NCBI GenBank assembly: GCA_021792405.1
Contig: JAJYUU010000020.1
Location: 1 to 41,937 of the forward strand
Direction of reading: 5' to 3'
Length of the DNA: 41,937 nt
From: Actinomycetes bacterium
GTDB lineage: Bacteria > Actinomycetota > Actinomycetes > Streptosporangiales > Streptosporangiaceae
This document shows positions 1-41,937 of the stretch, in pieces. A program made the translations under genes and the position numbers. Each line of letters opens with the position of its first letter. Position 1 is the first letter of the stretch. The notes under the pieces were generated by a model that had not been told where the DNA came from, did no database searches, and saw nothing but the letters and a program-made list of their open reading frames with translations.

Positions 1-501
1 GGCGCGTGCCTGCGAGGCCTCCACCTTGACCATGCCTGCGCTCCGGCGTTTGATGGCAGCTACGGAGAACCAGGCACCACCAAGATCAGCCTTACTCAAG
101 TCTCCACGGTTACAGGGGAATCCCGCTGCCTCGGTGCAGGCGGCCCGGTCTGCGGCTATGGCAGCCATCGCAGTAGCGCGGGCCAGCTGGTCGGTCAGCA
201 GCGCGCCGAGCCCGGCCAGGGCATCGGCGATCTCCTCCACCGGTACGCTCGCTTGGGGCATGATGACGCCGGCGCCGCCACGACGTTCCGGGGCCAGTGA
301 GGGCGCAATCGTGATAGCTTCCCGGCCGTCAACGGCTGCGTCGGCTGTGGTCATGAACGCGGCGAACAGAACCGGGACCGCGTCCCCGCAGCCGCGGGCG
401 AGCTGCCGCACGGCTTCGAACGCTTCGAGCCCCGCCGCGAGAGTGTCAGGCAGGCTGTCCGCCTCCCGCAGGCGCGTTGTGATGCTGCTGATCTCCGGCA
501 T
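1..501 (-). CDS. Hypothetical protein, partial (runs off the left edge)
   Basis: Open minus-strand frame from ATG at 501 to the window edge without stops (MPEISSITTRLREADSLPDTLAAGLEAFEAVRQLARGCGDAVPVLFAAFMTTADAAVDGREA...); absent from the ORF track because it has no stop in the window. Confidence 0.6.
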   Translation of the reverse strand, partial: MPEISSITTRLREADSLPDTLAAGLEAFEAVRQLARGCGDAVPVLFAAFMTTADAAVDGREAITIAPSLAPERRGGAGVIMPQASVPVEEIADALAGLGALLTDQLARATAMAAIAADRAACTEAAGFPCNRGDLSKADLGGAWFSVAAIKRRSAGMVKVEASQARA

Positions 502-577
502 ACCGTCCACCTCTCTGCTTGCTGTGCGCGCTGGTTCAGGCTGACCCTGGGTCCCTGCGGGTTCGGCCCTCTTCTGG

Positions 578-1333
578 TCACGCTGCCTGGCCCTGGGTGA
601 GGCCGATGCTGTCGGCGATCAGGCGCAGGTGCTCGTTGGGAAACCGATGCCCATCACCGCGCAACTGCCGGGCCAGCATCCGCTGGCTCAGCCGCTCCCC
701 CCGGGCAGCGGCATCCTGATAGATGACGCTGGCAGCATCCAGCAGTCCCGGCTCAGGGGCTGTGCGGGTGCCGTCACCAGGCATGTCCAGATCGTCGCCG
801 GGCCGGGGAACCGGGGCGGCGCCGGCTGCGGAACGGCTGAACGGGCCGGCGCTGACCGGGGCCGCAGCCAGCGCCAGCACCGGCGCCTGTGTGCCTGCCC
901 CGGCGGTGGCGTTTGCCTGCTGGCGGGTCATCTTCAGGACCAGCAGCCCGACCGACAAGCCCGCGAACGCCGCCAGCGGGCTGGTCGCCGCGGTCAGCCG
1001 GTCAGCGAGGATGACCGGATGGCCGGGCAGCGCCTGGATGTGGCCGATGTTGCCTGCGACGCTGACCGCCAGCCCCGTCAGCGCGGTCGCCCACGGCCAC
1101 ATCCTTTGCCGGGCGGGCCACCCGTCCAGGTAGGCGACGTACAGGGCGAGTTCCCCGACCGCCAGGAACACGTCGATCTCGGCCGGCCAGGACATGGCCT
1201 GCCAGCCGCCCAGCCGGTGGTGCAACGCCCAGTCATACAAGCCCGCGTAACTGTGCGCGAGCGCGTTGACGCTCGCCGCGATAGCGATCACCCCGATCGA
1301 CAGCAGCGCAGCGCGGCGCGTCCTGGGGTTCAC
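578..1333 (-). CDS. DUF2637-like multi-TM protein (mobile element-associated)
   Basis: N-terminal TM segments ([18 protein letters not shown]-type region, [23 protein letters not shown], hydrophobic repeats) and a C-terminal cytoplasmic tail; start overlaps the integrase stop. Confidence 0.65.
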
Positions 1334-2697
1334 GCTGACCTCCTCGGCCGCCGGGCGGCAGGTTTGGCGCTCCGGCTGCGGATCCGGGTGAATGCCTCGA
1401 CGGCGGTCTCGTCGGCGTCGGGCAGGGTGTGCAGGTACCGCTGAGTAGTCATGATCGACCCGTGACCAAGGCGTTCCTTGACGACCTGCAGGTCTGCCCC
1501 GCCCGCGAGCAGCCAGGACGCGTGCGAATGGCGAAGATCATGAAACCGGGGCAACTCCGTCAAGCCCGCGGCTTCGCAGGCTGGGTGCCAGATCATGCGC
1601 CGGAACCAGTTGCGGCCGATGTGCTCGTCGCCATCTGCCCAATGCGGCGGGCGCGGTGTTGCGCCACCGGCTGCCCGGCGCTGAGCCCGGTAGTCGGCGA
1701 AGGCGCGCCGGCAGTGCGGGCACCGGCACGCCCCTGCGTTGTATGCGCTGAGAGTCCCGTGCCGGTACCGGCGGCCAGCGTCGTTGGGCTCAGTGAACCC
1801 GACGACCCCAGGCTCGGGGACCACGCACAAGGACGCGGGTACTGCGGCGCGCCGGGAGAACAGCAGGCCGTCCGGGCCCAGGCCGCGGGCCGTGATGTAG
1901 GACTTGAGCTTCGCGGCTATCTGCGGGCTGAGCTTGAGCCGCCGATACTCCTTGTCTTTGGGGTAGAGCTTGACCAGGAACCGTCGGCCGTCGGGGTGAA
2001 ACTCCCTGTTGACCTCGATCACCTTGCGGCTCACCGTCAGCATCCGGGTGGCAAGGTCAAGGTCGCGGACCCGCAGTTCTGCCAGCTCGCCCCACCGCAG
2101 CCCGCTTTCGATCGCGGTCTCGACCAGCAGCTGTGTGCCGGCATCGGGCAGCGCCGCGTAGAGGACTTCGAACTGTTCCGGGGTGATGATGGTCCGCACC
2201 GTGGCGGGCACGGTGGGGATCTTCACGCCGCGGCACGGATGAATATGGGTGACCTGATCATTCAGCGCGGTCGTGAAGATTGAGCTGAGGATCGAGGTCT
2301 TGCAGTACTGGATTGTCCATGCCGACTGGCCCTCTCGCTGCATCCTGGCGATCCATTCGCGGATGTGCTCGGGAAATATGTCAGTCATGCGCATCGGGCC
2401 AAACACCGGGAAGATATAGGCACCCAGATAGTAGGTGTATTTCTCCCGTGTCGTGGGCTCCAGGACGTGGTTGGGCAGCCAGCGCTCCTCGACGTACTTG
2501 CGGAACGTCTGGCGTCCGCGTGCCGGGTCGCCGACCCGGCCCTGCCGCAGCTCTGCCTCGGCGTTCTGCCAGGCCTTGTCCGCGGCCCGCTCGCTGCCGA
2601 AGGTTCCCGCGGAGCGTTCCGAACCGCGCAGGTCCGCGTAGACGGCGGTGTACCTCGGCTTGCCGTTCCGGCCGATCCGCTTCTTGGCGTACCCCAT
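1330..2697 (-). CDS. Tyrosine-type site-specific recombinase/integrase
   Basis: Catalytic motifs: [13 protein letters not shown] (Arg I), [13 protein letters not shown] (HxxR), [14 protein letters not shown] (His and Tyr nucleophile); N-terminal SAM-like core-binding region. Confidence 0.93.
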
Positions 2698-2854
2698 CGG
2701 CGAGAGCCTCCGTGATCATCTGTCCGTCATTTGTCCGTGGACCCGGCGGCACCGCAGGACACGAATAAACATTGACCGGCACTTAAATTATTGTCCTGAC
2801 CAGGAGCTTAGCGAAGAAAGGCCAGAACGGCTAAGAAGAAATGTGAACGGAAAT

Positions 2855-2902
2855 CCGCCCTCTCAAGGCGGTAGCGCCGGTTCAAATCCGGTCGGGGCTA
2901 CA
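2855..2902 (+). other. tRNA-Glu(CTC) 3' fragment: attachment-site remnant
   Basis: CCGCC-CTCTCAA-GGCGG anticodon arm, TAGC variable loop, GCCGG-TTCAAAT-CCGGT T-arm, CGGGGCT acceptor 3' strand + A. No matching AGCCCCG 5' acceptor strand or D-arm upstream. Confidence 0.8.
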
Positions 2903-3247
2903 GAGGTAGCAGCAGGTCAAGGGCCTGGTCGCCGGTCGCGGCGATCAGGCCTTGATCATTTGTCATTGGTTTGTCATCGAGTTCGGCCGTCCCCTGGCGG
3001 TCGCAGATGGCATCGGATGTCAGCAAGCGGACGTCTGCAGTGTGACCCGGCGCTGCGGCGAGCTTTCCGTCGTCGGTGAGCAGCGGGAGGCCGAGGGACT
3101 CGGCGAGCGCGATGTACATCGCGTGGTAGGCGCAGAGGCTGTAGCGCATCTCGAATGCCCGTGCCTGCAGCGCTGGCGGAGCAGTTCGTTACCTGGCTGG
3201 TTGGCGAGCAGCCGGATGACGATCGAGCAGTCCACGACGCATGTCAC
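2898..3247 (-). pseudogene. VapC-like PIN-domain toxin remnant
   Basis: N-terminal VTCVVDCSIVIRLLANQPGNELLRQR and C-terminal RYSLCAYHAMYIALAESLGLPLLTDDGKLAAAPGH are in different frames, and the usual ~60-residue middle is missing. Confidence 0.65.
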
Positions 3248-3410
3248 CGTCGGCCGTCCGCCATGAAGGAGCGCAGGGAGGCGCTGGGATCTGGATCGCG
3301 CTGAGCAGTAGCTGCCTGACACCCTCGTCCGCATCCTCCTGGCCGACCAGGTCGGCTAGGAGTCGGACGAGCCAGCGCTCACCAGACGCACAGCGGCAAT
3401 ACCCAGGTAC

Positions 3411-3423
3411 GACTATGGTAGTC
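3411..3423 (+). promoter_or_regulatory. Candidate vapBC promoter/autoregulatory operator
   Basis: GACTA-TGG-TAGTC inverted repeat ending 8 bp before the antitoxin ATG; possible -10 (TAGTCT) so close that a leaderless transcript is plausible. Confidence 0.35.
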
Positions 3424-3430
3424 TGTCGGT

Positions 3431-3658
3431 ATGACTACGAAGCTGGCTGTGAGCCTGCCCGATGAACTGGCTGAACAGGCACGGCAGGCAGTGCGCGACG
3501 GCCGGGCTGCCTCGGTCTCTGCTTACATCGCCGATGCTATGGCGCAGTCGTCCCGGACGAGGTCGATCACACGCCTGGTAGCTGACATGCGTGCCGAGGA
3601 CGGGCAACCCGGCGAGGAAGACTACGCGTGGGCTCGCCGGGCGCTGGGAGTCGAGTGA
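3431..3658 (+). CDS. VapB-like antitoxin
   Basis: MTTKLAVSLPDELAEQARQAVRDGRAASVSAYIADAM, ribbon-helix-helix-like antitoxin; immediately upstream of and overlapping a PIN toxin. Confidence 0.75.
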   Translation: MTTKLAVSLPDELAEQARQAVRDGRAASVSAYIADAMAQSSRTRSITRLVADMRAEDGQPGEEDYAWARRALGVE

Positions 3659-4035
3659 CCAGCGCGATCACGTTCGATGCCGGTGCGCTGATCGCGATCG
3701 AGCGCCGCAATCGGAGGATGCAGGCCTTGCTAGAGGAGCTCGACCGGCGGGACTGGCAAGTCGCGGTGCCCGCAGGCGCGGTCGCGCAGGCCTGGCGCGG
3801 CGGACCGCGCCAGGCGCGGATCGCAGCGCTGCTCAGCGATGAGCGCACGGAGGTTGTCGCCCTGGACGACACGGTTGCTCGCGCTGTCGGGTTGCTGTGC
3901 GGCAGGTCTGGCCACGCCGATGTGGTAGATGTGTCGGTTGCCCTCTGCGCGCGGCAGCGGAATCTGCATGTCGTTACCTCCGACCCGGAGGATCTGCGGG
4001 CCGTCGACGACGCGCTCATCCTCCACGTACCTTGA
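3655..4035 (+). CDS. PIN-domain toxin, VapC family
   Basis: GTG start overlaps the antitoxin TGA (GTGA); ITFDAGALIAIERRNRRM..., HADVVDVSVALCARQRNLHVVTSDPEDL acidic PIN motifs. Confidence 0.82.
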   Translation: MTSAITFDAGALIAIERRNRRMQALLEELDRRDWQVAVPAGAVAQAWRGGPRQARIAALLSDERTEVVALDDTVARAVGLLCGRSGHADVVDVSVALCARQRNLHVVTSDPEDLRAVDDALILHVP

Positions 4036-4044
4036 CGGCGCCGC

Positions 4045-4260
4045 AGCGGGCCGGCCACTAGCGAGAGGCGCTGGGTCAGGTCGTGCAGGGCCAGCCGGTC
4101 AGGATCGAGACCGTCAACCTCTACGGTTGAGCAGCTCCTCGAGCTGGTCGCGCGTGTTGGCGAGCCTGCGGTCGCGTCGTGGTTGCGGGCGGAGGCGGCG
4201 AGCGCGGCGCGGGCTTCGGGGTAGGCCAGCCGGCTGGCCAGAGCGGTGTCGCAGCCGTAC
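4045..4260 (-). pseudogene. Second VapC/PIN-like remnant
   Basis: Fragments such as DTALASRLAYPEARAALAA and VEVDGLDPDRLALHDLTQRL in minus-strand frames, without a complete ORF. Confidence 0.4.
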
Positions 4261-4458
4261 ACTAAGACGGTCCTGCGTATGTACGCTTCATGTGCCACTG
4301 GCAAGCGCCATGAAGAGCCGAGGCCGGGTGGCGCGCGTCTCGGCCAGACGCGCTCTAGCAGCTCCTGGTGTGCTGGTACGGCGGAGCATGCGGCGGTCGT
4401 TGATGGCTACCGGAGTTCGCCGCGTGCTCCAAGCTGTCTCCACGGCAGGCGCGGGCTG

Positions 4459-5519
4459 TCAGTCGCGGAGGAGGTTGGCGACTCGTTCGGCTGCGGTGAG
4501 CTCCGGGGCCTCGAACGGTCGCTGAGTCAGTTCCTCTGCGAGCAGGATGTAGCGGGTTGCGGTCGCGATACGGAGTTCGTCGGTCATGACGGGGGCCTCT
4601 CCGTCGCCGCGGAATCCTCGCTCTGCCATCCACTCTCGCAGCGGCTCCTTGTCGAGTGCTCGCTGATCCTTGTTCTGCCGGAAGAGCTCGTGCGAAGCCC
4701 GTCGGGCATCGGGTTGCCGGCAATGTTCCGCGCGCCCGCCTGGTAGTTGAACCACAACGATGTCTTCGTTACGCCCGTGATGTAGGCGCGGACGACGAAT
4801 TCAAGCGGCACCGGAGCGCACTCGCGGACGCGCACGACGTTGGGGTCAGGGACCTCCAGGAGGTGGTTCGGGACGATGTCGGAGGTGGCGTCGAACCAGT
4901 AGTTCGCTATCAGGTTGAGGACCTGTCCCTTGAACGGGATAGTCCCGAGGAGCCGGTCGACCGCCGACAACCTGTCGGTGGTCACGATGGTGCGAACGTC
5001 GCCGTCGACGTAGCTGTCACGCACTTTGCCCTCGTGGCGGGCACCAAGGTGACCGAAGTCCGTTCGCTCCAGCGTGCCCAGCAGTTCCCTCGCAATCCTG
5101 TCGCCGGAGAGCATTGGCGTCCCTTCTCCGGTCCGCAGCGGTGACCCCATGACGTCCTCCCTCTCGATCAGCCGGTCTATTGCGTTGACCCGGCCAGCCG
5201 CCCGCCGGGCGGCCTCCGTCAGGCGCCGACGGTGCTCGACCAGCCGCGCCCGTCGCGTGCCTCGATCAGTGGCGTCGACGATGGCGGCGACATCCTCCAG
5301 CGGCATGCCGACGTCCCGCAACGCGGCAAGGGCGCGCGCTCGCGGCAGCTGGCGCAGCCCGTAGCGGCGGTAGCCGGTGCGATCATCGACCTCGGCCGGC
5401 ACGAGCAGGCCGACCTGGTGGTAGTGCCGCAACGTCTCAGCCGTCAGCCCCGACAGCTGCGCGAACGCGCCGACACCAACCAACTCGCCTGAGGCTGAGT
5501 CCACACCAGCAGGATCCAA
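4459..5519 (-). pseudogene. MerR-type HTH fused in frame to a SAICAR synthetase (PurC)-like domain; frame-disrupted with internal loss
   Basis: 4584-5519: [47 protein letters not shown] (MerR), then [93 protein letters not shown] (PurC N-half). C-terminal PurC-like [48 protein letters not shown] lies in another frame (4459-4755). Confidence 0.72.
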
Positions 5520-5831
5520 CCCTCGGCCGCCCGAGAGTCAAGGCGCGACCGTTAGCTAGTGCGCAAATCTCGTCTGCATCCCGGCCGCCGCCTGGCGGAC
5601 TCCCATCCGGGTCGCGCCCGTAGGAGCGAGACCTGATCCGGCCTGTCCTGATTCCGGGTCACATGGGTGCCTTTCCCGCTACCTTGGTTGGCCAGGGAGC
5701 ACCACGGTGGATGCCGGGCACCCGGAGTTCGCTCGGCACCGCCTCGCGGGGCCGGATAGTCTTCGGTACGGTATCAGCGGCTGGCCCGGCGAACGCGATA
5801 AGGCTTTCCACAACTGCTGGCAAAGAGCTTC

Positions 5832-5847
5832 TAATTTGAGCAAATTA
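5832..5847. promoter_or_regulatory. AT-rich perfect palindrome upstream of the GT2 cluster
   Basis: TAATTTG-AG-CAAATTA, flanked by GAGCT (5825-5829) / AGCTC (5856-5860). Confidence 0.4.
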
Positions 5848-5938
5848 TTACTTTTAGCTCACTGTAGGTTGGTACACCGCCCAGCGACGCTCCGGGACGG
5901 CCGGACTCCCGCGGGCCTACCCGAAGGGAGTCACTAGC

Positions 5939-6838
5939 GTGCCGATGAGCGAGCGGCCATGCCTTGTCCGGCCTGATGGCCGCCCGGACGACAGCCACCC
6001 GCGGTTCAGCGTCGTGATTCCTGCCTACAACGAGGCCGAGTTGCTTGGCAGCTGCCTCGATTCACTGCTGGCGCAGGACTTCCGCGATCCGTACGAGATC
6101 ATCGTGGTGGATAACAACAGTACCGACGCGACTGCGGACGTCGCCCGGTCGCGTGGCGTGACGGTCGTGCACGAGCCGAGGCCAGGCGTGTGCTCGGCCC
6201 GGCAGTGCGGCACGACTGCGGCTCGGGGCGAGATCGTTGTCTCCACCGATGCCGACACGACTTTCGGCGGCGACTGGCTGTCCCGGATTGACCGTGCCTT
6301 CCGGGACGACCCGGCGCGGATAGCGGTGGCCGGGCCATGCCGCTTCGCGGACCCGCCGTGGTGGGGCCGCGCGTATGCCGCGGTCCTGTTCGCCATTGTC
6401 AGCCTCGTGGCCAGGCTGACCGGCCGGGTCCTGTACGTGACCGCTACCAACATCGCGTTCCGCAAGAGCGAGTGGCCCGGCTACGACACCGAGGCAACTC
6501 AGGGCGGCGACGAGCTCGACCTGCTCCGGCGGCTGCGCTCCCGCGGGCCGGTCGCGTTCGTGCTCAGCAACCCGACGTTCACCTCGTCGCGTCGGCTGCG
6601 CCGGGGACTGGCCTACAACATCGTGGTGACGTGCCTGTACTATTACGTGCTCGGATACGCCGTGAACCGGCTGGCCGGCCGCCGGATCGTCGGAATGGCG
6701 CCGGCCTTCCGGGCCACGGCTGCCGGCCACGGAACAGTCCGGCGGAAGGTGCGGGCGGTCGCGAGCCTCAGCGTCGGGCTTGCCTTCTGCGTGGCCTTCG
6801 GTGATCTGGCCGTGCACCTGGTCAAGGCAGCACTGTGA
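5939..6838 (+). CDS. Glycosyltransferase family 2
   Basis: RFSVVIPAYNEAELLGSCLDSLLAQD...EIIVVDNNSTDATADVARSRG...VVSTDADTTFGGDWLSRI; GTG start with GAAGGGAG upstream; hydrophobic C-terminal segment. Confidence 0.88.
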   Translation: MPMSERPCLVRPDGRPDDSHPRFSVVIPAYNEAELLGSCLDSLLAQDFRDPYEIIVVDNNSTDATADVARSRGVTVVHEPRPGVCSARQCGTTAARGEIVVSTDADTTFGGDWLSRIDRAFRDDPARIAVAGPCRFADPPWWGRAYAAVLFAIVSLVARLTGRVLYVTATNIAFRKSEWPGYDTEATQGGDELDLLRRLRSRGPVAFVLSNPTFTSSRRLRRGLAYNIVVTCLYYYVLGYAVNRLAGRRIVGMAPAFRATAAGHGTVRRKVRAVASLSVGLAFCVAFGDLAVHLVKAAL

Positions 6839-7608
6839 CCAGCGCGGCCCGGCTGCGGTGGCCAGCGGCGGGCGCCGCGGTGCCCGTGGCGGGAGCCGCA
6901 GTGGCCGCGGCCGCTTACTGGTTCCTCATGTCGCCTTACTCGCAGGCGCTCGGACCGTTCCCGTACCGGGGAGCCAGACCCGACAAGGTCGTGGCGCTCA
7001 CGTTCGACGACGGCCCGAACGAGCCTTATACCTCGCAGCTCGCGGACTTCCTCGCGCAGCGTCAGATCAGGGCCACGTTCTTCCAGGTCGGCCGGGCCGT
7101 GCTGCGCCACCCCGAGGTGTCCAGGAGGCTTCTTGCCGATGGCCATGTCATCGGGAACCACAGCTTCACGCACGAGTTCACCAACTGCCTGAGCCCGCGA
7201 GCGGTCGCCGAGGAAGTGCGCTTGGGTCAGGAGGCCCTGGCCACGATCGGCCTGTCACCCGCCCTGTACCGGCCGCCGTGGCTGCTTCGGATTCCGGCCC
7301 TTCGCGGAGTCCTGGCCGACTACGGCTTGCAGGCCGTCTCCGGCGAGTTCTGCCATCCGCTCGAGGTGTTCCAGCCACGCGCACAGCTGATCGCCGACCG
7401 CGTCCTCGCTAAGGCACGACCTAATTCCATCGTCATCTTCCACGATGGGTACGACGGGCACGCGGGGAACCGGGCCAGCACCGTCGCGGCCGTCGAAATA
7501 GTCGTCGACCGGCTCAGCCGGGACGGATATCGCTTCGTCACCGTCGACGAACTCCTCGGCGTCCCTGCCTACCAGCAGCAGGAGCCAGCGCTGAGGGCCG
7601 TCGGCTAA
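6835..7608 (+). CDS. Polysaccharide deacetylase (NodB/CE4 family)
   Basis: VVALTFDDGPNEPYT, GNHSFTHEF, YRPPWLL, IVIFHDGYDGH motifs; GTGA overlap with the GT2 stop. Confidence 0.92.
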   Translation: MTSAARLRWPAAGAAVPVAGAAVAAAAYWFLMSPYSQALGPFPYRGARPDKVVALTFDDGPNEPYTSQLADFLAQRQIRATFFQVGRAVLRHPEVSRRLLADGHVIGNHSFTHEFTNCLSPRAVAEEVRLGQEALATIGLSPALYRPPWLLRIPALRGVLADYGLQAVSGEFCHPLEVFQPRAQLIADRVLAKARPNSIVIFHDGYDGHAGNRASTVAAVEIVVDRLSRDGYRFVTVDELLGVPAYQQQEPALRAVG

Positions 7609-7774
7609 CCGCCCGGGCCCCGGAGTTCGGAGCAAATGCGCGGCCCGCGTGGGAATCGCTGTAATATGCGGTTTTTGCGGCCGTCGTCAGTCGGCAGACT
7701 GGTGCGCGCGCAGCGCGCAGGCGACCGCCGCGTCAGTGCCTCCGGGCCTTGGAACGTCGCTAGACAGGAGAGTC

Positions 7775-10057
7775 ATGAACCGAGTGCTCACCGCACTAGG
7801 AGTGGTTCTCGCGCTAGGCCTCGTCGTCCCGTTAACGCTTGCCGGTGCGTCCGACGCTGCCGTCGGGAGCACATCGGCCACCGGCCAGGCGACAACTGTC
7901 GCCGTCGGCCGGGCAGGCACGGTCCGGACCGGCTCGGTGGTCCGGTTTAACGTCGGGGCAACGCACTCGCCGCAACTCGAGCGAATGCTCGCCGGCCACC
8001 CCGGCCTGGCGCCGAAGGCGGCTGCGCTGCGACCCTCGAGCCTCCCGGCAGGGGCGTCGGCAGTGCAGGGCATCGATGTCGCGTCCTACCAGCACCCTGG
8101 CGGAGCTGCCATCGACTGGCGTCAGGTAGCGGCCGCGGGTTACAAGTTCGCGTTCATCAAGGCCACCGAAGGCTCGTATTACGTCAACCCGTATTACGCC
8201 TCCGATGCCGGCGATGCGCAGGCTTCCGGGATGTTCGTGGCCCCGTACGCATTCGCGATCCCGAACTACTCGGGCGGCGCCCTGCAGGCCGACTACGCTC
8301 TGGACAACGCGGACTACGCGCCGGATGGCCGGCTGCTTCCGCCCGTACTCGACATCGAGTACGACCCGTACGTGTCGCAGGACAAAACGAACATCTGCTA
8401 CGGCCTCACCCCGGCCCAGATGGTCGGGTGGATCAGCGCGTTCACCGCCGAGATCCAGCGCCGCACCGGGCAGGATCCGGTGATCTACACGACGGCCGGC
8501 TGGTGGAGTCAGTGCACCGGCGATAGCGCTGCGTTTGCCGCCGACCCGCTGTGGATAGCGGACTACGGCGTCTCGGCGCCCGCCGTTCCGGGCGCCTGGA
8601 GCAACAACTGGGCTTACTGGCAGTACACGTCTTCGGCGAACGTCCCCGGCATCGATTGCAAGGTCCTGGTAAATAACAAGACCGAGTACGCCTGCGACGC
8701 CAGTTACCTGAGCAGCACCGCACTGGAACTTGCCGCGCCGGCTAGCCAGAGCAACGCGGTCGGCAGCACTGCCAGTCTTCAGGCCGGCGTGCTCTACGCC
8801 GGCCTGGCGCCGGGATACACCGGCTCGTCTGTGACCTACAGCGCGACCCGCTTGCCAACAGGCGCCCAGATTGGCACGAGCACCGGCACAGTGAGCGGGA
8901 CGCTTGCGGATATAGCCGCGTTCCCGGCGGTAATAACGGCGTCGGTCACCGGCGACCCGGACGCTACGCAGCAATTCAGCTGGTACGTGCACGGCGGCGT
9001 CAGCCTTGGCAGGCTGACGCGTCAGCGGGGATCGGTGGGGGCGCCGGCCGATTATCAGGTCCCTGCTACTGACGGACTGGGCGGCTGCACGCTGCAGTTC
9101 TCCTCGTCCGCGCTGCCGCCGGGCCTGTCGCTCAGCAGTTGCGGCACGATATCCGGCTGGCTGACGACCATGGGATACTACCGGGTCCGGGTGCGGGTTA
9201 CCGATAGCTCCGGCGCGCTGCTGGCGCGCGGCGTGCTCATCTGGCGAGTGGGCGCCGCGACCGGGAGCGGGCCGGCCGGCCAGCTCCGGCTCCGCCGGGA
9301 TGGCAAGTGCCTTACCGAGCGGAATCGCACCGATATCGCGATCGAGCCCTGCAGCCGGTCCGCTGCCGAGCAATGGACGGTCGCCGCCGATGGCTCGCTG
9401 CGGGCAGGCGGCAGCTGCCTGGCGGCCAAGTATGCCCGCGGCAGCGCTCCCGGCGCCCTGGTGATGAGATCCTGCGGCACCGATCCGCAGCGCTGGCAGC
9501 TCGGCTCGAACGCGGTGCTGACGAACGTAGCCAGCGGCCGTTGCCTGGCCGACACCGGCAGCCGGAACGGCTGGCGCGCGGTTGCCGCGGTCTGCCAGGC
9601 CACCCCCGAGCCTGTCGGCAGTGAGAGCCGCCCTAGCTGGAGCCAGCAGTGGACGCTGCCGGCCGGACCGCTGACCTCGGGAGTCGCCGGGTACTGCGCC
9701 AGCAGCGCGGGCGCCGCCAGAGATCCGGCTGGCGTGGTCACGCTGCGCGGCTGCTACTCCACGGCGCAGCAGTCGTGGACGGTCAGGCCGGACGGTGCGC
9801 TCAGCACCGGAGGCCAGTGCCTCAGCACGGCTGGCGGGAGCCTGGCTCCCGGCACGGAGCTCCGGCTGGTTCCCTGCCTGCCGGGTGCCCCCAGCCAGGT
9901 CTGGCAGCTGTCCGGCGGCCCGATCGGAGTTCAACTGCTTAGTCCGGCCGCCGGGCTGTGCGCGGCAGATCCCGGCGACCGGGCGAAGACCGGCACGCTG
10001 CTGAGGCTCGGTCCGTGCCTGGCTGGCGACCCTGGCGGCAGCTGGCGGGTTAGTTAA
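7775..10057 (+). CDS. Secreted GH25 lysozyme with Ig-like region and C-terminal ricin-B-type lectin repeats
   Basis: Signal peptide MNRVLTALGVVLALGLVVPLTLAGA; GH25: GIDVASYQHPGGAAIDWRQVAAAGYKFAFIKATEGSYYVNPYY...PVLDIEYDP; later QxW-like units (EQWTVAADGSL, QRWQLG, QQWTL, QSWTV, QVWQLS). ATG at 7775 follows AGGAGAG. Confidence 0.88.
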   Translation: MNRVLTALGVVLALGLVVPLTLAGASDAAVGSTSATGQATTVAVGRAGTVRTGSVVRFNVGATHSPQLERMLAGHPGLAPKAAALRPSSLPAGASAVQGIDVASYQHPGGAAIDWRQVAAAGYKFAFIKATEGSYYVNPYYASDAGDAQASGMFVAPYAFAIPNYSGGALQADYALDNADYAPDGRLLPPVLDIEYDPYVSQDKTNICYGLTPAQMVGWISAFTAEIQRRTGQDPVIYTTAGWWSQCTGDSAAFAADPLWIADYGVSAPAVPGAWSNNWAYWQYTSSANVPGIDCKVLVNNKTEYACDASYLSSTALELAAPASQSNAVGSTASLQAGVLYAGLAPGYTGSSVTYSATRLPTGAQIGTSTGTVSGTLADIAAFPAVITASVTGDPDATQQFSWYVHGGVSLGRLTRQRGSVGAPADYQVPATDGLGGCTLQFSSSALPPGLSLSSCGTISGWLTTMGYYRVRVRVTDSSGALLARGVLIWRVGAATGSGPAGQLRLRRDGKCLTERNRTDIAIEPCSRSAAEQWTVAADGSLRAGGSCLAAKYARGSAPGALVMRSCGTDPQRWQLGSNAVLTNVASGRCLADTGSRNGWRAVAAVCQATPEPVGSESRPSWSQQWTLPAGPLTSGVAGYCASSAGAARDPAGVVTLRGCYSTAQQSWTVRPDGALSTGGQCLSTAGGSLAPGTELRLVPCLPGAPSQVWQLSGGPIGVQLLSPAAGLCAADPGDRAKTGTLLRLGPCLAGDPGGSWRVS

Positions 10058-10063
10058 CCGGCT

Positions 10064-11464
10064 CTAGCCGACGAGGGTCTTGACCGCACTAGCCATCTCG
10101 GCCAGCGCCTTCTTCGCGTCGGCGAAGTACATGCTGGTCTTCGGGTTGACGTAAAGCTCGTTGTCGATCCCCGCGTAGCCGTGGCCCATCGATCGTTTGA
10201 TCACGATGATGCTCTTGGCCTGGTCGACATTCAGGATCGGCATGCCGGAGATCGCCGTGCCGGGCCGGCGAGCGGCGGGGTTGGTCACGTCGTTGGCCCC
10301 GATGACCAGCGCGACGTCCGCCCTGGCAAACTCCGGGTTGATCTCGTCCATCTCCTTGAGCTGCGGGTAGGGCACGTTGGCCTCGGCTAGCAGCACATTC
10401 ATGTGGCCAGGCATACGGCCTGCCACCGGGTGAATCGCGTAGCTGACCTCGACGCCGCGTGATTCCAGGATCTCGGCGAGCGTCGCCACCTCATGCTGAG
10501 CCTGGGCTGCCGCGAGTCCGTAGCCGGGCACGATGATGACCTTGGCGGCGTAGGCAAGCTGGATCGCCGCGTCGTCGGCGGCGATGGAATGCACGCTGCC
10601 GCCCGGTCCGGCTACCGCGGCTACCGCGTCGCCGGTGCCGAAGCCGCCGACAATGATGTTGCGGATCGAGCGGTTCATGGCGTCGGCCATCAGCTTGGTC
10701 AGGATGCCACCCGACGCACCGACCAGCGCACCGGCAATGATCATGGCCCAGTTGCCGATGACGAAGCCGGCCATCGCGACCGCGGTTCCGGTGAATGCGT
10801 TGAGCAGTGAGATGACAACCGGCATGTCGGCTCCGCCGATTGGCATCACCATCGAGACGCCGAAGATCAGCGAGGCGACGATGACGACAGTGAGCAGGGC
10901 CGCGCTCGGCGACGCGATCAGGTAGGCGCCGAAGCCGACTGCGATCAGCGCGAGCACGCTGTTCACCAGCCGGGCACCGGGGAAGGCCACCGGCGCCGAG
11001 GTGATGACACCCTGCAGTTTGCCGGCCGCGATGAGCGAGCCGGAGAACGTGACGCCGCCAATGATCACGTCGAGCAGGGTGGTGACCGACGTGGTGGCCG
11101 AGACCGACGTGCCCGCGCGTATGTAGTCGTGGAGGCCGACCAGCGCGGCCGCCCCGCCGCCGACGGCGTTGAACATGCTGACGAGCTGTGGCATGGCCGT
11201 CATCTGGACCTTGCGCGCCGAGTAGAGCCCGGCCGCCCCGCCGACAAGCGCACCCGCCAGCATGACGACCCACCCGGTGGCGGTGATCTGGTTGCCATGA
11301 ATGACGATCGCGAACGTCGCCGCGATGGCTGCTGTCATCCCGGCGGTCGAGACCTGGTTACCACGGCGGGCCGTGGCCGGGGTATTCATCAGGTGCAGGC
11401 CGAGCACGAAGCACGAGGCGGCGAGTACGTAGATGAGCTGGATGACCCAGTCGAATGTGCTCAT
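10064..11464 (-). CDS. pntB: NAD(P) transhydrogenase subunit beta
   Basis: Multi-TM N-terminus; C-terminal dIII VIIVPGYGLAAAQAQHEV, HPVAGRMPGHMNVLLAEANVPY, GANDVTNPAAR, MGHGYAGIDNELY. Confidence 0.95.
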   Translation of the reverse strand: MSTFDWVIQLIYVLAASCFVLGLHLMNTPATARRGNQVSTAGMTAAIAATFAIVIHGNQITATGWVVMLAGALVGGAAGLYSARKVQMTAMPQLVSMFNAVGGGAAALVGLHDYIRAGTSVSATTSVTTLLDVIIGGVTFSGSLIAAGKLQGVITSAPVAFPGARLVNSVLALIAVGFGAYLIASPSAALLTVVIVASLIFGVSMVMPIGGADMPVVISLLNAFTGTAVAMAGFVIGNWAMIIAGALVGASGGILTKLMADAMNRSIRNIIVGGFGTGDAVAAVAGPGGSVHSIAADDAAIQLAYAAKVIIVPGYGLAAAQAQHEVATLAEILESRGVEVSYAIHPVAGRMPGHMNVLLAEANVPYPQLKEMDEINPEFARADVALVIGANDVTNPAARRPGTAISGMPILNVDQAKSIIVIKRSMGHGYAGIDNELYVNPKTSMYFADAKKALAEMASAVKTLVG

Positions 11465-11874
11465 GCCGACCGGCCCTTGCTGCCTGAGCCATTCGCGGCC
11501 ACTGCAGAACTGCCGGGTTTCGCGGCGTTCGCCGGCGGGCTGACTGCCGCTGGCTCGCCGGCCGTTGCGACGGCCGGCCGTTTGCGGAACATCTTGAGCA
11601 TGCGGCCCGTCACCGCGTACCCGCCGACCACGTTGGCGGCGGCGAGGGCAGCGGCCAGGAACGCGATCACGTAGCCGATCGCGTTGTTCGCGGTCACGGC
11701 GATCAGCATCGCGCCGGCCAGCACGATGCCGTGAATCGAGTTGGCGGCCGACATCAGCGGCGTGTGCAAGGTCGCCGGGACCTTGCTGATGACCTCGAAG
11801 CCCACCCAGAGGCTGAGCACGAAGATGGTTATGTCAACGAGCAGAGCCGGGTACGGCACGGGCTGCCCCTTCAT
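11461..11874 (-). CDS. pntA2: NAD(P) transhydrogenase alpha subunit, membrane part (alpha2)
   Basis: WVGFEVISKVPATLHTPLMSAANSIHGIVLAGAML; overlaps pntB start and pntA1 end. Confidence 0.9.
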   Translation of the reverse strand: MKGQPVPYPALLVDITIFVLSLWVGFEVISKVPATLHTPLMSAANSIHGIVLAGAMLIAVTANNAIGYVIAFLAAALAAANVVGGYAVTGRMLKMFRKRPAVATAGEPAAVSPPANAAKPGSSAVAANGSGSKGRSA

Positions 11875-13060
11875 CGGGTTGGTCGGGGTGGAGTCGGGAG
11901 GTACCGGTAGCCGGGTCGGCTTGCACGGCCTGGTCGTCGGCTGCCGTCAGCGCGGGATGGACTATTGCGCCGCCGGTCGTGATGATGACGCCGGCTCGCA
12001 GTTCGGCATCACGGTCCAGTGCCAGCGCGCCGTCGTCGATCAGGTAGAGCAGTAGCGCACTGATGTTCCGCGCGTACATTGCCGATGCGGCCGCGGCCAT
12101 GCTGGACGGCAAGCCAGAAGCGCCGATGACGGCTACCCCGTTCTCGGTCAGGATGGTCTCACCGGGAACCGATCCTGCCGCGTTCCCGCCCAGGGCGCTG
12201 GCCCCCATGTCCACGACCACCGAACCCGGCGCCATCGCCTTGAGTGCGTCCTGCGTGACCAGCAGCGGGGGACGGCGACCCGGCACCTGGGCTGTGGTGA
12301 TCACGACATCGTGCCGGGCGATGTGGCCGGCCAGTTCCTGCTGCTGTGCCATCCGCTCGTCGTCGGTCAGCGCGCGAGCGTAGCCTCCCTCGCCCGCTGC
12401 GGAGTCAACTGAGGTGAGCTCGATGAAGGTGGCGCCCACCGATTCTGCCTCGGTTCTGGTTTCCGGCCGCACATCGTAGGCGCTCACCAGCGCGCCGAGC
12501 CGACGGGCAGTGCCGATCGCCTGCAGCCCGGCTACGCCCGTGCCGAGCACCAGTACCTTGGCCGGCCGGGCGGTGCCTGCCGCGGTGATGAGCAGCGGGA
12601 AGAACCTGCCGAAGTGGGTGGCCCCGAGCAGCGCGGCCTTGTAGCCGGCGATGTTGGCCTGAGAGGACAGTGCATCCATGGGCTGCGCCCTCGGCAGCGT
12701 CCGCGGGATCATGTCCATGCTCAGTGCGGTCACCCCGGCCGCCGCCAGCGCGGCAGTCAGGTCCGGGTCGGTGAGCGGCGCGAGCAGTCCGATGACAGTC
12801 TGGCCAGGCCGCAGCGCCGCCACGGCCGCTGCGTCCGGCTTTCCGACCATGAGCACGACATCGGCCGCCAGCGCGTCAGCGCGGCTGACCACCGAGGCAC
12901 CAGCCGCCGTATAGCTGTCGTCGGTATGCCATGCGCCATCGCCGGCGCCCGACTCGACGAGCACATCGAGGCCGACCGCGCGCAGCTTAGCCACGGCTTC
13001 CGGGACGAGCGCGACTCGCCGCTCGCCGGGCGCGGTCTCCTTGACCACGGATATCTTCAT
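11834..13060 (-). CDS. pntA1: NAD(P) transhydrogenase alpha subunit, NAD-binding part (alpha1)
   Basis: MKISVVKETAPGERRVALVPEAVAKL; VLVLGTGVAGLQAIGTARRLGALVSAYDVRPE. Confidence 0.93.
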   Translation of the reverse strand: MKISVVKETAPGERRVALVPEAVAKLRAVGLDVLVESGAGDGAWHTDDSYTAAGASVVSRADALAADVVLMVGKPDAAAVAALRPGQTVIGLLAPLTDPDLTAALAAAGVTALSMDMIPRTLPRAQPMDALSSQANIAGYKAALLGATHFGRFFPLLITAAGTARPAKVLVLGTGVAGLQAIGTARRLGALVSAYDVRPETRTEAESVGATFIELTSVDSAAGEGGYARALTDDERMAQQQELAGHIARHDVVITTAQVPGRRPPLLVTQDALKAMAPGSVVVDMGASALGGNAAGSVPGETILTENGVAVIGASGLPSSMAAAASAMYARNISALLLYLIDDGALALDRDAELRAGVIITTGGAIVHPALTAADDQAVQADPATGTSRLHPDQPDEGAARAVPGSAR

Positions 13061-13315
13061 GCACAGACCTCGCTCGGTCGCCGGGGCCGGTCAGGCGGCC
13101 CGCCCCCGGGCCGCAGTGTCAAGTATGGTCCGATCTGTTACCCCGTCAGTAGGGACCCTAGTCCCCTCCGCTGACTTTAAGGCTCCAGGCCGACCTGGGC
13201 TCGCCTGGACTGACCCTCCCCACGGGCCAGATCGGCCTAGATGTCACCTTAGCCAGCGGGCCGCCGCGCTCAGTGCGAGTGCCCTGGCGAGCCGCAGCGG
13301 CTCTGGCACGCTCGG

Positions 13316-14104
13316 CTAGCCGCGGCCGAAGACAATCCCGCCGGTGTCGGCCTCAGTCCCGTCAGCACGGATCAAGTAGCCCTCGTACCCGTCGAGTGCG
13401 GCAACGCGCGCCAGCACGTCGTCGCCGCCGACCGCAAGCGCGGTCGCGATTGCGTCAGCCATCGCCAGGCTGGGCCCGATGATCGTGGCAGACGCGATCG
13501 CAGCGGCCCGCATGCCCGGCGGGCTGTACAGATGCTGGCCCCGCTCGTAGCAGCCGGACGTCGCGATGGCCGCGGTGACGCCGGTTACGATCGCCGCCAG
13601 AGCGTCGGGAAGCCAGGGATGCCGGATCCCGATCCGCCAGCCGGTGCCGTCGGTGTCAGGCGGCTGGCCGAATACCGCGATGTCGCCGCCACCGTTGATC
13701 ATTGCCGCCGCCATGCCGGCGTCCCGCAGCACCGCGAGCGACTTCTCTATCGCCCACCCCTTGACCAGGCCCGTCGGATCCACGCCGCCGGGAGCGGCCC
13801 ACGGGTCGAACCAGCCGCCGGTCACCGTGCGCGCGCCAGCGCACTGGTCGAGCACCTCGGCCACTTCTGCGGGCAGGCTGGCGAGCTGCGCCTGGCCGCG
13901 ACGCATCAGGCTCACTGGACTGCGCGGATCCCATGTGCTGAAGACGAGATCTGCCCGGTGCAGCACGGCGCACGCCGCCGCGATCGCACCGGCGACCGCG
14001 TCCCCCGGCTGGTCGCTGACCACTGAGAACGACACCGCGGTGCCCATGACGTGCTCCACGTGCCCGACGAGCGAGGCACCAACGGGCGTTTGGCCGGATG
14101 TCAT
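13316..14104 (-). CDS. apbE: FAD:protein FMN transferase (ApbE)
   Basis: MGTAVSFSVV...FSTWDPRSPVSLM, DPTGLVKGWAIEKS, INGGGDIAVFG, AIATSGCYERG. Confidence 0.9.
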   Translation of the reverse strand: MTSGQTPVGASLVGHVEHVMGTAVSFSVVSDQPGDAVAGAIAAACAVLHRADLVFSTWDPRSPVSLMRRGQAQLASLPAEVAEVLDQCAGARTVTGGWFDPWAAPGGVDPTGLVKGWAIEKSLAVLRDAGMAAAMINGGGDIAVFGQPPDTDGTGWRIGIRHPWLPDALAAIVTGVTAAIATSGCYERGQHLYSPPGMRAAAIASATIIGPSLAMADAIATALAVGGDDVLARVAALDGYEGYLIRADGTEADTGGIVFGRG

Positions 14105-14583
14105 GCCTGACGCAGTTTGTCGATCGCTGCCTGGAGGGACGCCGCGTAAGCCTCACTGGTGTAGGTCGCTCCGCTGACCCCGTTGATCTGGGCACTCTGA
14201 GCGGACATGACCTGGTTGCGCAGCATCGGGATCACGTAGGCGGCAAGCTGCTGCGAATACTGGTCGATGGTACGGAGGGCTGGCACTGCGACATTGACGA
14301 TCTTGCCGCTGCGCACGGTGACCCGGACCGCGAGCTGGCCGTAGCCGTACTGCTCGGTAGCGCCGGTGGCGCTGCGCATGGCACTGCCGCCGGGGAAGTG
14401 GACGGCTCCCGACGGCGACCCCGAACCACTATTGGACGTGGCCTGGCTGTGCGTGGCCGACTGGCTTGAGCCGCCACCGGCGAGCGCGCCCAGCGACGAG
14501 GACGGGGGGTGGGAGTGGAAGCCCAGCATTCCGGCGAGGCCGGCGATAGTGCCGGCGAAGACGAACAGCGGTGCCCGCTTCAT
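14101..14583 (-). CDS. FMN-binding domain protein, putative ApbE substrate
   Basis: Signal-like N-terminus; VRSGKIVNVAVPAL...QINGVSGATYTSEAYAASLQAAID with SGATYT flavinylation-type motif; overlaps the apbE start by 4 bp. Confidence 0.88.
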   Translation of the reverse strand: MKRAPLFVFAGTIAGLAGMLGFHSHPPSSSLGALAGGGSSQSATHSQATSNSGSGSPSGAVHFPGGSAMRSATGATEQYGYGQLAVRVTVRSGKIVNVAVPALRTIDQYSQQLAAYVIPMLRNQVMSAQSAQINGVSGATYTSEAYAASLQAAIDKLRQA

Positions 14584-14632
14584 CGTGTCGTGCTCCTACT
14601 CGCCATGACGGTGGCTGCTCTCGTAGCGCTTC

Positions 14633-16081
14633 TCATAGCGCGAACGCCTCATGATGGATGGACTCATCCGCGACGCCGAGGGATTTGACCAGCGGGACCA
14701 AGTCCGCGACGAACCCTTCGGGACCGCAGATGTAGACGTCGCGCTGCCCGATGTCAGGCACCATCCGCGCCAGCGCCCGTTCGTCGAGCCGGGCCTGGTT
14801 CCTGTCTCCGATCACCTCGTGCAGCTCGCCGCGTTTGTGGTGGACCAGTTCACCGATCTCTCGCCGGAGCACGAAGTCGGCTTCGCTGCTGGCACGGATG
14901 ATGACCACCGGAGCGCTGCGGCGCGGCAGGTCCTCGAGCAGCGACCGCAATGCGGTGACGCCGATGCCACCCGCGATCAGCAGTGCTCGCGGCTGCTGTT
15001 GCGCATGCTGAGTGAACGCACCGTACGGACCTTCGATCGCGACCTTGGTTCCCGGCGCGAGGCTGGCCAGGCTGCCGGAGTGATCACCGGCGTCCTTCAC
15101 CGTCAGGCGCAGGAACGGCGGGCGGGGCAGGGCGGAGAGGGAGTACGGATGTGCCTGCCACCACATCTTGGGCGTCAGGAACCGCCAGAGGAAGAACTGC
15201 CCGCCGGAGACGTGCAGCTTCTCCAGGTCGCGGCCGCGGAGGATGATCGACACCACCCCGGGCCCCTCGGGCCGCACCTCGACGACCTCAAGGCGATGGC
15301 GCATGGTCCGGATGATCGGGAGCCCGATCCGGTAGCCCAGCACCACCCCGGCTGTGGCGATCCACGCCAGTGCCCACACCAGCTGGGTGAGCGGGTGCCG
15401 GACGAAAGACGGCCCGAGCACTATGACGTGGGCGTAGGCGAGCGCCAGCGCGAGGTACATGTAGAGGTGGATGAGCCACCAGCGTTCGCGCGGCAGCCGG
15501 CGCCGTATTGCGCGCAGCGACACGACGCCGATCGCGCACATGATCCCCAGCGCCACTGTGGCAATGAGGACGTCCGGGTACTGGCCGACCAGTACCCCGG
15601 CCTCGCGCCACAGCCCGTTCTTGGCCGCTTGGGCATAGCCGACAGTGATGAAGATCGCATGCGCGATCAGCAAGCTGATGGGCCACGGCGCCAGTCCCCG
15701 GTGCCATCGCAGCAGGCCATCCTGACCAAGGACGCGCTCCACGAACGGGATGCGGCTGACCAGCAGCACCATGATCAGCGCTAGGTAGGTTCCGACCAGC
15801 CCGGTAAAGCTGCCGATGAAGATGGCAGGACCGCCGGCGGCGGAGAACTCGGCCCGGGTCTCGGCCGTCAGGGCGAGACCGACCGATACGCCAAGTCCCA
15901 AGCCGACGACCACGAGTGCTGCCTTGACCGCAGCGGGCTTGGGAGCCGGGCCCGGCGTTCCGGCCGCCTGGTCACGCCGGGACCGGCGGGAGGAGGCGGT
16001 AGGCAGGGCGTCGAATTGCGCAGTGCGAGCGCTCATGGTGCCAGATGGTGCCAGGCCAAGCTGGCTCTCGCGTGCAGACAA
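14633..16081 (-). CDS. Ferric reductase-like transmembrane protein with ferredoxin-NADP reductase-type FAD/NAD(P) domain (start may be the internal ATG at ~16036)
   Basis: TM bundle with RWHRGLAPWPISLLIAHAIF and RWWLIHLYMYLALALAYAHV; HPYSLSALPR, GPYGAF, LLIAGGIGVTALRSLLEDL, VYICGPEGFVADL. Confidence 0.9.
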   Translation of the reverse strand: MSARESQLGLAPSGTMSARTAQFDALPTASSRRSRRDQAAGTPGPAPKPAAVKAALVVVGLGLGVSVGLALTAETRAEFSAAGGPAIFIGSFTGLVGTYLALIMVLLVSRIPFVERVLGQDGLLRWHRGLAPWPISLLIAHAIFITVGYAQAAKNGLWREAGVLVGQYPDVLIATVALGIMCAIGVVSLRAIRRRLPRERWWLIHLYMYLALALAYAHVIVLGPSFVRHPLTQLVWALAWIATAGVVLGYRIGLPIIRTMRHRLEVVEVRPEGPGVVSIILRGRDLEKLHVSGGQFFLWRFLTPKMWWQAHPYSLSALPRPPFLRLTVKDAGDHSGSLASLAPGTKVAIEGPYGAFTQHAQQQPRALLIAGGIGVTALRSLLEDLPRRSAPVVIIRASSEADFVLRREIGELVHHKRGELHEVIGDRNQARLDERALARMVPDIGQRDVYICGPEGFVADLVPLVKSLGVADESIHHEAFAL

Positions 16082-16386
16082 CCTCGGTACTTGCTCTGAA
16101 CTAGCTCAATGGCCGACGGTGGAGACATGCCATCATTGTGGGGCCGCCGCCTTGCGATCCGATGAAGATCGGCAGCCAGTCCCGGAATCAAGCGGCTGGC
16201 CGGCCTCGAATCGGGCGGCGGCGAAGGTGAGCCCGGGTCAGCGAATACCCGGCACCTGGCTGCCGGCGCCGTGCCGCCTGGCCCGGCCTCAGGCCGGGTG
16301 GTGATCGGGCGCGTACGCTGCGTGGCGTAGCCTGTGCTGCGCTGCGCGTTACCGCAGTAACGGACGGGACCAGCCGGGGGAGGGCG

Positions 16387-16635
16387 ATGCCTGACTTCTT
16401 CCCGCCATCAGATGGGCGGGAGCTGGCCGCACGGCTGGCCGAGGCCAGCAGGCGGCTGTCCGCACTTGACCTGACGGGCCCGCTCGCGGCCCGGCTGCAC
16501 CGGCAGTTCATCGCCGTGTGCGACGCGGTCAAAGCAGCCGGGGCGGACGCGGAGACCGGCGAGCGCCGGCTTACCGCATTCCTGGAATCGCTAGAGCAAG
16601 CCAGCGCGCAGGCTCGCCGCAATAATTCGAATTAA
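16387..16635 (+). CDS. Small helical protein of unknown function upstream of HU
   Basis: 82-aa ORF (MPDFFPPSDGRELAARLAEASRRLSALDLTGPLAARLHRQF...) with GGGGGAG upstream. Confidence 0.5.
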   Translation: MPDFFPPSDGRELAARLAEASRRLSALDLTGPLAARLHRQFIAVCDAVKAAGADAETGERRLTAFLESLEQASAQARRNNSN

Positions 16636-16671
16636 AGTTCGTAGTTGGCCCAGTGGCCATGGGTGGGGGAC

Positions 16672-16947
16672 ATGAACAAGCGTGATCTGATCGATGCTGT
16701 GTCTGACCGGATGGGCGACAAGAAGACGGCCGCCGAGGCCGTCAACGCGGTCCTTGCGACTATTCAGGAAACAGTCGCTAGTGGTGACAAAGTATCGATA
16801 TCAGGATTCGGGGTATTCGAGAAGCAGATCCGCCCTGCTCGCACCGCACGTAACCCGGCTACCGGTGAGTCGGTCAAGGTGCCGAAGACGTCGGTGCCCA
16901 AGTTCCGCGCGGGAGCGGACTTCAAGGCCATGGTCAACGCGAGGTGA
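16672..16947 (+). CDS. hup: HU-family DNA-binding protein
   Basis: MNKRDLIDAVSDRMGDKKTAAEAVNAVLATIQETVASGDKVSISGFGVFEKQIRPARTARNPATGESVKVPKTSVPKFRAGADFKAMV; ATG at 16672 after GGTGGGGGA. Confidence 0.95.
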   Translation: MNKRDLIDAVSDRMGDKKTAAEAVNAVLATIQETVASGDKVSISGFGVFEKQIRPARTARNPATGESVKVPKTSVPKFRAGADFKAMVNAR

Positions 16948-16981
16948 CATGGTCAGCGGGCTGCGGCTAGCCGGCGCTCGG

Positions 16982-17407
16982 CTAGGGGCCGCGGTCGGTG
17001 CCGATAACTCGCCGCCCCCGTAGCGCGAACGCCAGCGCCATCTCGGCCACGGCGACGACGAAGACAGGCGCGACTGCGGTCCACAAGCCGACGATCGATG
17101 TCCCGGACGCCGCCAGGTATGACCAGATGAACAACACGATGAGCGCCGCGGTGGCGAGGCCGCTGACTGCGGCCTTGCCCAGGCCGCAGGTGCGGCGGAC
17201 GCGCAGGCCAGTCGCCGTCGCCGGGCCGCCGACGATTACGCAAGCCAACGCGGCGCTGGCCATCGACTGTGAGATCAGCGGGCCGGCCGACCCCTGATCC
17301 GATCCCGCCCGGATCAGGACTGCGAGCAGTGCGGTGGTGAGCACCCACATCGCCAGCACGGCGACAAGCCAGACCAAGCCGAGAGGCATTCGAGCACGCC
17401 GCTTCAC
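16982..17407 (-). CDS. Small multi-TM membrane protein
   Basis: About four hydrophobic helices; GTG start with GAGGA upstream. Confidence 0.6.
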   Translation of the reverse strand: MKRRARMPLGLVWLVAVLAMWVLTTALLAVLIRAGSDQGSAGPLISQSMASAALACVIVGGPATATGLRVRRTCGLGKAAVSGLATAALIVLFIWSYLAASGTSIVGLWTAVAPVFVVAVAEMALAFALRGRRVIGTDRGP

Positions 17408-17572
17408 AAATATCCTCTGATATCAATATTTGTATTGGCAAGAGCGACCATAGCCCACGCCTGAGTCCTCGTCCGAAGTGGTCGCCCAGATCTCTGCAGT
17501 CAGCTTGCCCGCCCGGGCCCACGGCACTCGTCCCCGCTTCAGCTTTCCCGGCCTGCTGCTCCCGGCCCGGGG

Positions 17573-18721
17573 TTAGCGCAGGCCGGTGCCCCTCTTGAGG
17601 GCAGCCTGCAGCAGCCTCTCGATCAGCTGGGGGAATGGCATTCCGCTCGCTTCCCACATCTTCTGGAAGTAGGACGAGGGGGAGAGCCCTGGCATCGTGT
17701 TGATCTCGTTGACCAGGACCCGGCCGTTCGCGGTGTAGAAGAAGTCGACCCGGGCCAGGCCTTCGCAGGAGACCGCGTCGAACGCGGCGGCGGCGAGCCT
17801 GCGTATCTCTTCCCTGGCGCTATCCGGTATGCGGGCCGGGATAACCATCCCGCTGGCAGGATCCAGGTACTTCGCCTCGAAGTCCCAGAACTCCTCGCCG
17901 CCATCGACTAGCAACTGGCCAGGAACGCTGGTATCTGGTGCGGCACCGTCGACGCCTTCCAGCACCGAGACTTCCACTTCGACTCCGTCGATGGCCGCCT
18001 CGACCAGCACCTTAGGGTCGTACCGACGTGCCGTGGCGATCGCCTCGCGCAACTGTGCCATGTCGTGCGCCTTGGATGTCCCGATGCTCGAGCCGCCCCT
18101 GGCGGGCTTGACGAACAGCGGCCAGCCGAGCTCGCCGATGTCATCGAGCACCCGCTTGGCCTCGACGGAGGCGGCCGCCGCGGCGAGTTCGCTGGCGCTG
18201 CGCCCCGGCCAGTCCCGGCCCCTGACCACAACGTACGGGCCTACCGGCAGCCCCTTCGCCACGAAGATCAGGTTCATGTACTCCTTGTCCATGCTCACCG
18301 CGCTGGCAAGCACCCCGGCGCCGACGTACGGCACTCCGGCCAGCTCCAGCAAGCCCTGGATCGTGCCGTCCTCACCGTACGGGCCGTGCAGCACCGGCAG
18401 CACCACGTCGACGTCCCCGAAAAGGTGCGGTATCTGAGTCGGTGCGCTAGCCACGACGCCGCCGGACCAAGGCACCACCTGCGACCCGCGTTCGGCCACC
18501 GCCTCGACGCTGGGCAGCCGGCCGTCGGTGACCGCGAGCCGCTGGGGGTCGTCGGCAACCTGCACCCAGTTGCCTTCGGTGGTGATGCCCACCGGGATGA
18601 CCTCGTACCGCGATCGGTCGATAGCGCCGAGCAGGTTGCCGCCGCCCATGCACGACACCTGGTGCTCCGGTCCCCGGCCGCCGAACACGACGGCAACCCT
18701 GGTCTTCCGCTGCTCGCTCAC
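17573..18721 (-). CDS. ddl: D-alanine--D-alanine ligase
   Basis: VAVVFGGRGPEHQVS, HGPYGEDGTIQGLLELAGVPYVG, MDKEYMN, LFVKPARGGSSIG, VNEINTMPGLSPSSYFQKMWEASG. Confidence 0.95.
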   Translation of the reverse strand: MSEQRKTRVAVVFGGRGPEHQVSCMGGGNLLGAIDRSRYEVIPVGITTEGNWVQVADDPQRLAVTDGRLPSVEAVAERGSQVVPWSGGVVASAPTQIPHLFGDVDVVLPVLHGPYGEDGTIQGLLELAGVPYVGAGVLASAVSMDKEYMNLIFVAKGLPVGPYVVVRGRDWPGRSASELAAAAASVEAKRVLDDIGELGWPLFVKPARGGSSIGTSKAHDMAQLREAIATARRYDPKVLVEAAIDGVEVEVSVLEGVDGAAPDTSVPGQLLVDGGEEFWDFEAKYLDPASGMVIPARIPDSAREEIRRLAAAAFDAVSCEGLARVDFFYTANGRVLVNEINTMPGLSPSSYFQKMWEASGMPFPQLIERLLQAALKRGTGLR

Positions 18722-18796
18722 TCGTCCTCCACTCCGGGCTCCTGCCCGCCATCCGCCGCCAGCACCGCCATCGAGCGCGCGGCTCGCTGCCCCGGC

Positions 18797-19801
18797 TTAG
18801 ATCCCGTACCGCTCCGGCTTGGCTGATCTGCTGGCCAGCAACAGCACCGCTTCCCCGATCTCCAGGCCGTGATGCATCACTTTGTCGATGACATCGGTGA
18901 TCGGCATCTCCACGCCATGCTGCCGCGCGAGTTGCAGGACCGATTCCGACGACTTGACGCCTTCTACTGTCTGGGTGGTGCTGGCAAGCACGGTGGCCAG
19001 CGGGATGCCACGGCCGAGCTTCTCGCCGAACGCCCGGTTCCTGGCCAGCGGCGAACTGCAGCTGGCAACCAGATCACCCATTCCCGCCAGGCCGGCAAAG
19101 GTGTGCTGATCCGCGCCGAGCGCAGCGCCGAGCCTGGCGATTTCGGCCAGCCCGCGGGTGATGAGCATGGCCCTGGTGTTGTGGCCGAGGCCCATGCCGA
19201 CGGCGATGCCGACTGCCAGCGAAATGACGTTCTTCACTGCTCCGCCCAGTTCGCAGCCGACCACATCGGGATTGGTGTACGGGCGGAAGTAGCCAGTGTG
19301 GCAGGCCTTTTGCAGCTGCCCAGCCACGGCCTCGTCGGCGCACGCCACGACCGTCGCGCAATACTGGCGCGCGGCGATCTCCGGCGCCAGGTTCGGGCCG
19401 GAGATCACTGCGATCCGGTCTGGGCCGCTCCCGGTGATGTCCGCGATCACCTGGCTCATCCGCTTCCCGGTGCCGAGTTCGATGCCTTTCATCAGGCTGA
19501 CCAGCAGCGCGCCGGGCGGCAGCGGGCCGAGCCAGGCAGTGAGGTTCTGCCGCAGGGTCTGCGCGGGCACCGCCAGCACGACCAGGTCGGCGCCGGCCAG
19601 CGCCTCCGCCACGTCCGCCGTCGCTCGCAGCGCCGTCGGCAGGCGCACCCCCGGCAGGTAGGCCGGCGACTCGTGGTCGGTGTTGATCGAAGCAGCCAGC
19701 TCGGGCCGGCGGCACCACAGCGTCACCGGCGTACCGGCGTCGAAGAGCACCTGGGCGAACGTGGTGCCCCAAGCCCCCGCGCCGAGCACCGCCGCCCTCA
19801 C
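18797..19801 (-). CDS. gpsA: Glycerol-3-phosphate dehydrogenase [NAD(P)+]
   Basis: [99 protein letters not shown]. Confidence 0.95.
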
Positions 19802-19868
19802 CAGGCTCGCCTCCGGCCGCCGCGAGCCAGGTGCCGGAATTCGCGGCCGAGGATGTCCGTGGCCTGGC

Positions 19869-20729
19869 TCACGGGGCAGCGGTCCCGGTAGCCGTGCCGT
19901 CTGCCGCGGCGTCGCCGTCCGGCTGGCTGGCTGCGTGCAGCGCGCGCAGGTCTTGCCGGAGCTTCCGGCGGGCTACTGCGGGGTGATAGAACTCGGCCGG
20001 CGGCGTCTGGCCACGCAGGTCGCCGAGCAGCGCGGCAACATTCGTCATGATCTTGCTGGTGGCCGCCCTGAGCACGGCGTTGGTGAGCGGCTGGCCGGCG
20101 AACTCGGACAGGTCGACGGGCGGCCCGGCCGCGATCCGCACGGTCTTGCGCGGAAGCAGCTTGGGCACGAACGTGCCGTACGGCAGGATCCGCTGCGCGC
20201 CCCAGTGCGCGACGGGCACCACCGGGATATCGCGCTCCAGTGCCAGCCGGGCAACGCCAATCTTGGCCACCATCGGCCACTGCTGAGGATCCCTGGTAAC
20301 CGTGGCCTCTGGGTAGAAGATCACGCACGCATTGTTCCTGGCGGCCAGATCGGCGGCCTGCTTGAGTACTAGCGCCGCGTCCGTCTGGTCCCGGTACACC
20401 GGCAGTTGCCCGAGCCTGCCGATGAGCGGGCCAAGCACCGGGATCGTGAACAGCGAGGACTTGGCGAGGAACACCGGATACCGGCCGGCGCTGTCGGCGA
20501 ACAGGGACATGGCGAAGATGTCCATGTAGGACAGGTGATTGGCGGCCAGGATGACGGGGCCGTCGGCCGGTAGGTTCTGCTGGCCGCGCCAGTCGAGCCG
20601 CATCATCATCCGGATGCCGGGCCGCAAGACGATCTTCGAGACGTTCCGCCAGGCTCTCGAGTAACTGCCGTCAGCCGGCCTGCGCGCCTTCCTGCCTGCC
20701 ATCGGTTCCCTTCGGTCGTCAGCCGCCAC
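19869..20729 (-). CDS. plsC: 1-acyl-sn-glycerol-3-phosphate acyltransferase
   Basis: NHLSYMDIF acyltransferase motif, [25 protein letters not shown]. Confidence 0.92.
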
Positions 20730-20807
20730 CTGCCGTCACACCGTGACCTGCCTCAGTCTGTCCGGTCCCGCGATGCCGTGTCGAGCAGTCGCGGGAGGAT
20801 CATAGGC

Positions 20808-21542
20808 ATGGCACCCGATGTCGACCCCGAAACGGCCCGGCCTCCGACGGCAGCCCCCGGGCTGATCTGGTCGCTAGTGATCCCCGTCAAGGTACTTGCC
20901 CAGGCCAAGTCGAGGCTTGCCGAGCTTACCGGCACCGTGCGGTCGCAACTAGCGCTGGCGATGGCGGCGGACACCATCGCGGCCGCGGCCGCCGCGCCGC
21001 TCGTGGGTGCGGTCGTAGTCGTCACTGATGATCCCGCTGTCGGCGACATCGCGGCCCGGCTGGGCGCGCTGGTACTCCCCGACCGCCCGGCCTCCGGCCT
21101 CAACGACGCGCTGGCCTACGGGGCTGCCGAGGCCCGGAAGCGATGGCCGGAACGGGGTCGTGCGGGGCTGGCGGCAGACTTGCCGGCTGTGCGGCCGGGC
21201 GAACTGACGGTGGCCCTGGCGGCTGCCGCCAATCTGGGCGCGGCGTTCGTGCCGGATGCCGAAGGAACTGGCACCGTACTGTATGCCGCGCCGCCGGGGG
21301 TGGAGTTCCGGCCGCAATTCGGCCAGGGCTCAGGTAACCGGCACCGAGCCGCCGGCGCGGTTGAGATCGGCCCGGCCGAGATAGGCCCGACCGCCGGGCC
21401 GGCCGCGCTGGCCGGACTCCGCCGGGACGTTGACACGATCGGCGACTTGCGCCGGGCTGCGCGACTCGGCCTCGGACAGCGAACCAGGGCACTGCTGGCG
21501 GACGGCGCCCCGCATCCTGAGCTGGCCGGCATCCTGAAGTGA
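20808..21542 (+). CDS. cofC: 2-phospho-L-lactate/phosphoenolpyruvate guanylyltransferase (F420 biosynthesis)
   Basis: WSLVIPVKVLAQAKSRLAEL, VVVVTDDPAVGDIAARLGALVLPD, LNDALAYGA, ADLPAVRPGEL; ATG at 20808 after GGGAGGA. Confidence 0.9.
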   Translation: MAPDVDPETARPPTAAPGLIWSLVIPVKVLAQAKSRLAELTGTVRSQLALAMAADTIAAAAAAPLVGAVVVVTDDPAVGDIAARLGALVLPDRPASGLNDALAYGAAEARKRWPERGRAGLAADLPAVRPGELTVALAAAANLGAAFVPDAEGTGTVLYAAPPGVEFRPQFGQGSGNRHRAAGAVEIGPAEIGPTAGPAALAGLRRDVDTIGDLRRAARLGLGQRTRALLADGAPHPELAGILK

Positions 21543-21585
21543 GCCGCATTAGCGAGCCCGGCTGCCGCAGGGCTCGCCCGCGGCC

Positions 21586-21819
21586 CTAGATGTGGACGAT
21601 CGGGCAGGTCAGCGTCCTAGTAATGCCGGCGACTCCCTGAATCTGCGCGACCACCATCCGGCCGAGGTCGTCTACATTGTCCGACTCGGCCCTGACGATC
21701 ACGTCGTAAGGGCCGGTCACGTCGTCGGCCTGGGTGACGCCGGGAATCTGCCCGATTGCGAGGGCTACCTCGGCTGCCTTCCCGACCTCGGTCTGGACGA
21801 GAATGTACGCGTGCACCAT
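21586..21819 (-). CDS. Stand-alone Lrp/AsnC ligand-binding (RAM) domain protein
   Basis: MVHAYILVQTEVGKAAEVALAIGQIPGVTQADDVTGPYDVIVRAESDNVDDLGRMVVAQIQGVAGITRTLTCPIVHI, no HTH; ATG at 21819 preferred to the longer ORF start. Confidence 0.85.
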   Translation of the reverse strand: MVHAYILVQTEVGKAAEVALAIGQIPGVTQADDVTGPYDVIVRAESDNVDDLGRMVVAQIQGVAGITRTLTCPIVHI

Positions 21820-21889
21820 GTCGCCCTCCACGGTCATTGTTGTCACCGCAACGCTACCGTAGGCACGCGCGCCGATCTGCAGCGAGTCG

Positions 21890-22897
21890 ATGAGCCAGGA
21901 GGCCGCCATTACCATCGCCGATCTCGGTGAGTTCGGCCTCATCGCGGCCATCCGTGCGGTGCTGCCGCCAGACCCACCCGGCGTGCTCGGTATCGGCGAT
22001 GATGGTGCCGTCCTCCCGGCACCCGACGGGCGGGTCGTCGCCAGTACCGATCTGCTGGTCGAGGGCCGTCACTTCCGCCGTGACTGGTCGTCCGCGGTGG
22101 ACATTGGCGTGAAGGCGGCCGCGCAGAACATGGCCGATATCGCCGCGATGGGTGCGGTGCCGTCTGCGTTGTTGTTCGGACTCGCGGTGCCGGGCGACCT
22201 CGACGTGGCCTGGGTTCTCGACGTTGCTCGCGGGCTGGCCGCCGAATGCTCGCGCGCTGGCGCCCTGATCGCCGGCGGCGATGTCACCAGTTCGGACAGC
22301 GCGATGCTGGCAATCACCGCGCTGGGCGGCCTCGCTGGCCGGGATCCGGTGACCAGAGCCGGTGCCAGGCCCGGCGACGTGCTCGCGATCAGCGGCCCGG
22401 TCGGCCTGTCGGCGGCCGGGCTCTCGCTGCTGCAATCCGGGCCCGCCGCGTTGCCTGCCGCGGCCGAGCCGGAACTACTGCGCCTGGTGGCAGCGCACCA
22501 GCGGCCGCAGCCTGAGTACGCCGCTGGTCCTCTCGCGGCCGCAGCAGGGGCCACAGCGATGATCGACGTCAGCGACGGCCTGGTTGCCGACCTCGGGCAC
22601 ATCGCCGAGGCAAGCGGCGTCCGGCTGGACGTACGGTCCGCCAGTTTGCCCGGCATCGGCGTGCTCGAGCCCGCTGCGGTGCGGCTTGGCGCTGACTGGC
22701 GCACGTGGGCCCTGGCGGGCGGGGAGGATCACGCCCTGGCAGCCACGTTCCCGACGGCAGACATGCTCCCGCGCGGCTGGACGATGATCGGCGGCGCCAG
22801 CCCCGGCGCCGGGATTCTGGTTGACTCCAAGCCCTGGCACGGCCAAGCCGGCTGGGACCACTTCCGGGAAACTCGCATATTCCGTGAGCAATTGTGA
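21890..22897 (+). CDS. thiL: Thiamine-monophosphate kinase
   Basis: LGEFGLIAAIRAVL, GIGDDGAVL, STDLLVEGRHFRRDWSSAVDIGVKAAAQNMADIAAMGA, GGDVTSSD, DVSDGLVADLGHIAEASGV. Confidence 0.95.
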   Translation: MSQEAAITIADLGEFGLIAAIRAVLPPDPPGVLGIGDDGAVLPAPDGRVVASTDLLVEGRHFRRDWSSAVDIGVKAAAQNMADIAAMGAVPSALLFGLAVPGDLDVAWVLDVARGLAAECSRAGALIAGGDVTSSDSAMLAITALGGLAGRDPVTRAGARPGDVLAISGPVGLSAAGLSLLQSGPAALPAAAEPELLRLVAAHQRPQPEYAAGPLAAAAGATAMIDVSDGLVADLGHIAEASGVRLDVRSASLPGIGVLEPAAVRLGADWRTWALAGGEDHALAATFPTADMLPRGWTMIGGASPGAGILVDSKPWHGQAGWDHFRETRIFREQL

Positions 22898-22952
22898 ACT
22901 GGTCACTCCTGCACTACTGGCCGATGACCGCTCCAGCTTGATATAAACCCCC

Positions 22953-24059
22953 TTGATGTCCCGCCATCGCAGAGAGCGCGTGCCCCGGCACAGGGCGCGA
23001 CGGCTAACCGGTTCCCCGGCCCGGCGCGCCAGGATGACGGCTGCCGTGATCGCGGCGAGCACCGCCGCGGACAGTGCCCGGCCGGCTGGCAGTGAGCGGG
23101 CCGACAGCGACGTGGATGGCATAGCGACCGTTCCCCTGCCGGTGCTCACCGGGATACTTCCGGCCTGGCGGCGGGACCCGATCCCGGCTGCTCCCGACGC
23201 CGCCGCGGCCGGGCACGGTCGCCCCGGCCGGGCCCGCGGTCGTCGGCCGCAGGGCCGTCGTCCTGCGGGTCACTCCGGTCGGCTGCGCGGCTCGCTGGCC
23301 CGCGGCGCGCCGACCCGAACGCCGCCTCCTGCCGAACTCGCAGCTCAGCAGCGCGGAGTCGGACGCGCGCTGGTGACGCCGTGGTTCGCGGCCGCGACCG
23401 GGTTTGTCATCGCTGCCTCGTTGTGGATCTACTCTCCGCATCCGCGACTCACCTTCCCCGTCACGATCGGCTCGATGCCGCGATGCGCTCCGGGCGCATG
23501 CAGGCCGGAAGTGGGCGGGAACGGCTCCGGGAAGCTCGCGATCGCCTCGGGACAGCCGATACAGCCGACGCAGAGGCCGCTCTCGCCCACCGCGGGGGCC
23601 GGCGCCCGCCGCCCGACCCGCACAGCAGCTACCGGCCTGTCCTTTGGTTACCTTGTGCAGCAGACCTGGAATGGGCGATTCGACGTCATCATCACGGTGA
23701 CCGGGAAAAGCGACGTCAGCTTCAAGCACTGGACACTGGCCTTCACCCTGCCCGGCGCGCGCATCCGGTTCGTCTACGGCGCTCACTGGCTGTCTGTGAC
23801 TGGCGACTCCGGGATCGCCAGTGCGCTCAGCGGCGACCCCATCCAGTGGCGCGGTGGTCCTGGCGGTTCCCGCGGCGGCCACGCGGGCGCTGGCTACAGG
23901 TCCGGCGGCCAGGGCGCCAGCCACGCCGATGGCCGGTGGGGCTGGCCCGGCCAGCCTGGCGTGAGCTTCATGGTGATCGCCTCCGGCAAGCCGACCGGCC
24001 CGGTGCATTGCGCCTTCGACGGAGCGGCCTGCAAGTTCCAGCGGCGGACCGGCGGCTAG
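22953..24059 (+). CDS. Membrane/secreted protein with CBM2-like cellulose-binding region and Gly-rich tail (start uncertain)
   Basis: Single TM (WFAAATGFVIAASLWIYS), then FGYLVQQTWNGRFDVIITVTGKSDVSFKHWTLAFTLPGARIRFVYGAHW resembling CBM2, then a Gly-rich region. Confidence 0.55.
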   Translation: MMSRHRRERVPRHRARRLTGSPARRARMTAAVIAASTAADSARPAGSERADSDVDGIATVPLPVLTGILPAWRRDPIPAAPDAAAAGHGRPGRARGRRPQGRRPAGHSGRLRGSLARGAPTRTPPPAELAAQQRGVGRALVTPWFAAATGFVIAASLWIYSPHPRLTFPVTIGSMPRCAPGACRPEVGGNGSGKLAIASGQPIQPTQRPLSPTAGAGARRPTRTAATGLSFGYLVQQTWNGRFDVIITVTGKSDVSFKHWTLAFTLPGARIRFVYGAHWLSVTGDSGIASALSGDPIQWRGGPGGSRGGHAGAGYRSGGQGASHADGRWGWPGQPGVSFMVIASGKPTGPVHCAFDGAACKFQRRTGG

Positions 24060-24096
24060 CCAGCGTGCCGGCGTGAGCGCTTCCACGGCACGGGCG

Positions 24097-24738
24097 TCAC
24101 TCGGGCGTAGCGGCGAAACCGCTGATCATCGAGCGCAACGTCGCGGCGACCGCATCCCTGGTCGCCTGCGGTTCGGCTGAGCTTGCGATCAGCAGGCCAC
24201 CTCTGGTCAGCGCGCCGAACATCAAGCGGGCGAGCGTCGGCGGGTCCGGCACGCGCAGCAAGCCGCCCTCGTTCGCGGCTTCGATGGCCGCGACGGTGGC
24301 GGCGAAGGCGTGCCGCTCGTCCAGTTCGATGAAGCGAGCCAGCCCGAGCACCGCCGGGCCATCGGTGACCACGATTCGCTGTACCTCTGGCTCGAGCATG
24401 GCATCGAGGAACGCGCCGAAGCCAGCCGTCAGCAACCCGATCGCGTCGGTGGCCTGCCCAGCCGCCCGCAGTGACGCCGCCATCAGATCCGAGTGCACCT
24501 GCTCGAACACCGACTCGAACACGGCGGCTTTGGTCGGGAAGTGGTGGTAGAGCGCACCGGTCGTGACGCGTGCCTCGCGCGCGATGTCCTCGACGGACGT
24601 GGCGGCGAACCCGCGGGCGCCGAATAGCTGTCGGCCGGCCGTCATTAGCGCCGACCTGGTCTGAGCCACCTGCTCCGCGCGCAGCGAAGCCAGGGGGACT
24701 GCCCCGGGCGAGAGTCGCGAACTATCGGTCATCCCCAC
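24097..24738 (-). CDS. TetR-family transcriptional regulator
   Basis: TRSALMTAGRQLFGARGFAATSVEDIAREARVTTGALYHHFPTKAAVFESVFEQV. Confidence 0.93.
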   Translation of the reverse strand: MGMTDSSRLSPGAVPLASLRAEQVAQTRSALMTAGRQLFGARGFAATSVEDIAREARVTTGALYHHFPTKAAVFESVFEQVHSDLMAASLRAAGQATDAIGLLTAGFGAFLDAMLEPEVQRIVVTDGPAVLGLARFIELDERHAFAATVAAIEAANEGGLLRVPDPPTLARLMFGALTRGGLLIASSAEPQATRDAVAATLRSMISGFAATPE

Positions 24739-24848
24739 TGTCTAGCCCACAGCCAGGCCTTGTGCACAGCAGCACGCGGTGAAATAGTGACGCTATCTTC
24801 AAACGCAAGATTACTGTGCAAATTGATGGCATCCTTAAGAGGGACAGT

Positions 24849-25589
24849 ATGCTTCAGGCGATCGAGGCGGTCAGAGCCGACCGCGCCGCGCTGCTCGGCA
24901 TCTGCGGCGGCCTGTCCGCGACGGACTGGCGGTCCCCCTCCGGGTGCGCGGGCTGGACGGTGCAGGACCTGGTCACGCACCTGGCCAACCTGTTCTGGCT
25001 GGTTGTCGACCGCGGCCAGCTTCCGGACACCACCGGTATCCCGACAGAGCGCGCTCAGGACATCGGCGTCCAGTCCAGGCGCGGCTTGGCGGCCGCGGAC
25101 GTGCTGGCCGACTACGCGAAGGTCAGCGAGATAGCCCTGGTCAGGCTGGCCGAGCTGGCAGCGCTGGATGCCGAGGTGCCGCTAGGCGACGACTTCGGTG
25201 TCTACTCGACGCGGGTGCTTCCGTGCGCCTACGCATTCGACCATTACACGCACATCCGCGCGGACTTGTTTGCGCCACGGGGTCCGCTGGCCGGGGAGCC
25301 ACCGCCATCCGACGAACTGCGTCTCGCGCCGACCCTGGACTGGATCGAGGCGGCACTGCCACAGCAGAACCGGTCTGCAGCCGGCGACTGCACGCTGGAG
25401 ATCCAGGTCACCGGTACCGCGGCGCGGCTGATCAAGTTCGGATCCGGTCAGGCCATGGCAACCATCTGCGCGGCCGCTCCCGCCATCGTTCGCTGGATCA
25501 CCGGCCGCGGCGACTGGGATGAGCTGGGCGTCCAGGTCGCGGGCGACGGGCTGGCGCTCACGTCGGCCCGCACGCTCAAGGTGATCTGA
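24849..25589 (+). CDS. Maleylpyruvate isomerase/DinB-like (mycothiol-dependent type) protein
   Basis: [65 protein letters not shown] at 24849 after AGAGGGA. Confidence 0.75.
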
Positions 25590-25646
25590 AGCCGGTCGCC
25601 GGTCGCGTCGTCGGTCCCCCGCGCCGGAGTCCGTAGGCTGTTGAGC

Positions 25647-26501
25647 ATGACGCCAGCCAGGCCACAGTCATCGACGCCACCGCGCGTGCTCGCAATCGCA
25701 GGTTCTGACTCTGGCGGCGGGGCCGGCATCCAGGCGGACCTGAAGACGATGCTGGCGCTCGGCGTGCACGGCATGACCGTGATCTGCGCCGTAACCGCGC
25801 AGAACTCGGTCGGCGTTCAGGGCTACTGGGAGCTGCCGTCTGAGGCGGTGCGAGCGCAACTCGACTCGGTGCTCGGCGACATCGGTGCGCAGGCAATCAA
25901 GACTGGCATGCTGGCCTCCGCGGAACTGGTCGCCACTGTGTGCGACGTGCTTGCCGACGTCGCGGCCCCGGTCGTGGTTGACCCGGTGGCGATCTCCAAG
26001 CACGGTGACCGACTGCTGTCGGCTGGAACCGTCGAGATGATCAGGGACCGGCTGCTGCCGCTGGCCACGGTAGTGACTCCGAACCTCCTGGAAGCCGAGT
26101 TGCTGACCGGCCGGAAGGTCACCGGGCAAGCTCAGATGCTGGAGGCCGCCAAGATGATCAACGCGATGGGGCCGCAGTGGGTGCTGATCAAGGGCGGCCA
26201 TCTGCCTGGCCGGCCGATGGATCTGCTGTTCGACGGCGCCCGGGTGATCCGATTCCCGGCCGAGCGCATTCGAAGCGCGCACACGCACGGCACTGGCTGC
26301 ACGTTCGCATCGGCCATAGCGTCCAAGCTCGCGCTGGGCGAGGAGGTGCCCGCCGCAGTCAAGGCGGCCAAGGAATACGTGACGGGAGCCATCGCGGCAG
26401 GGTTCCCGCTCGGTGCCGGGATCGGCCCAGTCGATCATGGCTGGCAGCTCCGCACAGCCGGGCTGGGCACGTCGCTTGCGTCCGCTGGCGCAGCGGACTG
26501 A
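25647..26501 (+). CDS. thiD: Hydroxymethylpyrimidine/phosphomethylpyrimidine kinase
   Basis: [87 protein letters not shown]. Confidence 0.95.
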
Positions 26502-26544
26502 GGCCCGGTCTTCGTGGCGGGCCTGGACTGCGGGCAGCCAGAAA

Positions 26545-26563
26545 CCCCGGCGAAGTGCCGGGG
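26545..26563. terminator. Hairpin between convergent thiD and rpmB
   Basis: CCCCGGC-GAAGT-GCCGGGG perfect 7-bp stem. Confidence 0.6.
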
Positions 26564-26582
26564 CTTAACCTGCAACCCTGCG

Positions 26583-26768
26583 CTAGCGGCTTACCTTGCC
26601 CGCTTTGATGCAGGAGGTGCAGACGTTCAGGCGACGGGGCGTCTTGCCCACCATCGCCCGCACGCGCTGAATGTTCGGGTTCCAGCGACGCGGGGTGCGG
26701 CGGTGCGAGTGCGACACGTTATTGCCGAAACCCGGCCCCTTGCCGCACACATCGCAGACAGAAGCCAC
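26583..26768 (-). CDS. rpmB: 50S ribosomal protein L28
   Basis: VASVCDVCGKGPGFGNNVSHSHRRTPRRWNPNIQRVRAMVGKTPRRLNVCTSCIKAGKV; GTG start preferred to the longer ORF start. Confidence 0.93.
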   Translation of the reverse strand: MASVCDVCGKGPGFGNNVSHSHRRTPRRWNPNIQRVRAMVGKTPRRLNVCTSCIKAGKVSR

Positions 26769-26920
26769 GGGATCGCTCCAGTTCGGGAGTTGGTCAGACG
26801 GTTGCTGGCGGGCACACACCCAGCCGGTCGTCGAAGGATATCCGACGAACCAGGTCCGACGCGACTCGGCCGCCTGCTGACGGCATCGCGGCCTATTCTT
26901 GCGACGTGGGGATCGCGATG

Positions 26921-26980
26921 AGGCCAGCGCCCGTGCGGCCGGTGCCCGTGCGGCCAGCGCCCGTGCGGCCGGTGCCCGCG
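26921..26980. repeat. Tandem 30-bp repeat (two near-identical copies, each of two ~15-bp sub-units)
   Basis: AGGCCAGCGCCCGTGCGGCCGGTGCCCGTG / CGGCCAGCGCCCGTGCGGCCGGTGCCCGCG. Confidence 0.85.
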
Positions 26981-27014
26981 CGGCGATCCGGGGTCACGGC
27001 ATGCTGGCGGCGCA

Positions 27015-29237
27015 ATGGCCGTCAGCGCTGACCCGCTCCGGCTGGTCGTCGGCGACAAGGCGGCCAAGCGGCTGGCCTCGGTCCTCGGCCTGCACACGGT
27101 CGGCGACCTGCTCGGTTACTACCCGCGCCGGTACGACAAGCGTGGCGAGCTGACGGACCTGCTCGGGCTGCGGGATGGCGATCACGTGACGGTCCAGGCG
27201 GAGGTGGCCTCGACGTCGGTCCGGAAGATGCAGAGCCGGCCAGGCTCGACGATCTTCGAGGCGGTCGTGACCGATGGCCACGGGAAGCTGACGCTGACGT
27301 TCTTCGGCCGCGGCCGGCAAGACTACCGTGAGCGCGAACTGAGTCCGGGCGTCCGTGGCCTGTTCGCCGGCCAGGTGTCTAGCTTCCGCGGTAAGCGCCA
27401 GCTCACTCACCCGGACTACGAACTGCTCGGCGCGAGCAGTCCGGGCGTGCGTGCCGAGGAGTACGCCAACGAACTGATCCCGGTCTACCGGGCCAGCGCG
27501 CAGCTACCGTCCTGGAAGATCGCGCATGCGGTTCGCATCGTGCTCGACGTGCTCGACGTCCCCGCCGACCCGTTGCCAGCCGACCTGCGCGGCCGGCTGG
27601 GCCTGTGCGGATATGCCGACGCCCTGCGCGGCATCCACCGGCCGGTCGACCAGGCAGACGTGGCCAGAGCGCGGCACCGGCTCAAGTGGGACGAGGCATT
27701 CACGCTGCAGGTGCTGCTGGCCCAGCGGCGGCTTGCCGCCATCAGCTACAGCGCCATCCCCCGGCCGCTGGCGGACGGCGGGCTGCTGGCCGAATTCGAC
27801 CGCATGCTTCCGTTCACCCTGACCGCCGGGCAACGTCAGGCCGGCCGGGTTATCGCTGCTGACCTGGCGCTCGACCACCCGATGCACCGCCTGCTGCAGG
27901 GCGAGGTCGGTTCCGGCAAGACGATCATCGCGGTGCGGGCAATGCTGCAGGTGGTCGACGCGGCCGGCCAGGCGGTCCTGCTGGCTCCCACCGAGGTGCT
28001 CGCGCAGCAGCACTTCCGCTCGATCTCCAGCCTGCTCGGACCGCTTGCCATGGCCGGCCAGCTCGGCGGTGCCGAGCACGCGACCAGGCTGACGCTGATC
28101 ACCGGCTCGCTCGGGGCGGCGGCCCGGCGGCGGGCGCTGCTCGAGGCTGCCTCCGGTGCGGCGGGGATCGTCATCGGCACGCACGCGCTGCTCGAGGACC
28201 GGGTTCAGTTCGCTGACCTCGGCCTCGTTGTCATCGACGAGCAGCATCGCTTCGGGGTGGAGCAACGTGACGCGCTGCGCGACAAGGCAGGCGACGGCAG
28301 GCCGCACATGCTGGTGATGACCGCGACGCCAATCCCCCGGACAGTTGCCATGACGGTGTTCGGTGACCTGAACGTGTCCACGCTGACCGAGTTGCCGGCT
28401 GGCAGGTCGCCCATCAGCACGCATGTCGTGCCGGTTGCCGAGCGACCGCACTACCTGGCCAGGACGTGGGAGCGGATCCGGGAGGAGATCGGCCGGGGCC
28501 GCCAGGCCTATGTGGTCTGCCCGCGAATCGGCGGCGGCGAAGCCAGCGGCGAAGCCAGCGGCGAAGCCAGCGACGAAGCCAGCGACGATGCGCTCTTCGA
28601 CGAGCCAGGGCTGGGGCCATCGCGGCCGCCCGTCGCGGTACTCGAGCTGGCCGCAGAGCTCGCAGCCGGCCCGCTGGCCGGACTGCGGCTGGCGATCTTG
28701 CATGGCCGGCTGCCAGCGGAGGAGAAGGACAAGGTGATGCTGGCGTTCGCCGACGGGCTGGTGGACGTGCTGATCACCACCACCGTGATCGAGGTCGGCG
28801 TGGACGTGCCCAACGCCGTGGTCATGGTGATCATGGACGCGGAGCGCTTCGGCGTCTCGCAGCTACATCAGCTCCGCGGCCGGGTCGGCCGCGGCGCTGA
28901 CCCGGGCCTGTGCCTGCTGGTTACCGAGATGCCCGAAGCCGCGCCAGCCCGCGAGCGGCTGGAGGCGGTCGCCAGCACGGCGGATGGCTTCGCGCTGTCC
29001 CGGATCGACCTCGAGCAGCGCCGGGAAGGCGACGTGCTCGGCACCGCGCAGGCCGGCCGCAGGTCCAGCCTGAAACTCCTGCGACTGCTCCGTGACGAGG
29101 ACCTGATCGGCCAGGCGCGCGAGGAAGCGGTCAAGCTCGTCGACGCCGATCCGGCACTGGCCGGCCAGCCTGCCTTGGCCGCGGCCGTGCGCGGGCTGGT
29201 TGACGCCGAGCAAACCACGTTTCTGGAAAAGGCATGA
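27015..29237 (+). CDS. recG: ATP-dependent DNA helicase RecG
   Basis: LLGYYPRRYDKRGELTDL, LLQGEVGSGKTIIAVRAML, LLAPTEVLAQQHF, VVIDEQHRFGVEQRDAL, MTATPIPRT, QLHQLRGRVGRGADPGLCLL. Confidence 0.97.
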   Translation: MAVSADPLRLVVGDKAAKRLASVLGLHTVGDLLGYYPRRYDKRGELTDLLGLRDGDHVTVQAEVASTSVRKMQSRPGSTIFEAVVTDGHGKLTLTFFGRGRQDYRERELSPGVRGLFAGQVSSFRGKRQLTHPDYELLGASSPGVRAEEYANELIPVYRASAQLPSWKIAHAVRIVLDVLDVPADPLPADLRGRLGLCGYADALRGIHRPVDQADVARARHRLKWDEAFTLQVLLAQRRLAAISYSAIPRPLADGGLLAEFDRMLPFTLTAGQRQAGRVIAADLALDHPMHRLLQGEVGSGKTIIAVRAMLQVVDAAGQAVLLAPTEVLAQQHFRSISSLLGPLAMAGQLGGAEHATRLTLITGSLGAAARRRALLEAASGAAGIVIGTHALLEDRVQFADLGLVVIDEQHRFGVEQRDALRDKAGDGRPHMLVMTATPIPRTVAMTVFGDLNVSTLTELPAGRSPISTHVVPVAERPHYLARTWERIREEIGRGRQAYVVCPRIGGGEASGEASGEASDEASDDALFDEPGLGPSRPPVAVLELAAELAAGPLAGLRLAILHGRLPAEEKDKVMLAFADGLVDVLITTTVIEVGVDVPNAVVMVIMDAERFGVSQLHQLRGRVGRGADPGLCLLVTEMPEAAPARERLEAVASTADGFALSRIDLEQRREGDVLGTAQAGRRSSLKLLRLLRDEDLIGQAREEAVKLVDADPALAGQPALAAAVRGLVDAEQTTFLEKA
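28536..28583 (+). repeat. In-frame 12-bp tandem repeat in recG (4 copies, last one diverged)
   Basis: (GGCGAAGCCAGC)x3 + GACGAAGCCAGC, encoding GEASGEASGEASDEAS. Confidence 0.92.
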
Positions 29238-29274
29238 TCAGTCCACGATGCGTCGTCGGGCGGGCGGCGGGGCC

Positions 29275-29898
29275 GTGACCAGGATCATTGCCGGCCTAGC
29301 CGGCGGCCGGCGGCTCGCCACAACAGCGGGCCGCAGCACCAGGCCGACCAGCGACCGGACCAGGGAAGGGCTGTTCTCGACCGTGACCGCGATCCGCGGC
29401 GGGCTGGCCGGCGCGACCGTGCTGGACCTGTACGCAGGCTCAGGCGCGGTCGGGCTCGAGGCGCTGTCCCGCGGTGCCAGCGACGTGCTGATGGTCGAGT
29501 CAGATGTCCGGGCTGCCCGCGTGATCAGCAAGAACGTCGCGACGGTCGGCCTGCCGGGCGCCCGGCTCGTGACCGGCAAGGTAGACCGCGTGCTGGACCG
29601 CGGCCCGGAGGACGGCACGCCGCCGCGAGACTTCGTGTTCGCCGACCCGCCCTACGCGATGACCGGCGACGAGCTGACCCGGATGCTGGCGGTACTGGCT
29701 GGCCGGGCCTGGCTGGCGCCCGGCGCGCTGGTCGTGCTGGAGCGGGCAACGAGAGCTGAACCGCCGGCCTGGCCGCCAGGGTACGAAACTGACCGATCCC
29801 GGAGATACGGTGAGGCAACGCTCTGGTACGGTCTCGCCGCAGGCGCGCAATCTGCTGCGACATCCCGACGGGAGAGTGAACCCGAGTGCGGCGAGTAG
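29275..29898 (+). CDS. rsmD: 16S rRNA (guanine966-N2)-methyltransferase
   Basis: TRIIAGLAGGRRLATTAG...RPTSDRTREGLFSTV, VLDLYAGSGAVGLEALSRGA, DFVFADPPYAM; GTG at 29275 is the likely start. Confidence 0.92.
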   Translation: MTRIIAGLAGGRRLATTAGRSTRPTSDRTREGLFSTVTAIRGGLAGATVLDLYAGSGAVGLEALSRGASDVLMVESDVRAARVISKNVATVGLPGARLVTGKVDRVLDRGPEDGTPPRDFVFADPPYAMTGDELTRMLAVLAGRAWLAPGALVVLERATRAEPPAWPPGYETDRSRRYGEATLWYGLAAGAQSAATSRRESEPECGE

Positions 29899-30365
29899 TC
29901 TGCCCAGGCTCTTTCGACCCGGTGACCAACGGGCACCTCGACATCATTTCCCGCGCCGCGCAGCTGTATGACGAGGTGGTAGTCGCCGTTGCGCAGAATC
30001 CGAGCAAGACGACGCTGTTCACGGTGGCCGAGCGGGTCGAGCTCATCAGGGAGGCGACCAAGCGATACGACAACGTGCGCGTCGACCGGTTCGAGGGCCT
30101 GACTGTCGATTTCTGCCGCGATAACGACATCTCCGCCATCATCAAGGGCCTGCGGGCGGTGAGCGACTTCGACTACGAGATGCAGATGGCACAGATGAAC
30201 TACAACCAGGCCGGCGTCGAGACGCTGTTCATGACCACGAACCCGCTGTACGCGTTCCTCTCGTCCAGCCTGGTGAAGGACTTCGCTAAGTTCGGCGGGG
30301 ATGTGAGCGGGCTGGTCCCGGCGAATGTGCTTGAACGGCTGAGCAGCCGCCTCGCCGAGCCCTGA
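29886..30365 (+). CDS. coaD: Phosphopantetheine adenylyltransferase
   Basis: RRVVCPGSFDPVTNGHLDIISRAAQLYDEVVVAVAQNPSK, IIKGLRAVSDFDYEMQMAQMN. Confidence 0.97.
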   Translation: MRRVVCPGSFDPVTNGHLDIISRAAQLYDEVVVAVAQNPSKTTLFTVAERVELIREATKRYDNVRVDRFEGLTVDFCRDNDISAIIKGLRAVSDFDYEMQMAQMNYNQAGVETLFMTTNPLYAFLSSSLVKDFAKFGGDVSGLVPANVLERLSSRLAEP

Positions 30366-30477
30366 CGAGTCGCTCGGATCGCCTGCCAAGTTGGGCCCGC
30401 CCAGGGCTGGCCGGGTACCATTGACGGATACCTTGCCACTACTCAATTCACCATGCCGCCAAGCACACCAGATAGCC

Positions 30478-31164
30478 ATGCCACATTCTTCGACCAAGCA
30501 CTCCAGGGGCCCGGATCTCCGCAACCCGCTGGTCTTCGACACCAGGGATCTCGCGCCCGGCGCGGCGCGCGCACTGACGCGCACCGCTCCCGCGCCCGAG
30601 CACATGGGCGTGGAGCTGGCCAGGGTCCCGGCAGGCGCTGACCTCGGCCTCGAGGTCCAGCTTGAAGGCGTCGCCGAGGGCGTCCTGGTGACGGCGACGG
30701 TGACCGCGCCGCTCGAGTGCGAGTGCGCGCGCTGCCTCGAGGCGTTCAGCTCGGAAATCAAGGTACGGTTTCAGGAGTTGTTCGTGCTCGCCGCCGACGC
30801 TGGGCGGGCCGAGGACGCGGAGGCAGACGACAGTTACCTGCTGGACGACATCGGGCTGCTCGATCTTGAGCCGGCCGTGCGCGACGCGATCGTGCTCGAG
30901 CTGCCGCTCTCGCCGCTGTGCGAGGAAGGCTGCCAAGGCTTGTGCGTCGAGTGCGGTGTCCGGCTGGCCGATGCCGAGCCGGGTCACGGGCACGAACAGC
31001 GCGGCACGCCATGGGCGGCGCTGAGAGACTTTCGGGCGGACGAGCCGGACGGCGGGGAACCGGCCAGCGGTCCGGCCGGCCAGGGAATACCGGACGGGAA
31101 TGCCGGACCGGAGACGACGAGACACCGGACGGACGCCGTGCCGGATCAGCTGAAGGAGCAGTGA
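30478..31164 (+). CDS. DUF177/YceD family protein
   Basis: [47 protein letters not shown] Cys motif; sits directly before rpmF. Confidence 0.88.
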
Positions 31165-31165
31165 C

Positions 31166-31342
31166 GTGGCAGTACCGAAGCGCAAGATGTCCCGCAGCAA
31201 CACCAGGTCGCGGCGGGCGCAGTGGAAGACGACGGCACCGCAGCTGATGGCATGCCCGAACTGCCGTGAGCCGAAGCTTCCGCACACCGCCTGTCCGACC
31301 TGTGGCACTTACAACAGGCGTCAGGTGACGACACCTTCCTGA
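31166..31342 (+). CDS. rpmF: 50S ribosomal protein L32
   Basis: Read directly (not in ORF track): [58 protein letters not shown]. Confidence 0.95.
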
Positions 31343-31430
31343 CGGGCAGTTACGGCGCGGGCGCTAGTGCTGGCAAGCGCCGCTGACACGAGGCGCTGCG
31401 GGAAGGAGCGCTGCGGGAAGGGACGGGCTG

Positions 31431-32270
31431 GTGACAAACTCACCTGCCGACAAGGCGGCTGTGGCTGACCAGCCGCCCAGTCCGGCCGGCCAGAACGATG
31501 ACCTGCTCCGGGCGCTGCAGGTGCCGATCGGAGCCGAGTTGCTGGAGCGGGCGCTCATGCACCGGTCATTCGCTTACGAGAATGGCGGGCTGCCTACCAA
31601 CGAGCGGCTTGAGTTCCTCGGCGACTCGGTGCTCGGGCTGATCGTGACCGATACGCTCTTCCGCTCCTACCCGGACCTGCCCGAGGGCCAGCTCGCCAAG
31701 CTGCGTGCTGCAGTGGTCAACATGCGCGCGCTGGCCGGCGTTGCCCGCAGCCTGAACCTCGGCGCCTATGTGCGGCTCGGCAAGGGGGAGGAGGGCACGG
31801 GAGGCCGGGACAAGTCCTCGATCCTGGCCGACACCCTCGAGGCCGTGATCGGCGCCGTGTACCTCGACAGTGGCCTGGCCGGCGCGGATCAGCTAGTGCA
31901 CCGCTTGTTTGACCCGGTGATCGCGCGGTCAGCACGCCTCGGGGCGGGGCTGGACTGGAAGACCTCGCTGCAGGAGCTGACGGCGGCCGAGATCCTCGGG
32001 GTTCCCGAGTACCACGTCGAGGAAAGCGGGCCCGATCACCAGAAGTCTTTCCGGGCATTTGTCCGTATCGGTGCGAAAACGTACGGCGAGGGCGAGGGCC
32101 GGTCGAAGAAAGAAGCCGAGCAGCAAGCGGCCGAGGCAGCCTGGAACGCCATCAGCGAAGGTTCGGCGGCTTCGTCCGGAGACGGCCGCGCTGCCACGGG
32201 CAATCACGGCGGGAACGCGGAATCAGCCGGCCAGGCTAGTAAGCCGGGCCAGTCGCAGCGGAGCCAGTGA
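31431..32270 (+). CDS. rnc: Ribonuclease III
   Basis: [36 protein letters not shown]-terminal dsRBD ([20 protein letters not shown]). Confidence 0.96.
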
Positions 32271-33122
32271 GTGCCAGAACTGCCCGAGGTCGAGGTCGTC
32301 AGGCGCGGGCTCGAGCAGTTCGTGGTCGGCCGGCGGATCAAGTCCGTGCAGGTCCTGCATCCGCGGGCGGTCCGGCGGCACGAGGGTGGCGCAGCGGATT
32401 TCGCGGCGCGACTGTCCGGCCGGACTATCGACGGCGCCCGCCGGCGAGGCAAGTACCTGTGGCTGCCGGTCGGTGACGACGCACTGGTCGCCCATCTTGG
32501 AATGAGCGGCCAACTCCTGGTGGGGCCGCCGGACGCAGAGTTGTCGCCGCACGTCCGGATCCGGTTCGAGTTCGATGATGGCGGCCCTGACCTTCGCTTC
32601 ACCGATCAGCGCACGTTCGGGCACCTGCTGGTGTCGGCGGACGGCGCGCAGTTGCCGTCGGTTATCGCGCATATCGCACCCGACCCGCTGGAAGATGCCT
32701 TCGACCTGAAGCGGCTGACGGCTCGGATGCGCGCCAGGCAGACCGGCGTCAAGCGCGCCCTGCTCGACCAGTCGCTGGTGAGCGGTATCGGCAACATCTA
32801 CGCCGACGAGGCGCTGTGGCGGGTCAAGCTGCACTGGGCGCGCGCAACCGATCGGCTGCGCCCTGGCACGATCGCTGACCTGATGACGGCCGTCACCGAC
32901 GTCTTTACCGAGGCGCTGAAAGACGGCGGCACCAGCTTCGACAGCCTGTACGTGGACGTGAACGGGGAAAGCGGGTACTTCGGCCGGTCGCTGAACGTCT
33001 ACGGCCGGGCCGGGGAACCATGCCTGCGCTGCGGCGCGCTGATCCGGCGCGACCCGTTCATGAATCGCTCCTCGTACAGTTGCCCGGTCTGCCAGCGCCG
33101 GTCGCGGAACGGCCGGTGGTGA
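32271..33122 (+). CDS. mutM: Formamidopyrimidine-DNA glycosylase
   Basis: (V/M)[38 protein letters not shown]-terminal CxxC...CxxC zinc finger. Confidence 0.96.
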
Positions 33123-33505
33123 CCGGGCCAGTGGTGACCGAAGGGGCCGACGTGCGCCTTACCGCCTGGGTCGAGGGCAGGGTACAGGGCGTCGGCTTCC
33201 GCTGGTGGGTGCGCTCGCAAGCGCTGGAACTCGGACTAGCTGGCTTTGCCGAGAACCTGGCGGACGGCAGGGTGAAGGTAGTCGCCGAGGGCGCCAGCGG
33301 CCGGTGCCGGGAGCTGCTTGCCCTGCTGACCGAAGGCAGCAGCGGGGGCGACGGCAGCGGCGGGGGCGACGGCAGCGGCGGTCGCGACGGTGCGGACGGC
33401 GGCCCTCCGTGGCCGGGCCTATCCCGGCGGCCTGGCCGTGTGACTCGGGTAGCTCACCGGTGGGCCGACGCGGTGGGGAACATGTCGGGTTTCGCGGAGA
33501 TATGA
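33119..33505 (+). CDS. acyP: Acylphosphatase with Gly/Asp/Ser-rich insertion
   Basis: [59 protein letters not shown] overlap with mutM stop. Confidence 0.9.
33344..33379 (+). repeat. In-frame 18-bp tandem duplication in acyP
   Basis: (GGGGGCGACGGCAGCGGC)x2, followed by a diverged partial copy. Confidence 0.9.
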
Positions 33506-33693
33506 TCATGGCGCCAGCTGACCGCGTGATCGCAGCATTAGCCCTGTGACCTGCGGTAGCGCCAAACTTGACCGATCGCACTTGACGGTGGGACCATTGC
33601 AGTGTTAACCAGCGCGCAGTTATGCCCGATGCCTGCTGTCCGGCGTCTGCGTGTGTGCCCACTCTGGTCACTCAGTGTGGAGGACCTTACACA

Positions 33694-33882
33694 ATGGCAA
33701 AGGCTCTACTCGGCCACGTCGGCGGTCCGGATCCGCGCATGGTCTCAGAGATGCGCCGGCTGCAGCAACGAGTACGTGACCTGGAAGCTGAGCTTGCTCG
33801 GCTTCAGGACGAGAACGATGTGCTAGTTGCTTCTGTCGGCCACGACCTGCTGATCCCGGTTCGCGAGCCTGCGCTCACCTGA
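33694..33882 (+). CDS. Small coiled-coil protein upstream of smc
   Basis: MAKALLGHVGGPDPRMVSEMRRLQQRVRDLEAELARLQDENDVLVASVGHDLLIPVREPALT; TGTGGAGGA RBS upstream of ATG 33694. Confidence 0.8.
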   Translation: MAKALLGHVGGPDPRMVSEMRRLQQRVRDLEAELARLQDENDVLVASVGHDLLIPVREPALT

Positions 33883-33910
33883 CGGAGCGCAAGGGGCCAA
33901 AACCGACGGT

Positions 33911-33936
33911 GAGGGACGCTTGTACAAGCGTCCCTC
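33911..33936. terminator. 26-bp perfect palindrome, probable transcription terminator
   Basis: GAGGGACGCTTGT|ACAAGCGTCCCTC, 23 bp after the small coiled-coil protein stop region; no U-tract. Confidence 0.65.
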
Positions 33937-33976
33937 TTCGGCTGTCCGGACGGCTTTAACCGCGGCGGCAGTACGG

Positions 33977-33997
33977 GAGCCGCCGAAGAGGCGGCTC
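33977..33997. terminator. Second hairpin upstream of smc
   Basis: GAGCCGCC-GAAGA-GGCGGCTC. Confidence 0.45.
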
Positions 33998-34146
33998 GTC
34001 TACCCGCCGATCCGGCGCAGACTGAATCTGTCGGGCGGCTGAATGCGCAAGGTCCGCGGCTGCCTCGGGGTAGTGTGCCAACGATGGTGGCCGCCCGGCG
34101 CATCGGTTCAGGTCGGGGCGGCTAGCGGCTGGGGAGGAGTCGGCAG

Positions 34147-37100
34147 GTGTACCTGAAGACCCTGACCCTGCGCGGATTCAAGTCGTTTGCGTCCGCTACC
34201 TCGATGCGGTTTGAGCCCGGCATTACCTGCATCGTCGGGCCGAACGGCTCGGGCAAGTCAAACGTGGTCGACGCGTTCTCCTGGGTCATGGGCGAGCAGG
34301 GCGTCAAGCCGTTGCGCGGCGGCAAGATGGAGGACGTTGTCTTCGCGGGCACCGCGGGCCGCCCGGCGCTCGGCCGTGCTGAGGTGGCGCTGACGATCGA
34401 CAACAGCGACGGCCTCCTGCCGATCGAGTACTCGGAAGTGACGATCAGCCGGCTGCTCTTCAGGTCGGGCCAGAGCGAGTATGCGATCAATGGTGATCAG
34501 TGCCGCCTGCTGGATATCGCCGAGTTGCTGTCTGATACCGGTCTCGGCCGCGAGATGCACGTCATCGTCGGCCAGGGGCAGCTCGACGAGGTGCTGAACG
34601 CTGGCGCCGACGCGCGCCGGGCGCTGATCGAGGAAGCGGCCGGTGTGCTGAAGCACCGGCGCCGCAAGGAGAAGGCGGTCCGCAAGCTCGACGCGATGCA
34701 GGCGAACCTGACCCGGCTCGTGGACCTGACCGGCGAGCTTGGCCGTCGGCTTAAGCCGCTTGGCCGGCAGGCCGAGATAGCTCGCAAGGCAGCCGTGATC
34801 CAGGCTGACCTGCGCGACGCAAGGCTCCGGTTGCTTGCCGATGACTACACCACGCTGGCCGCTGAGCTGGTGCAGGATCAGAACGACGAGGCGGCAGCCA
34901 GTCAGCTGCGGGTCACCCTGGAGACTGCACTCGCCGGCGCAAGGGAGGCCGAAGCCGCGCTGGAGTTGGCTGCGCAGCAGCACGCGCCACGGCTAGCCGC
35001 GGCGCAGGAGGCGTTCTTCGCGCTCTCCGGCCTTGCCGAGCGGATGCGCGGCGTAGTGAACCTTGCCTCGGAACGGCACCGGAATCTGTCCGCGCCCGAA
35101 CCGCAGCGAGCCGGGCGCGACCCGGATGAGCTCGAGTCTGAAGCCGCGGAGCTGCGCGCGCAGGAGCGGGAACTGGCAGCGCGATTGTCCGCTGCGCGTG
35201 AGCAGCTAGCCAGGACGGTAGCGGACCGGACGAAGGCCGAGAATGCGCTCGCTGAGAACGAGCGTCGGCTGGCGGCAGACGCCAAGGCCGCCGCTGTCAG
35301 GGCCGACCTGCTGGCCCGGCTGCGTAGCCAGGCTGAAGCCGCTGCTAGCCGGGCCGCAGCGGCACAGGACGAAGCCGGGCGGCTTGCCGAGGCCCTGGGC
35401 CAGGCGACAGCAAGGGCTGAGCAGGCGCAGGTCGAGTACGCCGCGCTGCAAGACCTGGTGGCTGGCCGGGAGGAGGGTCGCGCCGACCTGATGGCCGGGC
35501 ACGAGCGCGCAGCCGCGGCAGTGCAGGCCGCGGCCGCCACGGTGAGCCAGTTGCGCGCGGCCGAGCATGCCGCGAGCGACCAGCGTGCGGCGCTGCGTGC
35601 CAGGGCAGAGGCGCTGACCGAGGCGGTCATCACCGGTGCTGATGCGTCCAGCGTGCTGCTTGCCAAGCCGGGCGGGTTCAGCGGGGTGCTGGGGCCGCTT
35701 GCTCAGCTGCTGACTGTCGCTGACGGCGCACAGGAAGCCATTGCCGCCGCCCTCGGGGCCGCGGCGGGCTCGGTGGTCGTGGCTGGCCTGGACGCCGCGG
35801 TGGCCATCATGACCGCGTTGCGCAGCCAGGACGCCGGGCGTGCCGGGCTGGTGATCGCTTCCGGGGACGGGCAGGAACAGCATCGGCCGACGCAGCGGGC
35901 AGATGCCGGCACCGCGGCGTCGCAGAGCGGCGTCGGCAGCGTCTTTGCTGCCGTCGATCTAGTCAGCGCGCCGGCCGAGCTCTCCGCCGCGATCGCCGAG
36001 ATGCTCGGCGATGTGCTGGTCGTGTCCAGCCTGGCCGACGGTGTGCAGGTGCTGCGGGCCAACCCGCGCCTGCGGGTGGTCACCAGCGATGGCGATCTGC
36101 TGGGCGCGCACTGGGCGCGTGGCGGGTCCGCAGGCGAGCGGAGCCTGCTCAGCCTAAAAGTCGCCGCCGGAGAGGCTGGCTCGCTGCTGCGCGAGGCCGA
36201 GGCCAGTTGCCAGCGGGCCGAGCGGCAGCTCGAGGCCGGGCTAGAGGAGGAGGAGCAGGCCCGGCAGGCGCTAGCCGAGGCAAGCGCGAGGCTGCAGCAG
36301 GCAGATGCCGCCGCAGCAGAGACCTCAGGCAAGCTGGGTTCGCTGGCAGGACGGGCCAGAGCGGCCCGAGACGAGGTAGGCCGCCTGACCGCGGCCATCG
36401 CGCAGGCGGAGAAGTCACGCCAGCAGAGCCTTGCGCAGGAAGCCGAGGCGCAGGCCCGGCTGGCCGAGCAGGAAGAGCGGCAGCCCGAGAATCGCCGGGA
36501 CAAGGCTGGCGAGGCGCACGGGGCTGGCGAGGCGGACAGGGCCGGTGCGGCCGGGGCCGCATCGGGTGACGCGGGCGCCCGGCCCGCCAGCCGCCAGGAG
36601 CTCGCTGATGCCGCGGTCGCCGCGCGTGCCGCGGAGATGGAAGCCAGGCTCGAGGTCCGTACTGTCGAGGAACGGCAGCGAGCGATCTCTGGCCGCGCTG
36701 AGTCGCTCGCGGCGGCCGCGGTGGCCGAGCGTCAGGCTGTCGCCCGTGCGCTGGCCCGGGCAGAGCGGCGGGCGGCGGGGGCGCTGGTTGCCAGCGCCGT
36801 GGCCGATGGTGCCAGGATCACCCTGGCCGGCATCCAGCAGTCAAGCGCGGCGGCCGACGCCGACCGCCAGCAGGCCGAGGAGGCGCACAAGGGCCGGGAC
36901 GTCGAGCTCAAGGCCGTCCGGGCGCGGATCAGGAACGCATCCGAGGAGCTAGAGAAGGTCGTTAACAGCGCGCACGGCACGCAGATCGCCCGCACTACCA
37001 AGCAGCTGCAGCTTGACCAGATCGCGGCGCGGGCTCTCGAGGAGTTCGCCATCGACGCTGAGGTGCTGGTTGCCGAGTATGGACCGCAGGTCATGGTGCC

Positions 37101-37797
37101 TGGCGCGGAGGAGGGGAAGCTTGCCACGGCCTACGACCGCGAGGCTCAGGAGCGGCGGGCTCAGCAGGCGCAGCGCCAGCTCGATCAGCTCGGCAAGGTG
37201 AACCCGCTGGCACTGGAGGAATTCGCGGCGCTGGAAGAACGCCATGCATTCCTGGTGGCGCAGCTGGAGGACCTGAAGAAGACCCGCCGGGATCTGCTGA
37301 CGGTGATCAGGGAGGTCGACGAGCGGGTGCAGCAAGTGTTCAGTTCCGCCTACGCCGACGTCGCGCAAGAGTTCGAGTCGATCATCGCGCGATTGTTCCC
37401 CGGTGGTGACGGCAGGCTGCTGCTGACCGACCCCGACGACATGCTGGCGACCGGGATCGACGTTGAAGTGCGGCCGCCTGGCAAGAAGGTGAAGCGGCTC
37501 TCGCTCCTGTCCGGTGGCGAGCGGGCGCTCACGGCGATCGCGTTCCTGGTGGCGATCTTCAAGGCCAGGCCGTCGCCGTTCTACGTACTTGACGAGGTCG
37601 AGGCGGCGCTCGATGACACCAACCTGCAGCGGCTATTGGAGATCCTGGCAGAGCTTCGGGACGTGTCCCAGCTGATCATCGTGACTCATCAGAAGCGGAC
37701 CATGGAGGTCGCCGACACCCTTTACGGGATCTCCATGCGCGGCGACGGCGTGTCCACGGTCATCAGCCAGCGGCTACGCGAGCGGGAATCCGCCTAG
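34147..37797 (+). CDS. smc: Chromosome segregation protein SMC
   Basis: [51 protein letters not shown], hinge, [44 protein letters not shown]. Confidence 0.98.
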   Translation: [1216 protein letters not shown]

Positions 37798-37833
37798 CGG
37801 CTGCCTAGCGGAGGTTCCAGGCGACCGGACGCC

Positions 37834-37867
37834 GGCTGGCCCTCGGACAGCGCGCCGAGGGTCAGCC
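37834..37867. terminator. Hairpin after smc
   Basis: GGCTGGCCCTCGG-acagcgcg-CCGAGGGTCAGCC, 13-bp stem with one G-T pair. Confidence 0.7.
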
Positions 37868-37937
37868 GCCGCTGGCTCTCCGGGTGGCCGGCCAGCGTGC
37901 CTGGTTACCGGCCGTGGTCTGTCAGACTGGTTGCGCC

Positions 37938-39149
37938 ATGGTTCACGACATCATCATTGCTGCCATCGTGGTCGTCGTCGCGGGCGGCGGCGCCGCAGGA
38001 CTCGTTCCGTACATCCGGTCCCGGCGGCGGTCGCTGCCGCCCGGCGGTCAGGCCCCGGCCGACGGCGACGGCCAGCCCGGTCGTGGCGGGACGCTGCCCG
38101 GCGCGACCGCGACCGCGACACTGGCGCCGCCCGAGCCAGGCGCCGCCGTGCCGCCCGATCTGACCGTGCCGCCCGATCTCACCGCACCGCCTGAGGTTCC
38201 GGCCCGCGTCGTCGAGAAACCGCCGCCCTCGGCCGGCCGGCTCACCCGGCTACGCGGCAGGCTCGCTCGGTCGCATTCGGCAATCGGCTCAGTACTGCTC
38301 AACCTGATCTCCTCCGGCAAGCTCGATGAGCAGGCCTGGGAGGAGATCGAGGACACTCTGATCACGGCGGACATGGGCGTCGGACCGGCCAGGGAACTGG
38401 TCGAGGAGCTCAAGACCGAGGTCAAGGTCGCAGGCACTGCTGACCCCGCTGCCGTACGGCAGATGCTGCGGACTGACCTGATTGCCATGATCAACCCCGC
38501 CCTCGACCGGACGCTGCACCTGGCCAGGCACGGCGACCGCCCGTCGGTGGTGCTCATGGTCGGAGTGAACGGTACTGGCAAGACCACGACCTGCGGCAAG
38601 CTCGGCAGGCTGCTGGTCGGCGACGGCAAGACGGTGGTGTTCGGCGCGGCGGATACCTTCCGCGCCGCAGCAGCCGACCAGTTGCAGACCTGGGGCGACC
38701 GGGTGGGCGCCAAGGTTGTGCGGTCGGACCGGGAGGGTGCTGACCCGGCTAGCGTCGCGTTCGAGGCCGTGAACGTCGGCATTCAGCAAGGCGTGGATAG
38801 CGTCATCGTGGACACGGCCGGCCGCCTGCACACGAAGACCGGGCTCATGGACGAGCTGGGCAAGATCAAGCGGGTGATCGAGAAGCACGGCTCGGTGGAC
38901 GAGGTGCTGCTGGTCCTGGATGCGACCACGGGCCAGAACGGCCTGCGCCAGGCCCGGGTCTTCGCCGAGGTCGTCGATGTCACCGGGATCATTCTCACCA
39001 AGCTCGACGGGACAGCTCGCGGCGGGATCATCATCCAGGTACAGCGCGAGCTCGGCGTTCCGGTCAAGCTGGTCGGTCTCGGCGAAGGTTCCGATGACCT
39101 GGCATTCTTCGATCCCGAGGTGTTCGTTGACGCGATCTTGGGCGAATAG
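37938..39149 (+). CDS. ftsY: Signal recognition particle receptor FtsY
   Basis: VVLMVGVNGTGKTTTCGKLGRLL, AADTFRAAAADQLQTW, VIVDTAGRLHTKTGLMDEL, ILTKLDGTARGGIIIQVQRELGVPVKLVGLGEGSDDLAFFDPEVFVDAIL. Confidence 0.97.
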   Translation: MVHDIIIAAIVVVVAGGGAAGLVPYIRSRRRSLPPGGQAPADGDGQPGRGGTLPGATATATLAPPEPGAAVPPDLTVPPDLTAPPEVPARVVEKPPPSAGRLTRLRGRLARSHSAIGSVLLNLISSGKLDEQAWEEIEDTLITADMGVGPARELVEELKTEVKVAGTADPAAVRQMLRTDLIAMINPALDRTLHLARHGDRPSVVLMVGVNGTGKTTTCGKLGRLLVGDGKTVVFGAADTFRAAAADQLQTWGDRVGAKVVRSDREGADPASVAFEAVNVGIQQGVDSVIVDTAGRLHTKTGLMDELGKIKRVIEKHGSVDEVLLVLDATTGQNGLRQARVFAEVVDVTGIILTKLDGTARGGIIIQVQRELGVPVKLVGLGEGSDDLAFFDPEVFVDAILGE

Positions 39150-39299
39150 CCGCCGAAGCGGTGTGCCCTGGTCTGCAGGCGCGGGCCCGTCCCGGTTCTG
39201 GCGTTAATAACGGCCGAGTCTTAGACGCGGCGGGACAAGGTACACACGGAACCATTAGGTTTGATAGTTACTGTGGCGTTACCGGCGCAGAGTCCGGTT

Positions 39300-39315
39300 C
39301 CGTGCAATTGCACGG
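39300..39315. promoter_or_regulatory. 16-bp perfect palindrome upstream of flavohemoprotein gene
   Basis: CCGTGCAA|TTGCACGG. Confidence 0.4.
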
Positions 39316-39430
39316 GCGAGGCGGGACGACTGCTGCGGATGTGATTGACCGGGTTGATCCGGGTGACCTAGGCCCGGCCAGCGAAATCGGAGTTCTGCAT
39401 GGTGCGAGTGCCTGGCGGTGTGGTTAGCCG

Positions 39431-41008
39431 ATGACTCCAGTGACGCGCCGCCCGGAGATCCCGTCCGCAGGAACATCAGACGTTCCTCCTAGCGGCACCG
39501 TAGCCGCTAGCGCGCTAGAGCAGGCTGGCGAGCGACGCGCATTACCATGGTGGCGGCTGCGGACCTGGCGGAAAGACCTGGACGCGCTCACCCGGCTCCG
39601 CGACGGCCTGCGGGACTTGGACCTGGAGTCGCCGACGGCCACCGGGTCCGCGGTGACCACCGGGTCCGCGGTGACCACCGCGCCTGATGCCTCGGCGTCA
39701 CCGGGCTCAGTCCCGATGTCTCCGGCCCTGGCATCTGCTGTGCCATCCGGCGGGCTGTCGCACTTGCCCGGGCCGCCGGAACCGGCCGAGCACGGCCAGG
39801 CACCCGAGCCGGGCGAAGCGGCCGCCGCGCGCCGCGCGGTGGCCGCGGCCGGGCTGCATCCCGATCCGGCGATCGCGGCCGTCCGCGACACCTTCGCCCA
39901 CGTCGCGAACGCTGGTGACGAGGCAGTCGGTTATTTCTACGCCTGGCTCTTCCTGCGCCGGCCCGAATTGCGCGAGCTGTTCCCGCCGGCCATGAACGAG
40001 CAGCGCGACCGCCTGTTCGCCGCGCTCAGCCGCATCGTGGAGAGCCTCAGTACGCCGGACGAGATGGCCAGCTACCTGTCCCAGCTAGGCCGTGATCACC
40101 GTAAGTACGGGGTGGACCCGGGCATGTACGAAGCGGTCGGGGAGGCGCTCATCGCAACGCTCCGTGCATTCGCTGAGTCAGCCTTCACGCCCGCAGCGGA
40201 GGAAGCCTGGACGCAGACCTACGCCGCGGCGGCTGCCCTGATGATCCGCGCCGCCGAGGATGACGCAGCCATCGCCCCGCCGTCCTGGACCGCTGAGGTC
40301 GTGCAGGTGGACAACCGCGGGCGGGACATCGCGATGGTGACGCTGGCGCCCGACCGGGTGCTGCCTTACCAGCCAGGGCAGCACCTGACCCTGCAGACTC
40401 CGAGGTGGCCGCACGTGTGGCGGCCGTATTCCATCGCCTGCCATCCACGCGACGACGGGCTGATCACCCTGCACGTGAAGGCGGTGCCGGGCGGCTGGGT
40501 CAGCAACGCGCTGGTGCACTACACCGAGCCCGGCGACGAGGTGATTCTGGGGCCGGCCCTCGGCACCATGACGCTGGCGCACGCGCAGGGCAGGGACTTG
40601 CTGTGCATCGCCGGGGGAACCGGCCTCGCCCCCATCAAGGCCATCGTCGAGCAAGTCGTCCGGGACTCGTCCGCGCGGCCGCGGCAGACCTTCTTGTTTT
40701 ACGGCGCCCGGAAGCGGGACGAACTGTACGACATCAGGGATCTGTGGCGGCTGTCCGATGCCTACCACGGGCTCCAGCTCACCCCGGTCACCTCCGAAGA
40801 CCCGGCCTTCAGCGGCATGCAGGGAAACGTCAGCCGGGTTGCGGCCCGTTACCTGCCGCATCCGGACTGCGAAGCTTACGTGGCCGGGCCCGCGGCCATG
40901 GTCCGGGAGGCGATCCGGGTGCTGACCAAGGCAGGGATGCCGCGCGAGCGCATCCACTACGACGACGCGTTGCTCGCATCCCGGTCCCGGCGCGGCAGCG
41001 GCACCTGA
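39431..41008 (+). CDS. Flavohemoprotein (globin + FAD/NAD reductase) with ~130-aa N-terminal extension; start uncertain
   Basis: Globin: AAVRDTFAHVANAGDEAVGYFYAWLFLRRPELRELFP...LGRDHRKYGVDPGMYEAVGEALIATL; reductase: QPGQHLTLQTPRW, RPYSIAC, LLCIAGGTGLAPIKAIVEQV, AYVAGPAAMV. Confidence 0.92.
   Translation: MTPVTRRPEIPSAGTSDVPPSGTVAASALEQAGERRALPWWRLRTWRKDLDALTRLRDGLRDLDLESPTATGSAVTTGSAVTTAPDASASPGSVPMSPALASAVPSGGLSHLPGPPEPAEHGQAPEPGEAAAARRAVAAAGLHPDPAIAAVRDTFAHVANAGDEAVGYFYAWLFLRRPELRELFPPAMNEQRDRLFAALSRIVESLSTPDEMASYLSQLGRDHRKYGVDPGMYEAVGEALIATLRAFAESAFTPAAEEAWTQTYAAAAALMIRAAEDDAAIAPPSWTAEVVQVDNRGRDIAMVTLAPDRVLPYQPGQHLTLQTPRWPHVWRPYSIACHPRDDGLITLHVKAVPGGWVSNALVHYTEPGDEVILGPALGTMTLAHAQGRDLLCIAGGTGLAPIKAIVEQVVRDSSARPRQTFLFYGARKRDELYDIRDLWRLSDAYHGLQLTPVTSEDPAFSGMQGNVSRVAARYLPHPDCEAYVAGPAAMVREAIRVLTKAGMPRERIHYDDALLASRSRRGSGT
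39641..39676 (+). repeat. In-frame 18-bp tandem duplication in the flavohemoprotein N-terminal extension
   Basis: (ACCGGGTCCGCGGTGACC)x2. Confidence 0.92.
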
Positions 41009-41937
41009 TCGGATAGTCCGGCGTGTGCGTCCGCCGCGACCGGGCAGCCGGTATCGTCCGCATGCCGGTAGAAGTTCGGCGAGGTATCGAAGTTCGCGTA
41101 ATAACGGTGGAATACCGGCGTGGTGGACCCGGCAGCCGGCGGCACGATCCAGGTCCAGTCCGCTGGGCACTCCCGGCCGCTGCGCTCCTCCATTTCAAGG
41201 TGCTTCAGGAACCGGACCGACTCGGTGTGATGGTCGGTGATCGTCACTCCAGCGGTGCTGAAGGAGTGCAAGACGGCGAGGTTCAGTTCGGTGACCGCGC
41301 GGTCCTTCCACAGTGTGCGATCGTCGCCGATATTCAGGCCCATCCGTTGCGCGACCGCCCGCAGCTGGTCATAGCGCCCCGCATCGCCCAGGTCGCGGGA
41401 TCCGATCTCGGTGCACATGTACCAGCCGTTGAAGGGCGCGGCCGGATAGCAAATGCCGCCTGCCTCGAGCTGCATGTCGCTGATCACCGGGACCGCGTAC
41501 CAGCGCAGCCCGAGTTCGCTGAACCAGGCGTAGTCCGGATGGCGTAGCGGCACCTCGAGCACCGCGTCGGCCGGCACCTCATACCAGCTCGGCTCGGCAT
41601 CGGATGTCTTGACGATCAGGGGCAGCACATCGAATCGCCCCCGCGGTCCTGCCGTCCGCCAGCCAAGGTCGGCTGCCAGCCGGGTGATCTTGAGGCTGGC
41701 CGGGTCACCGACGATCTTCGATCCGTCATCGCAGTAGCCGGCGTACCGGACGAGCTGAGAGTTGAGAATCCGCGGGCCGGGCCTGCCAGGCGAGTCGGGA
41801 GCGAAGACGGTGATCAGCGGCCGGACCCGCCCGCCGTTGGTTGCCGCGCGCAGATGCGCGAATGACTCGGCCGCGACCTCGTCAGCCGAGAAGATGTCAC
41901 GGCGGTCCCTGACCCGCAGGCTGCGCCAGTACAGCCG
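40957..41937 (-). CDS. nos: Bacterial nitric oxide synthase oxygenase, partial (5' end beyond right edge)
   Basis: Reading the minus strand from the edge: ...YWRSLRVRDRRDIFSADEVAAESFAHLRAATNGGRVRPLITVFAPDSPGRPGPRILNSQLVRYAGYCDDGSKIVGDPASLKITRLAADLGWRTAGPRGRFDVLPLIVK...PFNGWYMCTEIGSRDLGDAGRYD...NLAVLHSFSTAGVTITDHHTESVRFLKHLEMEE...WTWIVPPAAGSTTPVFHRYY. Confidence 0.93.
   Translation of the reverse strand, partial: RLYWRSLRVRDRRDIFSADEVAAESFAHLRAATNGGRVRPLITVFAPDSPGRPGPRILNSQLVRYAGYCDDGSKIVGDPASLKITRLAADLGWRTAGPRGRFDVLPLIVKTSDAEPSWYEVPADAVLEVPLRHPDYAWFSELGLRWYAVPVISDMQLEAGGICYPAAPFNGWYMCTEIGSRDLGDAGRYDQLRAVAQRMGLNIGDDRTLWKDRAVTELNLAVLHSFSTAGVTITDHHTESVRFLKHLEMEERSGRECPADWTWIVPPAAGSTTPVFHRYYANFDTSPNFYRHADDTGCPVAADAHAGLSDQVPLPRRDRDASNASS

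Follow-up and report, generated by a model that had tools for sequence, protein, structure and literature searches.

Organization of the Locus

The window analyzed here is a stretch of 41,937 nucleotides from a bacterium of the family Streptosporangiaceae (contig JAJYUU010000020.1). Its minus strand carries an open frame in which a MerR-type DNA-binding domain precedes the N-terminal half of a PurC (SAICAR synthetase) domain (Table 1). A first-pass annotation, made from the sequence alone, had described a single frame leading from MerR into PurC, and family searches bear this out: MerR_1 (PF13411) matches residues 16–83 of the frame and SAICAR_synt (PF01259) matches residues 162–255 (E = 4e-21). 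The start of the frame, listed as the TTG at 5519, has to be corrected, since this codon falls within the promoter and a GTG downstream is the likely start. A long helix, through which the MerR dimer is expected to make its coiled coil, spans residues 79–112 in an AlphaFold model of a homologue (L041), with low confidence over much of its length.

The copy in the window is broken by a deletion. The reference for this is a near-identical intact copy from a member of the same genus (G557, a contig also designated G024; locus L108); over about 1,060 bases, the window copy has two substitutions relative to it. Exactly 295 bp of this reference (98 codons and one base) are absent from the window and, with them, the middle of the SAICAR_synt domain. 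This loss accounts for the 80–100 missing residues and for the change of frame which had been noticed when the copy was first called broken. The out-of-frame C-terminal end of PurC spans 4459–4755, and the DNA of the remnant is identical to the C-terminus of G557. Only about two bases are common to the two sides of the junction. The gap may be a true deletion or an assembly error, the assembly being a draft in 314 contigs.

Table 1. Features of the MerR–PurC locus (positions in the window).
Feature	Position	Strand	Basis
MerR–PurC open frame	4584–5519	−	MerR_1, then N-terminal half of SAICAR_synt
−35 element (TTGACT), promoter of the fusion	5536–5541	−	invariant in 9/9 copies with 5′ end
Predicted operator, imperfect inverted repeat ACTCTCGG-GCGG-CCGAGGGT	5519–5538	−	conserved block and genome site search
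−10 element GATCCT (nAnnnT in all copies)	5511–5516	−	19 bp from −35
Likely start codon GTG	5502–5504	−	6 nt past −10; position from 5′ alignment
MerR winged helix-turn-helix DNA-binding domain	5271–5474	−	PF13411, E = 5e-13
Long helix, expected MerR dimer coiled coil	5163–5264	−	AlphaFold model of L041 homologue
Candidate internal ribosome-binding site (AGGGAGGA) and start ATG 5150	5148–5162	−	conservation, anti-SD pairing
Second possible internal start, ATG 5114	5112–5114	−	near N-terminus position of stand-alone PurC relatives
PurC (SAICAR synthetase) domain, N-terminal half, PRK12607 type	4693–5075	−	PF01259, NF009251
295-bp deletion junction, breaks the window copy	4692/4693	−	alignment with intact G557/L108
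PurC domain C-terminal remnant, out of frame	4459–4692	−	NF009251 positions 233–308
Recently exchanged segment, fusion and PIN-type toxin gene	2855–5580		about 99.5% identical to G557

Intact and Broken Copies

Some soil actinobacteria carry MerR–PurC fusions; ten copies were found, three of which are intact. The intact fusions have 451 codons in G557, 444 in the named strain Microlunatus endophyticus CGMCC 4.7306 (G560) and about 445 in G654. The seven broken ones include that of the window; two have small frameshifts (G558 and G662), one is interrupted by a stop codon (G559), one has a deletion and a change of frame (G561), one keeps only the C-terminal part (G663), and the copy of Trebonia kvetii is reduced to the promoter and about 50 residues. 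The G663 fragment adjoins an IS21-type transposase gene (L105, 9411–11279). Some of the small lesions could be sequencing errors. With seven copies out of ten broken, many hosts can do without the gene.

The architecture is rare: samples of 395 genomes of the class and 347 of the order of Microlunatus yielded no fusion beyond these ten copies. A full-text search of open-licence papers returned no report of a MerR–PurC fusion, nor, within the same scope, of a MerR–SAICAR synthetase with catalytic residues and its own promoter as sole target.

The homologue search by which the proposed architecture could have failed instead recovered both domains joined in frame, intact in three genomes. In an intact homologue, MerR (PF13411, E = 4e-13) and SAICAR_synt (PF01259, E = 2.5e-63 in L041) are the only families detected. 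The dN/dS ratios among intact copies are 0.09–0.22 for the MerR half and 0.14–0.15 for the PurC half. Both halves are thus under similar purifying selection (about 0.1–0.2), which indicates that they are kept up together.

Promoter and Operator

Nine copies retain their 5′ end. Their alignment shows the same arrangement in 9/9 cases: TTGACT, a 19-bp spacer, nAnnnT, and then a GTG or TTG about 6 nt further on. The inverted repeat overlaps the −35 element and occupies most of the spacer. The DNA on the 5′ side of this block is otherwise unrelated, except among close relatives. Spacers of 19–20 bp with a palindrome are typical of promoters controlled by MerR proteins (PMC9909328), and by its sequence the conserved block is a promoter of the MerR type. 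The start codon lies so near the −10 element that there is no room for a leader, and the mRNA of the fusion is probably leaderless.

The operator was searched for in fourteen genomes, with up to three mismatches allowed and with the reversed pattern as a control. Each of the nine genomes that carry the 5′ end of the fusion has a single site with no more than one mismatch, always at the fusion promoter. Neither G663 nor any of the four genomes which have only a stand-alone relative contains such a match. Matches with two or three mismatches number 15 over the fourteen genomes, and the reversed pattern gives 14 hits overall. In the window, there is no second match at up to three mismatches. The single strong site per genome, at the gene's own promoter, points to regulation of this gene alone, and from its sequence the fusion looks purely autoregulatory.

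The MerR–PurC frame is genuine and no accident of the window assembly. It is extremely unlikely that the fusion has no joint meaning and results from chance read-through of two genes or from an assembly artefact, as the broken state of the window copy and of several others might suggest: the linker frame is open in independent genomes, one of them a named isolate, selection acts on both halves, and a single promoter is conserved.

The PurC Domain

The fusion PurC differs in type from the housekeeping enzyme. The Microlunatus fusion copy scores 366 bits with the PRK12607 type versus 224 with the other type, and the preference is reversed for the housekeeping purC of Microlunatus (410 with PRK13961 versus 268). 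Two intact copies score 366.2 and 364.2 bits, just under the NF009251 (PRK12607) equivalog cut-off of 371, so an altered substrate specificity is possible. A tree of 25 sequences separates all housekeeping PurCs from those of the fusions, which group as a single clade (100/99); the branches are long, which makes the placement of the neighbors of this clade less sure. A separate housekeeping purC is present in every fusion genome except G559, which has 2.7 Mb. By these comparisons, the fusion PurC is a second, accessory enzyme of the PRK12607 type beside the housekeeping purC. Its nearest stand-alone relatives (G670, G069, G768 and G777) are about 45–48% identical, and no MerR domain was found in the stand-alone relatives examined.

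The housekeeping purC of Microlunatus endophyticus is found about 5 kb downstream of the fusion (L106, 2602–4481 and 9626–10960) and is followed by genes resembling purS and purQ by sequence alone.

The first-pass annotation had raised the question of whether an intact homologue keeps its ligand-binding residues. In the alignment it appears to: the counterparts of R94, S100, D175, K177, E179, D191 and R199 of E. coli PurC are all retained. The sequence of E. coli PurC served as the yardstick for the numbering and the roles of the catalytic residues. Mean pLDDT is 70 in the AlphaFold model of the L041 homologue, where the linker is predicted with low confidence. With Foldseek, this predicted structure matches SAICAR synthases (1obg, E = 1e-23) and, more weakly, the MerR regulators BmrR and MtaN. 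The closest solved sequence to the MerR half of the intact homologue is TipA (2vz4).

Internal Start and Probable Second Product

Two internal ATGs preceded by Shine–Dalgarno-like sequences had been pointed out in the window, and both are present, at 5150 and 5114. The first is the stronger. In codon column 123, which contains ATG 5150, the residue is M, V or L, yet the codon is NTG (ATG, GTG or TTG) in 6/6 compared copies. The pairing of the sequence before this column with the anti-SD tail of the 16S rRNA is the strongest of 437 columns (mean of −10.35 kcal/mol). Synonymous shuffles, applied to four columns of six related sequences, give P = 0.001 for the pairing and 0.0035 for the codon at the 5150 site, values which ignore shared descent. 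The NTG count of control column 178 is also extreme, through shared descent, and the statistics for 5150 are therefore supportive but not conclusive. The 5114 site ranks sixth for SD pairing, and one copy has CTG at this position.

The kept NTG and the strongest ribosome-binding-site pairing make a separate PurC product from 5150 likely, as with TipAL and TipAS. The idea of an independent PurC product is supported by sequence conservation for one of the two proposed starts, and less so for the other.

Another possibility is that the PurC fold is a pure sensor without catalysis, like the shikimate-kinase-like domain of BzdR, an enzyme fold turned effector domain in which the loss of activity was essential (PMC3602430). 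This is quite improbable here, because every catalytic residue checked is conserved and the internal start would yield PurC without a DNA-binding domain.

Mobility and Genomic Context

The identity between the window and G557 is about 99.5% over 2855–5580 and about 92% in the DNA to its right. Between these two genomes, dS is 0.11 in the housekeeping purC and 0 over the compared codons of the fusion. Similarly, G558 and G557 show a dS of about 1.0 in the housekeeping purC but only about 0.1–0.2 in the fusion. Values for the fusion that are far below those of the housekeeping gene in both pairs indicate transfer between lineages, and on these sequence data the fusion, with its PurC half, has moved horizontally. 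A congener (G182) has the right-hand flank, and the fusion is not beside it.

A tyrosine recombinase of the phage integrase family is encoded beside the exchanged segment (1330–2697, minus strand); no tRNA that would mark an integration site was found in the window. The exchanged segment also holds a probable VapBC-type toxin–antitoxin pair (3431–4035, plus strand), made up of a small gene and, after it, a PIN-domain gene that scores slightly below the Pfam cut-off. ParE-type and PemK/MazF-type toxin genes occur near other copies of the fusion (L103, 10392–10745; L107, 13538–13864). To the right, at 7649–10057 (plus strand), lies a gene whose predicted product belongs to glycosyl hydrolase family 25 and also has ricin-type lectin and putative Ig domains.

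Plasmid and phage records contain no match that covers 80% of the fusion; among the matches listed, 20/20 plasmid rows are on the PurC side or partial and 5/5 phage rows are PurC-only. A scan of viral contigs returned neither a relative of the fusion nor the operator.

Several neighboring families were considered as partners. RibD_C, which is encoded near three PurC loci, was dropped because the family is so abundant (up to 32 members per genome, and at least 12 in seven of the 13 genomes searched). The APH kinase and NUDIX genes that lie near some of the copies were set aside, as these families are very common. A HAD phosphatase is a real neighbor at two loci only, which does not make it a general partner; the two genes, 77% identical, adjoin PurC-like genes (L110, 10161–10796, minus strand; L111, 7099–7875, plus strand).

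The phosphatase is nevertheless relevant to another explanation, according to which the PurC-like domain works with it in a specialized nucleotide pathway of the kind that makes pyrazofurin or formycin. Clusters for C-nucleosides do carry second sets of Pur enzymes (PMC8724604), and a HAD_2 phosphatase gene lies directly downstream of the G559 fusion, while the one that is 77% identical overlaps the stand-alone PurC relative of G670. However, the HAD gene is beside no other fusion and is missing from most fusion genomes, and besides PurC and HAD the neighborhoods share only weak matches to common families (ABC ATPases and RibD_C), which makes this explanation improbable. Close relatives among the compared neighborhoods also have flanking genes in common.

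Comparison with Known Systems

Fusions of a DNA-binding domain with an enzyme fold (BzdR, PutA) and autoregulated MerR cassettes (TipA) are already known. In trigger enzymes, such as PutA from E. coli, catalysis and DNA binding reside in one polypeptide; its fold and its DNA-binding family both differ from those of the fusion. BzdR similarly joins a helix-turn-helix DNA-binding domain to a metabolic enzyme fold, in this case shikimate-kinase-like (PMC3602430), but it has no enzyme activity and governs genes for benzoate degradation, whereas the fusion keeps its catalytic residues, has a MerR head and targets its own promoter. PrfC, from pyrazofurin biosynthesis, resembles the fusion, by its description in the literature, as a second SAICAR synthetase beside the housekeeping one (PMC8724604). 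The same holds for stand-alone PurCs of the PRK12607 type, which differ in that those examined have no MerR domain.

TipA is a minimal autoregulated system in which full-length and short isoforms are made from two starts of one gene (PMC7762955), and by analogy it is the closest functional parallel to the internal start of the fusion. The TipA/SkgA class (Streptomyces lividans TipAL/TipAS) has in common with the fusion a MerR head; its C-terminal ligand-binding domain, the regulation of its own gene and its short product from an internal start have predicted counterparts in the fusion. The C-terminal domain of the fusion is, however, a SAICAR synthetase with catalytic residues, and not the antibiotic-binding domain of TipAS (PF07739).

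This likeness raises the possibility of a TipA-like resistance gene, in which a natural inhibitor of SAICAR synthetase would meet the PurC domain as a spare or insensitive target, or as a sponge: binding of the inhibitor would induce the gene and the short PurC product would confer resistance. The layout is that of TipA, with a MerR head, no strong site other than at its own promoter and probably two products (PMC7762955), the gene is mobile and accessory beside an intact housekeeping purC, and its patchy presence and frequent loss fit a conditional benefit. On the other hand, patchiness suits any conditional function, no inhibitor is known here and no biosynthetic cluster was recognized nearby. 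We consider such a role rather unlikely.

Proposed Working of the Intact Gene

The copy in the window is probably the decayed form of an accessory SAICAR synthetase that is mobile, encoded by a single gene and autoregulated, the occupancy of its active site controlling the gene's own promoter; we hold this with moderate confidence. The intact gene would give a transcript, leaderless as we infer, from which the MerR–PurC protein is made. The MerR dimer would sit on the inverted repeat of its own promoter, in the 19-bp spacer, and, to judge from the operator search, nowhere else in the genome. The PurC domain would replace the usual effector domain of MerR proteins while retaining its catalytic residues. 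Occupancy of its active site by CAIR, ATP, aspartate, SAICAR or an inhibitor would most likely twist the MerR dimer, which would then activate the promoter, if the direction of switching is as supposed. The strong internal ribosome-binding site would provide extra PurC without the DNA-binding domain, like TipAS beside TipAL, and the system would reset once the substrate has been consumed. A spare PurC which induces itself in this way would rise upon a block of the housekeeping enzyme or an accumulation of its substrate. Catalysis, the ligand, the direction of switching and the benefit to the cell are what we infer at this stage.

The first-pass annotation proposed either a regulator that uses PurC as its sensor or a bifunctional gene, and the apparently autoregulatory, conserved promoter and the intact catalytic residues fit that proposal. 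More tentatively, a single natural protein may act at once as a functional biosynthetic enzyme and as a transcription factor that serves only its own gene, which would make one mobile gene, with two translation products, a complete loop that senses, responds and catalyzes.

Significance

If this is true, one gene would combine enzyme, sensor, switch and promoter for a step of central purine synthesis, and the whole unit would move between genera. It would represent a natural bifunctional stage in the evolution of an enzyme into a transcription factor, a question which has been addressed by engineered chimeras (PMC3602430), and a living counterpart of the intermediate between enzyme and regulator that was rebuilt artificially for BzdR. 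It would also offer a compact, ligand-controlled expression cassette, and could lead to inhibitors of PurC that occur in nature, PurC being a target for antibacterial drugs.
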